Source: an uncultured Bacilli bacterium
GTDB lineage: Bacteria; Bacillota_I; Bacilli_A; RFN20; CAG-826
NCBI GenBank assembly: GCA_944358985.1
Contig: CALVSI010000001.1
Location: 77,846-141,845 of the forward strand
Direction: 5' to 3'
Length of the DNA stretch: 64,000 bases
Shown piece by piece: positions 1 to 64,000 of this stretch. Made by a program: the position numbers and the translations under genes. The notes under the pieces were generated by a model. The model was given only the letters and a program-made list of their open reading frames with translations. It made no database searches and had not been told where the DNA came from. Positions within the stretch are counted from its first letter, which is position 1, and every line of letters starts with the position of its first letter.

Positions 1-280
1 TTTTAATGATAAAATCGAAACAAAAAAGATGGGATTAGATAAAGAAAGAATCTTTTTTAAGACTAATTTATTAAAAAAAGATTTAAGACCTGTCAGCGAT
101 TTATTAATGGATTTTGATAATTATGATTTATTCCAATATAAGATGGAAAATGATAATAAATTGCACGAAATAGCCATAAAAGGTTTAGGATTTATTACAT
201 TTATAGCGAAAGGTCAAATCATATATATTATGGCTCCAAAAGGTGTTGGAATTAAGGAAGGAACTCCTAGAGTAATATAA
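1..280 (+). CDS. yqeH: Ribosome biogenesis GTPase YqeH, C-terminal end (cut by window edge)
   Basis: The reading frame is already open at base 2, so the start and the GTPase domain lie outside the window; about 92 C-terminal residues remain. The visible tail carries GLGFITF and, near the end, MAPKGVGIKEGTP, which matches the C-terminal domain of YqeH, a circularly permuted GTPase needed for 30S subunit assembly. The gene order yqeH, yhbY, nadD-yqeK follows the B. subtilis yqeH region, without aroE between yqeH and yhbY. The next gene starts 5 bases after the stop, so they form one rightward operon. Confidence 0.85.
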   Translation, partial: FNDKIETKKMGLDKERIFFKTNLLKKDLRPVSDLLMDFDNYDLFQYKMENDNKLHEIAIKGLGFITFIAKGQIIYIMAPKGVGIKEGTPRVI

Positions 281-285
281 ATATT

Positions 286-576
286 ATGTTAACCAATGAT
301 AATAAAAGACATTTAAAATCATTATCCAATCAAATAAAATTACGATATCAAATTGGCAAAAACGGATTAACAAAAACTAGTTTTGATTTATTTGATAAAG
401 CTTTAACCGCACACGAATTAATTAAAATAGATATTTTAAAATCATATTCTAATCCAATTAATGAATTAGCGTTTGATTTATCTAGCAAATTAAACGCTGA
501 TATTGTTAGCATTGTTGGACGAGTTATTTGTCTTTATCGTTATTCTGAAAAAAATGGAGTAAAACATATTTTATGA
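286..576 (+). CDS. yhbY: YhbY/CRS1 family RNA-binding protein
   Basis: A 96-residue protein, the usual size for single-domain CRM (YhbY) proteins, which bind pre-50S ribosomal particles. Family hallmarks are seen: IGKNGLT near residues 23-29, a KIDIL strand, and IVSIVGRVICLYR toward the C terminus. No clear Shine-Dalgarno precedes the ATG, which lies just after the yqeH stop, so translational coupling is likely. Its TGA stop overlaps the next ATG (ATGA), showing that TGA is a stop here. Confidence 0.9.
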   Translation: MLTNDNKRHLKSLSNQIKLRYQIGKNGLTKTSFDLFDKALTAHELIKIDILKSYSNPINELAFDLSSKLNADIVSIVGRVICLYRYSEKNGVKHIL

Positions 577-1676
577 TAAAAAATATTGTCCTATTTGGTG
601 GATCGTTTGATCCAATTCATAACGGACATATTAACATGGCTTTAAAAGCTCAACAATTTTTAGGTGGAAAAAATAATTGTAAAGTAATTTTTTTGCCAAA
701 TCGCGTCAGTGTTTGGAAAGATGAAAGCGTTGATGCAAATGACAAGCTAAACATGATTAAATTAGCAATAAAAGATTATGTTAACCTGGATGTTGATGAT
801 TTCGAATTAAATTCGCAAACGGAAAATTATACATATTTATCAATTCAACATTTTATAGATGTTTATAAAAACGAAAAAATTAAACTTTATTTTTTAATAG
901 GAAGCGATCAAGTTGAATTGTTTCATCTATGGAAAAACGCTGAAGAAATATCAAACCTTGTACAACTTATATATTATCCACGTCCTAATTTCAAATTCAC
1001 AAACGATAATATTAATAAATTCAAAATAATCAAAGTAAGCGGTGATGAATTAGTGGATGTTTCAAGCAATTCCATTCGCGATTTAAATAATTTAGACATC
1101 CCAGATGTGGTTTTAAATTATATAAATAATCATGATTTATATTTTTTAAGAAAAATTGCTAAATATATCGATAACAAAAGATATTTGCATAGCAAGTCAG
1201 TTGCAATGCTTGCAAAACAAATAGCGGTTTCAAATAATATTGAAAAGCCATGGCGGTATTATATAGCTGGAATTTTACATGATGTTGGAAAAAATGTTTC
1301 AGAAAGTCAACAAAAGAAAATCGAAACCGAATATAAAGAATATATGCCAATGTCATATAAACTATATCATCAATTCAATAGTGCTTATATCGCACACGAC
1401 GATTTTAAAATAACCGATGAAGATATTTTATTTGCCATAAGATATCACGCAACAGGGAATAAGAACATGTCGTTATTAGCAATGACAGTTTACGCCGCAG
1501 ATAAAATCGATCCATTGAGAGGATATGATTCTAGTGATATGATTAATAAAATGAAATCAAATATCATTGAAGGATTCAAATACGTATTAGGGCGAAATAA
1601 AGAATATTTAATGAGCAAAAATTCTAACATCGATAACATATTAACTAAACAATGTTTTGAATGTTATCTAAATTAA
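573..1676 (+). CDS. nadD-yqeK: Fused nicotinate-nucleotide adenylyltransferase NadD and HD phosphohydrolase YqeK
   Basis: A 367-residue fusion. Residues 1 to about 188 are NadD, which adenylylates nicotinate mononucleotide in NAD synthesis: nucleotidyltransferase motif GGSFDPIHNGH at 9-19 and the late VSSNSIR motif. Residues from about 190 to the end are YqeK, an HD-superfamily protein: HSKSVAMLAKQ, then HDVGK, and a later RYHATGNK. YqeK of other Firmicutes hydrolyses diadenosine tetraphosphate symmetrically. In B. subtilis these are two adjacent genes; here one frame covers both, as reported for some Mollicutes relatives. It starts inside the yhbY stop. It is the last rightward gene before the dif-like site. 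Confidence 0.92.
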   Translation: MIKNIVLFGGSFDPIHNGHINMALKAQQFLGGKNNCKVIFLPNRVSVWKDESVDANDKLNMIKLAIKDYVNLDVDDFELNSQTENYTYLSIQHFIDVYKNEKIKLYFLIGSDQVELFHLWKNAEEISNLVQLIYYPRPNFKFTNDNINKFKIIKVSGDELVDVSSNSIRDLNNLDIPDVVLNYINNHDLYFLRKIAKYIDNKRYLHSKSVAMLAKQIAVSNNIEKPWRYYIAGILHDVGKNVSESQQKKIETEYKEYMPMSYKLYHQFNSAYIAHDDFKITDEDILFAIRYHATGNKNMSLLAMTVYAADKIDPLRGYDSSDMINKMKSNIIEGFKYVLGRNKEYLMSKNSNIDNILTKQCFECYLN

Positions 1677-1696
1677 TCTTTTTAGTTTATATAACA

Positions 1697-1724
1697 ACTT
1701 CGCATAATGACTATTATGTAAACC
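1697..1724. other. dif: Putative dif site (XerCD recombination, replication terminus)
   Basis: The 28-bp element has an 11-bp left arm ACTTCGCATAA, a 6-bp centre TGACTA and an 11-bp right arm TTATGTAAACC. The right arm is the XerD-type arm of the Firmicutes dif consensus except for its last base; compared with the B. subtilis dif as I remember it, about 21 of 28 positions agree, with most differences in the centre and inner left arm. It lies exactly where gene orientation switches from rightward to leftward, as expected where two replication forks meet. A Xer recombinase is encoded 3.7 kb away. Confidence 0.72.
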
Positions 1725-1845
1725 AAATATTATATTATTTAGACTAGGAGCGTATTAATTATGTTTTATTTATGGTTTAAATTACATATTTTTAGAAGAT
1801 TTCCACATTTTTATTTTAACTAAATAACTACTAAATAACTACTAA

Positions 1846-2388
1846 TTACAACGCTCCATTTATGATTAAAAAATAGTAATTGCGTAAAATTAAATCGACT
1901 TTTTCTTTAGATAAATAAAGACGATTGTTTTCATGTTGCGGACCATTTATTACTTGTTTTGTATATAGTCTTAATTTATCAATTGTTCTAATTTGATTAA
2001 TTACCGCTAAAGTTTGCTGACCATCTTTTAATCCTTTGACTTCTCCGATATTTATGTCACTTCTTGGATGCGGTCCGAAACGATTTGTTTTCAAAGGACA
2101 AACTATTACCAAAGGATTATGTATACCAGAATCTGCTAACACAACTCCGTAATGACGATTTGAAAATTCTGCATTAACATTTATTCCCCAATCAAATTCA
2201 TAAATTTCTCCTTTCTTCAAATTATACTTAACACTATGATTTAATGAATAAATAGAATACTCTAATTGTCTTTTTATCCATTCTACTTGTCCTAGCAACT
2301 TTTTAAATGCCTCGTTTTTTTCTTGTGTTAAATTTGTTGTTTGAAAATTCATTTCTTTTTTAAAATTTAATTCATTTTGTTCAATCAT
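1846..2388 (-). CDS. PemK/MazF family toxin-like protein with N-terminal helical extension
   Basis: 180 residues. From about residue 57 the protein follows the PemK/MazF ribonuclease fold: KKGEIYEFDWG at the first strand, RHYGVVLADSG, LVIVCPLKT, and the conserved late strand VINQIRTIDKLRLY. The first 55 residues are an extra charged helical segment not found in minimal MazF (about 110 aa). No antitoxin-like small gene is adjacent, so it is an orphan or uses its own N-terminus; that is inference. The ATG has a strong AGGAGG seven bases upstream, and this Shine-Dalgarno is also the 3' arm of a terminator-like hairpin. Confidence 0.75.
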   Translation of the reverse strand: MIEQNELNFKKEMNFQTTNLTQEKNEAFKKLLGQVEWIKRQLEYSIYSLNHSVKYNLKKGEIYEFDWGINVNAEFSNRHYGVVLADSGIHNPLVIVCPLKTNRFGPHPRSDINIGEVKGLKDGQQTLAVINQIRTIDKLRLYTKQVINGPQHENNRLYLSKEKVDLILRNYYFLIINGAL

Positions 2389-2417
2389 AAAAAAACCTCC
2401 TAATTACTAATAGGAGG
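2389..2417 (-). terminator. Terminator-like hairpin that contains the Shine-Dalgarno of the downstream MazF-like gene
   Basis: Read on the minus strand: arms CCTCCTA (2417-2411) and TAGGAGG (2402-2396), an 8-nt loop, then seven Ts up to the start codon region. This is an intrinsic terminator for the importer operon ending at 2442. The second arm is at the same time the AGGAGG ribosome binding site of the gene starting at 2388. Confidence 0.7.
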
Positions 2418-2441
2418 AAATTTTTAATATTGCTAATTTTT

Positions 2442-3230
2442 TTAAAAAGAATATTTATTTTTTAAATATCGCTTAAGGAAATACATGATTATGTCAACCA
2501 AACCTATAATAACAATCGCATGTAAAGAATATGCCATGATTTGATCAACAAAAGCAAAATTATATGCTTGTCTAATCAACATTCCTAATCCATGTATTGA
2601 ATTATTTCCAATTAAAACTTCCGCCATAAGGCTAACTTTCATACCTAAGCCTAATGTTTGAAATGACGCTAAAAGTAAATATGGTATCAAATTTGGTATT
2701 TTTATATTTAAAATAGCTTTCATATTATGTAAACCAGCATCTACTTTTATTGAATTAACAATATTTTTGTCTAAACTTTCATATCCATTGATTACAGCTT
2801 CATAAATTATTGGAAACATAACCAAAAAAACGATTAAAAACAAAGACATAAATGGTTTAAATAAAACGATTAGAATTAAAATTACCGCTGCGGTTGGCAC
2901 TGTTTTTAAAATTAGTACTAATGGCTTTAAAATTAAACGTACAGTATGGAATTCACCAGCTAATATTCCTAATATAAATCCAATAGCAAAACTTAATAAA
3001 AAAGATAGAATGAGCCTAAGAAAAGTCCATCCTATCGCTATATATAATTCACTTGTTGTATAATAATTAAAATATAAATTTAAAACTTCAATCGGCGTTG
3101 GAAATAAAGAATTATTAATAGTTATTGCTAGAATATACCATATGATGAAAATAGCAACTATGCCAATTACGACATATAACACATTTAAAACTTTTTTTAA
3201 TAATTCTTTTTCCCTAGCGCTTAATTTCAT
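2442..3230 (-). CDS. ABC transporter permease (SsuC/TauC/ThiX-type)
   Basis: 262 residues with about six hydrophobic segments (residues ~15-37, 65-90, 105-150, 185-205, 235-255). The BPD_transp_1 EAA-type loop is seen after VINGYESLDKNIVNSIKVDAG, followed by IKIPNLIPYLL, as in nitrate/sulfonate/taurine and thiamine-precursor importers. The start overlaps the stop of the preceding lipoprotein gene by 4 bases, so the two are translationally coupled. No ATPase gene is adjacent; the ATP-binding subunit must be encoded elsewhere. The substrate cannot be told from this sequence. Confidence 0.85.
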   Translation of the reverse strand: MKLSAREKELLKKVLNVLYVVIGIVAIFIIWYILAITINNSLFPTPIEVLNLYFNYYTTSELYIAIGWTFLRLILSFLLSFAIGFILGILAGEFHTVRLILKPLVLILKTVPTAAVILILIVLFKPFMSLFLIVFLVMFPIIYEAVINGYESLDKNIVNSIKVDAGLHNMKAILNIKIPNLIPYLLLASFQTLGLGMKVSLMAEVLIGNNSIHGLGMLIRQAYNFAFVDQIMAYSLHAIVIIGLVDIIMYFLKRYLKNKYSF

Positions 3231-4177
3231 AATATGTAGTCAGAATAATCTTCAGTAATACCTAATATTTCAAAAAAATTATTAATATCTAAATTATTTT
3301 CCTCTAGTAAAGCAAATCCATTAGGAGTGTCTTGACTACTTTGAACCTTGTACGCAATATTGGAATTAAAACCAAATAATTTTTGTTGATCTTCTAAACT
3401 TAATTGTTCATCCATTGTTTGTTTCATATATAAAGGATCATTTATGCATGTGTCGATTCTTTCATCGATTAAGGCCATTTGTTCATCGAAATATCCTTTG
3501 TGTTCATTATAATAATTCATATTAACAAATAATCCAGCTTGAGGAATTCCAGACTGTCCTGTTTCTTCTTCCCACATATCTTTAAATGAAGCGATAACTG
3601 TTAGGTGATCATATGTCGCAGCTTTTTCATTTTCCATTATTGTAGATAAAACAGGTTGTGCTACAACAACATAATCGACTTTTTCTCCCTCATACATTCC
3701 TGATGCTAAGATAGCGCCGGCTTCCGATGTACTAGCAACATATGAAGTATTATCGATTATCTCTTGGTTTTCTCTATATAAGTATTTAAAAGCTAAATCT
3801 GGTATAAGTCCCTCGCCAAAAGAAACGATTTTATCTTCGCTTGTTGGTTGATCTGTCTTATCGATTCCGACCAAATATAAATTGCCACCAGTAATTATTC
3901 TAGCTAATTTATAATGTCCATCGTTTGCTTTTAAGTTTTTTAAACCATTATAAAAATCAAAAACAACCATGCCATAGTCGTCAGTAGATAATTGTGCTAA
4001 AACATTCGCGGGTGTTTGATTAGTTTCAAATGTACCATTTGTTCCTTGATCATAAAATGCAATCGCAGGTGCACCTGATGGTGATATAGTTTTCATATAC
4101 GGCAAAATTTCTTTTGGTGCACATCCAGCCAATAAACTAGTTAAAACTACAAATCCTAAAATAATATTTTTTTTCAT
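3227..4177 (-). CDS. ABC transporter substrate-binding lipoprotein
   Basis: 316 residues with a lipoprotein signal peptide: MKKN, a hydrophobic core, and lipobox SLLAGC with the lipidated cysteine at about residue 19. The mature part (GAPAIAFYDQG, FVNMNYYNEHKGYFDEQM) fits the NMT1/THI5/SsuA-like periplasmic binding fold, which agrees with the SsuC-like permease encoded directly downstream with a 4-base overlap. It would bind solute outside the membrane and deliver it to the permease. The ATG has an AGAAGG-type ribosome binding site about 6 bases upstream. The ligand is unknown. Confidence 0.82.
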   Translation of the reverse strand: MKKNIILGFVVLTSLLAGCAPKEILPYMKTISPSGAPAIAFYDQGTNGTFETNQTPANVLAQLSTDDYGMVVFDFYNGLKNLKANDGHYKLARIITGGNLYLVGIDKTDQPTSEDKIVSFGEGLIPDLAFKYLYRENQEIIDNTSYVASTSEAGAILASGMYEGEKVDYVVVAQPVLSTIMENEKAATYDHLTVIASFKDMWEEETGQSGIPQAGLFVNMNYYNEHKGYFDEQMALIDERIDTCINDPLYMKQTMDEQLSLEDQQKLFGFNSNIAYKVQSSQDTPNGFALLEENNLDINNFFEILGITEDYSDYIL

Positions 4178-4188
4178 AATACCTTCTT

Positions 4189-5400
4189 TTAAAATAGTTC
4201 TTTAATAACGCTACCAATTAAATTATTTGGCTTTTCTAATTTAAAATTATATAGAATAGTCGCACCTATATCAGCGAAAGAATTTCTTTTATCTAACATT
4301 TTCCCATTATCGAATAATTTACTATACATCAATAATGGAACTCGTTCTCTAGTGTGATCAGTGCCATGCCAAGTTGGATCGTTTCCATGATCAGCAGTAA
4401 TAATTAAAAGGTCATCTTGTCGCAAGTCTTTTAACAATGAATTTAATTTGACATCAAATTGCTCAATAGCTTTTCCATAACCAAGAGGATTTCGTCTATG
4501 TCCAAATTCAGAATCAAATTCAACAAGATTAACAAAACATAAGCCAAGCTTAAAATTAGGATTATTAACTTCGTTTTGTGTAATATCCATACCATTATCA
4601 TTTGAAACAGTTTTTTGTGTTTTTGTTACGCCGTATCCATCAAATATATCACCAATTTTTCCCACACAACTAACCATTATTCCATTGTCATCTAAAATAT
4701 TCATAACGGTTTCATGTGGTGGCTTTAAAGCTAAATCATGACGGTTTGGTGTACGTTTGAAATTATCTTTGTTTGTACCAATAAAAGGTCTTGCAATAAC
4801 TCTTCCAACGCGATATTTACTCTGCATGCATAATTTTCTAGCAATTTCACAGCAGCGATAAAGTTCTTCTAAACCTGTAACTTCTTCATGCGCGGCGATT
4901 TGTAAGACCGAATCAGCACTTGTATAAACAATCAAAGAATTTTCTTTCATTTGTTGCTCACCAAGTTCTTTGATAATTTCTGTTCCGCTGGCGGCAACAT
5001 TTCCAATAATTTTATGACCAGTTTCTTTTTCAAGTTCATCAATTAATTCTTTTGGAAAACCAGTTTCAGTAAACGTAACAAATGGTTCGACAGTTTTAAT
5101 ACCCATCATTTCCCAATGGCCAGTCATTGTATCTTTTCCAACACTTTCTTCTTGTGCCTTACAGACAAAACTATAGGGGTGTTCTACTTTATTGGTGCCT
5201 TGAATATTATCTAAATCGCCTAATCCTAACCTATTTAAAGTAGGAATATTAAGACCATGACATTCATTAGAAATATGGACTAAGGTGTTTGCACCTTCAT
5301 CGTTATATCGATAAGAAGTTTCATCATAACCAATACCAACACTATCCATAACAATGACAAATACTCTTTTAAATTTTTTAAAGCGTTCAGCGTTATTCAT
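4189..5400 (-). CDS. deoB: Phosphopentomutase
   Basis: 403 residues, the normal length of DeoB. It interconverts ribose/deoxyribose 1-phosphate and 5-phosphate, linking nucleoside salvage to the pentose phosphate pathway. Alkaline-phosphatase-superfamily metal motifs are clear: [10 protein letters not shown] near the N terminus, [13 protein letters not shown] with the catalytic threonine, and the C-terminal [19 protein letters not shown]. Start chosen at the ATG preceded by GGAGG. It lies 11 bases upstream of the lipoprotein start, so it may be cotranscribed with the importer, which might suggest nucleoside uptake; that link is inference. Confidence 0.96.
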
Positions 5401-5455
5401 TTTTTACCTCCGTATTTATAATAGTGAATTTCATCTATATATTCTATGAATATGC

Positions 5456-6337
5456 TCAGTTATTTTTCATAAAAGAATCATAGGCAGAAATAATTCTTTT
5501 AGATGACACGTGCGTGTAGATTTGTGTGGTGGCAATATTAGTGTGCCCTAACATTTCTTGAACTATTCTTAAATCCGCACCATTTTCTAACATGTGTGTC
5601 GCAAAGCAATGTCTTAAAGTATGAGGAGAAATATTTTCTTTAATTCCCGCTAGTAAAGCATACTTTTTTATCCTTTTGAAAAAATATTGTCTAGATAAAG
5701 GCTCACCATATTTACTCAAAAATAAATATTCAGATTTTACTTTAACATTTTTGCTTCTCACATCGTTTATATATTTTACCACAAATTCACTAGCAAATTC
5801 TCCAAAAGGAATTTTTCTTTGTTTTTTACCTTTTCCCATTACTGTTACAATGTTTTCTTTTAAATCAATATCACCTTTTTTAAGGTTTAATAATTCGCTG
5901 ACACGTAAACCGCTCGCATACATCATTTCAAGCATAGCTTTGTCTCTTATTTCATCATCTTTTTCTAAATTTGGTGCATCTAATAAAGCTTCTACTTCCT
6001 CAAATGAAATTAAAGTTGGAAGATGAAAAGGCTTTTTTGGTGCATCAACTTCTTCAATGGGTATATTTAATATTTCTTCTTTAACTAAAAACATAAAAAA
6101 TCCTTTTAAAGATGATAATCTTCGCAGTGCTGTAGTCACACTTTTTTTATTTTCCAATTGGAATTTTAAAAATTCTGATAAATCATCTTCTTCAATTTCG
6201 TTTGTATCAGTTATTTTTTTGAAAACATCAGTGTACAAATTAATATCTTCTAGATAAGCTTTGCAAGTTAAAATCGAAAGGCCCTTTTCCGCCAAAAGAT
6301 ATTGGTAATAATTATCTATTGCGTCTTTTATGTCCAT
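5456..6337 (-). CDS. xerD: XerC/XerD-type tyrosine recombinase
   Basis: 293 residues, the standard size for XerC/XerD. An N-terminal SAM-like core-binding domain (residues 1-90) precedes the catalytic domain. Active-site residues are all present: ASGLRVSELLNL (Arg I), GKGKKQRKIPFG (Lys), HTLRHCFATHML (HxxR), LGHTNIATTQIYTHV (His and the nucleophile Tyr). It would resolve chromosome dimers at dif with FtsK. The dif-like site lies 3.7 kb away. Start has AAAGGAGA about 8 bases upstream and overlaps the end of dinB by 26 bases. XerC versus XerD cannot be decided here; some Bacilli use a single Xer. Confidence 0.9.
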   Translation of the reverse strand: MDIKDAIDNYYQYLLAEKGLSILTCKAYLEDINLYTDVFKKITDTNEIEEDDLSEFLKFQLENKKSVTTALRRLSSLKGFFMFLVKEEILNIPIEEVDAPKKPFHLPTLISFEEVEALLDAPNLEKDDEIRDKAMLEMMYASGLRVSELLNLKKGDIDLKENIVTVMGKGKKQRKIPFGEFASEFVVKYINDVRSKNVKVKSEYLFLSKYGEPLSRQYFFKRIKKYALLAGIKENISPHTLRHCFATHMLENGADLRIVQEMLGHTNIATTQIYTHVSSKRIISAYDSFMKNN

Positions 6338-7523
6338 TGTCTTTCTCCTTTATAGCGTCTATGGCTCTAAATAACATTGGCTTTGATAAATGCCGATTTA
6401 ATTCATTAATGAGTAATTTTGTTTGTGATTGTTTGATGCCTTCTTCATAATCATAAAAAGTCATTTGAACAGCAACATCTTTAATATCAACAAAATTAGA
6501 AACGCCAACTCCGATTAGTCTGATCAAACGATTGTCATAAAATTTATCTAATAGATCCAAACAAACATCAAAAATAGTATCCTCATCACTTATTGGCTTA
6601 TCTAATGTAATTGATTTACTTTTGCTAATAAAATCAGTGTCTTTGATGACTAATGTAATTGTTTTTGCTAATTTATTTTCTTTTTTTAATCGATAGGTAA
6701 CATCTTTTGATAAATTTTTAATAACGCTCCTTATTTCCATATATTCATTTGTGTCATATTTTAAAGTAGTCGATGTTTGAATTGATTTTGGATTTCTTTC
6801 CTCATCAAAATTAATTTCGTCATCACCTTCACCATTAAGCCATTTTTCGATTGTAAAATAAAATTTACCTAAAATATTTCTAACATCTTCGTCATTATTT
6901 TTTATTTTATTTGCTAAATCTCCAATAGTTTGTATCCCTAAATCAATAAGTCTTGGTGACGTTTTTCTTCCTATACCATACATAGAAGATAAATCTAATG
7001 GATATATAATAGTTCTAAAATCTTTTTTTCTTAAAATAGTAATTCCATTTGGCTTTTTATAATCAGAACCCATTTTGGCAAGAAATTTGTTTGTCGATAT
7101 CCCAATTGAACAATATAATTTAGTCTTATCATATAATTTCTTTTGAAAATCTTTAAAAAATTCAATCGGATTTTTAACATCTTTTAAAACATCGCTAAAA
7201 TCAGCGTAACATTCATCGATTGACGCTACTTCTACTTTTTTGGTATACGACTTGACATATAAAATAAATTCACGCGACATCAAACTATAAAAATCAAAAT
7301 CAGCAGGTTTTATAATTAAGTCCGGACATAAAGTTGTTGCTTGAAACATCGGCATGCCGCTTCGCACACCATATTTTCTAGCTGCATAAGAACATGTAGA
7401 GACGATTCCAGCACGTCCTTGATGACCAACCGCGACTGGCTTATTAATTAAAGTAGGATCTTTAATTTCTTCACAACGAACAAAGAAATAATTTAAATCT
7501 ATATGAACAATAATTTTTGCCAT
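6312..7523 (-). CDS. dinB: DNA polymerase IV (Y family)
   Basis: 403 residues. Y-family translesion polymerase: palm motif HIDLNYFFVRCEE at residues 6-18 with the first catalytic Asp, SIDECYADFS with the Asp-Glu pair near residue 103, a thumb with GIGRKTSPRLIDLGI (helix-hairpin-helix), and a C-terminal little-finger region. No obvious clamp-binding pentapeptide was identified by eye. There is no Shine-Dalgarno; a TGATATAAT extended -10 box lies 6 bases before the ATG (TATAAT at 7530-7535), so the mRNA is probably leaderless. Confidence 0.93.
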   Translation of the reverse strand: MAKIIVHIDLNYFFVRCEEIKDPTLINKPVAVGHQGRAGIVSTCSYAARKYGVRSGMPMFQATTLCPDLIIKPADFDFYSLMSREFILYVKSYTKKVEVASIDECYADFSDVLKDVKNPIEFFKDFQKKLYDKTKLYCSIGISTNKFLAKMGSDYKKPNGITILRKKDFRTIIYPLDLSSMYGIGRKTSPRLIDLGIQTIGDLANKIKNNDEDVRNILGKFYFTIEKWLNGEGDDEINFDEERNPKSIQTSTTLKYDTNEYMEIRSVIKNLSKDVTYRLKKENKLAKTITLVIKDTDFISKSKSITLDKPISDEDTIFDVCLDLLDKFYDNRLIRLIGVGVSNFVDIKDVAVQMTFYDYEEGIKQSQTKLLINELNRHLSKPMLFRAIDAIKEKDNGHKRRNR

Positions 7524-7529
7524 GTTTAG

Positions 7530-7538
7530 ATTATATCA
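7530..7538 (-). promoter_or_regulatory. Extended -10 promoter of dinB, leaderless spacing
   Basis: On the minus strand TGATATAAT is a TGn-extended -10 box; CTAAAC (6 nt) separates it from the ATG at 7523, so transcription should begin at or next to the start codon. Confidence 0.6.
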
Positions 7539-7556
7539 TATTATGTTAACCAGATG

Positions 7557-9413
7557 CTATTTTTTTACTAAATAATTAAAAACATTAATTGGTAAGATAT
7601 TTGATATTTCCAATTGTTCTTTAAATGCCATGTGAGGATAATAAAAATCATCGATAGCGAAAATTTTAATAGTTCCTTTATAGTTGTTTTCAATTAATAA
7701 GTTTTCTAAATGAAGTGCAAATCCTGATTTATTAGCGTAGCCATCATAAATAACAATTTCGTCATACTTAAGTAATTGGTTAACATAATCTTTGCGTATT
7801 GGTTTCAAATAACAAGCATCATAATAATCAATATTTAGGTTGTTATCTTTAATTAATTCGAACAATTCATAGCCAAAATTACCAACTCCTATAACGCAAA
7901 TTCTTGAATCCGAATTCAAATTTAATAAGTGCCAATCTTGATAATTTGTTTTAGGATATTTTAAAATATCATTTGCTTCATCTTTAGGATAACGAATGAC
8001 AAATAAGCCATGGTTGTTGATTGATTCTTTTAATAAATCAAGGCAAGTTTTCTTATTATTTGCCATTGTAATAACAGAATTTGGTAAATCATAAATAAAA
8101 GATTCATCAAAACTTCCTTGATGAGTTTCACCATCAAAACCACCAGTGCCAGCACGATCTACTAATAAAGTAATATTAACGTTCATTCTTGCAATATCAT
8201 GATTTAATTGATCGTACGCTCTTTGTAAAAATGTAGAATACATCGAAACAATTGGATGAAATCCTTCCAAAGCTAAACCTAAAGCCATTGTTATAGCATG
8301 CTCTTCACAAATTCCAACATCAAAAGATCTATTTGGAAAATCTTCATATATTTTTTCTAAACAAGATCCTTTCATTGTCGCTGGTGTTATCAATATAATT
8401 TTTTCATTATCTTTCATTAATTGATAAACTCCATCTGCATATACTTTTGAATAAGTTTCTTTATTTGAAACAAAAAGAGGTTTGCCAGTCAAAATATTAA
8501 ATGGTTCAACGCCATGCCATGAACCAGAATTATCAATTTCACTATATTTATATCCTTTTCCTTTTTTTGTCTTAAGGTGAACCACGCAAGGCTTGTTCAT
8601 TTTTTTAGCCTTTTTAAATATTTTTTCCATTTTTTTAATATTATGTCCATCACAAGGACCAAAATATTTTAATGATAAATTATCAAAAATTGTTGATGGA
8701 ATAAGCATTTTGGCAATTTTGTTTTTAATAGCCGAAGTAAAAGTATAAATCTTTTTACCTACTTTTGTTTTTTGCATGAATGTCTTATAGCGTGTCTTAG
8801 CACTCATATAGGAAGTAGAATTAGAAATTTTCCGAAATAAATTGCCAAGTCCGCCTATTGATTTTGAAATAGACATCTCATTATCATTTAATACAATAAT
8901 CAATTTATGCTGATTAAAAGATAAATTATTTAAACCTTCAAACGCTAATCCATTCGCGATACTCGCATCGCCAATAAAAGCAATGATGTTATAATCTTCT
9001 TTTTTTAAATCTCGTCCGATAGCCATACCATAGGCAGCACTTATCGATGTTGAGGAATGCCCCGCTTCAAAAACATCATATTTTGATTCGCTTCGTTTTT
9101 GAAAACCGCTTACGCCATTCTTGTGACGCAGATTAGATAAATCTCTACCTGTTAATATTTTATATGTATAACTTTGATGTCCAACATCAAATAATATTTT
9201 GTCTTTATCAAAATCAAAAACACGGCACAACGCAATGCTTGCATCGATTACTCCCAAATTGCTTGAAAGATGACCGCCATTTTTTGCTACGGTTTCTATG
9301 ATATATTGTGTGATTTTATCTTTAAGAAGTAAAATTTCATCATACGTTAACTCTTTAACAAAATTGGGATTTGTGATTTTAGATATATCGATGTTACGAA
9401 TTTCTTTTTTCAT
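7557..9413 (-). CDS. dxs: 1-deoxy-D-xylulose-5-phosphate synthase
   Basis: 618 residues, the expected size. It condenses pyruvate and glyceraldehyde 3-phosphate in the first step of the MEP isoprenoid pathway, using thiamine diphosphate. Seen: GHQSYTYKILTGR and GHSSTSISAAYG in the N-terminal domain, the ThDP/Mg motif GDASIANGLAFEGLNN, and the pyrimidine-binding domain with DVGICEEHAITMALGLA and DRAGTGGFDGETHQG. It implies the MEP rather than mevalonate route. It sits downstream of xseB in the leftward operon, the order seen in several Firmicutes (nusB-xseA-xseB-dxs region). Confidence 0.95.
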   Translation of the reverse strand: MKKEIRNIDISKITNPNFVKELTYDEILLLKDKITQYIIETVAKNGGHLSSNLGVIDASIALCRVFDFDKDKILFDVGHQSYTYKILTGRDLSNLRHKNGVSGFQKRSESKYDVFEAGHSSTSISAAYGMAIGRDLKKEDYNIIAFIGDASIANGLAFEGLNNLSFNQHKLIIVLNDNEMSISKSIGGLGNLFRKISNSTSYMSAKTRYKTFMQKTKVGKKIYTFTSAIKNKIAKMLIPSTIFDNLSLKYFGPCDGHNIKKMEKIFKKAKKMNKPCVVHLKTKKGKGYKYSEIDNSGSWHGVEPFNILTGKPLFVSNKETYSKVYADGVYQLMKDNEKIILITPATMKGSCLEKIYEDFPNRSFDVGICEEHAITMALGLALEGFHPIVSMYSTFLQRAYDQLNHDIARMNVNITLLVDRAGTGGFDGETHQGSFDESFIYDLPNSVITMANNKKTCLDLLKESINNHGLFVIRYPKDEANDILKYPKTNYQDWHLLNLNSDSRICVIGVGNFGYELFELIKDNNLNIDYYDACYLKPIRKDYVNQLLKYDEIVIYDGYANKSGFALHLENLLIENNYKGTIKIFAIDDFYYPHMAFKEQLEISNILPINVFNYLVKK

Positions 9414-9440
9414 ACTAAAAATAAACTAAATTTTTACTAA

Positions 9441-9629
9441 TTACTCTATTATTTTCTCTATTTTTTCTTTTACATTTTTTAAAGCATCCTGAATGCTATC
9501 GATGATAATTTTAGCATCTTCATATAATTTAATGCTTTCATCAATACTCGTATTTTCATCATTAATTTTCTCTAATATTTCTTTTAATTTATTTAATGAT
9601 TGTTCAAAATCAATATTTTTATTTTCCAT
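9441..9629 (-). CDS. xseB: Exodeoxyribonuclease VII small subunit
   Basis: 62 residues, typical for XseB, with the family pattern FEQSLNKLKEILEKINDEN then SIDESIKLYEDAKIII. The protein is a helical hairpin that binds the C-terminal region of XseA to form exonuclease VII, which degrades single-stranded DNA. The start overlaps the xseA end by 11 bases and follows a GGAGGTAAC ribosome binding site located inside xseA, a typical coupled arrangement. Confidence 0.92.
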   Translation of the reverse strand: MENKNIDFEQSLNKLKEILEKINDENTSIDESIKLYEDAKIIIDSIQDALKNVKEKIEKIIE

Positions 9630-10770
9630 TTTTTGTTACCTCCAAAATAGTGCTTTTAATTGTACCATCACTTATTGTAGTAAAAATTATATCACCTTTA
9701 TTAACGTCTCCACATGATTTAACTACACTTTTTTTATCTTCTTTTCGTGTTAATGAATATCCTCTTTTTAATATATTTAAGGGATTTAAATCATTTAGAC
9801 GATTATTATATAGTTCAATTTGTTTTATTAAGTTTTCCAATTTAATTTTTATACTTTTATGTAAATTATCTTTTAGATAATTGTAATCTGTAATAAAACT
9901 ATTCAATTTGTTTTTAATTTGATTTTTCATTTCGTTTTCATAACTATTACAAATTTGTTTTATTTCTCTTACATCGATAGTCGCTAATTCAGCAGCACCT
10001 GTAGGTGTTGACGCTCTTTTATCAGCGATATAATCGATTAAAGTCAGATCTATCTCATGTCCAACCGCACTTATAATAGGACATTTGCTATTTGATAATG
10101 CGATTATTAGTGTTTCATCGTTAAAAGCACTTAAATCTTCACTTGATCCACCACCGCGTCCAATAATTAAAGTATCAATATCGTATTCTTGGGACTTAAA
10201 ATATGCTTTTAATATTTCTTTAGCGGCCCCATCGCCTTGAACTTGACAAGGAAAGACATAAATGTCACAAAATGGATATCTGCGCTTTATATTAACAATA
10301 ATATCTTTTAAAGCTGCACTATTTTTAGCACTTATCACGCCGATTGCTTTTGGAAATATATTTATTGGTCGCTTTCTTTTTTCATCAAATAGCCCCATTT
10401 TATATAATTTTTGTTTTAATTCTTTAAATTGTAATAGTTTGTTTCCAAGTCCTTGATTTATAACATTATATACTTTTAGTGAATAACTTCCCCGACCAGT
10501 AAAAACACTAATCGCACCGTATAAAATAACTTTATCGCCAGTTTTAATCTCGAATTTTAATTTCTGGTAATTGTTTTTAAATAATACACAGTTTATTGAT
10601 GAATTTTTCTCGACATCTAATAAAGAAAAATAATAAACGCCATTACTAGCTAATTTAAAATTGCTTACTTCGCCTTGAACAAGTATAGATTGTAAATTTT
10701 CATCTTCTTCTAAGCGTGATTTTATATAATCGTTTAATTGACTAACACTAGGTATATCAGCATAATCCAT
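9619..10770 (-). CDS. xseA: Exodeoxyribonuclease VII large subunit
   Basis: 383 residues, somewhat shorter than the ~450 of many bacteria because the C-terminal coiled-coil part is brief. N-terminal OB fold (VQGEVSNFKLASNGVYYFSL) is followed by the catalytic domain with RPINIFPKAIGVISAKNSAA, IGRGGGSSEDLSAFNDE, and VGHEIDLTLIDYIADKRASTPTGAAE, the family signature. It makes the catalytic subunit of exonuclease VII. Its ATG shares one base with the nusB stop (TAATG), and xseB overlaps its end. Confidence 0.95.
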   Translation of the reverse strand: MDYADIPSVSQLNDYIKSRLEEDENLQSILVQGEVSNFKLASNGVYYFSLLDVEKNSSINCVLFKNNYQKLKFEIKTGDKVILYGAISVFTGRGSYSLKVYNVINQGLGNKLLQFKELKQKLYKMGLFDEKRKRPINIFPKAIGVISAKNSAALKDIIVNIKRRYPFCDIYVFPCQVQGDGAAKEILKAYFKSQEYDIDTLIIGRGGGSSEDLSAFNDETLIIALSNSKCPIISAVGHEIDLTLIDYIADKRASTPTGAAELATIDVREIKQICNSYENEMKNQIKNKLNSFITDYNYLKDNLHKSIKIKLENLIKQIELYNNRLNDLNPLNILKRGYSLTRKEDKKSVVKSCGDVNKGDIIFTTISDGTIKSTILEVTKNGK

Positions 10771-11174
10771 TATAAAAGATTCTCCAATATTCCATTTACA
10801 AAGCGATAATTATTTTTATCTAAAAAAGTTTTAGCTTGTTTAATAGCGACATTTATAATTATTTTGCGATCGGTTTTTTCAATATAATGATAATGTGCAT
10901 ACGCTAAAAAAAGAATAGCTTGCATGATTTTGGAAAGTCTATTAAAAGACCAATCTCTTAAATATTTTGTAATATTTTCTTTAATTTCCTCTTTATGTGC
11001 GATCGCACTTACCACTACACGCTTAATATAAAGATCAACTTCATCAAAGGGTTCTTCTAAATTATCGCTTATCAATTCTTTAATATCATATTTTAAATTC
11101 ATTTCATCATAGCAAAGACATTGATAAATTATAATCATCGCAATATTTTGAGCTTTATTTCTTGTCATCAACAT
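10770..11174 (-). CDS. nusB: Transcription antitermination factor NusB
   Basis: 134 residues from the preferred ATG. The NusB fold is suggested by RNKAQNIAMIIIYQCL at the start, EPFDEVDLYIKRVV in the middle and KTDRKIIINVAIKQAKTF with FVNGILENLL at the end, all family-typical. NusB works with NusE/S10 in rRNA antitermination. A TTG at 11183 and an ATG at 11168 are alternative starts; 11174 has AAGG nine bases upstream. The gene overlaps the preceding membrane protein gene by 20 bases and touches xseA, continuing the asp23-nusB-xseAB operon. Confidence 0.88.
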   Translation of the reverse strand: MLMTRNKAQNIAMIIIYQCLCYDEMNLKYDIKELISDNLEEPFDEVDLYIKRVVVSAIAHKEEIKENITKYLRDWSFNRLSKIMQAILFLAYAHYHYIEKTDRKIIINVAIKQAKTFLDKNNYRFVNGILENLL

Positions 11175-11820
11175 TTTCTTCAACCTTTGTTATTTTATCA
11201 TTTTCATTATTGTTTTGCTTATAAATTTTTTCAATTGCAAAAAGATGATAATATTCATAAATAGAAATTATTAAAAAGAACCAAATTATTACATGCAAGC
11301 CAAGCATTATCCAAAGATATTCGCTTGCCTCACCTATTAAATAACATGCCAAAATCATAATTGTATCAACTAAATAAAAAATAATTTGTCCATAAAAAGC
11401 AATCTTTTTGCCTTGACTAGCGTATATTCCTGCTAAAATCGCTAAGGAAGAAAAGATAAGACTAATGGCCATGATTATAACAATAAACCAAACAAAATCC
11501 AAGGATGGATCTCCTAAACGATAAAAAGTAAGCATTTCAAAAATGCGAAACAAAAATGAATTGCTAGAAAAACAAAATGCATATTGATAAGTTGAAAAAC
11601 TTAAACTATTTCCTAATAGTGTTCCTTCAATAAAAGTTGCAGGTGAAATTTGTTGAGTCGCATTTTGTATTAAACCAATCATCAAACCGAAAATATTAAA
11701 AACACCTGCCCAAATCATTATCCGTGAAGATTTTTGATAAGAACGCAAAGCTTTATTATGAGCTTGAGCGTAGGTCAGAACTTTTTTACTTTTCTTTTTT
11801 TTGACTTGCTTTTTGCTCAT
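11155..11820 (-). CDS. Uncharacterised multi-pass membrane protein between asp23 and nusB
   Basis: 221 residues from the ATG at 11820; a TTG at 11832 would add four residues. A very basic N-terminus (SKKQVKKKKSKK) is followed by roughly four hydrophobic segments (about 35-55, 110-135, 140-165, 170-190) and an acidic, hydrophilic tail. I do not recognise a family. It is embedded in the asp23-nusB operon, overlapping both neighbours, so it is expressed with them; a cell-envelope role is possible but only inferred. Confidence 0.7.
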   Translation of the reverse strand: MSKKQVKKKKSKKVLTYAQAHNKALRSYQKSSRIMIWAGVFNIFGLMIGLIQNATQQISPATFIEGTLLGNSLSFSTYQYAFCFSSNSFLFRIFEMLTFYRLGDPSLDFVWFIVIIMAISLIFSSLAILAGIYASQGKKIAFYGQIIFYLVDTIMILACYLIGEASEYLWIMLGLHVIIWFFLIISIYEYYHLFAIEKIYKQNNNENDKITKVEENVDDKK

Positions 11821-12157
11821 TTGTCTTTTCAATTTTTATTTCAATATCAAAAGGAACTTGCTCAGTAGCTTCATTTAACGCTAAATGAATTTCTTTTTCT
11901 AATAATTGCTTTACTTCATCTTTATCAACGTTTGAATTTATCTCAATCGCTAACCAAACATGAACAACACCATTTCTAATTGTTATTTTAATTGGTCTAT
12001 TTAGACGAAAACGTTGATCTTTTTTCAACTGTCGACTACTTTTTGCGATTCCTGGCACATTTAAAATAGCGTCATTTACAAGATTTTCAAAAGCTAAATA
12101 TGAAATGCCAATTTTTCCTTTATTTGTTAAGTTATCTATAAAAACATAATCCGCCAT
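11786..12157 (-). CDS. Asp23/Gls24 family protein (YqhY-like)
   Basis: 123 residues. The Asp23 domain is seen from GKIGISYLAFENLVNDAIL through ITIRNGVVHVWLAIEI to the helix before VPFDIEIKIE; the charged tail (KTNEQKASQKKEK) is extra. In Bacilli the yqhY gene lies directly upstream of nusB, as here apart from the inserted membrane protein, and Asp23 proteins associate with the membrane and envelope stress. The start ATG follows GAGG about 9 bases upstream. Confidence 0.85.
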   Translation of the reverse strand: MADYVFIDNLTNKGKIGISYLAFENLVNDAILNVPGIAKSSRQLKKDQRFRLNRPIKITIRNGVVHVWLAIEINSNVDKDEVKQLLEKEIHLALNEATEQVPFDIEIKIEKTNEQKASQKKEK

Positions 12158-12207
12158 AAGTAAACCTCAGTTTAATTATATTTAAATATAAAAATTTCCA
12201 CAACTAA

Positions 12208-14193
12208 TTAATTTTCAATTAATTTTAGTAGTTGTTCTAAAACACTTTCTTTATCGAATTTGAAGTGCTCTATAGCATCTGATGCTGGTGCACTAGTGCC
12301 AAATGTATCGATTCCAATATTGTGTTTTGCAAATTTTGACCAACCAAATGTAGATAACATTTCAATAGATACTCTTTTATCATATGGAAGCGATAAAATT
12401 TCATCTTGATATGATTTATCTTGTCGTAAGAATATTTCTTGTGATGGCATTGATACAACGCGAACATCAATTCCTTTTTCTTTTAACATGGTTTTAAGTT
12501 CAATTGCTAATGAAACTTCACTACCTGTCGCTATTAAAATTAAATCAGCTTTATTTTCTTCTTTTGCAACAATATAAGCACCTTTTTTAACGCCATCAAG
12601 AGATGTTGTTTTTAAATTTGGCAAGTTTTGGCGCGACAAAATAATCGCTGTTGGATGGTCTAATGATTTTAATCCAAGATACCAAGCAGCGTAGGTTTCC
12701 ATTTCATCACATGGTCTAATGACATCTAAATTAGGAATACTACGTAACATTGCTAAATGTTCGATTGGTTGATGGGTAGGACCATCTTCACCAACAGCAA
12801 TACTATCATGCGAAAATAAATAAATAACCGGTAGATGAGATAACGCTGCTGTTCTAATAGCGGATTTCATATAATCAGAAAATACTAAGAAGCATCCAAC
12901 ATAAACTCTTAATCCATGGTGTAACATTATTCCATTAGCAGCACTGGCCATTAAAAATTCGCGAATACCCCAGTTTATATTATGTCCACTACGATTAGAT
13001 GGAGTAAAATCAGTGCCACCATTTATCTTAGTTATAACACTTCCAGCGACATCTGCACTTCCTCCAATAAGATTTGGAATAGAAAGAATGTAGTCATTTA
13101 AAGCTTTACCAGACGCATTACGTGTGGAAATCGCACTTCCTATTTCAATATCTGGCATAACATCGCTTAAATATTTGCTGACGTCATTATTAATTAAGTT
13201 AGTAAAACGTAAAGCATCTTTTTTATTGCGTTTAGCGTATGAATCGAATTCTTTTTTATATTCTTCATAAGCTTTTGAACCGCGTTTAATAAAGTTGTCA
13301 GCGAAATTTTTGTAAACTTCTTCAGGAATAAAAAATGGATCATAATCATAATGATATATTTCTTTTTTAGCGTAATTACCATCTTCTTCTCCTAATGGAG
13401 ATCCATGAACTTTACTTGTTCCTTGTTTTTTGGAACCATAACCTATTATTGTTTTAACAATAATTAATGTTGGCTTATCTTTTGATAATTTAGCTTGTTT
13501 AATTGCTTTATCAATTGCGACGATATCATTGCCATCTTCAACTTTTAAAACATTCCATTCGCTAGCTAAAAAACGATTTTCGACAGATTCAGAAAATGAC
13601 ATTTCTAATCCACCATCAAGGGTAACATCGTTTGAATCATAAAATAAAATTAATTTATTTAATTTTTGATGTCCAGCAAAAGAAATTGCTTCTTGTGAGA
13701 GTCCTTCTTGAAGACAACCATCTCCACATAAACAATATGTATAGTGATTAATCAGTGTTTTTCCATTTTCGTATTGGGCTTGTAGTGATTGTTCAGCAAG
13801 TGCGACACCGACGGCTTGAGCGATTCCTTGTCCTAAAGGTCCACTTGTCGCATCAACCCCGGAAGTATGACCATATTCAGGATGGCCAGGAGTCAAACTA
13901 TTCAATTGGCGAAAAGATTTAAGATCATCAATAGTTAATCCATAACCGCATAAATGCAACATTGTGTATAACAAACTAGAAGCATGTCCGGCACTTAAAA
14001 TAAAACGATCGCGATTAATCCAATCTGGATGGTTAGGATCGGCTACTAAATGATTTTTAAATAAAGTATAGACAATAGGTGCAGAACCGAGAGCCATTCC
14101 AGGATGTCCGCTTTTTGCCTTGTTAATTACGTCGATACATGTTGATCTGATTGCTGCTATTGATAGTTCATCAATTTTCATTCTTTCTGCCAT
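12208..14193 (-). CDS. tkt: Transketolase
   Basis: 661 residues, normal length. Thiamine-diphosphate enzyme of the pentose phosphate pathway moving two-carbon units between sugar phosphates. Seen: SGHPGMALGSAPIVYTLF at the N terminus, TPGHPEYGHTSGVDATSGPLG region, ThDP motif GDGCLQEGLSQEA, SGHNINWGIREFLMASAANG with the catalytic Glu, and SHDSIAVGEDGPTHQPIEHL. A GGAGA ribosome binding site precedes the ATG. Together with deoB and dxs it channels pentose and triose phosphates. Confidence 0.96.
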   Translation of the reverse strand: MAERMKIDELSIAAIRSTCIDVINKAKSGHPGMALGSAPIVYTLFKNHLVADPNHPDWINRDRFILSAGHASSLLYTMLHLCGYGLTIDDLKSFRQLNSLTPGHPEYGHTSGVDATSGPLGQGIAQAVGVALAEQSLQAQYENGKTLINHYTYCLCGDGCLQEGLSQEAISFAGHQKLNKLILFYDSNDVTLDGGLEMSFSESVENRFLASEWNVLKVEDGNDIVAIDKAIKQAKLSKDKPTLIIVKTIIGYGSKKQGTSKVHGSPLGEEDGNYAKKEIYHYDYDPFFIPEEVYKNFADNFIKRGSKAYEEYKKEFDSYAKRNKKDALRFTNLINNDVSKYLSDVMPDIEIGSAISTRNASGKALNDYILSIPNLIGGSADVAGSVITKINGGTDFTPSNRSGHNINWGIREFLMASAANGIMLHHGLRVYVGCFLVFSDYMKSAIRTAALSHLPVIYLFSHDSIAVGEDGPTHQPIEHLAMLRSIPNLDVIRPCDEMETYAAWYLGLKSLDHPTAIILSRQNLPNLKTTSLDGVKKGAYIVAKEENKADLILIATGSEVSLAIELKTMLKEKGIDVRVVSMPSQEIFLRQDKSYQDEILSLPYDKRVSIEMLSTFGWSKFAKHNIGIDTFGTSAPASDAIEHFKFDKESVLEQLLKLIEN

Positions 14194-14227
14194 TTTTAAA
14201 TCTCCTTAGTAATTATTTAGTATATAT

Positions 14228-15952
14228 TTAGTTTTTTAAACTAATGCCAAGTTCTTCTAATTGATCGTTATCAACTTTATTAGGTGCACCTGATACAGGA
14301 TCAACTGCATTAAGATTTTTAGGAAAGGCAATAACATCTCGTATGTTGTCTGTCCCACCTAAAATCATCGCTAGACGATCTAAGCCAAACGCTATTCCAC
14401 CATGTGGTGGTGTACCATATTTTAAAGCTTCGATAAAATAACCAAATTTTTCTTGTATTTGTTCGTCACTTAAACCTAATATTTCAAAAATTTGTTTTTG
14501 AATATTTTGATCATAAATTCTTAATGTTCCACCACCAGCTTCATAACCATTTATAACAATGTCGTATGCGTATGATAAAACTTCTAATGGATTAGTTTTT
14601 AATTGGTCTAAACATTCATCTTTTGGTCTAGTAAAAGGATGATGTGTCGCGACAATTTTATTATCTTCGACATTTTTTTCAAACATTGGAAAATCTACTA
14701 TCCATAATAAATCGTAAGTATTTGGTTTGATTAGTTTAAGTTGTTTAGCGTAATTATTTCTTAATGAGCCTAAAAAAGAACAAACACGATTATATGAGCC
14801 GTGGCTGATAATAAGAATATCACCATTGTTTAAATTTGCTCTATTTATCAAATTTGAAATCGATTCTTCATCGAGATATTTTGCTAAAGATCCATGAAAT
14901 TCATTATTTTCATATTTTAAAACATTTACAAAATCTAAATTGAATTTTTTGGCTTCTAAATTTAATGAATCAATAACTTTTCTTGATGTTTCAGCGGCAA
15001 TATTTTCTACTTTTATTGCTCTAATGGACAAATTGCCTTGATAAAATGGAATATTTAATTTTTGTAAAATATCATCAACGTCAAATAATTTCATGTCAAA
15101 ACGTGTATCTGGTTTATCGCTTCCATAATTTTTTATAGCATCGCTATATTTAATTTGACGCAATGGCAAAGAAATTTCTACACCAATAGTGTCTTTGAAT
15201 ATTTTATATAATAATCCTTCCATCAATTTTAATAATTCATCTTGACTTAAAAAAGAAGTTTCAATATCGATTTGAGTAAAATCAGGTTGGCGATCAGCTC
15301 TTAAATCTTCATCGCGAAAACATCTAGCGATTTGATAATATCTTTCAAGACCACCTACCATTAACATTTGTTTAAACATTTGTGGACTTTGTGGTAAGGC
15401 ATAAAAATTACCTTTATGTATTCTTGATGGAACTAAATATTCTTTCGCACCTTCAGGAGATGATGCACATAACATTGGGGTTTCAATTTCAATAAAATGG
15501 TATTGATTTAAATACTCATGCACCGCCATTTTGATTTTATGACGTATATCTAAATAATGCTGCATGATTGGTCTTCTTAAATCTAAATAACGATACTTTA
15601 ATCGAGTTTCTTCCAATGCATCAGTGTTATTATCGATAATTAAAGGAGGATTAATTGCACTATTTATTAAATTGACTTCATCAGCAATTATTTCAATTTC
15701 TCCGGTTTTAAGTTTAGGATTTGGCGTTTCTTTTTTTGAAACGACACCTTTAACATTAATTACATATTCATTTCTGATTTCGCAACATTTGACATTATCT
15801 TTAACTAAAACTTGAATTATTCCACTTCTATCACGTAAATCAATGAAAAGTAATTGTCCTAAATTTCTTTTTTTGGCAACCCATCCCACTAAAGAAACAT
15901 GCTTTCCAACATCTTTTAAAGATAATTCAGTGTTAAATAAATCTCTGTACAT
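14228..15952 (-). CDS. aspS: Aspartyl-tRNA synthetase
   Basis: 574 residues from the ATG at 15952, which has GAGGA eight bases upstream; an upstream ATG at 15973 inside hisS is less likely. Bacterial-type class II enzyme: N-terminal OB anticodon-binding fold (VSLVGWVAKKRNLGQLLFIDLR), motif 2 RCFRDEDLRADRQPDFTQID, the GAD insertion domain around residues 275-410, and motif 3 GIAFGLDRLAMILGG. It begins just after the hisS stop, so hisS-aspS form an operon, a common pairing in Firmicutes. Confidence 0.96.
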   Translation of the reverse strand: MYRDLFNTELSLKDVGKHVSLVGWVAKKRNLGQLLFIDLRDRSGIIQVLVKDNVKCCEIRNEYVINVKGVVSKKETPNPKLKTGEIEIIADEVNLINSAINPPLIIDNNTDALEETRLKYRYLDLRRPIMQHYLDIRHKIKMAVHEYLNQYHFIEIETPMLCASSPEGAKEYLVPSRIHKGNFYALPQSPQMFKQMLMVGGLERYYQIARCFRDEDLRADRQPDFTQIDIETSFLSQDELLKLMEGLLYKIFKDTIGVEISLPLRQIKYSDAIKNYGSDKPDTRFDMKLFDVDDILQKLNIPFYQGNLSIRAIKVENIAAETSRKVIDSLNLEAKKFNLDFVNVLKYENNEFHGSLAKYLDEESISNLINRANLNNGDILIISHGSYNRVCSFLGSLRNNYAKQLKLIKPNTYDLLWIVDFPMFEKNVEDNKIVATHHPFTRPKDECLDQLKTNPLEVLSYAYDIVINGYEAGGGTLRIYDQNIQKQIFEILGLSDEQIQEKFGYFIEALKYGTPPHGGIAFGLDRLAMILGGTDNIRDVIAFPKNLNAVDPVSGAPNKVDNDQLEELGISLKN

Positions 15953-15953
15953 A

Positions 15954-17243
15954 TTAATTTTCCTCATGATCATCTTCTAATTGTTCACTAAAATATAAAA
16001 TTAAATCATCATATTTAACAATATCTTGTGTTTGATTAGTTAAATTTTTAATAGTTAATTGGTTATTATTAATTTCATCTTCACCAATGAAAATAACATA
16101 ATGGGCCTGTTTTTTTAAAGCTATTTTTATTGCAGAAGATGGCTTATGAAACTGATAATCGCTATCGCATACAAAGCCATGCATTCTTAATAAATTACTA
16201 ACATTAAATGCACTTAAATTTGCACTTTCATCAATCGCAGCAACATAAATATCGATTGAATATTCTGGATTTGGTATTAATTCGTCATCTTTAAGAATTG
16301 AATAAATTCTTTCAATACCAAATGAAAATCCAACACCTTGCAAGTTTGGACCACCTAACTCATTTATTAGATTCGAATAATGTCCACCTGCTCCGATTGC
16401 ACCATAATCAAAACCTTTTTTGCTTACATAATGGAATTCGAAAACAGTCTGGCTATAATAATCTAAACCTCTAACTAAAGTATCATCGACTTCATATGGA
16501 ATATAATTTTCATCTAATATTTCTTTTAAATGTTTAAATCTAATTTTAGAATCTTTGCTCAAATAGTCTGACATTTTAGGTGCAGCACGCACAATTTCTT
16601 TATCGGTATCAACCTTACAATCTAAAATACGTAATGGATTTAATTTAAATCTTTGTTTACAATCATCACACATATTATCGATGTATTGTGAAAAATATTC
16701 TTTCAAAGCATTTCTATATGATGTTCTTGATTCTTCATCTCCTAAAGAATTTATTTTTAATTTAACATTTTCTAAGCCAAATTGTTTTAATATCGTATAT
16801 CCTAAGATGATTGCTTCAGCATCAAAATATAATGAATCAGTTCCTAAAATTTCAACACCAAATTGATCAAATTGACGATATCGTCCTAATTGAGGTCTTT
16901 CATAGCGAAAAACTGGACCATGGTAATAAGCCTTAATAGGCAGATTAGAATTTGCATATAATTTATTATTAACAAAACTTCGAATGATTGAAGCGGTAAA
17001 TTCTGGCCTTAAAGAAATTAATCTTTCTCCTTTATCTAAAAAAGTATACATTTCTTTTCTAACGATATCGCTGCTTTCGCCTACACCCCTTTGAAACAAA
17101 TTAGCGTTTTCTATAACTGGTACTTTAAACAATTTATAAGAAAAAAGACGACAAACATCAGACATTAAATCAACGATAAATTGATAATCTTGAGCTTCTT
17201 TTAATATAACATCATGAGTTCCTTTAAGATTTTGATATTCCAT
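15954..17243 (-). CDS. hisS: Histidyl-tRNA synthetase
   Basis: 429 residues. Class II synthetase: motif 1 region PVIENANLFQRGVG, motif 2 with GPVFRYERPQLGRYRQFDQFG, the histidine-specific VDDTLVRGLDYYSQTVFEF, motif 3 GVGFSFGIERIYSIL, and a C-terminal anticodon-binding domain. The ATG follows GGAGG six bases upstream. It has its own promoter in the gap after rel. There is no room for a T-box leader, so expression is probably set by that promoter. Confidence 0.96.
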   Translation of the reverse strand: MEYQNLKGTHDVILKEAQDYQFIVDLMSDVCRLFSYKLFKVPVIENANLFQRGVGESSDIVRKEMYTFLDKGERLISLRPEFTASIIRSFVNNKLYANSNLPIKAYYHGPVFRYERPQLGRYRQFDQFGVEILGTDSLYFDAEAIILGYTILKQFGLENVKLKINSLGDEESRTSYRNALKEYFSQYIDNMCDDCKQRFKLNPLRILDCKVDTDKEIVRAAPKMSDYLSKDSKIRFKHLKEILDENYIPYEVDDTLVRGLDYYSQTVFEFHYVSKKGFDYGAIGAGGHYSNLINELGGPNLQGVGFSFGIERIYSILKDDELIPNPEYSIDIYVAAIDESANLSAFNVSNLLRMHGFVCDSDYQFHKPSSAIKIALKKQAHYVIFIGEDEINNNQLTIKNLTNQTQDIVKYDDLILYFSEQLEDDHEEN

Positions 17244-17260
17244 ATATCCTCCAACTAAAC

Positions 17261-17289
17261 ATTATATAGAATTGCTATTCTATATACAA
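17261..17289 (-). promoter_or_regulatory. hisS-aspS promoter overlapped by a 10-bp inverted repeat
   Basis: On the minus strand a -35 box TTGTAT (17289-17284) and a -10 box TATAAT (17266-17261) are separated by exactly 17 bases. A perfect inverted repeat, arms at 17263-17272 and 17277-17286 with a 4-base spacer, fills the space between and overlaps both boxes, so it could be an operator or an RNA hairpin. Confidence 0.65.
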
Positions 17290-17291
17290 AG

Positions 17292-19508
17292 CTAATGTAT
17301 CACACGCGACACATTTATTACGCCTTTTAAAGATAATAGCAATGAAAATACATTTTCTAATTTCTTAGCGTTTTCAACATGAATTGTGGCAGTAATTGTT
17401 GTAATAAGTGTTTGAGTATTTAATTTGGCATTAATTGCCGTTAGCATAATATTTTGTGACGCTAATGCGGACATCACATCATTTAAAAGACTTGTCCTAT
17501 CGCTAGCGTCTAAAGATATATCGACTTGATATTTTTTATTTTGTAAATCATCACGCCAATAAACATTAACTAAACGCAATTTTTCTTTGGCAATATTTGG
17601 ACAATTTATGCGATGAACACTTATTCCTTTTCCCCTTGTAATATAACCAACTATTTGATCACCAGGTATTGGATTGCAACATGATGCTAAATTTATCATA
17701 ATTTTTCCAACGCCTTTACAATAAACCGGACAATCATCGTCATTACTGACTTTATTATTTTTAAACGTTGGTAAAGAGGTTATTTTTTTAAGTCCAAGAT
17801 AATCTGCTAAATTGCTAGGCAATATTTCTTTATTGCTAACTGATAAAAATAATTCATCCAAATCATTGACATTAAAGTGATTAAAGACATCTTTTTTATC
17901 AATATATTTTATTATTTCACTTTCGCTAGTTATACCTCGATCTCTAAATCCATCAATGCAAATATTTTTGCCTTTATTAATATTTTCTTGACGCATATAA
18001 GCAGCGTTTTTCTTAAACAAATATTTTTTAATTGCACTTTTTGCGTTATGACTGACGACAAAATCTAACCATTTTTCATTGGGTCCAGGTGCATTTTTAC
18101 TCGTTTTTATTTCACAAACATCACCAGTTTTTAATTTGGTATTAAGTGGGACCATTAAATTATTTATTAAAGCACCAACAGTGGATTCACCAACTTTTGT
18201 ATGAATACGGTATGCAAAATCTAAACAAGTCGCACCGCGTGGCAATTCCACTACTTTTCCTTTTGGCGTAAAAACATAAACATTAGCACCAAAAATATCA
18301 TTGGTTAACGATTCCATATATTCTTGAGCGTCACCATCTGTGTGATCAGACATTGATACGAAATCTCTAAACCAATGCAATTGATTTTCTATTTCTCTTT
18401 GCTCTTTTTGGGAATTATAAGATCCTTCTTTGTATGCCCAGTGAGCGGCAACACCACTTTCAGCGACATCATCCATTTTTTCGGTTCGGATTTGCACTTC
18501 ATATATGTTTCCGTCACCAGAAACAATGCTGGTATGCAATGATTGATAAAGATTTGGTTTTGGCATAGCAATATAATCTTTAAATCTTCCTGGTATTGGA
18601 CGATATGTTTGATGAATCAATCCTAATATTTCATAACATTGTAAATCAGTTTTAGTAATTATTCGTAAGGCCAAAACATCATAAATTTCATCAAATTTTT
18701 TACCTTTATGGTACATTTTTTCATAAATGGAATATATTGATTTAATTCTTGTTTTAATATCAAAAGGAATATTGTGTTCGAACAATATATCAGCAATGCG
18801 TTTAGCTAAAGTGTCTAAAGACTTTTTTCTTGTTTTAAAACGATTAGACAATAATTTTGATATTTCCTGATATTTATCTGGTTCAAGATATTTTAAAGAT
18901 AAATCTTCTAATTCACTTTTTATAACATTAATACCTAAACGATGAGCAATAGGAACAAAAACATCAAGAGTTTCACGCGAAATAATTAATTGACGGTCTT
19001 TAGTTAATGAGTCTAATGTTCTCATGTTGTGAAGACGATCCGCTAACTTGACAATAATAACACGAACATCTTGAGCCATTCCTAAAAATATTTTCATGTG
19101 ATCTTCGGCTTCAAATTCTTCTTTTGAAATTTTAGAAAGTTTTAATCTTTGAATTTTTGTTAAAGAATCGACAATTTTTGCAACGTCTTTTCCAAATTTA
19201 CCTTCGATTTCTTTTAATGGCGTGTTCGTATCTTCAACAACGTCGTGCAATAAACCAGCACATAATGTTACTGGTCCACATTGCAAAGTTGCTAAAATAT
19301 AGCATACTTCCACTAAATGATGATAATATGGTTCTCCAGATCTACGATATTGACCTTCGTGCTTTTGTAAAATGTATTCATAAGCCGCGCGAATCATTTC
19401 GTGGTCTTTTAAATTTGAAATATACGTGTCATATAAAGACTCAACTTCTTCGAAATTGTGTAATTTATATCCACCATTAAATTGCGTTTTGATTTCCGTT
19501 GTTTCCAT
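17292..19508 (-). CDS. rel: Bifunctional (p)ppGpp synthetase/hydrolase Rel (RSH)
   Basis: 738 residues, full-length RSH. Order: HD hydrolase domain (YHHLVEVCYILA, LLHDVVEDTNTPL, LADRLHNMRTLD) about residues 60-200, synthetase domain (IRIKSIYSIYEKM; YQSLHTSIV; VQIRT; GVAAHWAYKEG) about 240-400, TGS domain (VYVFTPKGKVVELPRGATCLDFA) about 410-480, zinc-finger/helical part, and a C-terminal ACT domain. Since both HD and synthetase residues are present, it should make and degrade the stringent-response alarmone. It follows the small lipoprotein gene by one base. Confidence 0.95.
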   Translation of the reverse strand: METTEIKTQFNGGYKLHNFEEVESLYDTYISNLKDHEMIRAAYEYILQKHEGQYRRSGEPYYHHLVEVCYILATLQCGPVTLCAGLLHDVVEDTNTPLKEIEGKFGKDVAKIVDSLTKIQRLKLSKISKEEFEAEDHMKIFLGMAQDVRVIIVKLADRLHNMRTLDSLTKDRQLIISRETLDVFVPIAHRLGINVIKSELEDLSLKYLEPDKYQEISKLLSNRFKTRKKSLDTLAKRIADILFEHNIPFDIKTRIKSIYSIYEKMYHKGKKFDEIYDVLALRIITKTDLQCYEILGLIHQTYRPIPGRFKDYIAMPKPNLYQSLHTSIVSGDGNIYEVQIRTEKMDDVAESGVAAHWAYKEGSYNSQKEQREIENQLHWFRDFVSMSDHTDGDAQEYMESLTNDIFGANVYVFTPKGKVVELPRGATCLDFAYRIHTKVGESTVGALINNLMVPLNTKLKTGDVCEIKTSKNAPGPNEKWLDFVVSHNAKSAIKKYLFKKNAAYMRQENINKGKNICIDGFRDRGITSESEIIKYIDKKDVFNHFNVNDLDELFLSVSNKEILPSNLADYLGLKKITSLPTFKNNKVSNDDDCPVYCKGVGKIMINLASCCNPIPGDQIVGYITRGKGISVHRINCPNIAKEKLRLVNVYWRDDLQNKKYQVDISLDASDRTSLLNDVMSALASQNIMLTAINAKLNTQTLITTITATIHVENAKKLENVFSLLLSLKGVINVSRVIH

Positions 19509-19509
19509 A

Positions 19510-20142
19510 TTAGTAATAAAGTTGTATCTCCATAATATTTGTTTGATCTAAACCAGCAAAAATGTTTAATGTTGATGAATCAAGTTTAAAAATGATTTCA
19601 CTTTTTTTCACATCATTATTTTCAATACTATTATCTAATTTTATATAATTTGTTTCGTCGATTGATAAAGCACTATCATAAACTGTAATATTAGTTTTAC
19701 CACTATTGTAATCGATTGTTTTGACATAAACAGGCGTAGCAATTATTTTGACGAATTTATATGTGTTTGAAAAACGAAATGAAATTTGTCCATCTTCATT
19801 TGAAAATTCACCAATTAATAAACCATTTATTCCTTGATAACAATTTTTGAAATCTGTAATTTCTAGTTCGATTTGATTAGAGTTATACATATCTTTTATT
19901 ATTTCATTAGAATTAGTGTACTTTTTCCCAATCGTTTGATTTTCATTATAAAAAGATAAAGTATGATAATTTAAACCCTCGCCGATAGAAATGTCATTAC
20001 TCGTATAGTTATACGATATTGTTGTAGTGCTTGCTATAAAATTGCTATCGAAAATAGAACCATTTGGATTGTTACTAATTGAAAAATCACAACTAGTAAG
20101 CGGCAACATAAACAAAGATAAAAACAAAAAAGCACGTTTCAT
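19510..20142 (-). CDS. Uncharacterised lipoprotein
   Basis: 210 residues from the ATG at 20142. The N-terminus MKRAFLFLSLFMLPLTSC is a lipoprotein signal with the lipidated Cys at position 18; the mature part is rich in Ser, Asn and Ile and beta-like. I recognise no family. The ATG at 20142 is preferred over one at 20157 because a TATAAT box (20149-20154) lies only 6 bases before it and there is no Shine-Dalgarno; the further ATG would overlap that box. Located between recJ and rel. Confidence 0.65.
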   Translation of the reverse strand: MKRAFLFLSLFMLPLTSCDFSISNNPNGSIFDSNFIASTTTISYNYTSNDISIGEGLNYHTLSFYNENQTIGKKYTNSNEIIKDMYNSNQIELEITDFKNCYQGINGLLIGEFSNEDGQISFRFSNTYKFVKIIATPVYVKTIDYNSGKTNITVYDSALSIDETNYIKLDNSIENNDVKKSEIIFKLDSSTLNIFAGLDQTNIMEIQLYY

Positions 20143-20160
20143 ATTTAAATTATACATAAT

Positions 20161-21720
20161 TTAGCTCGGATTATTAAAATATTTATTAACAAGAAATTGA
20201 ACACGACTTGTTCCATGATAATTATGGAGTGAAATTGTACCATAAAGATCGACCATTGAACCATTTTTAAAGAAATCATCATCGATATTAAAAGCAACAA
20301 TTTGACTAAAAATTGATAAATTTGTAATTATGTGTTTTTTTGTCTTGTTTAATTGTAAAAATGATTTGCTTACATTACAGATTTTGAATATTGGTGGTTT
20401 AAACTCTTCACCAAATGGTGAAAAACTCTCCACTAAACGACAAAGAGATAAATTGATGTCGCCAATGGAAATCTCGATTGCTTTTAATGGTTTTTGGACT
20501 TGTATATTTTTTTGACAAATAGAGATGATTTTTTCTTTAAATTCATTATATTTATCTTTCTTAATCGTCACACCTCCCGCAAAAGCATGACCACCATAAT
20601 TAATTAATAAATTATCAACATTTTTTAATAGTTCAATCGCATCATAACCATCGTCGACACGGATTGAGCCTTTTAAGATAGTAGAATCATTACTATCATA
20701 TGTAAAAATAATTGTCGGTTTATGATAAATGTTTAAAATTTTATTAGCAAGTAAGCCAACCATCCCTTCTTCGATATCATAAATAGAGACAATTGCACTG
20801 CTATCAGTGTCACTTTCATCAATTGAAATATTTTTTGATATAAATTTTCTTTGTTCATTAATACTATAGATATCTTTGTAAATTTGTTTTACTAAATCTT
20901 TATCATCAGAAGTTAAAAACTTTATTAAACAATTAATTTTATTTGTTTTTAATAAACGCCCTACAGCATTAATTTTTGGTGCCATTTTCATTTGTATACA
21001 TAAATAATTAAATACATCATTTTCTTTTAACAAATCTAAAGCATAATATTTATTGTTTTCATATAAAGAAGACGCTAAGCGCACAATATCACGATTAAAA
21101 TCTTTTAATGGCATCATATCGCTAATTATAGAAATAGCTCCTAATATCAATAAATAAATATCGATTTTTTTTAAAATGGCGTATGAAACCATAAAGGAAC
21201 AAAATCCAGCACTGGTAGCGATTTGAGAAAAATTAGAAACTGATGGATGTATTATCGCATCAGCGTCAGGTAAAACATCTCCCGGCTTATGATGATCGAT
21301 GATTATAACTTTTATATTGTTATCTTTTAAATATTTAATTTCTTCATTAGCAACAATGCCATTATCACAAAGTATTACTAATTTGTAACCTTTTTCAATA
21401 ATTTGTTTAGCGCGTTGAATATTTATACCATATCCGTCAATATACCGAGAAGGAACATAATAGCCAACATCTTTATTTAAATAAGAAAACATTTTAACTA
21501 AAATTGATGTTGCCATGATTCCATCGCAATCGTAATCACCATAGATTATAATTTTTTCATTATTTTCTAAAGAATAATTTACAATATTAAAAACTTTATC
21601 CATATCTTTAAATAAATATGGGTCTTTAATATCAGAAAGTGACAATTCTCTAGTTAAATAGTCATAATCACTTAATGATAAATTATAATACGATAATAAT
21701 TTTTCAAATAAAGTATCCAT
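20161..21720 (-). CDS. recJ: Single-stranded-DNA-specific exonuclease RecJ
   Basis: 519 residues, shorter than B. subtilis RecJ (about 785) because the long C-terminal part is absent. DHH phosphoesterase motifs are present: IIYGDYDCDGIMATSI (motif I), VILCDNGI, and VIIIDHHKPGD (DHH). The DHHA1 region with NYGGHAFAGGVTIKK and a C-terminal OB fold (FSPFGEEFKPPIF onward) follow. RecJ degrades single-stranded DNA 5' to 3' in recombination and repair. It is transcribed after secDF, with a terminator hairpin between them. Confidence 0.93.
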   Translation of the reverse strand: MDTLFEKLLSYYNLSLSDYDYLTRELSLSDIKDPYLFKDMDKVFNIVNYSLENNEKIIIYGDYDCDGIMATSILVKMFSYLNKDVGYYVPSRYIDGYGINIQRAKQIIEKGYKLVILCDNGIVANEEIKYLKDNNIKVIIIDHHKPGDVLPDADAIIHPSVSNFSQIATSAGFCSFMVSYAILKKIDIYLLILGAISIISDMMPLKDFNRDIVRLASSLYENNKYYALDLLKENDVFNYLCIQMKMAPKINAVGRLLKTNKINCLIKFLTSDDKDLVKQIYKDIYSINEQRKFISKNISIDESDTDSSAIVSIYDIEEGMVGLLANKILNIYHKPTIIFTYDSNDSTILKGSIRVDDGYDAIELLKNVDNLLINYGGHAFAGGVTIKKDKYNEFKEKIISICQKNIQVQKPLKAIEISIGDINLSLCRLVESFSPFGEEFKPPIFKICNVSKSFLQLNKTKKHIITNLSIFSQIVAFNIDDDFFKNGSMVDLYGTISLHNYHGTSRVQFLVNKYFNNPS

Positions 21721-21725
21721 AAATT

Positions 21726-21750
21726 TTAAAAAGACTGCATTAAGCAGTCT
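21726..21750 (-). terminator. Intrinsic terminator after secDF
   Basis: Minus strand: arms AGACTGC (21750-21744) and GCAGTCT (21738-21732), loop of 5, followed by TTTTAAAATTT. It separates secDF from recJ. Confidence 0.7.
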
Positions 21751-21758
21751 ATATTATT

Positions 21759-24398
21759 TTAATCATTAATTCCAATAAATATAGCTTCCTCAGGCTCGCT
21801 AGATTTAACTTTTGGAGCTTTTTTGTGTTTACGTTTGATTTTAAGATTTGGTAATTTGATATTTAATTTACGCATAATTTTATAAATAAACATATAAACT
21901 GGACCAAAGCAAGTTAAAATCAAAGCCAAACCCACTATTAAGCCAACAAAAGCAAATAGATAATAATTAGAAGTTGCTAAAGGTCCAAAACCAAAATTAT
22001 TTAAGCATAAATAGGCAACAACAATTCCAGCAACCGCAATAGTGCTTGCACTTAAAGAAACGGCTTTATTCATTATTTCAACACGTTTTTCAACGCTATT
22101 ATCCTTACTTCTAACCAATTCGTCTTTAACCATTTCTTTATCTTTGTTAGCAAATAATGTCATTAATAAATAACTAACAGTAATAATAAGTGGTAAAGCA
22201 ATAAATAAGTCTAGACCAACACTAACACGAGTTAAGACAAATACTCCGACACTAATAAATCCAATTACTCCACTAAATAAGACGGTTGCTAATCCTTTTG
22301 ATAATCCATAACGAAGCGTCAAATATAATGACATAAATCCAATTGCAACAGCACTTGCCACTACAATCCAAATATAATCAGGCTGTTGAGCGTTAACATG
22401 TTTTGTCATTTTAACAGATGCTACAGCATTAGCGTCAACGTTTGCATTTTCGATATAATCGACATATAAATTGTTTAAACTATCTTCATAACCATCGTCT
22501 AAATTGAGTTTTGCCATTTGTTCACCATCAATTGGACGATTTAAATCAACGACGATATATGTATAATTTGTCGTTACACCTTCGATAACTTCTTCACGAG
22601 AATATACAGTCATATATTCGTTAAGATTAGTGCCTTCTTCAAACAAATCTTCATATGTTGTTTCTTCGTTTTCCTCATAGACTAATTGAGTGTTTTTTAA
22701 TAAATTTTCTACATAAGAAAGATTAACAGACGAATTATTTGTTGTTGTTTCAAAATATAAGTATGTATTTCCTTGTGAATAAGTTCCTGGGTTAAAAATT
22801 GTTCCGTTATCTAAAACACCAAAGGTGATAGAACCAGCAATAGATGCAACAAACAAAATTAGTCCAACAATCATAAATGGTTTTTTATGTTTAGTAAAAT
22901 TAGTATTTTGGAATGTTCCATAAAAAGATTGTTTTTCTTCATTTAAAATGTTTGGAACGTTTTCGTTTTTAACACCAATGACACTATATTTATTCGTAAA
23001 TTTTGTAGTGTTAGTTAATAACCACATCAATGTTTTTAATCCTAATGTATTTAAAAGCAATGAAGCAATTCCACCAAAAACACACACTGCAGCAAATGAA
23101 ATCATCATTTCGCCACCTAGCCAATAAAATATAGCACCAATAATAACTAATAAAACATTTAAATCAACTATTGGAAGTAAAGCTCTTTTTGCACCTTCCG
23201 CGTTAGCTTTTTTTAGTGAACGACCGCGATAACATTCTTCTTTTACTTTGTTGATATAAATAACTCCGCACACAACACTGACAATAGCTACTAATGCTAA
23301 TCCAACAACCATTGCTGTATTAAATTCAACTGTAAATAAAATTGAAAATAAAAGTGCAAGATAAGTTGAACCAATGCCTAAAGTAGCAATAGCAAGTGCA
23401 GCCCAACGATAAAATGCTGCTAATAGTAAAGATAAAATTAAAATTGCAAATAATGTAGCAATTAATGTTCTAGACATAGCAACAGTTTCTCTCATGCCAT
23501 AAGAAATAATATTTTCAAAATAAGCAGGAACTGTTTTTTCAAAAATAAACGTGACATTATATGGTAGTTCATCGCTATTTAAAAGATTGACATAATAATT
23601 TGCAATTTGTGTACCATTACTTACATCATTACTTGTAATAGATCCATCTCCATCTGTGTCGATATTTACGCTACTAGCAATTGCGGTATGGGTATCATCA
23701 CTCCAAATTCTTGAAATATCAAATTGCATAAGCAATTTATCGGCTTTATCTTCATCATAATCATCACTTGAAGATATCAATTCGGAAATAGTATCAGTTT
23801 CTTCATTAAAGTTATAAGCTAAATAAACATAAGTAGCGGTATCTTCAGTAGTTTCCCCTTCTTCTTCGCTTGAAGTATTATTGTTTGCTTCTTCTTGCAA
23901 TCTTTCTGCTTCTTCAATAACAGCTTGAAACTCTTCACTCTCACTATTAATTGGAATGACGACAGTTGGATAATGATTAACAAAAGTCACATAACTTTCG
24001 CGTGAAGTATCCATAAATTCATCACCGATGGCAACTGTGTTTGAACTAGTGCCAAGAGCGAAAGCCCCATTAAATGACAAATATGTTTCGATTTGTTCAT
24101 AATATGCAGTTTGTTCTTCACTTAAAACAACTTCTACAATATCATTACCTTGGGTATAAATATCATATCTTGTTTCACCATAAGTGTTTAATCTTTGTTC
24201 CATGATGCTAGCAATTTCACTAGAAGCATCTTCAGGAAGAACACTATCATCATCGGTGCTAGAAAGTTGGAAAGTTAAAGATTTGCCATCGGCATATTCA
24301 ATGTTTGTATGACTTTTTAAAAAAGCGGTATTAAATGTGACGCCAACTGCGGTTAATCCAAGAACAGATAAGGCTAAATAAGCAATAAATCTTCTCAT
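21759..24398 (-). CDS. secDF: Fused protein-export membrane protein SecDF
   Basis: 879 residues from the ATG at 24398 (AAGGA 10 bases upstream); a TTG 24 bases earlier is unlikely. SecD and SecF are joined in one chain, as in Bacilli: an N-terminal transmembrane helix, a large extracytoplasmic P1 domain (residues ~30-310, acidic and Ser/Thr-rich), five TM helices, then a second half with another outer domain (~530-670) and a further set of TM helices, and a basic tail. It uses the proton gradient to help SecYEG complete protein export. The SecD part is divergent; the assignment rests on topology, the two-half layout and length. Confidence 0.85.
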   Translation of the reverse strand: MRRFIAYLALSVLGLTAVGVTFNTAFLKSHTNIEYADGKSLTFQLSSTDDDSVLPEDASSEIASIMEQRLNTYGETRYDIYTQGNDIVEVVLSEEQTAYYEQIETYLSFNGAFALGTSSNTVAIGDEFMDTSRESYVTFVNHYPTVVIPINSESEEFQAVIEEAERLQEEANNNTSSEEEGETTEDTATYVYLAYNFNEETDTISELISSSDDYDEDKADKLLMQFDISRIWSDDTHTAIASSVNIDTDGDGSITSNDVSNGTQIANYYVNLLNSDELPYNVTFIFEKTVPAYFENIISYGMRETVAMSRTLIATLFAILILSLLLAAFYRWAALAIATLGIGSTYLALLFSILFTVEFNTAMVVGLALVAIVSVVCGVIYINKVKEECYRGRSLKKANAEGAKRALLPIVDLNVLLVIIGAIFYWLGGEMMISFAAVCVFGGIASLLLNTLGLKTLMWLLTNTTKFTNKYSVIGVKNENVPNILNEEKQSFYGTFQNTNFTKHKKPFMIVGLILFVASIAGSITFGVLDNGTIFNPGTYSQGNTYLYFETTTNNSSVNLSYVENLLKNTQLVYEENEETTYEDLFEEGTNLNEYMTVYSREEVIEGVTTNYTYIVVDLNRPIDGEQMAKLNLDDGYEDSLNNLYVDYIENANVDANAVASVKMTKHVNAQQPDYIWIVVASAVAIGFMSLYLTLRYGLSKGLATVLFSGVIGFISVGVFVLTRVSVGLDLFIALPLIITVSYLLMTLFANKDKEMVKDELVRSKDNSVEKRVEIMNKAVSLSASTIAVAGIVVAYLCLNNFGFGPLATSNYYLFAFVGLIVGLALILTCFGPVYMFIYKIMRKLNIKLPNLKIKRKHKKAPKVKSSEPEEAIFIGIND

Positions 24399-24502
24399 AA
24401 ATCTCAATTCCTTTTTAATCAATAAAATCCATATAAAATAATCGCATAAAATATGCTTTTATAATTTACAACAAAAGTAAGTATTTTTCAACAATTTATT
24501 TA

Positions 24503-25510
24503 TTAAAATAAATTACCTTGATAATCGATTTTTAAATGTTTATATGCTTTATTTGTTACAACTCGCCCTTTACTAGTTCGATTAATAAAGCCGATTTGTA
24601 TTAAATATGGTTCATAAACATCTTCTAAATTAGTTGTTTCTTCTCCGATTGCACTTGCGATAGCCTCAACACCAACTGGACCGCCTTTATACCTATCAAT
24701 AATTGTTTGTAAATATCTAATATCTACATCATCTAAACCAAGCGGATCAACTTTTAAAGCATTAAGAGCCTTCAATGCGTGCTCCAAATTTATATCATCA
24801 TATCCTTCATAATTTGCAAAATCACGAACACGTCTAAATAAACGATTGGCGATTCTAGGTGTGCCACGACTTCGCTTAGCTATTTCATAACTAGCGTCAT
24901 CATTAATTTTGCAGTTATAAACTTTCGCTGTTCTTTTGACAATTTGATTTATTTCATCGATAGTATAAAAATTTATTTTTTCACATATGCCAAATCTAGC
25001 TCTTAATGGAGATGATAAATCTCCAGCCCGCGTTGTTGCACCAATTAAGGTAAAAGGAGCAATATCAATTGTTAATGTTTTTGCAGATGTTTCACGCGAT
25101 ACCACTAAAGAAATTGTATAATCTTCCATTGCTTGATATAAAATTTCTTCCACAATACGAGGTAAACGATGGATTTCATCGATAAATAACACCTCACCAG
25201 GTTCTAAATCAGTTAGTATAGTTGCTAAATCACCAGCTTTTTCAATTGAAGGTCCGCTGATAACACGGATTTTTGCATGCATTTCATTTGCAATAACATG
25301 GGCTAAGGTAGTTTTTCCTAGACCAGGAGGACCATAAAACAAACAATGATCAAGACATTCGCTACGATGCAAAGCAGCATAAATAAAAACACGAAGATTG
25401 TTTTTTAAATGCGTCTGCCCGACATACTCATCAAGAGTTTGGGGACGCAATGAAATTTCTTCATTTTCTTCCTCTATATTTAAATGATTGTCCATTAATC
25501 TTTTTTTCAT
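24503..25510 (-). CDS. ruvB: Holliday junction branch-migration ATPase RuvB
   Basis: 335 residues. AAA+ motor: LRPQTLDEYVGQ at the start, Walker A YGPPGLGKTTLAHVIA, Walker B VLFIDEIHRL, sensor 1 GATTRAGDLSSPLRARFG, and the C-terminal winged helix with GGPVGVEAIASAIGEE. It drives RuvA-bound junctions in recombination. Its ATG overlaps the ruvA stop (TAATGA), so the pair is translationally coupled. Confidence 0.97.
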   Translation of the reverse strand: MKKRLMDNHLNIEEENEEISLRPQTLDEYVGQTHLKNNLRVFIYAALHRSECLDHCLFYGPPGLGKTTLAHVIANEMHAKIRVISGPSIEKAGDLATILTDLEPGEVLFIDEIHRLPRIVEEILYQAMEDYTISLVVSRETSAKTLTIDIAPFTLIGATTRAGDLSSPLRARFGICEKINFYTIDEINQIVKRTAKVYNCKINDDASYEIAKRSRGTPRIANRLFRRVRDFANYEGYDDINLEHALKALNALKVDPLGLDDVDIRYLQTIIDRYKGGPVGVEAIASAIGEETTNLEDVYEPYLIQIGFINRTSKGRVVTNKAYKHLKIDYQGNLF

Positions 25511-26064
25511 TATTTTTTCCTCAAGTTTTTAAGTGCTAAGGCTAATATTTCTTCGTTAGTAGCGTTTTCGATATTAATTTGGGCTAAAACATTTTCGATT
25601 TGAGTATTTTTAAATCCTAATTGCTTTAAAGCTTGCTTAACATCTTCATATTGTTCAGGATTTCCTTTTTCACCAGTTAATTGGCCTTTTAAATCTAAAA
25701 TGATTTGACTCGCGGCTTTTTGCCCAATGCCTGGTAGTCTTTTTAAATAGGCAACGTTGTTACTAGCAATAGCTTTCATTAACATATCTGGCGTTGTCAT
25801 AGACAAAGCATTAATTGCTAATTTTGGACCTATTCCCTTGACGTTAATTAAAGACAAAAAAGCTTGCTTTTCTAAAAGATTATTAAATCCAACGAGATAT
25901 TGTTCATCTTCTCTAACAACTAAATAAGTATAAACAAAAGTTTCTTCATTAAGAATGAATTCATCAGGATGAGAAACGATAACTTGATATCCAACCCCAT
26001 TAACATCAATTACAATAAATTGTTTGTCTTTATGAATAATTTTACCTTTTAAAGAATAATACAT
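25510..26064 (-). CDS. ruvA: Holliday junction-binding protein RuvA
   Basis: 184 residues. Begins MYYSLKGKIIHKDKQFIVIDVNGVG (domain I OB fold, here split by neighbours of the same pattern), then two helix-hairpin-helix motifs, VKGIGPKLA and LPGIGQKAASQII, and a flexible linker before domain III (ALKQLGF...EEILALALKNL). RuvA forms the tetramer that holds the junction for RuvB. A GAGGTAAAC ribosome binding site precedes the ATG. No ruvC is adjacent, as in other Firmicutes. Confidence 0.96.
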   Translation of the reverse strand: MYYSLKGKIIHKDKQFIVIDVNGVGYQVIVSHPDEFILNEETFVYTYLVVREDEQYLVGFNNLLEKQAFLSLINVKGIGPKLAINALSMTTPDMLMKAIASNNVAYLKRLPGIGQKAASQIILDLKGQLTGEKGNPEQYEDVKQALKQLGFKNTQIENVLAQINIENATNEEILALALKNLRKK

Positions 26065-26102
26065 CTTGTTTACCTCTTATAATTATATACAAATAAAATA
26101 TT

Positions 26103-27371
26103 TTAGTTTATATATTCAAATTCAAAATCACATAATACGACTGTGTCGCCATTTTTGGCTCCTAATTGTTCTAATTTATCATCGACACCAATATGTCGTA
26201 AATGGGAAATTAATTTTAAAATTCCTTCATCGGTCGATAAATTAATCATCGCATAATATTTTTCGATTTTTTCCCCATAAATTCTAAATGTATTCGAATT
26301 TACTTTTTCAATATTAAACGATTCTTCTTCTTTTAGTGAATAAACTTTGATTGTCGCTTTTTCTTGTAAATCTTCTAATGCTAAATTTGGACAATCTTGC
26401 AATTTCAAATAACATCCTTTTTTAAATTCATCGATATTTTCGTTTGTTAAACAACTGATTGGATAAATTTTAGCTTTAACTTTGCCTTTAAATTCTTTTA
26501 ATAAATCAATTGCTCCATCTTCATCCATCTTACTAGCAACAATTATATAAGGGCGATTGTATAGATTATATCCATATTCTTTTAACTCTTCTCGTAATTC
26601 TATAAATTGTTGGTAAGGATCCATGCTTCCATCCATAGAAATCACATAACAAATAAGACGACATCTTTGCACGTGCCTTAAAAATGTTAATCCTAATCCT
26701 TTTCCTAAATGTGCACCTTTAATTAAACCTGGCAAATCCGCTAAAACAAAATAATCGTTATTATTTAGATAAACCACGCCTAAATTAGGTTCGATTGTAG
26801 TAAAAGGATAATCAGCTATCTCAGGTTTTGCATTGCTTATTAAAGATAATAATGTGGATTTTCCAACGCTTGGAAAGCCAACTAACCCAACATCCGCTAG
26901 TAATTTCAATTCCAATGTTAACTTTTTAATTTGTCCAGGCTCTCCATTTTCTGCAATTTTTGGTGCACGATTAATGCTAGATTTAAAACAAGCATTTCCT
27001 CTTCCGCCTCTTCCACCTTTTGCGACCATTACCATCTTATTATTTTCATCTAAATCAGCAAAAAAAGTGTGTTCAGGTTCAATATAAATGACAGTGCCAA
27101 CAGGAACATCGACAATAACATCATCTGCACATCGACCATATTTATTTTTGGAACCACCTTTTTCGCCATCATTTGCGATAATTACTTTTGAGTGGCGAAA
27201 ATTAAAAAGCGTATTTAAATTTTTATTGGCACGAAAATAAATTGATCCACCTCGACCACCATTTCCACCGCTTGGACCACCAAACGGGAGATATTTTTCG
27301 CGTAGGAAAGCAATCATTCCATCTCCGCCTTTTCCTGAACGAACCTCGATTTTAACTTGATCAATAAACAT
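26103..27371 (-). CDS. obgE: GTPase Obg (CgtA)
   Basis: 422 residues. Glycine-rich Obg fold (residues 1-158: SGKGGDGMIAFLREKY, PSGGNGGRGGSIYF, KGGRGGRGNACFKSS), then the GTPase domain with G1 GFPSVGKSTLL, G3 DLPGLIKGAHLGKGLG and G4 ASKMD, and the C-terminal OCT domain. Obg acts in late 50S assembly and stringent response. Placed right after the rplU-prp-rpmA cluster, as in B. subtilis. Confidence 0.97.
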   Translation of the reverse strand: MFIDQVKIEVRSGKGGDGMIAFLREKYLPFGGPSGGNGGRGGSIYFRANKNLNTLFNFRHSKVIIANDGEKGGSKNKYGRCADDVIVDVPVGTVIYIEPEHTFFADLDENNKMVMVAKGGRGGRGNACFKSSINRAPKIAENGEPGQIKKLTLELKLLADVGLVGFPSVGKSTLLSLISNAKPEIADYPFTTIEPNLGVVYLNNNDYFVLADLPGLIKGAHLGKGLGLTFLRHVQRCRLICYVISMDGSMDPYQQFIELREELKEYGYNLYNRPYIIVASKMDEDGAIDLLKEFKGKVKAKIYPISCLTNENIDEFKKGCYLKLQDCPNLALEDLQEKATIKVYSLKEEESFNIEKVNSNTFRIYGEKIEKYYAMINLSTDEGILKLISHLRHIGVDDKLEQLGAKNGDTVVLCDFEFEYIN

Positions 27372-27395
27372 TTTATTCTCCGAAATATATTTTAT

Positions 27396-27422
27396 AAAAA
27401 GACCACATTGTTTTCAATGTGG
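27396..27422 (-). terminator. Intrinsic terminator between rpmA and obgE
   Basis: Minus strand: arms CCACATTG (27422-27415) and CAATGTGG (27410-27403) with a 4-base loop, followed by TCTTTTT. It follows the ribosomal protein cluster. Confidence 0.75.
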
Positions 27423-27433
27423 CTTTTATTATT

Positions 27434-27721
27434 TTATTTAGCTTCAATTACATTAACACGGGTTCTATTTTTTCCCCAACGTTCATATTTTACAATACCA
27501 GACTTAGTAGCAAATATTGTATCATCTCCACCGCGCTTTGTATTAAGTCCTGGATAAATTTTTGTTCCGCGTTGACGATAAATAATATTTCCCGCTAAAG
27601 CAAATTGCCCATCAGCTTTTTTAGCACCAAGTCTTTTTGATTCGCTATCACGTCCATTTTTAGTGGAACCGACACCCTTTTTACTAGCAAAGAGTTGTAT
27701 ATCTAATCTAAAGTTCATCAT
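27434..27721 (-). CDS. rpmA: Ribosomal protein L27
   Basis: 95 residues. Core [20 protein letters not shown] is diagnostic of L27. The N-terminal extension [12 protein letters not shown] is the Firmicutes-type prepeptide that is removed by the cysteine protease Prp before ribosome assembly, and prp is the gene directly upstream (7 bases away). Two adjacent ATGs (27721, 27718) are possible starts. Confidence 0.97.
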
Positions 27722-27728
27722 CTTTTCT

Positions 27729-28043
27729 TTATCCTTTCTTCATAAATTCAATTTTGATATTTTTTGGATAACTTTCAGCAATTGTTTTTAAGGAAGTAAT
27801 TATCGTTTCGATGACAATCTCGTCATGATACGTTAATTTTCCTTTTAATTTCAATAATGCATATCCATTTTCAAGAATCATTTCAAATTCTTGATTTTCT
27901 TTGATGGAATTAAATCCTCCAGTTAACACGCTTGATACGCCTGCGCAAATCAAATCTTGACCATGTACATCACTTCCGGCGTGACCCCTAACTATTAATG
28001 ATTTAAATTCTTTGTTTTCTCCATCAATTTTTACAATAATCAT
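27729..28043 (-). CDS. prp: Ribosomal-processing cysteine protease Prp
   Basis: 104 residues. The conserved GHAGSD near residue 20 and DLICAGVSS near residue 31 supply the catalytic His and Cys of Prp (YsxB), which trims the N-terminus of L27. Position between rplU and rpmA is the invariant Firmicutes arrangement, 2 bases after rplU. The L27 extension in the same cluster supports function. Confidence 0.95.
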
Positions 28044-28045
28044 AT

Positions 28046-28354
28046 TTAAGCATTAATACTTTCAATGACTAAGCATGTATATGGTTGACGATGACCTAAA
28101 GTTTTACGTTCATTGTGCTTGGCTTTGTATTTGTAAATACGAATTTTTTTACCTAAGCCATGCTTTTCCACTTTAGCGACAACGCTCGCGCCTTTGACAT
28201 ATGGTTTACCGACTTTATTAGATTTATCGCTTACCAATAACACTTTATCAAAGGTATAAGACGCTCCTGATTCAACATCAAGTTTTTCAACATAAATTTT
28301 TGAACCAACTTCAACGCGTACTTGTTTACCACCAGTTTCGATAATTGCGTACAT
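28046..28354 (-). CDS. rplU: Ribosomal protein L21
   Basis: 102 residues with [19 protein letters not shown] at the start and [21 protein letters not shown] with YTCLVIESI at the end, diagnostic of bacterial L21. An AAGGAGG ribosome binding site precedes the ATG. The upstream 135 bases form a probable L21 leader that regulates the cluster. Confidence 0.97.
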
Positions 28355-28374
28355 AAATGTCCTCCTTTTTTAAA

Positions 28375-28465
28375 CTAATGACTCGCTTGCAAGGTATAAT
28401 GCAATGCATTAATTTATGACCTTTTTAAGGCGGTTGTAGCCAAATATAGGCGACAACGAAAGTAA
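28375..28465 (-). ncRNA. Probable L21 ribosomal protein leader
   Basis: The untranslated stretch before rplU contains a stem on the minus strand with arms GTTGTCGCC (28457-28449) and GGCTACAAC (28441-28433), 7-base loop and one internal mismatch, followed by CCGCCTTAAAAAGGTCAT and then a region around AATGCATTGCATT and CCTTGCAAG. Such a leader upstream of rplU is known in Firmicutes (L21_leader), where L21 is thought to bind it. Assignment rests on location and the stem; the covariance model was not run. Confidence 0.5.
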
Positions 28466-28493
28466 TATAACATTAGTTATATATTTTGTCAAA

Positions 28494-29186
28494 TCATATT
28501 TGATTTTCTAAAAATGAAAAATATCCTTTTGGATAAATTACGATATGATCTACTAGTAAAATTTTCTCCTTTTTTGCTTTGTTTTTCAATTCGTAAGTAA
28601 ATAAAATATCTTCATCGCTTGGATAAGGATAATTTTCGATATGATTATGCAATAAAATAAATTTGCTTTTACGTTCTTTTTTAATGAATTTTATTATTTC
28701 TTGGCTAGAAACATAAACATATTTTTCACTGCCTTGATAAAATAATGTTTCATTAACAATTTTGTTTTGATAGTTAAGTAAAATAATGAAGACTAACTCT
28801 TGATTTTTATTATTTAACAGGTTTTGATATTTATTTGTTAAATAGGTTAAATTATCGCTATAAAGATAAAAGGATTTTTTCACATTTATTCTTTTATAAA
28901 ATTCAAAAATAGTTTTTAGTAAAAGTGCTTTATTTTTATTAATTCCTTTAATGCTAATAAGTCTTTCATAATCCATACTTATTACATTGATCAACCCACC
29001 ATTTTGATAATATATTTCATGAGCAAGTTGCAATACATTTTTATTTTTATAACCGCTGTTTAAAATAATAGCAAATAATTCAACATCGCTCAAAGTTTCA
29101 ATTCCATACCGCAAAGCTTTTTCTTTAGGACGCTCGATTATCGGCAAATCCTTTATTTTATAATTTATTCCCAAGTAAATTTCCAC
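28494..29186 (-). CDS. radC: RadC/MPN-domain protein
   Basis: 230 residues. An N-terminal helix-hairpin-helix part (IKDLPIIERPKEKALRYG, ETLSDVELFAIIL, LISIKGINKNKALLL) precedes an MPN(JAMM) metal-protease-like domain with HNHIENYPYPSDEDI and VDHIVI, corresponding to the RadC pattern HNHPSGxxxPSxxD. Despite the old name a DNA repair role is doubtful; the function is not established. The start appears to be GTG at 29186, inside the end of the preceding small gene by 22 bases; a TTG at 29174 is possible. Confidence 0.85.
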   Translation of the reverse strand: MEIYLGINYKIKDLPIIERPKEKALRYGIETLSDVELFAIILNSGYKNKNVLQLAHEIYYQNGGLINVISMDYERLISIKGINKNKALLLKTIFEFYKRINVKKSFYLYSDNLTYLTNKYQNLLNNKNQELVFIILLNYQNKIVNETLFYQGSEKYVYVSSQEIIKFIKKERKSKFILLHNHIENYPYPSDEDILFTYELKNKAKKEKILLVDHIVIYPKGYFSFLENQI

Positions 29187-29350
29187 CCGCCAGGAATTGT
29201 AACATTTGCTTCGTTTGACAAAAACAATCGATAGATAATAACGGCGACAACTGCAACAGCAATAACCGCCATGACCGTTGTTAGTGTAATAGCTTCACCA
29301 ACATAGTGTTGTTTTAATTCTTCATCACTTAAAATTCTTAATTTATTCAT
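29165..29350 (-). CDS. Small single-pass membrane peptide, unknown function
   Basis: 61 residues with a strong AGGAGGGG before the ATG, so it is very likely translated. Layout: charged N-terminus NKLRILSDEELKQHYVGEA, a hydrophobic Ala/Val/Ile helix at about residues 22-44, and a short polar tail with IPGGWKFTWE. The ILSDEELKQ segment looks like leader peptides of class II bacteriocins, but the Gly-Gly expected right after it is missing. It overlaps radC by 22 bases and lies downstream of valS. No family assigned. Confidence 0.65.
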   Translation of the reverse strand: MNKLRILSDEELKQHYVGEAITLTTVMAVIAVAVVAVIIYRLFLSNEANVTIPGGWKFTWE

Positions 29351-29401
29351 TTTTCCCCTCCTAATTACTTATAGAGAAAAAATAAATAAAAAACTAAAAA
29401 A

Positions 29402-31999
29402 TTATTGGAGTTGTTTTAATTGATTTTCTAATTTTTTTAAATTTTCTTCATGAGCTTTTAATTTTTCTTGTTCTAAAATTATTTTTTCTGGTTTCGCTTT
29501 GCTCATAAAGTTTGGATTATTAAGCATTTTATTACAACGAGTGATTTCGGCTTTTTCATTTTCGATGTTTTTCAAAATTAATTTTTTGATATCATCCTTA
29601 TTGGCGTTAACTTGAATTAAAATATCACCATAATTGTGAATAAAAATTGCCCCATTTTGATCGATTAAACTCTCTTCAACATTTTCGATTTTGCTTGCAA
29701 AAGTAAATCTTTTTAAATAATTTATGAAATTATCAAAAGTATTTATTCGCATATTTATTTTAAGTTGACAATCAGCGTTTGGTGCTAATTTATTATTAGT
29801 TTTGTAGTTTCTAACATCTTTTATATAATCTAAAAGCAATGATACAGAATTATCAAAATAAGAATTTACAAATTTCTTTTCCACCTTTGGATAATTTTCA
29901 AGCATTATCGATTCAAGATGTTCTGGTAATGATAAATATATTTCTTCGCTTATAAAAGGTGTATATGGATAAATTAGTAAAACAATAGTTTTTAAACACT
30001 TATACAATACTTGATAAATAATATCTTTATACTTATCGTTGTTATTTTGTAATGATATTTTAGACATTTCTAAGTAGATCGAACAAAAGTCGTCATAGAC
30101 AAAATTATATAAATGTCCGCTAGCAGCATTAAAATCATATTTATCCATGTTTTTAGTAACATTTTTTATAGTGATTTGTAATTTATTTAAAATCCACGTT
30201 TCAAAACCATCGAGTTTTGCTTTGTTAATGTCTTTTACCTTAAAATCGCTTGGTAATACATTTAAAATATAGCGGGCAGAATTCCAAATTTTATTTAAAT
30301 AATTATATGATGATTCAACTTTTTCTTTGCTATATCGCATATCTAGTCCTGGTGTTGAATTTGTTGTTAAAAAATAACGCAAAGCGTCCGCACCAAATTC
30401 ATCGACTACATCATTTGGATCAACACCATTTCCTAACGATTTTGACATTTTTCTGCCTAATTCATCTCTAACTAAACCATGGATAATGACATTTTTAAAT
30501 GGTGGTTTCTTTAAATTATATAATGATTGAAACATCATTCTAGAAACCCAAAAGAAAATAATATCGTAACCTGTTGATAAAACATCTGTTGGAAAATATC
30601 TATCCAAGTCTTCAGTTTGATTAGGCCAACCTAACGTGGAAAAAGGCCATAACCCAGAAGAAAACCATGTATCAAGAACATCTTCATCTTGAATATAATT
30701 TTCGATGTCTTTTGGAGGATTAACATCAACATATATGGTTCCGTCATCTTTTTTATAATATGCTGGTATTTGATGACCCCACCACAATTGACGAGATATA
30801 CACCAATCTTCAACATTTTCCATCCATCTTAACAATACTTTGTTAAAACGTCCTGGAACAAATTTAACTTTATTTTTGCTTTTTTGATTTTCCAAAATTA
30901 GTTTAGCTAATGGTTTCATTTTCACGAACCATTGTTTTGATAAAACCGGTTCAACAACCGCATTGCTTCTTTCTGAATGGCCAACACTATGAACAATTTC
31001 TTCAATTTTTACTAAATTTCCTGAATTTTTAATAACGTTAACTAATTGTTCGCGGCAAACAAAACGATCTAAACCAGCGTATTTTCCACATAAATCATTC
31101 ATAGTCGCATCATTATTCATGATTATTGGTCGTGCTAAATTATGTCGTTTTGAAATTTCAAAATCGTTTGGATCATGTGCTGGCGTACATTTCATGACAC
31201 CAGTTCCAAAACTAATATCAACGTATTCGTCCCCTATCACAGGTATTTTTTCACCATTCGCAGGATTTATTACGTATTGTCCAATGTAAGATTTATAACG
31301 ATCATCATTTGGATTAACGCAAACGCAAACATCACCAAACATCGTTTCTGGTCGAGTCGTGGCGACTAATAGATAATCGCTATTGTCTAGCAAACGATAT
31401 TTAAAATAATAAAATTTTCCTTTGTCGTCATGATGAATAACTTCGATATTTGATAAAGCTGTTTTTTGTACAGGATCCCAATTAATAATTTTTTCACCCC
31501 TATAAATAAGGCCATCATTATATAAATCAACAAAAACTTTTTTTACTGCTTTATTTAATCCTTCGTCTAGAGTAAATCTTTCTCTTGTATAATCAAGCAT
31601 TAGTCCAAGACTTGCCCATTGTTGATGAATGTTTTTTGAATATTCGTCTTTCCATTTCCAAGCGATGTCTAAAAATTGTTGTCGGCTTAATTTAGATATA
31701 TCAACACCATCGTCTTTTAATTTGTTCATAATTTTGGCTTGTGTTGCGATTCCTGCATGATCACAGCCAGGTAACCATAACACATCGTAGCCTTTTGCTT
31801 TTTTATATCTAGCAATAATATCTTGAATTGTCGTATCCCATGCGTGTCCTAAATGTAGTTTGCCAGTTACATTTGGAGGAGGTATAACCATAGAAAAAGC
31901 CGGTTTATTTTTCTTATTAGCAATAAAATAACCTTTTTCTAACCATTTTTGATAACGATTTTGTTCTACAGTTTTATGATCGTAACGACTAGATAACAT
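29402..31999 (-). CDS. valS: Valyl-tRNA synthetase
   Basis: 865 residues from the ATG at 31999 (MLSSRYDHKTVEQ), which has AGGAGG seven bases upstream; longer frames run into the T-box leader and are not real. Class I motifs: PPNVTGKLHLGHAWD (HIGH) at about 43-57 and GRKMSKSLGNG (KMSKS). The editing domain includes ATTRPETMFGD and HDPNDFEI. The C-terminal valine-tRNA synthetase coiled-coil arm is present (ITRCNKMLNNPNFMSKA). Controlled by an upstream T-box. Confidence 0.97.
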   Translation of the reverse strand: MLSSRYDHKTVEQNRYQKWLEKGYFIANKKNKPAFSMVIPPPNVTGKLHLGHAWDTTIQDIIARYKKAKGYDVLWLPGCDHAGIATQAKIMNKLKDDGVDISKLSRQQFLDIAWKWKDEYSKNIHQQWASLGLMLDYTRERFTLDEGLNKAVKKVFVDLYNDGLIYRGEKIINWDPVQKTALSNIEVIHHDDKGKFYYFKYRLLDNSDYLLVATTRPETMFGDVCVCVNPNDDRYKSYIGQYVINPANGEKIPVIGDEYVDISFGTGVMKCTPAHDPNDFEISKRHNLARPIIMNNDATMNDLCGKYAGLDRFVCREQLVNVIKNSGNLVKIEEIVHSVGHSERSNAVVEPVLSKQWFVKMKPLAKLILENQKSKNKVKFVPGRFNKVLLRWMENVEDWCISRQLWWGHQIPAYYKKDDGTIYVDVNPPKDIENYIQDEDVLDTWFSSGLWPFSTLGWPNQTEDLDRYFPTDVLSTGYDIIFFWVSRMMFQSLYNLKKPPFKNVIIHGLVRDELGRKMSKSLGNGVDPNDVVDEFGADALRYFLTTNSTPGLDMRYSKEKVESSYNYLNKIWNSARYILNVLPSDFKVKDINKAKLDGFETWILNKLQITIKNVTKNMDKYDFNAASGHLYNFVYDDFCSIYLEMSKISLQNNNDKYKDIIYQVLYKCLKTIVLLIYPYTPFISEEIYLSLPEHLESIMLENYPKVEKKFVNSYFDNSVSLLLDYIKDVRNYKTNNKLAPNADCQLKINMRINTFDNFINYLKRFTFASKIENVEESLIDQNGAIFIHNYGDILIQVNANKDDIKKLILKNIENEKAEITRCNKMLNNPNFMSKAKPEKIILEQEKLKAHEENLKKLENQLKQLQ

Positions 32000-32222
32000 A
32001 CTAATTCCTCCTAAAAAATAAAAAAACGTCCTCCATAAGGACGCAATTATGCGCGGTACCACCTTAATTTATTAATCAATTAATACACTCGATTCGTTAA
32101 CGCCGATATACGTAATTACTTAATCCTTGCAAACTGACTTCAACAATCTTTTCTAGACCCCACTTCCACCTTAAGGGGCTCTCTATCTAGCAGTATTATT
32201 TACTACTTTTTGTTCAACGGAC
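32000..32222 (-). promoter_or_regulatory. T-box riboswitch leader of valS
   Basis: The minus-strand leader contains the T-box core AAGGTGGTACCGCG (around 32066-32052), which pairs with the ACCA end of uncharged tRNA, directly followed by an intrinsic terminator. Upstream are the structured stem I and II/III regions. When uncharged tRNA-Val rises, the antiterminator forms and valS is transcribed. I could not identify the valine specifier codon with confidence. Confidence 0.93.
32019..32043 (-). terminator. Attenuator (terminator) of the valS T-box
   Basis: Minus strand arms CGTCCT (32043-32038) and AGGACG (32032-32027), 5-base loop, then TTTTTTT. It immediately follows the T-box sequence and is 20 bases before the valS ribosome binding site. 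Confidence 0.85.
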
Positions 32223-32228
32223 AATTAA

Positions 32229-32256
32229 ATTATACTTAAAAATCAGATTCTTACAA
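32229..32256 (-). promoter_or_regulatory. Promoter of the valS T-box transcript
   Basis: Minus strand -35 TTGTAA (32256-32251), 16-base spacer, -10 TATAAT (32234-32229). It places the RNA start near 32222, at the 5' edge of the T-box. Confidence 0.65.
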
Positions 32257-32264
32257 TAAATAAT

Positions 32265-32846
32265 TTATAGATGAACTTCGATTATTTTTTTTAGCATATC
32301 AAGATTTTTATTAGAGTATGTTGAAGTAAATATTAAATCATCTTCAGCGATATCAAAATTATTTTTAATTTCTTTTAAAATCGCATATTTTTCTTTTTGA
32401 TTTATTTTATCGGCTTTTGTTAAAACAACTACAAAAGGAATATTTTCAACTTTTAAAAAAGAATAAATATCTAAATCATCTTGATTAATTTTCCGGCGTG
32501 AATCTAATAAAAATACCACAAATGAAAGAAACTTATTGTCGGCAAAATAATTTTCCATTAATTTAGCAAAAAAATTAATCTCATCTTTATTAGAAAATGA
32601 AAAACCATATCCTGGAGCGTCTACCAAATAAAATTTTTTATCGACATTATAATAATTTAAAAGTTTAGTATGGCCAGGTTTAGATGATACAAACGCCAAA
32701 TTTTTATTATTGCAAAGGCAATTTAAAAGGCTGGATTTTCCTACATTACTTCGTCCCACAAATAATACTTCTTTAAGATTATCATTTGGTCTTGATAACT
32801 TATCATTAGAAGATTTTATAAATTGGGTATTGCGAAAATTAATCAT
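32265..32846 (-). CDS. engB: Ribosome biogenesis GTPase YsxC/EngB
   Basis: 193 residues, normal for YihA/YsxC. G1 FVGRSNVGKSSLLN, G3 LVDAPGYGF, G4 LTKADK, and late FTSTYSNKN. Acts in 50S subunit assembly. Lies 17 bases after lon, the lon-ysxC order known from B. subtilis; the ribosome binding site is a weak AAGG. Confidence 0.96.
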   Translation of the reverse strand: MINFRNTQFIKSSNDKLSRPNDNLKEVLFVGRSNVGKSSLLNCLCNNKNLAFVSSKPGHTKLLNYYNVDKKFYLVDAPGYGFSFSNKDEINFFAKLMENYFADNKFLSFVVFLLDSRRKINQDDLDIYSFLKVENIPFVVVLTKADKINQKEKYAILKEIKNNFDIAEDDLIFTSTYSNKNLDMLKKIIEVHL

Positions 32847-32863
32847 ATCCAGCCTTTATATTT

Positions 32864-35176
32864 TTATTCTTTTATCAAAGCAACTTTTAAAGCGTCATCA
32901 ACATTTTTCATAAATACGATGTTTAAAGAGTTTTTGACTTCTTCTGGAAGTTCTTCAACGGTTTTTTTATTTTCTATTGGAACAATTATTGTTTTAATTC
33001 CCGCTCTTAATGCAGCTAAAGATTTTTCTCGAAGACCTCCAATAGGTAAAGCGTGACCACGTAAAGTTACTTCGCCAGTCATTGCAATATTTGGATCGAT
33101 TGGTGTCTTGCTTAAACAAGAAATTATAGCTGTTGTAATCGCAATGCCTGCACTAGGTCCATCTTTTGGAACAGCACCTTCTGGAACATGAATATGAACA
33201 TCGTTATCGATAAAGATTTTTTCATCTATGCCATATTTTTTGGCATTAGCACGAACATAATCTAGAGCGATTGTTGCACTTTCTTTCATCACATCACCTA
33301 AATGGCCAGTTAAAACCAAACCGCCTTTTCCTTTAAAGTAAGTTACTTCAATTGGCAAAATATCTCCACCATATTCCGTATAAGCTAAACCAGTAACAAC
33401 ACCTATTTGTTTAATGCTTTCTTTTTTGGTTGAATCAAATATTTCTGTCCCTAAATATTCTTTAACCTTACTTATATTTATCGTTATAGATTTCGATTTA
33501 GGATTTTCAACAAAGTGAAGTGCAGTTTTTCTTAAGCAAGAAGCAATTTGTCTTTCTAATTCACGCACTCCTGCTTCACGAGTGTAATGTTCAATAACAT
33601 ATGCGATTGCATCATCATTAAATTTGACATCATGTTTTAATAAGCCGTTAGCGGCAAGTTGTTTTTTAATTAAATGTTGTTTTGCGATTTGAATTTTTTC
33701 AAGAGAAGTATAAGAATTTACCTCAATAAGTTCTAATCTATCTCTTAATGGTGCAGGAACATTTTCTAAATAGTTTGCAGTACAAACAAATAAAACATCA
33801 CTTAAATCATACGGTTCTTCAATAAAATTATCATTGAAAGCAAAATTTTGCTCTGGATCTAAAACCTCTAACAAGGCACTAGAAGGATCACCTTTATAAG
33901 AAGAACCTAATTTGTCAACTTCATCCAATAAAAATACTGGATTGGTAACACCGGCTTTTTTCATACCAGCAATAATACGACCTGGCATAGAACCGACATA
34001 TGTTCTTCTATGACCACGAATTTCAGCTTCGTCACTAATTCCACCTAAGCTAGCCTTGACAAATTTTCTTCCTAACGCTCTTGCTATACTTCTACCTAAT
34101 GAAGTTTTTCCACATCCTGGTGGGCCATAAAAACAAAGAATAGGCGATTTGAGATTGCCAGTTAATTGCTTGACCGCTAGATATTCAACAATTCTTTTTT
34201 TAACTTTTGCTAAACCATAGTGATCTTCATCTAATATCTTTTTGACATTACTGATATCATCATTATCAATAGTTTTTTGCCACCACGGTAAATTTAATAA
34301 CGTGTCAATATAATTTTGAATAAGCGAAGTCTCAAGAGAACCAGGAGGCATCATTTCGGCTTTTTGAAGTTCGCTTAAAATCTTACTTTTAATATTTTCT
34401 GGATATTGCCCTTGTTCCAAACGTTTTTTTATAGAATCAGAGCGGTCTTCATTTTCATTACCATTAATTTCTTTTTTAATTGCTTTTAATCTTTCGCGCA
34501 AAAAATATTCTTTTTGGGCCTGTTCACTAGAACTTCTAATCTCACTATTTATTTCTTTTTCAATATCTAAATTAATTTGTTGAAGATCTAATGCTTTGCT
34601 GGCTAAATCAAATAAATCACTAACTTTATCAATTGTTAATGCTTTAAATTTTTCTTCAAATGGAATATTAGAAAATTGAATAATAGTATACGCTAAAAGA
34701 TAAAAATCAGTTTCAATATTAATATTTGCTCCTTCGTGTCTTTTATACACCTCTAGCAAATTTAAATTTTCGCATTTATCTAATAAGCGATTTAAATAAC
34801 CATACAATGTTGCTTGATCGTTGGTTTCGTTTTCTAAAATTTCGCCTGTGGCAAAAAAACAATCATCTTTAAAATAAATGTTTGTAAAGCGAACACGTGA
34901 ATTTGAAATAATACGTAAAGTAAAATTTCTTCTGTCTTGATTTAATGAAATTATTCGACAAAGACTACCATATTGATATACATCATCACTAGTAATATCA
35001 TCGACATCAGCGTTTTTTTGAGCAGTTGCAAAAATCAAAGAATCATAAGAATCTTTGCTCGCATAAACTGCTTTTGATGAGATTTTGCGGCCCACTCCAA
35101 TTGATTGGGTAATGCTTGGCAAAATTATTGTTTCTTTTGTTATAAGCAATGGAAGTTCCAAAGTTTTATTCTTCAT
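32864..35176 (-). CDS. lon: ATP-dependent protease Lon (LonA)
   Basis: 770 residues. N-terminal substrate-binding LON domain, AAA+ module with Walker A CFYGPPGCGKTSLGRSIA and Walker B PVFLLDEVDKLG, and the C-terminal Ser-Lys protease domain with PEGAVPKDGPSAGI (catalytic Ser) and GHALPIGGLREKSLAA (Lys). Degrades damaged and regulatory proteins in the cytoplasm. A strong AAGGAGG precedes the ATG. Follows tig, the quality-control grouping tig-lon-engB; clpX is not between them. Confidence 0.97.
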   Translation of the reverse strand: MKNKTLELPLLITKETIILPSITQSIGVGRKISSKAVYASKDSYDSLIFATAQKNADVDDITSDDVYQYGSLCRIISLNQDRRNFTLRIISNSRVRFTNIYFKDDCFFATGEILENETNDQATLYGYLNRLLDKCENLNLLEVYKRHEGANINIETDFYLLAYTIIQFSNIPFEEKFKALTIDKVSDLFDLASKALDLQQINLDIEKEINSEIRSSSEQAQKEYFLRERLKAIKKEINGNENEDRSDSIKKRLEQGQYPENIKSKILSELQKAEMMPPGSLETSLIQNYIDTLLNLPWWQKTIDNDDISNVKKILDEDHYGLAKVKKRIVEYLAVKQLTGNLKSPILCFYGPPGCGKTSLGRSIARALGRKFVKASLGGISDEAEIRGHRRTYVGSMPGRIIAGMKKAGVTNPVFLLDEVDKLGSSYKGDPSSALLEVLDPEQNFAFNDNFIEEPYDLSDVLFVCTANYLENVPAPLRDRLELIEVNSYTSLEKIQIAKQHLIKKQLAANGLLKHDVKFNDDAIAYVIEHYTREAGVRELERQIASCLRKTALHFVENPKSKSITINISKVKEYLGTEIFDSTKKESIKQIGVVTGLAYTEYGGDILPIEVTYFKGKGGLVLTGHLGDVMKESATIALDYVRANAKKYGIDEKIFIDNDVHIHVPEGAVPKDGPSAGIAITTAIISCLSKTPIDPNIAMTGEVTLRGHALPIGGLREKSLAALRAGIKTIIVPIENKKTVEELPEEVKNSLNIVFMKNVDDALKVALIKE

Positions 35177-35204
35177 CTATACTAACCTCCTTCAAACGGA
35201 CAGA

Positions 35205-36479
35205 TTAGTTATTGTTGTTATAAAGATAATCTTCCGCTTGTCCTAATAAAATTTGTGTTTTTAATTGTTCTTGTTGCGATTCTAATGCTTTTTTGACATC
35301 TTCAATTTTCATTTTGTATTGTTCCGCCATACGAGCATATTCGAAATCTAATTCTTTTTCTCCAATAACAATTTCTTGAGTTTTCGCAACTTCTCTTAAA
35401 ATTGTTACAGCATTTAAATTCTTAACAGCATCATTACGCAAAGTTTCCATAAATTGTTCTTCGCTTTGACCAACGACTGACAAATATTGTTTTAAATCAA
35501 AGCCGGATTGAGCCATTCTTTGTTCAGCATCTTTTTTTCTTGCTTCGACTTCGCTTTCAACAATAGCATCGGGTATATCAATCGTAGAATTTTTTTCAAT
35601 TTCTAAGAATAACTTATTCAAATAATCACGTTTTGCTTCACGCTTTTTGTTATTCAATAATTCATTTTTCTTAAATTGTTTTAATTGTTCGACCGTTTCG
35701 ACATTTGCAATATTTAAATCTTTTACAAATTCATCATCTAATTTTGGCAACACCTTGCATTTTACTTCATGTAAATTTACTTTAAAAACGGCTGGTTTTC
35801 CTTTTAAATTTTCAACATATTGTTCTGGGAATGTGACATTGACATCAAATTCATCACCACTTTTATGTCCCACTAATTGTTCTTCAAATCCTGGGATAAA
35901 ATAATGTGAGCCAACTGCTAATTCATAATTTGATGCAGTACCGCCTTCAAATTTTTCTCCATCGACGCTTCCTTCAAAATCCATAATAACGGTGTCACCT
36001 TCACTAACTTCACCATCTTTAGTTTTTAATGTGGCGTTTTCATCTAACAAATGATTGATTTCTTTATCAACCTCTTCATCACTTACAGAAATTTCTGTTT
36101 TCCCAATATTTAAGTTTGTATATTGACCTAATTTAACCTCTGGAGCGGTAGTAATCAAAAATTTGACAACTAATTCCTCACTAGACAACTTATCAATTGT
36201 AATTTGAGGACGAGCAAAAGGCTCGACTTTATCTTCCATCACGATAGCTTGATAAGCTGTTGGCAATAAACTATCAATAGCGTCATTATACAAACGGCCT
36301 TGATCTATTTTGTCCTTTACAAGATTATCAGGGGCATGTCCTTTTCTAAAACCAGGAACAGTAACATTTTCTTTTAATCTATTAAAAGCTTTGGTTTGAG
36401 CTTTACTCCATTCTTCTTTTGAAAAAGTAACAACTACTTCTGTTTGGCAATGTTCTAATTTTTGTAATTTTCTTTCCAT
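35205..36479 (-). CDS. tig: Trigger factor
   Basis: 424 residues. Ribosome-binding N-terminal domain with the signature VPGFRKGHAP at about 41-50, a FKBP-type prolyl isomerase domain (GDTVIMDFEGSVDGEKFEGG; IPGFEEQLVGHKSGDEF) around residues 155-240, and a C-terminal chaperone arm. It binds nascent chains at the ribosome exit. An AAAGGAGA ribosome binding site is 5 bases before the ATG. Confidence 0.96.
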   Translation of the reverse strand: MERKLQKLEHCQTEVVVTFSKEEWSKAQTKAFNRLKENVTVPGFRKGHAPDNLVKDKIDQGRLYNDAIDSLLPTAYQAIVMEDKVEPFARPQITIDKLSSEELVVKFLITTAPEVKLGQYTNLNIGKTEISVSDEEVDKEINHLLDENATLKTKDGEVSEGDTVIMDFEGSVDGEKFEGGTASNYELAVGSHYFIPGFEEQLVGHKSGDEFDVNVTFPEQYVENLKGKPAVFKVNLHEVKCKVLPKLDDEFVKDLNIANVETVEQLKQFKKNELLNNKKREAKRDYLNKLFLEIEKNSTIDIPDAIVESEVEARKKDAEQRMAQSGFDLKQYLSVVGQSEEQFMETLRNDAVKNLNAVTILREVAKTQEIVIGEKELDFEYARMAEQYKMKIEDVKKALESQQEQLKTQILLGQAEDYLYNNNN

Positions 36480-36558
36480 TTTAATTCTCCTTTTTTTGAG
36501 TTTCGCTTTGCATTATATATTATATAAAATGTAAAAACAACTAATTAACTTCGTAAAT

Positions 36559-37446
36559 TTAAAAATTTCTAATGATGTCTATTATTTTATTAATTAAATT
36601 TTTGCAATTTGCTGAGATTTCAACATTTTGTTGCAAATCATTGTTTAACATTCCATTAACGATATTATCAAGTGCTAAAAATAAAATTGTCGGATTATCA
36701 TTTAGTTTAAAAGGATAGCAATAAAGTGCATAAAGACTTAAAACGGACTCAAAAGTTGAATAATAGGTAGGATCTTTGACAATTTTTGCTTGTTCGATAC
36801 AATATTTAAAAGTTGGGTCATTAAAAATACCTAAAATAGTGCTTGGAACTATTTTTATAATCTCGCCATGATAATTAAATTTGACTTCTTTATTAAAACC
36901 ACTGTCTTGCAAAGCAATCAAAGCAAGTGTTCGAGTTGATTCTTTGCTATTATTAAGCATAATATTTTCTAGTTCTGATAAGAATAATTCAATTTTGTAG
37001 TTTTTCAGTGATGAAATGCCTTTTTTAACAATCTCATCATTTTCGCTTTTTAACATTTTTTGGATTGATTCAACATTATTTTGCAAATTAGAAACATTAT
37101 TAAGCAACTTAGTTATTTCTTTTTTATATTTCTGCATTTTTTCTTCTACGATTTGACTTTCGTATGGCATTTCTTCAAACTCTTTTAAATAATCCAATGC
37201 AAAATCATATTTTTTAAAATAAAAACATAAATTCATGGTGATATCGATGAATTTTGGTAAATCTTGTATTAATTTTGCCTTATTAGTATTTAGAAGAGTA
37301 ATCGATGTTTCAAAATTATCTAAAAAAGCATAACTAAGTATTTTTAAATACAATAAATCACTATCACTTTCATCTTTGACATTATCTATAACTTCTTGAT
37401 AGTTACAAGAATTGAATAATCTTTGTATTTCTGTTTTAGTTAACAT
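36559..37446 (-). CDS. TPR-like helical protein (possibly DUF3196)
   Basis: 295 residues, all helical. The first 90 residues have tetratricopeptide-like pairs (NSCNYQEVIDNVKDESDSD; YFKKYDFALDYLKEFEEM), a coiled-coil stretch runs from about 95 to 130, and the rest has HEAT-like helices (ESTRTLALIALQDSG). This resembles a Mollicutes/Firmicutes family often placed near trigger factor (DUF3196), which I propose from memory. Only a poor ribosome binding site is seen. Probably a cytoplasmic scaffold; function unknown. Confidence 0.65.
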   Translation of the reverse strand: MLTKTEIQRLFNSCNYQEVIDNVKDESDSDLLYLKILSYAFLDNFETSITLLNTNKAKLIQDLPKFIDITMNLCFYFKKYDFALDYLKEFEEMPYESQIVEEKMQKYKKEITKLLNNVSNLQNNVESIQKMLKSENDEIVKKGISSLKNYKIELFLSELENIMLNNSKESTRTLALIALQDSGFNKEVKFNYHGEIIKIVPSTILGIFNDPTFKYCIEQAKIVKDPTYYSTFESVLSLYALYCYPFKLNDNPTILFLALDNIVNGMLNNDLQQNVEISANCKNLINKIIDIIRNF

Positions 37447-37458
37447 ATTAGTAGATTT

Positions 37459-38001
37459 TTAGTTATTATTTAGCATTACATCTAATCTTAAAAATTTTAA
37501 AAAACCTTTAATAATATCCAGTTCTGAAGTTTTGAAGTTTTCATTAATCCACTTTTTAAACGCTCCAACGCAACCAAATATAATAAAAGTAATTACATAA
37601 TCTTTTTCTTGTGGATTCGTCAATTGTTTAACTAAAATTGATTCACCTACTAAATCATAAAAACGTTTAAAAATTAAGTTTGTAAAATGTTCGCTAGCTA
37701 CATTAAATAAGGCCTTAAATAATTTAACATTGTTTTTGATGTATGAACAAATTCCATCAATTAAGGATAAATATTCATATTCGTATTCATTAGCGATTGA
37801 ACTAATTATAGTTAAAGCGTCATCTTCTATTTCTTTAATGACTGCATCTATTGAAGGATAATGCAAATAAAAGGTTGAACGATTTATGTCAATAGCTTCA
37901 CACAACTGACTTATAACTAATCTTTTAGAACCATTCGCGGAATAAGTATCGATAACATATTGTTTTATCGCGGCTTTTGTCTTTTTTATACGACGATCCA
38001 T
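37459..38001 (-). CDS. TetR family transcriptional regulator
   Basis: 180 residues from the ATG at 38001 (AAGGAG 10 bases upstream). An N-terminal HTH with VISQLCEAIDINRSTFYLHYPSIDAVIKEIE is the TetR DNA-binding pattern; the rest is the ligand/dimer domain, of the type often annotated TetR_C_8-like. It is divergent from two tandem epimerase genes, which it probably represses together with itself. The ligand is unknown. Confidence 0.88.
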   Translation of the reverse strand: MDRRIKKTKAAIKQYVIDTYSANGSKRLVISQLCEAIDINRSTFYLHYPSIDAVIKEIEDDALTIISSIANEYEYEYLSLIDGICSYIKNNVKLFKALFNVASEHFTNLIFKRFYDLVGESILVKQLTNPQEKDYVITFIIFGCVGAFKKWINENFKTSELDIIKGFLKFLRLDVMLNNN

Positions 38002-38063
38002 TCTCTTTTGTCTCCTTTTCAACGTTTTGTTAATACTGTCTTATTATCAATAAAATTAAAATT

Positions 38064-38093
38064 TTGTTTCTTAATTTATACATAAATTATATT
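38064..38093 (+). promoter_or_regulatory. Epimerase promoter with an 18-bp palindrome, candidate TetR operator
   Basis: A -35-like TTGTTT (38064-38069) and -10-like TATATT (38088-38093) flank a perfect palindrome: arms TAATTTAT (38072-38079) and ATAAATTA (38082-38089), spacer of 2. Its place in the promoter and beside a divergent tetR gene fits an operator, but AT-rich palindromes arise easily by chance. Confidence 0.45.
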
Positions 38094-38131
38094 AGATTAA
38101 AAATATAAAACAATAAAAAGGAGGAAACAAG

Positions 38132-39181
38132 ATGCAAGAAAAAATAAAAATACTAGTCACCGGAGCAACTGGACACGTTGGAAATAATCTAGTTAAAAAA
38201 TTAAATTCATTAGGAATAACGCCATATTGTTTGGTTTTAGAAAACGATAATTGTTTTTCTATTAGAAACGATTCATATAATAAAATTATAGGAAATATAA
38301 TAGATCGCGAGAAAATGTTTTCCATCATTAAGGAAATGGATATTGTCATTCATTTGGCTAGCCAAATTTCTATAAAGGCAAACGATGATTATTTAAAATT
38401 ATATTCTATTAATGTGTCTGGCACTATTAATATAGCGGATGCTTGTTTAAATTACGATAAAAAACTAATTTATGCTAGTTCAGTTCATACAATTCCAATC
38501 ACAATTAATAACAAGCCAATGAGTGAACCGACTTCATTTAACATTGATACAAGTCATGGTAACTATGAAAAAACAAAATCAATTGCGACAGATTATGTAT
38601 ACAATTTATCGCATAATAAAGGTTTAAAAGCAACGATTATTTATCCAAGCGGTATAATTGGCGAAAATGATTATTTTATTAGCGAATTGTCTACATTATT
38701 TATTGATATAGCAAATAAAAAATTGCCAGGATATGTCAAAGGCGGATATGCTTTTGTCGATGTAAAAGATGTTGTTGATATGATTGTTGAAATAATAAAT
38801 AAAAATAAATACAACACCGAATACATTATTTCAGGTGGATATTTATCAATAAAAGATGTTATAGAAACTATTAACAAATGTTATCAAAGAGACAAACTTC
38901 CTATTTTATTTAGTACTTGGTTTGTTAAATGCATGATTCCATTTCTTTCATTACATTCAAAGATAAAAAATAAAAAACCTCTTTTTACTCTTTATTCATT
39001 AAAAACAATATTGTCTAATTCTAATTTTGATGTTTCTAAGGCTAAAAAAGAATTAAATTACGAGCCACGAGATGTTAAATTAAGCATAGTTAATGCGCTA
39101 AATTGGCTTTTAAAAAACAAAGATTATAAATTTAATAAAAAAAGTAAATCCACTTTTAAAAATATTGCTGCTACAATGTAA
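38132..39181 (+). CDS. NAD-dependent epimerase/dehydratase family protein (copy 1)
   Basis: 349 residues, extended short-chain dehydrogenase fold. Rossmann NAD(P) site VTGATGHVGNNLVKKL at about 9-24, IVIHLAS, ASSVHT, and the catalytic YEKTK (Tyr-x-x-x-Lys) near residue 147, followed by IIYPSGIIG. Strong GGAGG ribosome binding site. The C-terminal 80 residues contain hydrophobic and basic stretches (ILFSTWFVKCMIPFLSL) and may touch the membrane. Its close paralogue follows 2 bases later. Substrate, perhaps a nucleotide sugar or sterol-like compound, is unknown. Confidence 0.88.
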   Translation: MQEKIKILVTGATGHVGNNLVKKLNSLGITPYCLVLENDNCFSIRNDSYNKIIGNIIDREKMFSIIKEMDIVIHLASQISIKANDDYLKLYSINVSGTINIADACLNYDKKLIYASSVHTIPITINNKPMSEPTSFNIDTSHGNYEKTKSIATDYVYNLSHNKGLKATIIYPSGIIGENDYFISELSTLFIDIANKKLPGYVKGGYAFVDVKDVVDMIVEIINKNKYNTEYIISGGYLSIKDVIETINKCYQRDKLPILFSTWFVKCMIPFLSLHSKIKNKKPLFTLYSLKTILSNSNFDVSKAKKELNYEPRDVKLSIVNALNWLLKNKDYKFNKKSKSTFKNIAATM

Positions 39182-39183
39182 GT

Positions 39184-40185
39184 ATGAAACAAAATGTATT
39201 TATAACTGGCGCTAGCGGTCATATTGGAAATGTTATTATTAAAGAGTTATTTAATAATTATAAAAATGAAATTTCAATAACTTGCTTATTATTAGAAAAC
39301 GATAATGCTAATTATTTAAAAGATTTTGATTTAAACATTATACGTGGCAATATTTGTGACCGCGAATTAATGTTTAGATTAATTAAAGAAAACGATATTG
39401 TTATTCATTTAGCAGGTATTATTTCTACGTCAAACAAAAACAAGGATTTAATGTATAATGTAAACTACTTAGGAAGTAAAAATATAGCGGATGCGTGTTT
39501 TAAAAATAAAGCTAGACTAATCTATGTTTCTTCAGTTCATGTTTTAAATTGCGAAAACACTACAATTAATGAAAATGCTTCTTTAAATGTTTCTTCACAT
39601 CGTGGCGAATATGAAAAAACAAAAGCATTGGCAACTTCTTATATAAAAGACTTGTTTGACAAAGGTTTAGATGGATTGATATTTTATCCAAGTGCAATAA
39701 TTGGGCCGTTTGATTATTTATTAGGAGAAACATCAAGATCAATTATCAACATATATAATGGAAAATATCCCTTTTATCTCAATGGTGGTTATTCGTTTGT
39801 CGACGTTAGAGACGTCGCTAAAATGATTGTAAAAGGTGCTTTAAATAAAAATTTAAGTCGTCAATCTTATATCATTAGCAACGGCTATATCAGTGTTAAA
39901 GATTTAATTTTATATACATCAAGTCTTTCCAAAAAACCAAAAAAACATTTAATTTATGTACCGCTGTTTTTGGTATATATCGCCCTACCATTTATTTCAC
40001 TTTTTGCTAAAATTTCAAAGAAAAAGGTAATTTTTAGTAAAAATATGGTAAAAACTATAACTAGTAACGGGAGTTTTGATATTTCAAAAATTAAAAAAGA
40101 TTTAAATTATGCACCAACAGATTTACACACCACCATTAAAGATACAGTTGAATTTTTAAAAGAATATCAAAATTTAGATAAATAA
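39184..40185 (+). CDS. NAD-dependent epimerase/dehydratase family protein (copy 2)
   Basis: 333 residues and clearly a paralogue of the preceding gene, with the same landmarks: ITGASGHIGNVIIKEL Rossmann motif, IVIHLAGI, VSSVHV, YEKTKALA catalytic pair, IFYPSAIIGPFDY and the hydrophobic segment LIYVPLFLVYIALPFISLF near residue 260. The two genes are 2 bases apart, so they arose by tandem duplication and are cotranscribed. They may act on related substrates or as a heterodimer. Confidence 0.88.
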   Translation: MKQNVFITGASGHIGNVIIKELFNNYKNEISITCLLLENDNANYLKDFDLNIIRGNICDRELMFRLIKENDIVIHLAGIISTSNKNKDLMYNVNYLGSKNIADACFKNKARLIYVSSVHVLNCENTTINENASLNVSSHRGEYEKTKALATSYIKDLFDKGLDGLIFYPSAIIGPFDYLLGETSRSIINIYNGKYPFYLNGGYSFVDVRDVAKMIVKGALNKNLSRQSYIISNGYISVKDLILYTSSLSKKPKKHLIYVPLFLVYIALPFISLFAKISKKKVIFSKNMVKTITSNGSFDISKIKKDLNYAPTDLHTTIKDTVEFLKEYQNLDK

Positions 40186-40192
40186 TAAACGC

Positions 40193-40909
40193 TTATCTAA
40201 TCAAATCGCTTGGTACAATCATGCCAAGCAACTTTTGTGTTTGTTTTCCATGTTCGCTAACAAAAACGCAAACAAGCTTTTTTCTATCGCGATTGTATTT
40301 ATCAAAAACATCTAAAATATCATCCAAATCATAATCTCTTGGTATAAATTCATATTTTTCAGAGATATGTTTATTTAAAGGTATAAATTCAATAAAATCT
40401 TTTATTTTTAAATTTTTAGTTTTGTTTGTTTTATTTTTTGCCATGTATAAAAATAAAACATTTGGTGAAAAAACACCTATTAGATAACCATCTTTTAAAA
40501 TAGGAATTTGGGTAAATCCTTTTTTAATCATTGTGTCTAAAACATTCTCAATTGGTTCTTCTTCATCAACATAATACAAATTACTAATTTTTGTCATTAT
40601 ATCATTCGCGGTAATTGGATTTTTTAACTCCTCTATTTCTTTATTTAAAAAATCAATAGTTTCATCTGATATAATAAGCAAATCTTTAGAATTCATATCA
40701 AATTCATGAACTAGATTATTTCTTAATATTCTTATCATGTTTATTTGACGTGCTTTTTCAAAATTTTCTTTATTCGATGATGATTCTAATTTATCAATAT
40801 ATCTTTGTATCATTGAAAACGAACGTGAAAACTCTTTAAATTTATCTCTTAATAAATCATCAAAAATATTATAAAGTCTAATAAATTCTTCAACATTATC
40901 TTTGTTCAT
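40193..40909 (-). CDS. HEPN-like/CBS-domain fusion protein
   Basis: 238 residues from the ATG at 40909. Residues 1 to about 95 are helical and contain IRILRNNLVHEF, an RNxxxH motif as in HEPN ribonuclease-type domains. Residues ~97-238 hold a CBS pair (ANDIMTKISNLYYVD, TQIPILKDGYLIGVFSP; then VCVFVSEHGKQTQKLLGMI). CBS pairs commonly bind adenine nucleotides. A TATAAT box ends 7 bases before this ATG (an ATG at 40918 overlaps the box), and no Shine-Dalgarno is seen, so leaderless translation is likely. Confidence 0.72.
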   Translation of the reverse strand: MNKDNVEEFIRLYNIFDDLLRDKFKEFSRSFSMIQRYIDKLESSSNKENFEKARQINMIRILRNNLVHEFDMNSKDLLIISDETIDFLNKEIEELKNPITANDIMTKISNLYYVDEEEPIENVLDTMIKKGFTQIPILKDGYLIGVFSPNVLFLYMAKNKTNKTKNLKIKDFIEFIPLNKHISEKYEFIPRDYDLDDILDVFDKYNRDRKKLVCVFVSEHGKQTQKLLGMIVPSDLIR

Positions 40910-40924
40910 ATTAAACATTATATA

Positions 40925-40946
40925 ATAAAAACACCCGAGGGCGTTT
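40925..40946 (-). terminator. Intrinsic terminator after degV
   Basis: Minus strand AAACGCCC (40946-40939) pairs with GGGTGTTT (40936-40929), 7-8 bp including one G-T pair with a tight CTCG-type loop, then TTTTATTAT. It separates degV from the CBS gene. Confidence 0.7.
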
Positions 40947-40954
40947 ATATTTTT

Positions 40955-41839
40955 TTATTGAGGATTTCTTGAATCACAAAGTGCAAATAATGCAACTGTC
41001 CCTGGACCTGAATGTGCACCGATAGTTTGATCGATATAATTAATGATAATTCTTTTAAATTTAACTTTTTTCTCTAACAAACTTATTAAATAATTAACAT
41101 CATCAATACAATCACAATGTCCGATAGCGATTACTTGATTTTTTAAATCAACACCATGTTTTAAAAATTTTTCAGCCATAACTTGGAGTGATTTTTTTCT
41201 GCCTAATACTTTCGTAAATGGAATTAATTTACCTTCGTCGTTAACATGCAATACTGGTTTTATTCTTAATGCATTACCTAAGAAATAACTAGCTTTGCTA
41301 ACTCGACCTCCTCGATATAAATAAACCAAGTCTTCAACAGTAAAATAATGTGCTAATTTTAATTTGTTTTCTTCTAGCCATTTTCTATTATCTTCTAAAC
41401 TCATTCCATTTTCCTTATTAACAGCAGCGTGATAAACAAGCAAACCTTGTCCTAATGACGCTGCTAAGGTATCAATGACTTCAATTTTACGTTGTGGATA
41501 TTTTTTTAAAAGAATATCTCTTGCAACTAAAGCGGAATTATAAGTAGTTGATAATGCACTTGAAAATGCTAAATATAAAACATCGATTCCTTTTTTTAAC
41601 AATTCTTCAAAATAATTTAAAAAACTTGTTTCGTTAATTGCACTAGTTTTTATTATTGCACCATTACGCATGCGATTATAAAAACCTTTATAATCTTGAT
41701 CGTGTTCTGGATCAAAACCAATATGTTCGTCTCCGTTTTCATCAATCCAGTACATTGAAATAATTCCTATATCGAATTTTTTAACTTCGTCAGTGGGTAA
41801 ATTAGAACATGAATCGCTTACAATTTTATAATTTTCCAT
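40955..41839 (-). CDS. DegV family fatty-acid-binding protein
   Basis: 294 residues from the ATG at 41839 (AAAGGA 9 bases upstream). DegV hallmarks: IVSDSCSNLPTDEVKKFDI at the start, MRNGAIIKTSAINETSF, LAFSSALSTTYNSALVAR, VIDTLAASLGQGLLV, and GAHSGPGTVALFAL at the end. DegV/FakB proteins hold a fatty acid and present it to the FakA kinase for phospholipid synthesis. Only one such gene is in the window, and fakA is not nearby. Confidence 0.92.
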   Translation of the reverse strand: MENYKIVSDSCSNLPTDEVKKFDIGIISMYWIDENGDEHIGFDPEHDQDYKGFYNRMRNGAIIKTSAINETSFLNYFEELLKKGIDVLYLAFSSALSTTYNSALVARDILLKKYPQRKIEVIDTLAASLGQGLLVYHAAVNKENGMSLEDNRKWLEENKLKLAHYFTVEDLVYLYRGGRVSKASYFLGNALRIKPVLHVNDEGKLIPFTKVLGRKKSLQVMAEKFLKHGVDLKNQVIAIGHCDCIDDVNYLISLLEKKVKFKRIIINYIDQTIGAHSGPGTVALFALCDSRNPQ

Positions 41840-42044
41840 ATTTATATTTCCTTTCATAAAAAATATTTAATATCCTTATTTAGGATATTCGTTAATACAT
41901 TAATTTGTTTTATTTGGATTTCAATATATTGTTTGAACACAAAAAGTAGAGATTAAAATATTTGCTCTACTGATAGTAGAATTTTAAAAATTATTTAGTG
42001 TATTTCGGATATTTTTTTATGCTTTATTTAAATTTTTTTTCGTT

Positions 42045-42050
42045 TATAAT
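42045..42050 (+). promoter_or_regulatory. -10 box of the CLC gene, leaderless spacing
   Basis: TATAAT at 42045-42050 is followed by six bases and then the ATG at 42057, so the mRNA should start at the initiation codon. Confidence 0.6.
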
Positions 42051-42056
42051 GGCTTT

Positions 42057-43337
42057 ATGAAATTTTTTTTAAAAAATTTTTTACTAGAATTTATCAAACT
42101 GACAATTATTTCTGTTGTTATAAGTGTTGTTATTGCTTTATATAGATACACTAGTCATTATATTATTTCTTTAAGCCGATCATTATTTTTAAGTGATGAC
42201 ATCTATACGAAAACATTTGCTGTCATTTTGGCGGTGTTTTTAGTTTTTATTTCTTTTTTAATTATACGATTTGAAGGAACTGTTCAAAGTGGCGGATTAT
42301 CCCAATTAAAATTGATGCTTACTAACAAAAATATCAAATTTAGATATTATTTTGCTATACCATTAATGTTTATAAACTCGCTGATATCTTTTTTTATTGG
42401 TGCCCCTGTTGGAAGTGAAGCTCCATCAGTTTTTATGGGTGGAAGTATTTCATATGGTGTTGATGAAATTTTTTATAATAAAAAAAGTAAAAACGATGAT
42501 GATTATTTAGGAATGGCACTAGGTTTTTCAATGGCTTTTAACGCTCCATTTGCGGGCCTTTTATATGGATTAGAAGAATGTCTTCACAATATTAAAATTA
42601 AAAATATAATGAAGATGATTTATTTATTGAGTATTAGTTACTTAATAAGTATGGTTATATGTCCTGATCCTGTTTTTTCTTTTGAAATTGCTTTTGAATT
42701 TGATTTTAGCAAAATTTATATTTTTATTTTCCTTATAATTTTAAATTTTTTAATTTCTGCTTTGATATTATTTTTAGTTCCGACCATCAAAAAGATTTTG
42801 AATAAACATTATTTAAATAAGTTTGTTCAATATCGTTTCTTCTTATTGGCTGGGATTTCAATAATTTTATCATTATTTTTTCCTATCCTTGCAGGAAATG
42901 GCACTCAATTAATTAATTATGTTTTTGCAAATCCTATGATTTCATTAATTATAATATTTTTAATAATCAGAGTTATTTTATTTATAATAAGTGCTAATTC
43001 GATGATGACTGGCGGATTAGTTTTACCAGCATTAGCCATCGGAGCGTTAAATGGTTATTTAGGATATTATATAGCTAATATTTGTTTTGATTTGAATTCT
43101 ACTTATATAACATTATTTGTTCTTATTGGAATGGTAAGTATGTTTTCTTGTCTAAATGAAGCTCCTTTAACTGGTATTATTTTAGCGTTGTCTTTTTCTA
43201 ATTTTTCAAATTGGACTACTGTTTTAGTAGTTTCTTCGTTTGTAATTTTTGTTTGTTTTATATTTATTAAATTATGTCGATTAGATGATATTACTGATTC
43301 TCGATTTAAATTATTAAAAACATCAAGAAAAGAATAG
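42057..43337 (+). CDS. CLC-type chloride/proton antiporter family protein
   Basis: 426 residues with about ten hydrophobic helices. CLC signatures: GAPVGSEAPSVFMGG near residue 120, containing the gating-type Glu of the GxExP motif, and GGLVLPALAIGALNG near residue 320 (GxFxP position). The N-terminal FEGTVQSGGL region corresponds to the first selectivity loop (GSGIP), but is degenerate. Anion identity (chloride or fluoride) is open. A TATAAT box lies 6 bases before the ATG and there is no Shine-Dalgarno. Confidence 0.88.
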   Translation: MKFFLKNFLLEFIKLTIISVVISVVIALYRYTSHYIISLSRSLFLSDDIYTKTFAVILAVFLVFISFLIIRFEGTVQSGGLSQLKLMLTNKNIKFRYYFAIPLMFINSLISFFIGAPVGSEAPSVFMGGSISYGVDEIFYNKKSKNDDDYLGMALGFSMAFNAPFAGLLYGLEECLHNIKIKNIMKMIYLLSISYLISMVICPDPVFSFEIAFEFDFSKIYIFIFLIILNFLISALILFLVPTIKKILNKHYLNKFVQYRFFLLAGISIILSLFFPILAGNGTQLINYVFANPMISLIIIFLIIRVILFIISANSMMTGGLVLPALAIGALNGYLGYYIANICFDLNSTYITLFVLIGMVSMFSCLNEAPLTGIILALSFSNFSNWTTVLVVSSFVIFVCFIFIKLCRLDDITDSRFKLLKTSRKE

Positions 43338-44027
43338 CTATATGCTTAGTATATTACATATTTCTCTTTTTTGTTCTTTTGTCAAAAGATAAGAATCAAG
43401 GCATTTTCTTTTAACCATCTTTTTTATATCATCATCGCATATTTTGTTTGATTTAAAATAATTGTAAGTGACAACATATCTTTTAGAAAACGCGGTAACA
43501 ATAAACCAGCTTATTGACATTTTTAAATAATATTCAGTTGTTTTAATAGAATTAATCTTTCTTAAATATTTATCTAAATCATCTGTGTTAATATAATAAA
43601 CCATCACCATATTAATCATAAATCTTACGATATATGGATTTTTATTATTTAAATTTTCATCAATATAATGAGAAAAATCATCTAGATGATTTTCGATAAT
43701 ATTATTTTTAAATCCATCAGTTAAAGCCCAATTATTTAAATATGGTAATAAATCTTTTAGATATTTAAGCAACAAATTATAATCGTTAAAATTTTCTAAT
43801 ATCATCCTATGTAGAAAAAATTCTTCTAAATATTTGTGATATGGACTATTTATAAAATTTGAAAAAAGATTATTTTTGTATAAATATTTAGCAAATTGCC
43901 GTAATTTAGGTATTCTTACTCCTAATATTTCATATGCGCAATTAGGAATCAATTTTGTTATAAAAGTACGATATTTTGGATCTTTATTTTTATTTAAGAA
44001 TAATTCAATATCACAAATTTTGTTCAT
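43338..44027 (-). CDS. DNA alkylation repair protein (AlkD-like)
   Basis: 229 residues from the ATG at 44027; a TTG six bases earlier is possible. All-helical AlkD/HEAT-like glycosylase family: YEILGVRIPKLRQFAKYL near residue 32, LTDGFKNNII, NPYIVRFMINMVMVYYI and YYLKMSISWFIVTAF. These enzymes remove bulky or charged N3/N7-alkyl purines. It overlaps the preceding lipoprotein gene by 17 bases. Confidence 0.85.
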   Translation of the reverse strand: MNKICDIELFLNKNKDPKYRTFITKLIPNCAYEILGVRIPKLRQFAKYLYKNNLFSNFINSPYHKYLEEFFLHRMILENFNDYNLLLKYLKDLLPYLNNWALTDGFKNNIIENHLDDFSHYIDENLNNKNPYIVRFMINMVMVYYINTDDLDKYLRKINSIKTTEYYLKMSISWFIVTAFSKRYVVTYNYFKSNKICDDDIKKMVKRKCLDSYLLTKEQKREICNILSI

Positions 44028-44439
44028 ATTCAATTAAAGGTCTTAAAAGCGAAGCGTCATCATATTGGACAACCATTTTGCCATGCTGCTCGATATTAAC
44101 CCACAAGCTTCCGCCTCCAGCTACTAATGCATAAAGCCATAAAACTATATTCCAATTATTTTCATCTGCATATGTATATGCCATATTTTCATTTTCAAAA
44201 AAATAAAAATAAGCACTAGTGTCTTCGTTGTTACTAATAATTAAATATTCATCGTATTCATATGATTCATCACCTGAATAATCAAAATAATGCATTTCAT
44301 ATTTATCATTGTATAATTGATAAATTGATATAACTTCTTGGCAAGAATATTCTTTTTTTAAAGTATTGCTAACATTACAAGACGTAAGAGTTAAAGTAAA
44401 TGGAAGCGTTAATGATATAATTTTGTTTAGAGTTTTCAT
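44011..44439 (-). CDS. Uncharacterised lipoprotein
   Basis: 142 residues. MKTLNKIISLTLPFTLTLTSC is a lipoprotein signal peptide with Cys21 as the lipidation site; the mature domain is acidic and aromatic (YEMHYFDYSGDESYEYDEY) with a hydrophobic NIVLWLYALVAGGG segment. No family recognised. It overlaps alkD and is the last core-like gene before the accessory region. Confidence 0.65.
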   Translation of the reverse strand: MKTLNKIISLTLPFTLTLTSCNVSNTLKKEYSCQEVISIYQLYNDKYEMHYFDYSGDESYEYDEYLIISNNEDTSAYFYFFENENMAYTYADENNWNIVLWLYALVAGGGSLWVNIEQHGKMVVQYDDASLLRPLIEYEQNL

Positions 44440-44528
44440 AAAGTTGCTCTATCTCCACATTGATTAGATTAAATGATTTATGCAATTGAAGCAATAATTT
44501 TTATGCAATTTCTTAATGATAAAATAAT

Positions 44529-44549
44529 AAAAAAACCGATTTTCATCGG
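44529..44549 (-). terminator. Intrinsic terminator at the left edge of the island
   Basis: Minus strand CCGAT (44549-44545), GAAA loop, ATCGG (44540-44536), followed by seven Ts. It stops leftward transcripts before the lipoprotein gene. A GAAA tetraloop makes the short stem stable. Confidence 0.7.
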
Positions 44550-44600
44550 AATAATTTTTAAATGTACCGGTGGAACGAATTGAACACTCATTGGCTTGTT

Positions 44601-44637
44601 TGCGACTGAGTGAATACATTACCTGCGACTGAGTGAA
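44601..44637. repeat. Two 14-bp direct repeats
   Basis: TGCGACTGAGTGAA occurs at 44601-44614 and 44624-44637, 23 bases apart start to start. A partial inverted copy (CACTCA) lies at 44585-44590. Seen directly in the sequence. Confidence 0.85.
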
Positions 44638-44854
44638 CATACACTTTTTACCGGTTTTATGCAGGTTTCATACAGATTTTAACAAAAATACGCAACTTTT
44701 TACAGTATTTGCTGAAAATTAACCGATTTATAGAAAACTCTCCATTTTCCAAAAAGCATCTTGTATACTATTTTCACCGGGCATAAGAACTAATGGTTAA
44801 CTTATTAGTTCAATATAGGTAGCACGAGAGTTACCAATAATAGTTTTAACACTT

Positions 44855-45193
44855 ATGTCCGATTGCGATCTTCCAGTCACTGTTTCTGAAGTGAGACATG
44901 AATTTAAAACCTTCTTTGATAGAGTTAGGTTGCTTTACAACTTAGCATTCTTCAGAGAAGAAAAAGGCTACAGAGCGGAAGCTGTGAAAAAGTACGCTGA
45001 TGAATTGCTTGAGGCTAACCGCATCAGTGAGTATGTCCACTCCATCATTGGAGAAGCGATCCAAAAATTCACACTATTCTCTCCGGTCAAATTAAAAGAG
45101 ATGAATCCTACTAAGCTCGAACAATTGAGCAAACGGATTAACATCTCTATCTATGACATTAACGGTGAAATTACTGATTTAATGTCGAAGTAA
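44855..45193 (+). CDS. Small helical protein, unknown function
   Basis: 112 residues, the only rightward gene in the island. The sequence is mainly helical and charged (VRHEFKTFFDRVRLLYNLAFF; KKYADELLEANRISEYVHSII), with no signal peptide or membrane segment. I do not recognise a family. No good Shine-Dalgarno precedes the ATG; a GTG at codon 14 is a possible alternative. The 5' region contains an 8-bp hairpin, and a rightward terminator follows the stop, so it is an independent transcription unit, oriented away from the leftward operon. Confidence 0.6.
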   Translation: MSDCDLPVTVSEVRHEFKTFFDRVRLLYNLAFFREEKGYRAEAVKKYADELLEANRISEYVHSIIGEAIQKFTLFSPVKLKEMNPTKLEQLSKRINISIYDINGEITDLMSK

Positions 45194-45197
45194 CTAA

Positions 45198-45220
45198 CTC
45201 CTAAAAAGGGAGCTTTTTTT
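45198..45220 (+). terminator. Intrinsic terminator after the 112-aa gene
   Basis: CTCCT (45198-45202), AAAAA loop, GGGAG (45208-45212), then C and seven Ts. Confidence 0.65.
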
Positions 45221-45224
45221 GAAT

Positions 45225-45416
45225 TTAAGCCTGAATTAGCTTTTTGTCTTCTTCAAGCAACTCACAGAAGATCTCTTCGGTCTTATCCATGAATTCTTCA
45301 TGACTCAAAAATGGGCCATAAATTGAAGAAACCATATGCATGGCTTTAATGTTAAGGCGAATCAAGCGATCTAACTCATCATCAGGTTCGCCTGTGATTA
45401 ATTGGTTTTTATCCAT
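45225..45416 (-). CDS. Small acidic protein, unknown function
   Basis: 63 residues, acidic and helical (DDELDRLIRLNIKAMHMV; EEFMDKTEEIFCELLEEDKK). The ATG follows GAAAGGA about 8 bases upstream, so translation is likely. No family recognised. It lies downstream of a small membrane protein gene with the same orientation, and both are downstream of the radical SAM gene, so read-through from the main operon is possible. Confidence 0.6.
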   Translation of the reverse strand: MDKNQLITGEPDDELDRLIRLNIKAMHMVSSIYGPFLSHEEFMDKTEEIFCELLEEDKKLIQA

Positions 45417-45443
45417 ATTAAAAGTCCTTTCTATTTTTGACTC

Positions 45444-45623
45444 TTAATATTCTTTTTTTGGTAAACAAGCAACAATAAGTAACCCTATCAATCCAAGGAA
45501 CAAGCCTCCAAAAATCCATCCAACAACGCTCCTGTTTTTATATCCGGCGATGATTGGACATGCAATAACACTAATAACCGTATTGATGATACCTAAAACT
45601 GTAAAGATTGGTGATATTTCCAT
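45444..45623 (-). CDS. Small two-helix membrane protein
   Basis: 59 residues: MEISPIFTVLGIINTVISVI, then a short polar loop with YKNRSV, then GWIFGGLFLGLIGLLIVACL and the basic end PKKEY. Two transmembrane helices with a Gly-rich second one, a plan common in short accessory membrane proteins. A perfect GGAGG precedes the ATG by seven bases, so it is very probably expressed. It sits between the radical SAM gene and the 63-aa gene. Function unknown. Confidence 0.7.
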   Translation of the reverse strand: MEISPIFTVLGIINTVISVIACPIIAGYKNRSVVGWIFGGLFLGLIGLLIVACLPKKEY

Positions 45624-45701
45624 TTTTATGCCTCCTCACAATAAACAATAAAGCACTTTTTTGGAAAAATGTTTTTTTGTCCCAACATTGGGTACATTTA
45701 T

Positions 45702-46238
45702 TTAATCACCATTAATAAAAATATAATCTTCGGCCACAACTTCTTCTTTTGAAATCGATGAATTAAAATATGATTCTTGTTTTAAATATCTATCTGTTAT
45801 GAAATGAAGAACTTTATTCTTAGAGCCTAACAGAAGTCTTTCTTTATCTAGTTGGCTCTCTATAAAAGGCCCATCTATTAAAAGATCTACAGAATTAACT
45901 AAATCTTTGTCCAACGCATCAATAGTTTTGCCAGAAAATAATATAATACCGAGGCCAGCTTCATGGATCCTTTTATTTAAAGATTTTAAACCAGATTGCA
46001 ATGATGGTTCTCCTCCTGTGAGAGTTACTCCTTCAATCCCATATTTCTTTTTTGCCTCATAAATAATATCTAAAAGTTGTTCTTCTGTAAGAAGATGTTT
46101 AGGAACAAGAGGCTGCAAAGAAGGGTTTCCGCAACCTTTGCAGTTTAAATTACAACCCTGAAACCAAATGCAGCATCGGTCAAAAGGGCCTTCAATTTTA
46201 GTAAGCAATTTAATATAAGCAACGTTGAATTTATTCAT
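45702..46238 (-). CDS. NrdG-like radical SAM activase of the candidate defence operon
   Basis: 178 residues from the ATG at 46238. The Fe-S motif CxxxCxxC is C29, C33, C36 in FQGCNLNCKGCGNPS, preceded by C22-C23; SAM-binding GVTLTGGEPSLQ and the late LLIDGPFIESQLDKERLLLGS match the family of anaerobic ribonucleotide reductase activase (NrdG). In NrdG the enzyme makes a glycyl radical on NrdD, but no NrdD is in the window and no partner has a visible glycyl-radical loop. The start lies within the end of the AAA gene (8-base overlap), so it is the last gene of the operon. Its target is unknown. Confidence 0.82.
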   Translation of the reverse strand: MNKFNVAYIKLLTKIEGPFDRCCIWFQGCNLNCKGCGNPSLQPLVPKHLLTEEQLLDIIYEAKKKYGIEGVTLTGGEPSLQSGLKSLNKRIHEAGLGIILFSGKTIDALDKDLVNSVDLLIDGPFIESQLDKERLLLGSKNKVLHFITDRYLKQESYFNSSISKEEVVAEDYIFINGD

Positions 46239-48057
46239 CAAACGAAAATTCGAATCCGTTCTTTCCTAATTTAGTAACAAGCTTACTTCCTTTCAAAGAA
46301 CGAAGGTCATCCTTGTTTTCAAACAAGAACATTGCTAAAGGATCTAATAGTCTGTCATTAATAGCGTTAAGAATATCTCTTCCGCCTTTTGATGAATCAA
46401 CAGATTTTAAGATATATTCGATTGCTTCCATTTCTTTTTCAAACTCTAATTCAAGCTTATATTTTTCTTCAATTCCTCTAATAACTGGTTTGAGCTTATT
46501 CTTACAAATTTTATATTGGAATTCTCTATCTTGAATGAAATTAAATGGAACAATATTGTTGTAACCAATTCTACCTAACAATTCAGGTCTCTTGAGTTCG
46601 TTATCGAAATAATCTTTAACGATTTTAATAAATTCTTTGGCCACAGCTTCTTTGTCACTACTCATCGCAACTTGCTTTGCTCCAAGGTTGGAAGTAAATA
46701 CAATTATTGTATCGCTGAAATATACTGTTTCACCTTTAGAATCTGTCAATCTTCCATCTTCCAAAATTTGTAAGAAAATATCGAGAATTCTTGGGTTTGG
46801 TTTTGCAGCTTTTTCGATTTCATCAAAAAGAACAACGCTGAAAGGATGTTCTTTAATAGCGTTTGTTAATTGGCCGCCTTCTTCATATCCAACATATCCA
46901 GGAGCAGCACCAATTAGTTTTTGATCACTATTCTCTTGAGCATATTCAGACATATCAAATCTTATGCAAGCTTGTTCATCTCCAAATAAGAATTTAGCTA
47001 ATGCTTTTGATAATTCGGTCTTGCCTACACCAGTTGGGCCAACAAAGAAGAACACACCTTTAGGCATAGATCTTGAAGAAGTTTTGTGCAAACCAGTTAA
47101 ACCCATGTAAGCTTTAACCACTGTTTTTTCAATTTTTGCAATAGCTTCTTCTTGTCCAATAACTCTTTCAGAAAGTTCCCTCTTGATGTTTTTAACCCTG
47201 CTTTGTTCCAATTTTTCCCATGGATTTTCTTTTTCTCCATACTTGAATAAATAGAACAATTTATCAAAAGTCATCTTATCTTCTTTTCTAGACATCCTAG
47301 AAAGTTGAATGATTTCACGATTTGTAAAATCTTCAAGCATATCAATGCATTCAATATTTTCAGGATCTAATAATGAAGTTGTTCCTGTTTTGAGCTTTAC
47401 CTCAAAGGAATCTTCAATCTTTTGTATTATTTGCTTTCTTTCTTCTCTATCTGGTTTTTGTAAAGTAACTATTTCGACTTCTGGATTTCCTTGATAGAAA
47501 GAAAGTGGCATGCCAGAGGCTTTATTTAGAATGATAATCACTACGCTTTCATTGCAATCTGAATTTAAGTAGTCAACCTTTCTATCTTTTAAAGCCTTCC
47601 CTAATAAGGTAATATTTTGCCTTTCATCATCTGATAATCCGTTTGCGCTGAATAAATATTCAGACCAGTTGATAATGAATGCGACTTTTCTCTTTTTATC
47701 AATTACGTTCTTGTAAACAATATTTAGTATTTCAGCAGGGCTTTTAAATAATCCTTGTTGAGTTTTTGGATTGATATCTTTTTCTTCTTCGTCATCTAAA
47801 TCGTAAGAATCACCTTCGACTTTTACTTCATCGGTTAAAGTTAATTTATCAACGGCGCCAGTTGCTCCTTCAACTCTATCCCAGTAAACAATGTCTTGAT
47901 AATCCATGTCCTTAAACATAGCTTCAAGAAATTCTCTTAAAGTAACGATTTTATTCTTTTCATCAAGATAAACATCACCGACGTTGCCATCGATCATTAC
48001 GCATTTCTTAATACCTGCGCTTCTTTTGATTTTGTTGAAAGTGTTTTGTAAAGACAT
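46231..48057 (-). CDS. ClpB/HSP100-like AAA+ unfoldase with degenerate first domain
   Basis: 608 residues. Residues 1-270 look like an AAA-type domain that has lost its P-loop (VAFIINWSEYLF at the Walker B position, VVIIILNKAS like sensor 1). Residues ~290-600 are a full HSP100 second domain: RVIGQEEAI at 298, Walker A GPTGVGKT at 340-347, pore loop GYVGYEEGG at 387-395, Walker B VVLFDE at 408-413, sensor TSNLG at 455, LLGRIG, and a GGRDI sensor-2 helix. No ClpP-docking IGF/L loop is seen, so it would remodel rather than feed ClpP. AGGAGG is 7 bases before the ATG; 11 bases separate it from the upstream gene. Confidence 0.88.
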   Translation of the reverse strand: MSLQNTFNKIKRSAGIKKCVMIDGNVGDVYLDEKNKIVTLREFLEAMFKDMDYQDIVYWDRVEGATGAVDKLTLTDEVKVEGDSYDLDDEEEKDINPKTQQGLFKSPAEILNIVYKNVIDKKRKVAFIINWSEYLFSANGLSDDERQNITLLGKALKDRKVDYLNSDCNESVVIIILNKASGMPLSFYQGNPEVEIVTLQKPDREERKQIIQKIEDSFEVKLKTGTTSLLDPENIECIDMLEDFTNREIIQLSRMSRKEDKMTFDKLFYLFKYGEKENPWEKLEQSRVKNIKRELSERVIGQEEAIAKIEKTVVKAYMGLTGLHKTSSRSMPKGVFFFVGPTGVGKTELSKALAKFLFGDEQACIRFDMSEYAQENSDQKLIGAAPGYVGYEEGGQLTNAIKEHPFSVVLFDEIEKAAKPNPRILDIFLQILEDGRLTDSKGETVYFSDTIIVFTSNLGAKQVAMSSDKEAVAKEFIKIVKDYFDNELKRPELLGRIGYNNIVPFNFIQDREFQYKICKNKLKPVIRGIEEKYKLELEFEKEMEAIEYILKSVDSSKGGRDILNAINDRLLDPLAMFLFENKDDLRSLKGSKLVTKLGKNGFEFSFDE

Positions 48058-48068
48058 AGTATTTCCTC

Positions 48069-49154
48069 CTACTTTTTGTTCTTGTTCACATCAACATATT
48101 GATATTTTTGAGTTTGTATTTTATCTGGGTTCTCCCAATTAACTTCTTCATGAAGGATATTGATATCATAGATATTTTTTAGATCTTCAAGGAATGGTTC
48201 GATATCTTTTTTACATGCATGGCCTTCGTATTCATCAAAATGATACATGAATTTACCATTAAGCTGAATTTCAAATTCTGCCATTTGGCCTGTAGCTTTT
48301 AAAGCAACAAGCTTCACAACATTTCTCTCTTTGTCAATTTTCAAATTGTTCTTGGTATCAACAATAAAGCCTCTAGCCCTAATAGCTTTTATAATAACTT
48401 TAAGCGTTTCCTTTCTAATCTTTTCATCAGTTATCGACTCATTTGCAACTCTATTTGCTTCATCAATGGTTTTAACTTCGTTAAGAACTTCTTCGCTAAC
48501 ACCACTACTCTTAAGATTTTCTTTGATTTCGGCAATAGCGCTCTCTGTTTTCTTATTAAGCAATAAATCATATTCGCGTTGAGCCTTGGATAAAATCTCT
48601 TCAAAGCTCAATTCGTTATTTTCTGAATTAATTAGTTCCCTATAAGCTAATTCTCTTAATGAAACATCTTCAATTTGGTTAATCTTGTTCAACAAATCTT
48701 GTGAATAATGTAAAACACCATTAGCCTTATCTAATAAAACGTTACCAGCATTTAGTATGCCTTCGTCAATCATTTGATCTATCACGGCAAGTTTTGAGCC
48801 GGTTAAATCATTAACAATGCCAATTAGTTCAGATGATTGTCTTTCAAGTTCTTGTTTCGTCTTTAAAAAATCGTTATATCGAGAATCATGGTTGTTTGTA
48901 GAAAAAAACTTCTTAAGTTCCTGATACTTAACTAAAGTAGTCTTGAAATCATTAATTTTATTTTGGATAGTCTTCTTTGACTCTTGAAGATAACGCTCGT
49001 ATTCGATTACTTTTGCGCTTTCAAGCTTATTAGCAGTTTCGTGAATTCTTTCGATGGCTTTATCAATTCTGCACAAAGAATGAATAGCGGTATCGCATTC
49101 AGCCTGGATTCTAATCGTTAAGCCTTCATAATCAACTGTTACTTGTTGACTCAT
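48069..49154 (-). CDS. Coiled-coil protein of the candidate defence operon
   Basis: 361 residues. The first 250 are almost entirely helical, with charged heptad-like stretches (ERIHETANKLESAKVIEYER; SKAQREYDLLLNKKTESAI). From about 265 there is an alpha/beta part with FIVDTKNNLKIDKERNVVKL, KFMYHFDEYEGHACKKDIEP and LEDLKNIYDINI. I cannot name the family. The start overlaps the stop of the HEPN gene (ATGA), and the AAA gene follows after 11 bases, so these products are probably made in fixed proportion and may form a complex. Confidence 0.75.
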   Translation of the reverse strand: MSQQVTVDYEGLTIRIQAECDTAIHSLCRIDKAIERIHETANKLESAKVIEYERYLQESKKTIQNKINDFKTTLVKYQELKKFFSTNNHDSRYNDFLKTKQELERQSSELIGIVNDLTGSKLAVIDQMIDEGILNAGNVLLDKANGVLHYSQDLLNKINQIEDVSLRELAYRELINSENNELSFEEILSKAQREYDLLLNKKTESAIAEIKENLKSSGVSEEVLNEVKTIDEANRVANESITDEKIRKETLKVIIKAIRARGFIVDTKNNLKIDKERNVVKLVALKATGQMAEFEIQLNGKFMYHFDEYEGHACKKDIEPFLEDLKNIYDINILHEEVNWENPDKIQTQKYQYVDVNKNKK

Positions 49155-51292
49155 TTTTCATCTTCCTCCAAATCGAATATTTCGTCAGACCATCTCCTTA
49201 AATCATCAGGAGTAAAGTTTGCTGTTCTATCTTCAGGATGAACGAAAGCATTTCTGTTTTCTCTAAAGTCGTGAAGATCGCTAATTACTTTTTTATCGAT
49301 TATACCACTTCTTCTTGCTTCAGAAAGCATATCGGAAAGCTTTCCATCTAAATTGTATTTATTCTTCAGAAGCATTTCTAATTTCGCTGCAAGATTAACA
49401 AAAACAAATTGATAATCTCCTGAAACAATCTTCTTTTCTATTAATTCTTTCTTTATGTTTTTAGGGTTCTTCAAGGCATCTTCTACCATATTAATGTGGT
49501 CATTTATTAATCCAAAAACACTCATAAAATCTTCATATTCAGCAAACAATTGAACGTTCGAAGCTTTAAAGAATGAAACGCTCTTTAATAAAGAGTGAGC
49601 AGTAGAATATTCTGACTTAAAAGCTTGCACATTAAGATTTTCTTCTTCAAATGAATAATTTTTATAGTCTCGTATGTTTGTAATCGACTTGAGAGAGTTT
49701 ATTCTTTCATCAAGATTTAATAAATCCAGGAGAATTTTATTATCCGCTTCTCTATTTTCCAATAATTCTGGAACAGGATTGATGTATAAAACAACAACTT
49801 CTTTTGAGAAACCAGAATTTAATAGAATCTCAAATGTTTTGACCTTTTTAGAAAACTCTTTTTCGCCACTAAATATAAGCTTCAATGAATCGTCTTGAGA
49901 CATTCCGATGTATTTTGGAATCGATTGAGTTATTTTTAACGCGGTTTCGATATTTGATTCAGAAACATTATTTAAATAAGCTAGATAGTTGCTTTTTGTT
50001 AATTCTTTATGCTTGGCAAGAATATTCGGATTTGTAATAGCTGCTGATTTCATTTCGTTTAAACAAACAATGTTTGTTTCATAATTATCTTTCATGTATC
50101 CGTTCATGATTGAATATGCCAATTCATAATCTTTAGAAACGTCAGTTAATCTAACAAGTGTTTTGAAGTTTTCATCAGAGTAGCTAAGTTTGTCGGATAA
50201 GAATTCTTTTGCTAAGCTTCTAAGCTGTTCATTTTCAATTTTTAATTTCAAAACGAGAGGCAAGGTTATTGTTCCAAATTTATCAGAGCTAAAATCAAAT
50301 GTTCCAGGAACGTAACCATAAATAGAATCATGAAGATCAACTTGAACGAACTCAATATACTTGTTCAATGTTTCCATGGAACGTTTGTCAGAATAAACTA
50401 ATCCACTATTTGAATTATAGTTACCTTTGGTAAATAGCAATTTATTCTTTTGTTTTAATACTTCATCAATATCTTTAGGAATCAATAGGTCATTAATCTT
50501 TTCGCTATCAAATAGATCGAACGAAATATGAGGAGCATATTCTGACTTAAATTTAAATTTGTTCTTATATGCTACAGAGGCAGTAAATGTTTCGTTATTG
50601 TAGTGAGCTTCTGCGAACTTTTGAAGAACATCATCATTAAAGTTAATTGAAACAGCGGTTCCTTTGATTTCCATATCGCAGTCGTACTTTGCTGTCCAAT
50701 TTTCGTATTTACCAATAGTTTCAACTTTAGTGATAATTTCTTCTTTTTTAATGTCGACACCGCGTTTGCCTTTATTTAAATTAAGGAAAGCTTCAACATC
50801 TTTATTGCATTTAAATGATGAAACAAACTCAGGAGTGAGCGCACAATCCATCAAAGGCCTTGGTTCCAAATCAGTATCAATAGATAAAGACAATTCATTC
50901 TTGGCTATATTATAAAACACAGCAATTTTAGATTCCTTATTTACTCCAGTAGGAATAGATTCTTCAGCAAAGATCTTTTTGCCTTTTTCTGTAAACCTGA
51001 AATAGCCAATAGAATAGGTTTCGAATTCATTTTTATAAAAACCATCACAGTTCAAGATATCTTGGCTTATTAATTTTTCAAGTTCATCCGCAAATATATA
51101 TTGCAAGTTCTTCGGAACACCAAAATTTTCCAATAAATTGGAAAGTCCTACAGTTCTATCTTTAGATTCATTTATCAACACAAGCAAAATATAGGCAATT
51201 CCGCTTGGTTTTTTTACCTCGGAATACGTCACGAGTTCATTCATTTTAAAGAAGGGAAATTGAATTGATGTTTCTAATTTAAACTTATCCAT
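49151..51292 (-). CDS. Large protein with C-terminal HEPN-type domain (candidate RNase effector)
   Basis: 713 residues from the ATG at 51292, chosen because AAGGAGG lies 9 bases upstream; it overlaps the helicase stop by 8 bases. Residues ~20-120 resemble two winged helices (GIAYILLVLINESKDRTVGL; YFRFTEKGKKIFAEE). The middle is a helical array. The last ~120 residues are helical and contain FRENRNAFVHPED, a canonical RNxxxH motif (R680, N681, H685) as in HEPN ribonucleases. HEPN domains act as RNases in toxin-antitoxin, abortive-infection and CRISPR systems. This is the most likely effector of the operon; that role is inferred. Confidence 0.75.
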   Translation of the reverse strand: MDKFKLETSIQFPFFKMNELVTYSEVKKPSGIAYILLVLINESKDRTVGLSNLLENFGVPKNLQYIFADELEKLISQDILNCDGFYKNEFETYSIGYFRFTEKGKKIFAEESIPTGVNKESKIAVFYNIAKNELSLSIDTDLEPRPLMDCALTPEFVSSFKCNKDVEAFLNLNKGKRGVDIKKEEIITKVETIGKYENWTAKYDCDMEIKGTAVSINFNDDVLQKFAEAHYNNETFTASVAYKNKFKFKSEYAPHISFDLFDSEKINDLLIPKDIDEVLKQKNKLLFTKGNYNSNSGLVYSDKRSMETLNKYIEFVQVDLHDSIYGYVPGTFDFSSDKFGTITLPLVLKLKIENEQLRSLAKEFLSDKLSYSDENFKTLVRLTDVSKDYELAYSIMNGYMKDNYETNIVCLNEMKSAAITNPNILAKHKELTKSNYLAYLNNVSESNIETALKITQSIPKYIGMSQDDSLKLIFSGEKEFSKKVKTFEILLNSGFSKEVVVLYINPVPELLENREADNKILLDLLNLDERINSLKSITNIRDYKNYSFEEENLNVQAFKSEYSTAHSLLKSVSFFKASNVQLFAEYEDFMSVFGLINDHINMVEDALKNPKNIKKELIEKKIVSGDYQFVFVNLAAKLEMLLKNKYNLDGKLSDMLSEARRSGIIDKKVISDLHDFRENRNAFVHPEDRTANFTPDDLRRWSDEIFDLEEDEK

Positions 51293-54200
51293 TAATTCTT
51301 GCCTCCTTATCACCAATGATGTCGGTGTCATCTAAGACTTTCCCATAGCGCTCTATTGTAGATAAAATCTCTTCATATACTCTGAAGTTATGTTGATCCA
51401 TTCCTGGTCTTCCATATACATCTGGTAAGTCGATTACACCTTTTGATTCAAGGTAATTTCTATTGCCAACAATCACCAGCATTCTTCTAGCTCTTGATAA
51501 AGCAACATTAATTCTTTGATATGCCAAAATGAACCCAGGATTACTTCTTCTTGGATCTTCTGGATTTCTAACAGTTGAAAGAATAATGATATCTCTTTCG
51601 TCTCCTTGGAAATCATCAACCGTGGAAACAATCATTTTCTCTGCATCTGTCTTAAAGGCATCTGTCTTAACTTTTTCACTCTTTATAACTTCTTTGATTC
51701 TTCTGGCTTGGTCACCATATGTGCAGATAATGCCAATGCTCAATCTTTCATGTGAAGGATTCTCTTTGAAATAGGTATTAAGCTTTCTTAATAATTCCGC
51801 CACTACTTTTGCTTCACCAGAATTGTACATTGATGTTGAATCAGCTTCATGAGTTTCGTTGCCTTTGCAATCAATAAAATAGATGTGCTTACTTGGTTCG
51901 ATAATATTTCTGCCGTTTGAGAAAAGCTTAATGTTGTGCTGCTTTGCATTATTTTGACCTGCCCACCCTAATTTAAGCTCATTTCTATAGAAATGGTTGA
52001 AAACATTCATGATGTGCTCGTGGCATCGATATTGTTGGACAAGCATTGTTTTATAGCTGGAAGGGATCTTTTCAAATAATGTCTTAAAGAAGCACTCCTC
52101 GTAAAGCTCCGTGAATCTTTTATTAATGTCTTTGTTTATGATGTTCTCGTCCAATCCTTCAAAATCATCATCGCGAAGTTTGGAAAATTCATACATAGGT
52201 GGAAGCTGTCTGTGATCACCAACCAAAATAATTGTTTTTCCATAAAGAATAGGGATTAGCAAATCGATAAAACTGGATTTTGAGACTTCATCAATGATGA
52301 CAACATCAATTCCCGCAGACTTAATATCAATGCTCTCTATGTTGTATTCAGATAAAGAATCTACGTTTCTACTTGTAAAGTAATCACTAGATGTGCAGGT
52401 AATGCCAAAGACATTAGCGTTTTCAAAAAGCTCTTTTGTATAGTCTTTTCTGTCTCCTTCAATGACATCCTCTGTTGTGATGTAATTTGAAATCTTTTCA
52501 TACATCGGAATCTTTTCTTTGTTTTCTGATTCCTTTTTACTGTAGTCAGTATCTAATTCATCCCATTTACGCTTAATAATGATTAAAGCCTCATCTATAT
52601 CATTAAATGGTTCTGAGATTTCGAAGTCCCTGAAGAATTGGATAATGCCGCTTTCTAACTTATATTTGTTTTCTTGAACTTCTTTAACATCGTTTCTGTC
52701 TTGAATATCAATAATTTGCTCGTTCAAGCCTTTAATAACCTTTTTGCGAGATTCTATTTCTATATCAATTTTTTCTTGTTCGGATTCAACCTTGGTTAAT
52801 TCATCTTTAACTTTTTCAATATAGCTGTATTTAAGTTCCGAGATTTGCTCTTTTAATGAAATAATTAGTTCATAAATTGAAGCTGAGTTTGCAACTAAAT
52901 ATGAGAAATTAAAAATTTCTCCTAGTTTCAAATCGTCTGGCATCTTTTCACTGTCAGCATCTATTTGTTTTTTGATCTCAATCAATTCTTTTCTTAGTCT
53001 ATCGTATTCGTCTTGTTTATCAGGGAGAACTTCATCGAAATCATCTTTGCACTTATCCATGCTGGTTTTAATTTCTTTTCTTTTAATTTCTAAAAGTGTC
53101 TTGTTTGACTCAGGATTCAAAATAGCTAGTTCCCTGTTAATTTCTTCTGGTTTTATTGCGTTAACAAGTTTAACTAAAACACCAATATCTTTATCAAGGA
53201 AAGTGTCTTGAGTGAATAAAGGCGACAAAGAATTTCGGTATTCCACTATTAAATCTGCCTTAACATCTTCATCTGGTTTTAAATTATCATTTTCGATATG
53301 TCGTATCGTCCTTCTGAGAACATCTATATCGATTCTTAATGTGTCCTTTTTATTGTTAAGACCAGCAATTTCTGAATTAATAACAGCTGATTTCTTTTCT
53401 AAATCTTTGATCTCGTTATTAGCAGCTTCAAGAACCTTAATAGATTTATCAACTTTAGATTTTAAAAGTTTGAGTAAATCATAGTTTTCTCTAAACTCTT
53501 CCTTGTTCTTTTTGAAGTTTCTATAACGTTCTATAGATTTCTTCATATTTGAAGATATATTTGTATAAAAATTATCAACGAGATATTTTGGATCGTACTC
53601 ATTGTCTTTCTTATTAATCGAAGGAATAAGTCTTAGCGGAACAATTTCAGCAATTTTTGGTAGACGTTCAAAAACGTTATCAATAGCTTTATGAGTTTCG
53701 CTAGAGATCAACACTTTTTTACCTTTTTTAACCATTTGAGCAACGGTTTCAGCTATAACCTGTGTCTTTCCTGTTCCTGGAGGACCTTGCAATAAGAAGA
53801 TACCATTGCTTGAAACAGCTTTTCTCACTGCTTCTTTTTGCATGTCATTAAGCGAATCTAAATACCAAGTCCAATCGCTAGGCTCAGCTTGAACGCTGTT
53901 AAGCTCTTCAGGATTAAACAAATATGTTGAAAGATATGGATTTTTAACATATCCGGAATAAAAGTTTTTAAGAGCCTGTTCTTGTCTGGCTATCTTAGCT
54001 TTTTCAGCACGGCTATCATAAACGATAAATGAGCAAGAATTAATAATCTTAATCTGTTTGTCACTAATGATGTTATTAGCATCGCCGAGTCTAAAATACA
54101 AAGCAAAACGAATTATTGTTTCTTCATCAATTACTTTTTGTTTGTCGGCTCGTAAAGATTCATCAAGGGATTCTTTAGCAGAGATTTTTTCGTTTCTAAT

Positions 54201-55796
54201 ATCATCTTTATATTTATTAGATATTTCGGTTTCTTTCTCGCCGCGATAAATTTTCAATTTATTAGCATATTCAATTCTTGTTTTTCTTTCAAATTCAGCT
54301 AGAAGTTCTTCATTTCTTTCCTTATATAGCGAAGTAATATCTATCTTGCTATATTCTTTTTCAAGAAGCTTGCTAATTCTCTCTTGGTATTCGGTTTCTT
54401 TCTCTTTTTTGTCTTTTGGATTTTTCTTAACAATCTCTTTTTTGATTTGAGATTGCAGATTTTGAATCTTGGCTAAAATTTTAGTATCTTTGTTTTCTTT
54501 AACATCCGAGTCTAGAGACAAAGCTAATTCTTTTTTCTTGTTTTTCAAAGAAGACTCAATCTCAGAGTCATATTCTTTTTCAAGCTTTTTAACTAATGCC
54601 TCTACTTCAGAAGCTATCTTTTTTTCATATTTTGAATCTATAGATTTGTATTTTTCATCTAATTCAATGTCGTGTTCGTATTCAAGTTCGGCTAAATGTT
54701 CTTCTGGAAGTATGTAATATGAAAAAACTTTAAATCTATCACCTAGAGCATAACCAGCAGAAAGCATATCACCAATTTTAGGGTGTTCATCGTTTCTTAT
54801 TATGCTCATTGGATCTAACGAAGTAATAAACACATTATCGCTAGCTAATGAACGAATGGCACGTTCTTCTTCGCTTATGTTCTTTCCTCTTTTTAATACC
54901 TTAGCAGCTTCAAAACTCTTTTTATTTCTATCAATCGTTAATCTGACAACAGGGAATTCTTCGGCTTCTTCAATTTTGTCGGACAATAGAATCATTTCAC
55001 CATAACTAAATTCCGGTCTTTTATCTAAAAGATAATCTTCATAAATAGATGAATTTCTTCTGTATTCTTTTCTATTTACTGCATAGGCTTTCACAAATTG
55101 AGCACTATCTAATTTGAAGTTTCTCTTTGATTGCTCTTGAAGATAATAATTCCTGAACTCAATATATTTATTCCATTCTTCGTATTTCTTTCTCACTTCT
55201 TCAGGTTGAGAAACGGTATAACAGGAGCGGATCAATTCATAAACATTATTTGGAGTAAAATATGTTTCATTGTAATCAACGTTAGAAATGGACCAAATAC
55301 TTACATTAAATGTACCGTTTACACCACTTCTTTTTTCTACAGCAAAGGAATTGCACGCCATTGCTGAAACAACCAAATCATGAGGAGATCTCATTGAATC
55401 ATCAATTAGCTGAATGCCTTTTACTTCAAATAATTTTTGTTTGCCACCTTCCACTATTTTGCCGATTAAAATAACATTCTGATTATCTGGCAAGTAGGAA
55501 CGCATAGACATTGTCAATTCTGGTCTAATTACAACATTATCCAAGAATTGCGTTTTTCCACTTTTCGATTCATTCTTCTCTCTAAGAAAATTAGGACAAG
55601 AAATGTAATACTTTTTTGCCATTCCGGTTGGAAAACAAGTTTCAATAAATCTTTGAAAATTATTCGTTTGTCTTCTTAAAGGGATTCTTTTCTGAAGATT
55701 ATTAAATTGACTTCTAAGCGAATCTCCAAAAAGTTCATTCTTTGTAGAAATGTCTCTATCGAGTCTATCAGCAAAAGAGATAAATAAATAAGCCAT
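51285..55796 (-). CDS. UPF1/COG1112-like superfamily 1 helicase with long coiled coils
   Basis: 1503 residues. An N-terminal part (1-360) of unknown fold is followed by a charged coiled coil (~365-560), then the SF1 core: Q-motif region NDMQKEAVRKA at 650, Walker A GPPGTGKT at 671-678, motif Ia SSETHKAIDNV, motif II VVIIDE at 1165-1170, motif III GDHRQLPP at 1193-1200, QYRCH at 1255, motif V DDFQGDERDIIIL at 1394-1406 and motif VI RINVALSRAR at 1428-1437. A coiled coil of about 340 residues (760-1100) splits the first RecA domain. Such helicases unwind RNA or DNA 5' to 3'. First gene of the operon; AAAGGA lies 6 bases before the ATG. Confidence 0.9.
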   Translation of the reverse strand: MAYLFISFADRLDRDISTKNELFGDSLRSQFNNLQKRIPLRRQTNNFQRFIETCFPTGMAKKYYISCPNFLREKNESKSGKTQFLDNVVIRPELTMSMRSYLPDNQNVILIGKIVEGGKQKLFEVKGIQLIDDSMRSPHDLVVSAMACNSFAVEKRSGVNGTFNVSIWSISNVDYNETYFTPNNVYELIRSCYTVSQPEEVRKKYEEWNKYIEFRNYYLQEQSKRNFKLDSAQFVKAYAVNRKEYRRNSSIYEDYLLDKRPEFSYGEMILLSDKIEEAEEFPVVRLTIDRNKKSFEAAKVLKRGKNISEEERAIRSLASDNVFITSLDPMSIIRNDEHPKIGDMLSAGYALGDRFKVFSYYILPEEHLAELEYEHDIELDEKYKSIDSKYEKKIASEVEALVKKLEKEYDSEIESSLKNKKKELALSLDSDVKENKDTKILAKIQNLQSQIKKEIVKKNPKDKKEKETEYQERISKLLEKEYSKIDITSLYKERNEELLAEFERKTRIEYANKLKIYRGEKETEISNKYKDDIRNEKISAKESLDESLRADKQKVIDEETIIRFALYFRLGDANNIISDKQIKIINSCSFIVYDSRAEKAKIARQEQALKNFYSGYVKNPYLSTYLFNPEELNSVQAEPSDWTWYLDSLNDMQKEAVRKAVSSNGIFLLQGPPGTGKTQVIAETVAQMVKKGKKVLISSETHKAIDNVFERLPKIAEIVPLRLIPSINKKDNEYDPKYLVDNFYTNISSNMKKSIERYRNFKKNKEEFRENYDLLKLLKSKVDKSIKVLEAANNEIKDLEKKSAVINSEIAGLNNKKDTLRIDIDVLRRTIRHIENDNLKPDEDVKADLIVEYRNSLSPLFTQDTFLDKDIGVLVKLVNAIKPEEINRELAILNPESNKTLLEIKRKEIKTSMDKCKDDFDEVLPDKQDEYDRLRKELIEIKKQIDADSEKMPDDLKLGEIFNFSYLVANSASIYELIISLKEQISELKYSYIEKVKDELTKVESEQEKIDIEIESRKKVIKGLNEQIIDIQDRNDVKEVQENKYKLESGIIQFFRDFEISEPFNDIDEALIIIKRKWDELDTDYSKKESENKEKIPMYEKISNYITTEDVIEGDRKDYTKELFENANVFGITCTSSDYFTSRNVDSLSEYNIESIDIKSAGIDVVIIDEVSKSSFIDLLIPILYGKTIILVGDHRQLPPMYEFSKLRDDDFEGLDENIINKDINKRFTELYEECFFKTLFEKIPSSYKTMLVQQYRCHEHIMNVFNHFYRNELKLGWAGQNNAKQHNIKLFSNGRNIIEPSKHIYFIDCKGNETHEADSTSMYNSGEAKVVAELLRKLNTYFKENPSHERLSIGIICTYGDQARRIKEVIKSEKVKTDAFKTDAEKMIVSTVDDFQGDERDIIILSTVRNPEDPRRSNPGFILAYQRINVALSRARRMLVIVGNRNYLESKGVIDLPDVYGRPGMDQHNFRVYEEILSTIERYGKVLDDTDIIGDKEARING

Positions 55797-55909
55797 GAAG
55801 TGTCCTTTGAAATAATTTTACAACAAGCGTGTGCGTGTTTGTTAATTATTTTACTCGGTTAACAACTTTTTTGTTGTTTTGTGCCCAAAATGGTAACAAA
55901 AAAGGAATA

Positions 55910-56113
55910 TCAGTCGATTGATATTCCGTCGATACCAAGTATCTTGCATATTCTGAAGAATGTGGAGATGTCAGTACCGTGATTAAGAATTCGACTCACG
56001 GTCTTGCGACTCGCACCAAGTTCTCTACCAAAGTTCTCTTGGTTTTTGAACTTATCTTTAATGCGACACTTGATTTCTTCCATAATTTTATTGGAAGAGT
56101 AGCAACTATTCAT
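55910..56113 (-). CDS. Small XRE-type helix-turn-helix regulator
   Basis: 67 residues. The HTH runs through KNQENFGRELGASRKTVSRIL, with the recognition helix at ASRKTVSRILN, typical of Cro/CI-like (XRE) proteins, then DISTFFRICKILGID, as in phage-type repressors. The ATG has GGAGGAGG 9-10 bases upstream; an internal ATG at 56083 would give a shorter protein. It precedes the helicase gene in the same direction, 113 bases away, and is a good candidate for controlling the operon. The leader has nested inverted repeats. Confidence 0.8.
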   Translation of the reverse strand: MNSCYSSNKIMEEIKCRIKDKFKNQENFGRELGASRKTVSRILNHGTDISTFFRICKILGIDGISID

Positions 56114-56159
56114 ATAATCATGCCTCCTCCATTCAGCTGAGGCCTAGCTTATTAGTTGC
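56102..56159 (-). promoter_or_regulatory. Nested inverted repeats around the XRE start region
   Basis: Outer arms GCAACTA (56102-56108) and TAGTTGC (56153-56159); inner arms GCCTC (56122-56126) and GAGGC (56139-56143) which enclose and partly cover the GGAGGAGG ribosome binding site. Folding could block translation of the regulator. Confidence 0.45.
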
Positions 56160-56198
56160 AATCATATTTTATAATTTTGTTTCTCTTATGCAAACTTT

Positions 56199-57206
56199 TT
56201 AATACAAATCGACATCTCCTTCGATTACTTCATTTATGAATTTATGTATTCCTCTAAGAAAATATTGATCATAATTCCATTGAGAATCATATGGAGATTC
56301 ATCAAAACATAGTTCGCAGAACTCATACGAGAAATTGATTAAACCATCGATTATTTCTTCAACTTTTTCAAAAGATAAATTTACCCAATTAGCGGCATAT
56401 CCACCATTTGGAAATTTGTGCTCTTCGTCTCCATAGACAAACAATTTAAGGAACTTTTTAACTTCCGGATTTCTCTCGAAAGGATTGTTATATAAATCAT
56501 TATATGATTTAAGTGAGTTGTGTTTTGTGAAATTACTCAATAAAGAGATGAGCAAAAAATAACGATAATTTTTAAGACCAAAAATCGGATTCTTTTTCCC
56601 ATATTCATTAGCAAATTTTCTTTGAACGAAACGAGTAATTTCATTGAATCGGCCTAAATCTTCATCATTCCTATAGCCATGTTTTTTTAATACATAAAAC
56701 ATTACACGCAAGTATTCTGCATGAACCCTTTGAATGTACTGGACCAAAATTGATCTAAGCAATTCATTATACTTTACAATGCGATAACTTTTAGCGATTG
56801 TAGCGGTTTCCAAAATCTCGTCATAATCATCCATATTCGAAGTAAATGCAATACGGCTTGATATAGAATTCTGTTCAACTTCTTCAGGGGTTTTTATGCT
56901 TTTAATCATAGGCACGTATTCATTTTTCCAGTCACTTAGTAAACCTTTAAGGCTGTCAACAAGATAGTTCACCGAGTAGTCAGAACGTTTAGATTTATTT
57001 GGAATGAAATAATGAGTATTTCTTTTTGCTGTCATAAAATCATCAAAAGGAAAATAATCGCCTATACTGCAATTTTCAAATTCAAACGCTTTTTTAAGCC
57101 TTTTAGTATCGATAGAAAGTTTTCCATTATGTCTATGAAATCCATAGAACAAGATGTCGCTTTCGCCAATTCCGTCTTTAAAATAATCAAATAACTGTTT
57201 TTTCAT
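56199..57206 (-). CDS. Unknown 335-aa helical protein of the island
   Basis: 335 residues, mostly helical and charged, no signal or membrane segment. Landmarks: SDILFYGFHRHNGKLSIDT at the start, LVQYIQRVHAEYLRVMFYV in the middle, FLLISLLSNFTKHNSLKSY, and an acidic C-terminus. The NFTKHN segment is reminiscent of HEPN-like helices, but the catalytic Arg of RNxxxH is missing, so I make no functional claim. Ribosome binding site is weak (AGGA very close to the ATG), yet a highly structured leader lies directly upstream. Transcribed toward the XRE gene. Confidence 0.6.
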   Translation of the reverse strand: MKKQLFDYFKDGIGESDILFYGFHRHNGKLSIDTKRLKKAFEFENCSIGDYFPFDDFMTAKRNTHYFIPNKSKRSDYSVNYLVDSLKGLLSDWKNEYVPMIKSIKTPEEVEQNSISSRIAFTSNMDDYDEILETATIAKSYRIVKYNELLRSILVQYIQRVHAEYLRVMFYVLKKHGYRNDEDLGRFNEITRFVQRKFANEYGKKNPIFGLKNYRYFLLISLLSNFTKHNSLKSYNDLYNNPFERNPEVKKFLKLFVYGDEEHKFPNGGYAANWVNLSFEKVEEIIDGLINFSYEFCELCFDESPYDSQWNYDQYFLRGIHKFINEVIEGDVDLY

Positions 57207-57219
57207 AATCCTAACAAAG

Positions 57220-57290
57220 TGTGCAGCACACCACTCCGCTTAATTGCCAAAGGTGTCGCTAATGCAACTTTCATTAGCTCCTGCTGCACA
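57220..57290 (-). ncRNA. Structured leader or small RNA with three-way-junction fold
   Basis: On the minus strand three stems can form together: P1 TGTGCAGCA (57290-57282) with TGCTGCACA (57228-57220); P2 GCTAATG (57278-57272) with CATTAGC (57264-57258); P3 ACACC (57256-57252) with GGTGT (57232-57228, sharing a base with P1). All arms are perfect. It ends 13 bases before the ATG of the 335-aa gene and resembles a riboswitch or structured RNA, of no class I recognise. Confidence 0.55.
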
Positions 57291-57345
57291 ATAAAATACT
57301 ATCACAAAGTATTAATTATTTAAAATCTGTCCCAAAATTTGACCC

Positions 57346-57372
57346 AAAAACCCACCACTTTTTGAAATGGTG
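57346..57372 (-). terminator. Intrinsic terminator downstream of the truncated gene
   Basis: Minus strand CACCATTT (57372-57365), CAAA loop, AAGTGGTG (57360-57353), then GGTTTTTGGG. It insulates the structured leader and the 335-aa gene from transcripts coming from the right. Confidence 0.65.
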
Positions 57373-57460
57373 AGTTCTGGTTACTTCTGAATAGTAGTTT
57401 TGTAGTTTTGATATGTTCTTTAATATTTACACTTGATATAACCACAATTAGTTAAAGGGT

Positions 57461-57748
57461 TTATTTGTTTTTATCAAAATCGTTATATAGCTTTCTTAAA
57501 TGGTCAAAATAAGGAGCAAGCGCGTTTTCAAACATGAGTATGTTCTTATTGAAGAAGTCGCATATTTTATCATAATTGTCTTCTCCAAAAACTAGACTCT
57601 CATCAGAAATTAAAACTCTCTTTGATGATTGTCCTTGGTTATTTATCCACTCAACTTTAAAACCGGTAATTTTTGATTCGATTTCATCTTTTTTTACTTT
57701 TTTATACTCAAGGATTGTTTCTTTAGTTTGCTGTTCTATATGGTTACC
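57461..57748 (-). pseudogene. 5'-truncated gene fragment, unknown family
   Basis: An open frame of 95 codons ends at TAA (57461-57463) but has an in-frame TAG (57749-57751) directly upstream and no ATG, GTG or TTG until codon 72, so it lacks a start. The residues read like the C-terminus of a real protein (ILEYKKVKKDEIESKITGF; LVFGEDNYDKICDFFNKN; APYFDHLRKLYNDF), remotely like C-terminal parts of nuclease-associated proteins. The cut coincides with a 10-bp hairpin at 57752-57782, suggesting a rearrangement there. Confidence 0.55.
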
Positions 57749-57751
57749 CTA

Positions 57752-57782
57752 AACGCGACTCGAGTTGGTTTGGAGTCGCGTT
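57752..57782. repeat. Perfect 10-bp inverted repeat, partly identical to the tRNA-Arg T-arm
   Basis: Arms AACGCGACTC (57752-57761) and GAGTCGCGTT (57773-57782), loop of 11. The 9-mer GCGACTCGA (57755-57763) is also in the tRNA-Arg gene (57946-57954, plus strand). No T-run follows, so it is not a terminator; it could be a relic of an attachment site. Confidence 0.6.
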
Positions 57783-57867
57783 GAGGTCTAATTGACCGAC
57801 TGTTCGAATTCTGCTCATTTTGATAAATTGGGCTTTTCTTTTGCTCATTGATTATCTCCATATAAAC

Positions 57868-57891
57868 AAAAAAGTACTACTACGTAGTACT
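57868..57891 (-). terminator. Terminator of the tRNA-Arg transcript
   Basis: Minus strand AGTACTAC (57891-57884), 3-base loop, GTAGTACT (57880-57873), followed by Ts. It lies 42 bases beyond the tRNA 3' end. Confidence 0.7.
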
Positions 57892-57932
57892 GTTCTGTAT
57901 TCTCACAAGTTATTAACCTGGAAAACTTGAAA

Positions 57933-58009
57933 TGGCACCCTCGAGGCGACTCGAACGCCTGACCCACAGCTTAGAAGGCTGTTGCTCTATCCAGCTGAGC
58001 TACGAGGGT
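57933..58009 (-). tRNA. trnR: tRNA-Arg (anticodon UCU)
   Basis: A full cloverleaf on the minus strand: acceptor ACCCTCG with CGAGGGT, D stem GCTC/GAGC, anticodon stem ACAGC/GCTGT with loop CTTCTAA (anticodon TCT, reading AGA/AGG), T stem AGGCG/CGCCT with loop TTCGAGT, discriminator G and an encoded CCA. Its 3' end faces the accessory island, the usual side for integrated elements. AGA is the favoured Arg codon in such AT-rich genomes. Confidence 0.98.
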
Positions 58010-58039
58010 ATCATTAATAATAAACAATATTTAAAATGA

Positions 58040-58122
58040 ATAATCAAGATAAAATTATGATTTTTGTAAATATTTGTATTGATATTCTTTATTTATAAAG
58101 AAAAATCATTTATCTTGATTAT
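58040..58122. repeat. Long imperfect inverted repeat between tRNA-Arg and uvrC
   Basis: Left arm 58040-58065 and right arm 58101-58122 can pair over about 20 bases (ATAATCAAGAT and ATGATTTTT blocks, with a small bulge). The right arm includes the last codons of uvrC. A smaller hairpin (TTCTTTAT/ATAAAGAA) lies between the arms. It may terminate or process the uvrC transcript. Confidence 0.6.
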
Positions 58123-59869
58123 GAATTTTGCTGAATAGAGCAACAGCCACTTCGTTAGGCAGCAATTGTTTTAGTTCGTCTATTTTTGCATTACGAAGCA
58201 TATCTAAATCAGGATATACTTTCAGTATATTTTCTTTTCTTTTATCCCCTAGCCCTTTAATTCCATCAAAAATTGATTTATACATGGCTTTATTTCTTTT
58301 ATAAATATGGTAACTAATTGCAAAACGATGGACTTCGTCTTGCATTCTAGTTAATAAGAAAAATAATTTTTTATCATTTATTTGATATGTATTTCCTTTA
58401 TAATCGATTAATCCCTCGGTTTGGTGTTTGTTGTTTTTGTATAGACCAAAAATAGGAATCAAAAGATTTAAATTATCTAATACAGTTTTTCCAGCTTTTA
58501 CTTGATTTAAACCACCATCTAGTAAAATTAAATCAGGTTTATTTAAATTATTTTCTTTTACTCTTTTATAATGTCTTGTCATTACTTCAATCATTGATTG
58601 TAAGTCATCGCGAGCTTCTTGGTGTTCAATTTTAAATTTACGATATAGTTTTTTTTGCGGTTCTCCATTGATGAATGCGACTAAAGCTCCGACAGGTTCG
58701 TAACCTTGTGTATGCGAATTATCAATAAGTTCTATATAATATGGTGTTTTAATTTTAAGCATATTCCCTAATTCATTTAACAATTTCACTTTATCATCAT
58801 TTAATCTAGCGCTCAAAAAATATTCATCCAATGCGTTATCAGCGTTAATTTTTGCTTGACAGACTAATTCAAATAATTTTCCTTTTTCGACGCTGGTGAA
58901 ACTACAATCATAAATTTGTGATATTTCTTTTATTACTTTTTCATTATTAATTATTATTTCTTTAGGAAGCGGATATAAGTTATAAAACTGATTAATAATA
59001 TTTTTTAAAGTATCAACTTCGTTTAAAAATATTTCTACAACATAGCTTTTTTTGGAAAGCAATAATCCTCGCCTATACATTAAAATAGAAACTGATAAAT
59101 AATTTCTTCGCACACTATATGCATAAATGTCGCGATCAATCTTATCAAATAATTCAACATTTTGTTTTTGATTGATATGTTCTATTGACTGCAAAATGTT
59201 TTTGTAATTTTGTGCTAATTCAAAATTATCTTGATTTGATGCTTCTAACATTTTATTTTTAATTTCATCATATTTTTCTTTATTATTTCCATTTAAAAAG
59301 TCTTTGATTTGATTAATTAATTTTTGATATTCTTCAGTTTTAATATTTTTATTTATACAAGGTGCTAAACATTGATTTAAATGATAATAAAGGCAAGGCG
59401 TGTTTGGAATATTTTTGCATTTCCTCAACGGAAACAATTTATTTAGCAAATCTACCATTTCATATGCGGCTGTGGAGTTTGGAAATGGACCAAAATATGA
59501 ATATTTTCTATCTTTATTGTTTCTTTTTATTGTTAAATATGGATCTTTATCATTTTTAATAGCAATGTATGGGTAGTGTTTATCATCGGTTAATAAAATG
59601 TTAAACCGCGGATAATGAGTTTGAATAAGATTCATTTCTAATATCAAAGCTTCTTTTTCATTATTTGTGATAATTGTTTCAAAATGGTCAACCTCGCTTA
59701 CCATTTTCATCACTTTTCCCACTTGCGGCTTTAAAAAATATTGGCTGACTCTTTTAAATAAATTTTTAGCTTTCCCAACATAAATAATTTTATTATCAAT
59801 GTTATACATTAAATAAACACCAGGAAGCGGTTTTAAATTACTAATTAAATTTTTGATTTTGTCATTCAT
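58106..59869 (-). CDS. uvrC: UvrABC system protein C
   Basis: 587 residues, normal for UvrC. N-terminal GIY-YIG nuclease (LPGVYLMYNIDNKIIYVGKA at ~16-35), four-Cys cluster region (CKNIPNTPCLYYHLNQCLAPC), UVR domain near 205-235, C-terminal RNase H-like nuclease with LIDNSHTQGYEPVGALV and LDGGLNQV, and a terminal helix-hairpin-helix (IKGLGDKRKENILKVYPDL). It cuts both sides of DNA lesions in excision repair. Its ATG overlaps the mutS2 stop (ATGA). Confidence 0.96.
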   Translation of the reverse strand: MNDKIKNLISNLKPLPGVYLMYNIDNKIIYVGKAKNLFKRVSQYFLKPQVGKVMKMVSEVDHFETIITNNEKEALILEMNLIQTHYPRFNILLTDDKHYPYIAIKNDKDPYLTIKRNNKDRKYSYFGPFPNSTAAYEMVDLLNKLFPLRKCKNIPNTPCLYYHLNQCLAPCINKNIKTEEYQKLINQIKDFLNGNNKEKYDEIKNKMLEASNQDNFELAQNYKNILQSIEHINQKQNVELFDKIDRDIYAYSVRRNYLSVSILMYRRGLLLSKKSYVVEIFLNEVDTLKNIINQFYNLYPLPKEIIINNEKVIKEISQIYDCSFTSVEKGKLFELVCQAKINADNALDEYFLSARLNDDKVKLLNELGNMLKIKTPYYIELIDNSHTQGYEPVGALVAFINGEPQKKLYRKFKIEHQEARDDLQSMIEVMTRHYKRVKENNLNKPDLILLDGGLNQVKAGKTVLDNLNLLIPIFGLYKNNKHQTEGLIDYKGNTYQINDKKLFFLLTRMQDEVHRFAISYHIYKRNKAMYKSIFDGIKGLGDKRKENILKVYPDLDMLRNAKIDELKQLLPNEVAVALFSKIHNQDK

Positions 59870-62163
59870 TTTAAATTAACCTGTGTAACACCAAAACCGC
59901 CATCAAATTGATCGCCGCTTTTAAAAGAAGCGACAAAATTACATTTTTTTAAGTAATCTTGCACTGCTTTTCGAAGTGCACCAGAACCAAGACCATGAAT
60001 AATTTTAACTTGTTTTAAATTTTTTAATCGGCAATCGTCTAAATATTTTTCAACATTTTTTAGTGCTTCATCAACATGTTGACCAATAATGTTAATGGAA
60101 AGTCCAACATTTGATTTAATTTGATTATCGATGTTTGATTTATAAATTTTATTGCTTGTTGGTTTTTCTATTTTATGCAATTTAGAAATTTCAACTGAAA
60201 AAGACATCCCCATATCAGAGTTGATATACGCTTTGTTATTTTGTATTCTTGTTACCTTGCCATTAATATTTAAGGATGGAACACTGACATAATCATCGAC
60301 ATTAATATTTTCATCATATTGAGTAATTGATGTATTTTTAATTAAATTATTAACTTCGCTTTTAGCTTTAATAACATCTGGTAACTTAATATTATCTTTT
60401 TTTAAAGAAGACATTATTTCATCGATTTCATCTTTAACAGAAGCAATTATTTCTTCTTTTTGCTTTTCGACATCTTGCAAAAGATTTTCTCTTTTTTTAT
60501 CTAGCAATGCTTTTTCACCATTTAAAGCTTTTTCTTTTTTTAACAAGATGTCTTTTTCTTTTTCAAGGTCATGTCTAATCATCTCGTTTTTTAATGCTTC
60601 CTCGTGCAATTTATTCATCAAAAGATGAATGTCGCTAGTCTTAATGTTATCAAGATGACTTTTAGCGTCATCAATTATTTCTTTTGCCAAACCATATTTG
60701 CTAGCAACTTGTAAAGCATAACTTTGTCCAGGAACGCCTTGCTTGAAAATATAAGTTGGTGTTAAATTATCTTCATCAAATAGCATCGAAGCATTAATAG
60801 TGTTATCGTTTGTAAAAGCAAATTCTTTTAAACGTGAAAAGTGACTAGAAATCATTGCAAAACAATGTTTTTTTATTAATGATTTTACGATTGAAATAGC
60901 AAGAGATTCTCCTTCGCTTGGATCTGTACCTGTTCCTAATTCATCGATTAAAATCATATCTTTTTGTTTAACTAGATTAATTATTTGAGCAATATTTGAA
61001 ATATGTGCGGAAAAAGTTGACAAATTATTCATTAACGATTGTGAATCACCAATATCTAGATAGATATTATTAATAAATGTGATATTAGCAACATCCGCAA
61101 AAACTCCAAGACCACATTTATGCATCAAACATAGTAGCGCAACTGTTTTTAAGGCGATTGTTTTTCCGCCAGCATTAGGTCCAGAAATTATAATTATTCT
61201 TTGTTGATTATCAAAATAAAAACTATTTGCCACAACACGATTTTTTTCTATTAATGGGTGACGAGCGTTTCTAAGTGTAATATTTCCTTTTTCTTGTTTA
61301 GCAATTATCGCATCGTTTTCAATACAATACACTGCTTTTGCTTGTAAAAAATCCAAATTAGCGATTATTTCATTGTTATTTAATATTTCATCTTGGGAAA
61401 TCACGCATAAATTAGTCAATTCTTTTAAAATTTTTCTAATTTCTTCGTTTTCTTCCATTTTTAATGAAACAATTTGATTATTTAATTGTAAAACTTCGCT
61501 TGGTTCAATAAATGTAGTGTAACCGCTGTCGGAAACATCATAAATCGCTCCACTAACCTTATTTTTATATGATGTTTGAATTGGTATAACATAATGTCCA
61601 TCACGAAGAGTAATATTTTCATCACTTAAATATTGCTTATATTTAACTGTTAAAGAAGATATTAATGCTTGCATTTCTTTTTCAGCTTTTAAAATATCTT
61701 TTCTGATTCTTGCTAATTGGCTAGAAGCATTATCGGATATTGTTTGTGATTTGTTAATACAACGATGAATCTCTTTTTCTAGCATCGATAAATCAAAAAA
61801 ATTATCACAAATTTTATGAAGGAGATTATATTTATCATCAACTTTTGAGAAATATTTTATAATTGCTTGACTTGTTAAAACATCTTCCCCAATCATATCT
61901 AAATCACGAATAGATAAAATTCCACCTTTTTTGGCGTATTCAATTAACGGGATTGCATTTTCACTAAATCCAATTGGATAGTTGCCTTTACTTGAAATTA
62001 ATGAAAGAGTTTCATCTAAAAGATTCAAATTATAAATTAAATCATCCTCATTTTCATAAGGACATAAATTTTGACAATAAAGTTTACCTCTTGAAGATTT
62101 TGCGTGTTCTTCAATCGAGGATTTAATTTTTCCAAATTCGAGAACATCATAAATATTTTGCAT
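59866..62163 (-). CDS. mutS2: Endonuclease MutS2
   Basis: 765 residues, near the family norm of ~780. MutS-type ATPase with Walker A SGPNAGGKTIALKTVAL, Walker B MILIDELGTGTDPSEGESLA and ISSHFSRLKEFAF; a long coiled coil at ~500-590; a KOW-like segment; and a C-terminal Smr nuclease domain with DDCRLKNLKQVKIIHGLGSG and FDGGFGVTQV. It suppresses recombination and, in Bacilli, rescues collided ribosomes. A TATAAT box 8 bases before the ATG and no Shine-Dalgarno suggest a very short or no leader. Confidence 0.96.
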   Translation of the reverse strand: MQNIYDVLEFGKIKSSIEEHAKSSRGKLYCQNLCPYENEDDLIYNLNLLDETLSLISSKGNYPIGFSENAIPLIEYAKKGGILSIRDLDMIGEDVLTSQAIIKYFSKVDDKYNLLHKICDNFFDLSMLEKEIHRCINKSQTISDNASSQLARIRKDILKAEKEMQALISSLTVKYKQYLSDENITLRDGHYVIPIQTSYKNKVSGAIYDVSDSGYTTFIEPSEVLQLNNQIVSLKMEENEEIRKILKELTNLCVISQDEILNNNEIIANLDFLQAKAVYCIENDAIIAKQEKGNITLRNARHPLIEKNRVVANSFYFDNQQRIIIISGPNAGGKTIALKTVALLCLMHKCGLGVFADVANITFINNIYLDIGDSQSLMNNLSTFSAHISNIAQIINLVKQKDMILIDELGTGTDPSEGESLAISIVKSLIKKHCFAMISSHFSRLKEFAFTNDNTINASMLFDEDNLTPTYIFKQGVPGQSYALQVASKYGLAKEIIDDAKSHLDNIKTSDIHLLMNKLHEEALKNEMIRHDLEKEKDILLKKEKALNGEKALLDKKRENLLQDVEKQKEEIIASVKDEIDEIMSSLKKDNIKLPDVIKAKSEVNNLIKNTSITQYDENINVDDYVSVPSLNINGKVTRIQNNKAYINSDMGMSFSVEISKLHKIEKPTSNKIYKSNIDNQIKSNVGLSINIIGQHVDEALKNVEKYLDDCRLKNLKQVKIIHGLGSGALRKAVQDYLKKCNFVASFKSGDQFDGGFGVTQVNLK

Positions 62164-62171
62164 AAAAATAT

Positions 62172-62221
62172 ATTATATTATTTTTATCAAAGTTAAAAGT
62201 TATTAAATGTGATATACTTAT
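62172..62221. promoter_or_regulatory. Divergent promoters of mutS2 and rnhC
   Basis: In the 61-base gap, a leftward TATAAT (62177-62172) stands 8 bases before the mutS2 ATG, and a rightward TGATATACT (TATACT at 62213-62218, with an extended TGn) stands 6 bases before the rnhC ATG. Confidence 0.55.
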
Positions 62222-62224
62222 TGC

Positions 62225-63118
62225 ATGGTTGTTTTAAAAATTAACAAAAATATTTTAGATAAAATTATTAATGATTTTAAAAAATATGAAATTCATACAA
62301 ACGAAAATTATGTAGTTAATGCATTTAAAAACGAAAATATTTATATAAAAATATATCAAAATAAAAATGGCGAACTTAAAGCTGTATTTAGTTTAAAAGA
62401 TAGTTTAAAAGTTGCTAAAAAATATGATGATACCGCAAAAGAAGTACCAAAGGTAAGCAATACCACTCCTTCACATTTTTTAAATCTTGACGCACAAATT
62501 GGTAGTGATGAGGTTGGTGTTGGGGATTTATTTTTGCCACTTATTGTCGTCGCAAGTTATATCACAAAAGAAGATGTTGATTATCTTTTAAAGCTCAAAA
62601 TAAAAGATAGTAAAAAATATAGCGATGAACAAATTAAACAAATCGTTAAACCACTTTTAAATAAGTTTAAATTTGTTAAATATACAATTGATAATGAAAA
62701 ATATAATGAATTGATAAAAAAAGGTGAAAACGCTAATTCGATCAAAGCTATTTATCATAACTACGCCTTATATTTATTGCATAAAAAATATCGCGTCAAC
62801 AACATTTTTATCGATCAATTTGTTAATGAAGAAAAATATTATGAATATTTAAAAGATGAAAAATATATCTTAAAAAATATAACATTTAAGACAAAAGCGG
62901 AATCTTTATACCCAAGCGTTGCACTATCTAGTGTGGTTGCTAGATATTATTTAATATTATATCGAGAAAAATTAAATAAAAAATATCACCTTGTTTTTCC
63001 TTATGGTGCTGGAGTCGATGCCGATCGCTTTGCCCTGTTGTTTAAAGAAAAATATGGCGATGATGAATTAAAAAAAATAACAAAAAATAATTTCAAAAAT
63101 ATTAAAAAATTATTTTAA
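62225..63118 (+). CDS. rnhC: Ribonuclease HIII
   Basis: 297 residues. The N-terminal TBP-like substrate-binding domain (residues ~1-80) distinguishes RNase HIII from HII. The catalytic domain begins with the IGSDEVGVGDLFLPLIV motif (Asp-Glu pair), followed by LKIKDSKKYSDEQI, FIDQFVNEEKYYEY and AESLYPSVALSSVVARYY. It removes RNA from RNA-DNA hybrids. Divergent from mutS2, a common neighbourhood in Firmicutes, and convergent with the pseudouridine synthase gene (9-base overlap of the ends). Confidence 0.94.
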   Translation: MVVLKINKNILDKIINDFKKYEIHTNENYVVNAFKNENIYIKIYQNKNGELKAVFSLKDSLKVAKKYDDTAKEVPKVSNTTPSHFLNLDAQIGSDEVGVGDLFLPLIVVASYITKEDVDYLLKLKIKDSKKYSDEQIKQIVKPLLNKFKFVKYTIDNEKYNELIKKGENANSIKAIYHNYALYLLHKKYRVNNIFIDQFVNEEKYYEYLKDEKYILKNITFKTKAESLYPSVALSSVVARYYLILYREKLNKKYHLVFPYGAGVDADRFALLFKEKYGDDELKKITKNNFKNIKKLF

Positions 63119-63970
63119 ATTAGATAAAACATCTAAAAAATATTTAGGTAAATCTATTTCAAATGTAACTATTTTATTAGACTTTGGATGGATAAAAGAT
63201 AATTTATAAGCATGCAAAAGTTGACCATTATTATAAATTTCTTGTTTTTTATTTCCATATGTTTTATCACCTACGACACTATGCCCAATATAAGCAAGGT
63301 GAACACGTATTTGATGTGTTCTCCCCGTTTTTAATTTGCAATTAAGCAAAGTATAATTAGAAAATCTTTTAATAACATTAATTTTTGTATACGCTTCTTT
63401 TCCTGATGAATTTATCGACATTTTAAGCGGATTATTTTTATCGCGTGCGATCGGTAAATTTATAATCGCTTCATCTTCGTTTATAACACCATTAACTAAA
63501 GCGATATATTCGCGATTCATCGTATGATCTTTTAATTGCTGTGCCAAAAAATTATGGGCCTGATTATTTTTTGCAATACAAACTAATCCAGATGTATCTT
63601 TATCAATTCTATGAACGATGCCAAGACGATATTCGCCATTAACATTTGACAAATTATCGTGATATTTATACATTAAACCATTAACCAAAGTATCATCAAA
63701 ATGACCAACACTTGGATGAATAACAAGACCTTGTGGTTTATTTATTATGATGATGTCATCATCTTCATAAACAATATTTAAATTCATTTCTTTTGATTTA
63801 AAATTTTGTTCTTCTTTTAAAATCTCATAACTAATAATATCGTTTAATTTGACTTTATAAGACGCTGAAACATTTTTATTATTAACTAAAACATGTTCAT
63901 TTTTTATCAAGGTTTGAACTTGACTTCTAGATATATTTAAAAGACTAGATAAAACAACATCTAGTCTCAT
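63110..63970 (-). CDS. RluD-type 23S rRNA pseudouridine synthase (RluA family)
   Basis: 286 residues. S4 RNA-binding domain (RLDVVLSSLLNISRSQVQTL) at residues 2-60, then the synthase domain with GLVIHPSVGHFDDTLVNGL, catalytic HRIDKDTSGLVCIAK (Asp of the HRxD motif), and GRTHQIRVHLAYIGH. RluD in E. coli modifies helix 69 of 23S rRNA; B. subtilis YlyB is the usual equivalent. No lspA is visible, since the gene starts 30 bases from the window end. Which uridines it modifies cannot be told. Confidence 0.93.
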   Translation of the reverse strand: MRLDVVLSSLLNISRSQVQTLIKNEHVLVNNKNVSASYKVKLNDIISYEILKEEQNFKSKEMNLNIVYEDDDIIIINKPQGLVIHPSVGHFDDTLVNGLMYKYHDNLSNVNGEYRLGIVHRIDKDTSGLVCIAKNNQAHNFLAQQLKDHTMNREYIALVNGVINEDEAIINLPIARDKNNPLKMSINSSGKEAYTKINVIKRFSNYTLLNCKLKTGRTHQIRVHLAYIGHSVVGDKTYGNKKQEIYNNGQLLHAYKLSFIHPKSNKIVTFEIDLPKYFLDVLSNLK

Positions 63971-64000
63971 ATTTTGATATTTTTCTTCTACATTATAATT

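Follow-up and report, generated by a model that had tools for sequence, protein, structure and literature searches.

A canonical chromosomal dif site at the replication terminus of an uncultured Bacilli bacterium and its conserved neighbourhood with xerD

Linkage of a recombinase gene to its target site has been described for the single-recombinase systems XerS and XerH, where it was read as acquisition of a module, and the genes of XerC and XerD have been described as scattered (PMC2731167; PMC9765430; PMC5357621). In a survey of 592 genomes, xerC was reported to lie near dif in most cases, with xerD closer to the origin (PMC3025954). In the literature searched, which was short of most subscription papers, no report of class-wide dif-xerD linkage was found, and nothing relevant came up on xerD-dif linkage in Acholeplasma, Erysipelothrix or RF39, or on such linkage with deoB. 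Here we describe a window of 64,000 nucleotides (G000:C1:77846-141845) from an uncultured Bacilli bacterium, the assembly of which comprises 1.168 Mb in 47 contigs at 96% completeness, with 148 kb in the home contig C1. Positions 1697-1724 of the window are confirmed as a canonical chromosomal dif at the replication terminus. The site itself is ordinary; its conserved neighbourhood with xerD is a modest but real novelty in the layout of classical Xer systems.

The 28-mer read off the window is ACTTCGCATAA-TGACTA-TTATGTAAACC, in which two 11-bp arms with partial dyad symmetry enclose a 6-bp centre, the layout of a dif. With zero to three mismatches allowed, it is found once in the assembly, at G000:C1:79542-79569. 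It lies inside a 169-bp gap between two convergent genes, the fused nadD-yqeK ending at 1676 and the PemK-like gene ending at 1846 (Table 1). The same gap holds most of a small structure at 1747-1856, where an imperfect 15-bp inverted repeat (GGAGCGTATTAATTA / TAATTACAACGCTCC) flanks an ORF of 20 codons that has a Shine-Dalgarno-like AGGAG; being broken in the near-identical relative G003, this ORF is probably not a gene.

Table 1. Features of the dif region (window positions).
Feature	Position	Strand	Evidence and remarks
nadD-yqeK, fused	573..1676	+	scores exceed the TIGR00482 and TIGR00488 cut-offs; last rightward gene before dif
dif, chromosomal, 28 bp	1697..1724	+	uniqueness, one per genome across the order, conservation far above flanks
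XerC-arm of dif, ACTTCGCATAA	1697..1707	+	order consensus ACTTCGcATAA
6-bp central region, TGACTA	1708..1713	+	low-information columns; differs among relatives
XerD-arm of dif, TTATGTAAACC	1714..1724	+	order consensus TTATGTtAAct
PemK/MazF-like protein	1846..2388	-	Pfam PF02452, 33.8 bits; first leftward gene after dif
ABC transporter permease	2442..3230	-	PF00528; inserted between deoB and dif, differing among relatives
putative substrate-binding lipoprotein, same transporter	3227..4177	-	lipoprotein-like N-terminus; always beside the permease in relatives
deoB, phosphopentomutase	4189..5400	-	NCBIfam PRK05362, 542.7 bits; between xerD and dif
xerD, tyrosine recombinase XerD, 293 aa	5456..6337	-	transcribed toward dif; NCBIfam TIGR02225

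The genes around dif are partly conserved and partly variable. The deoB gene is the ancestral operon partner of xerD, and the deoB-xerD pair is conserved. The PemK/MazF-like protein has an N-terminal extension; its gene adjoins dif in many relatives, is missing in others, and has no obvious antitoxin partner. The putative lipoprotein gave no Pfam match. On the other side, parE-parC-like genes for a type II topoisomerase lie beside plsY at G000:C1:71905-76455 (window -5940 to -1390), and these putative topoisomerase IV genes stop ~3 kb left of dif. Since 7 of 20 families have parC near dif, genes for decatenation and dimer resolution cluster at the terminus. Farther into the window, a ribosomal L21 leader (28368-28445) and a T-box leader (32034-32226) were detected with Rfam, both on the minus strand.

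The site was searched in a sample of 58 genomes of the order as the pattern ACTTCGNATAATNNNNNTTATGTNAA, allowing no more than one mismatch, and the reversed pattern served as control. Exactly one match was found in 49 of the 58 genomes, and the reversed pattern had zero matches in the same sample, which puts the site far beyond chance. Over 40 order genomes (G003 being omitted as near-identical to the window's genome), the mean column information is 1.55 bits in the 28 bp, compared to 0.37 bits in the 40-bp flanks. Both arms are near-invariant, and variation falls in the 6-bp centre and at the last two positions. The 28-bp site that an earlier note on this DNA had picked out for its near-consensus XerD arm proved unique and conserved in relatives. 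The wider class carries ACTTCctATAATaTATATTATGTtAAct as its dif-like site, a sequence that we take to be close to the dif of B. subtilis. Two families of small genomes, f11 and f22 (mostly 0.6-1.6 Mb, a mycoplasma-like size), have neither a dif-like site nor a close XerD, the dif search there giving two matches that look like chance; this suggests that both have lost the whole dif/Xer system.

The cumulative GC skew of the home contig reaches its maximum at C1:79460, 82 bp from dif, and falls afterwards. Gene polarity switches at the same gap: among genes of at least 100 aa on C1, 55 point rightward and 7 leftward to the left of dif, compared to 5 rightward and 47 leftward to its right. In the 20-kb loci of relatives, the skew maximum lies at most 1.5 kb from dif in 22 of 29, and a few genomes of the order have their maximum, taken over 20 kb, 2-10 kb away from dif. 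Because the home assembly is fragmented, the skew of the whole chromosome was judged by proxy, from sampled stretches of two relatives. The first, G003, has a XerD 99% identical to that of the window and an assembly of 1.11 Mb in three contigs. Its sampled skew turns from negative to positive at dnaA (C2:321,921) and is negative on contig C1; on the dif contig C3 it is +0.11 in the 10 kb before dif and -0.17 in the 10 kb after. The second, G022, has a 1.482-Mb contig on which dif occupies 298,532-298,557 and the local skew peaks at 298,591; its dnaA lies 725 kb from dif, equivalent to 48.9% of the contig. In both relatives the sole sustained rise-to-fall switch seen is at the orthologous dif, with dnaA roughly opposite. 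Where assemblies of relatives are better than the window's, the skew maximum comes within ~60 bp of dif. Thus the skew extremum on the home contig and the proxies for the whole chromosome bear out the proposal that the window spans the terminus, and the flip of transcription noticed at this gap is real. Separately, two samples of G022 (L172-L173, within G022:C1 400001-490000) have a skew sign slightly off for their replichore, perhaps owing to a recent inversion or insertion.

Neither the SRS octamer of B. subtilis nor the KOPS octamer of E. coli occurs on contig C1. The heptamer GAAGAAG, which presumably resembles the FtsK guide motif of lactococci, points toward dif 73 times vs 8 times away on C1; this bias is no evidence for a guide motif, because many purine-rich words are skewed equally.

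The Xer protein encoded at 5456-6337 scores 326.7 bits against the XerD profile TIGR02225, 293.4 bits against XerC and 125.3 bits against XerS. Its best match in the PDB is E. coli XerD (1a0p), and the catalytic motif residues R, K, HxxR, H and Y are all present. A second Xer, encoded on contig C17 in the gene order topA-xerC-rpsB, has XerC as its top profile, with 328.2 bits; this gene order is the usual location of xerC in Firmicutes. Both scores are slightly under the curated cut-offs (329.6 for XerD and 335.15 for XerC), yet each protein still scores best to its own profile. Moreover, an FtsK with alpha, motor and gamma domains is encoded on the same contig as dif, ~72 kb away. The genome thus encodes XerC, XerD and the gamma domain of FtsK, and therefore an ordinary two-recombinase system rather than an XerS/difSL.

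By analogy with the established biology of XerCD and dif, FtsK would pump the DNA of the terminus toward dif after replication, where XerC would bind the left arm and XerD the right arm. XerD, activated by FtsK, would cleave first and XerC next, so that two copies of dif would be recombined at the 6-bp centre and a chromosome dimer converted into two monomers. Binding, order of cleavage and activation by FtsK at this dif are inferred from the known systems. We regard it as nearly certain that the 28-mer is the single dif of the chromosome, placed where the replication forks meet and serving dimer resolution by the predicted XerC, XerD and FtsK.

A full Xer gene had been noticed 3.7 kb from the site and called unusually near. 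It is the xerD of Table 1, and its proximity proves to be conserved. Of the order genomes, 41 have dif and xerD on the same contig (40 fetched relatives and the window's genome); the distance between the two is 1.2-11.7 kb in every one, with transcription of xerD running toward dif, and in all but two of them xerD lies on the side of the XerD arm. The remaining 8 of the 49 order genomes have dif and xerD on separate contigs; among them, the partial blocks of G012 are compatible with linkage across the contig break. A search of named GTDB genomes that started from xerD yielded 23 order loci with dif 2.6-4.3 kb downstream, in addition to 4 further order loci in which the contig ends 0.9-3.2 kb past xerD. 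The block conserved throughout the order reads plsY-parEC-yqeGH-nadD / dif / deoB-xerD-dinB-dxs-xse-nusB. Family f8 has the blocks on either side of dif exchanged, with xerD still within 5-7 kb. Two f8 loci of one genome (L219 and L220, G050) have a second tyrosine recombinase gene beside xerD, on the opposite strand and at a contig end, which suggests a mobile element inserted there.

The linkage extends to much of the class. Outside the order, 24 of the 34 genomes with both on the same contig are linked (0.7-10 kb), and 10 are unlinked (36-236 kb). The linked families are f10, f12, f14, f15, f16, f17, f20, f23 and f25, to which a later phylum-wide sample, comprising only members of the same class, added f27 (5.7 kb) as the tenth; f18, f19, f24 and f26 are unlinked, and in f13 at least 85 kb separates dif from xerD, the two lying on different contigs. 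Nine of the linked neighbours, from eight or nine families of the class, all score best to the XerD profile. No dif was found within 6.7-10 kb of nine Bacillaceae xerD loci, nor within the flank examined of the xerD loci checked from other groups. The unlinked families occupy three places inside the XerD tree, and since they are nested there, an old linkage with several losses would be the simplest reading, drawn from the tree of this single gene.

Why the linkage persists is a separate question. Inherited order may account for it, an ancestral deoB-xerD operon beside dif having simply stayed unmoved in most lineages, an explanation that we rate as just on the probable side. As inertia predicts, the whole block around dif is kept in the order, and several families lack the linkage. 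Since the interval between dif and xerD is short and the operon ancient, inertia is at least as likely as selection. Against it, almost everything else near dif has changed outside the order while xerD remained.

It is the comparison among families that leans towards more than chance persistence. Of the 13 families outside the order from which loci were fetched, 9 have xerD near dif and 8 have deoB there, and no further gene recurs in more than 6; the set includes every same-contig family bar f26 and f27, and the choice of loci for it favoured linked genomes. The gene most widely retained near dif is thus xerD, and it stays there in G065, G067 and G138, which have no deoB in between, and in G169, where an ORF of no assigned identity lies between dif and xerD. 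The genes past xerD vary by family (dinB, hemW-lepA and others), and the left-side neighbours vary too. Because genes beyond xerD and across dif turn over in this way, breakpoints are evidently tolerated near xerD, and they rarely fall between xerD and dif; the swapped blocks of f8, with xerD still within 5-7 kb, point in the same direction. Selection might accordingly hold xerD beside dif at the terminus, in a module-like manner as in xerS-difSL, for instance through the dose or timing of late replication or through locally made XerD finding dif, and we give this somewhat less than an even chance. Plain inheritance of an ancient deoB-xerD operon over a short interval could nevertheless suffice. 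Furthermore, the XerD tree has at least three separate points at which the linkage disappeared while dif and XerD were retained, so it is not essential. The transcription of xerD toward dif was not counted as evidence, because it is expected of any leading-strand gene. More tentatively still, the two-recombinase Xer system of most of the class could be a cis-linked module in which selection holds xerD at dif and xerC is free to wander; location would then matter, for example through dosage timed to the terminus or through XerD, the first subunit to be activated by FtsK, being delivered locally.

Two other identities of the site itself can be set aside. If the nearby Xer were the sole enzyme, in a single-recombinase system of the XerS/difSL kind, a recombinase gene linked to its site would be explained, but such a system is very improbable given the 6-bp centre and canonical arms; it was rejected on the XerS score of 125.3 bits, far from the cut-off of 267 (NF003462), and on the separate XerC gene of contig C17. 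That the 28 bp represent an attachment site, or a relic, of a dif-integrating element (IMEX) instead of a working dif is scarcely credible: variable genes (PemK-like, ABC transporter, large unidentified ORFs) do adjoin dif in different relatives, and elements are known to integrate at dif in other bacteria, but the site is a single copy without a flanking repeat, holds an orthologous position across the order and sits at the skew peak, and its uniqueness and synteny, with no second dif-like copy flanking mobile genes, led us to reject this identity.

With the canonical dif at 1697-1724, the terminus and the dimer-resolution system are now placed for a large uncultured gut lineage. A linkage of recombinase and site hitherto reported for single-recombinase Xer systems is widespread in classical XerC/XerD systems, which raises the question whether the single-recombinase modules derived from a linked XerD/dif ancestor. 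Linked and unlinked lineages also offer natural material for studying whether dimer resolution depends on where xerD lies. In addition, the linkage to xerD aids in finding dif and the terminus in fragmented metagenome assemblies.

Compared to the described systems, the locus combines features of both kinds. The xerH-difH of epsilonproteobacteria likewise has its recombinase gene linked to the site (PMC2731167), but uses a single recombinase in place of a XerC/XerD pair. The xerS-difSL of streptococci and lactococci has its recombinase gene beside the site at the terminus, as here, but works with a single recombinase on an atypical 31-bp site (PMC5357621), compared to a XerC/XerD pair and a canonical dif. 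The resemblance to xerS-difSL pointed out in the earlier note therefore stands for the layout, the Xer gene lying 3.7 kb from the site in a conserved arrangement, and fails for the enzyme and the site, which are the XerD of a pair and a canonical 28-bp dif. In site and enzymes the closest likeness is to B. subtilis, where dif also has 28 bp (11+6+11) with near-identical arms and is served by two recombinases, CodV (XerC) and RipX (XerD). The deoB-xerD operon and the Firmicutes-type XerC gene beside topA are shared as well. The difference is one of position: dif and xerD, which we take to be far apart in B. subtilis, are neighbours here.
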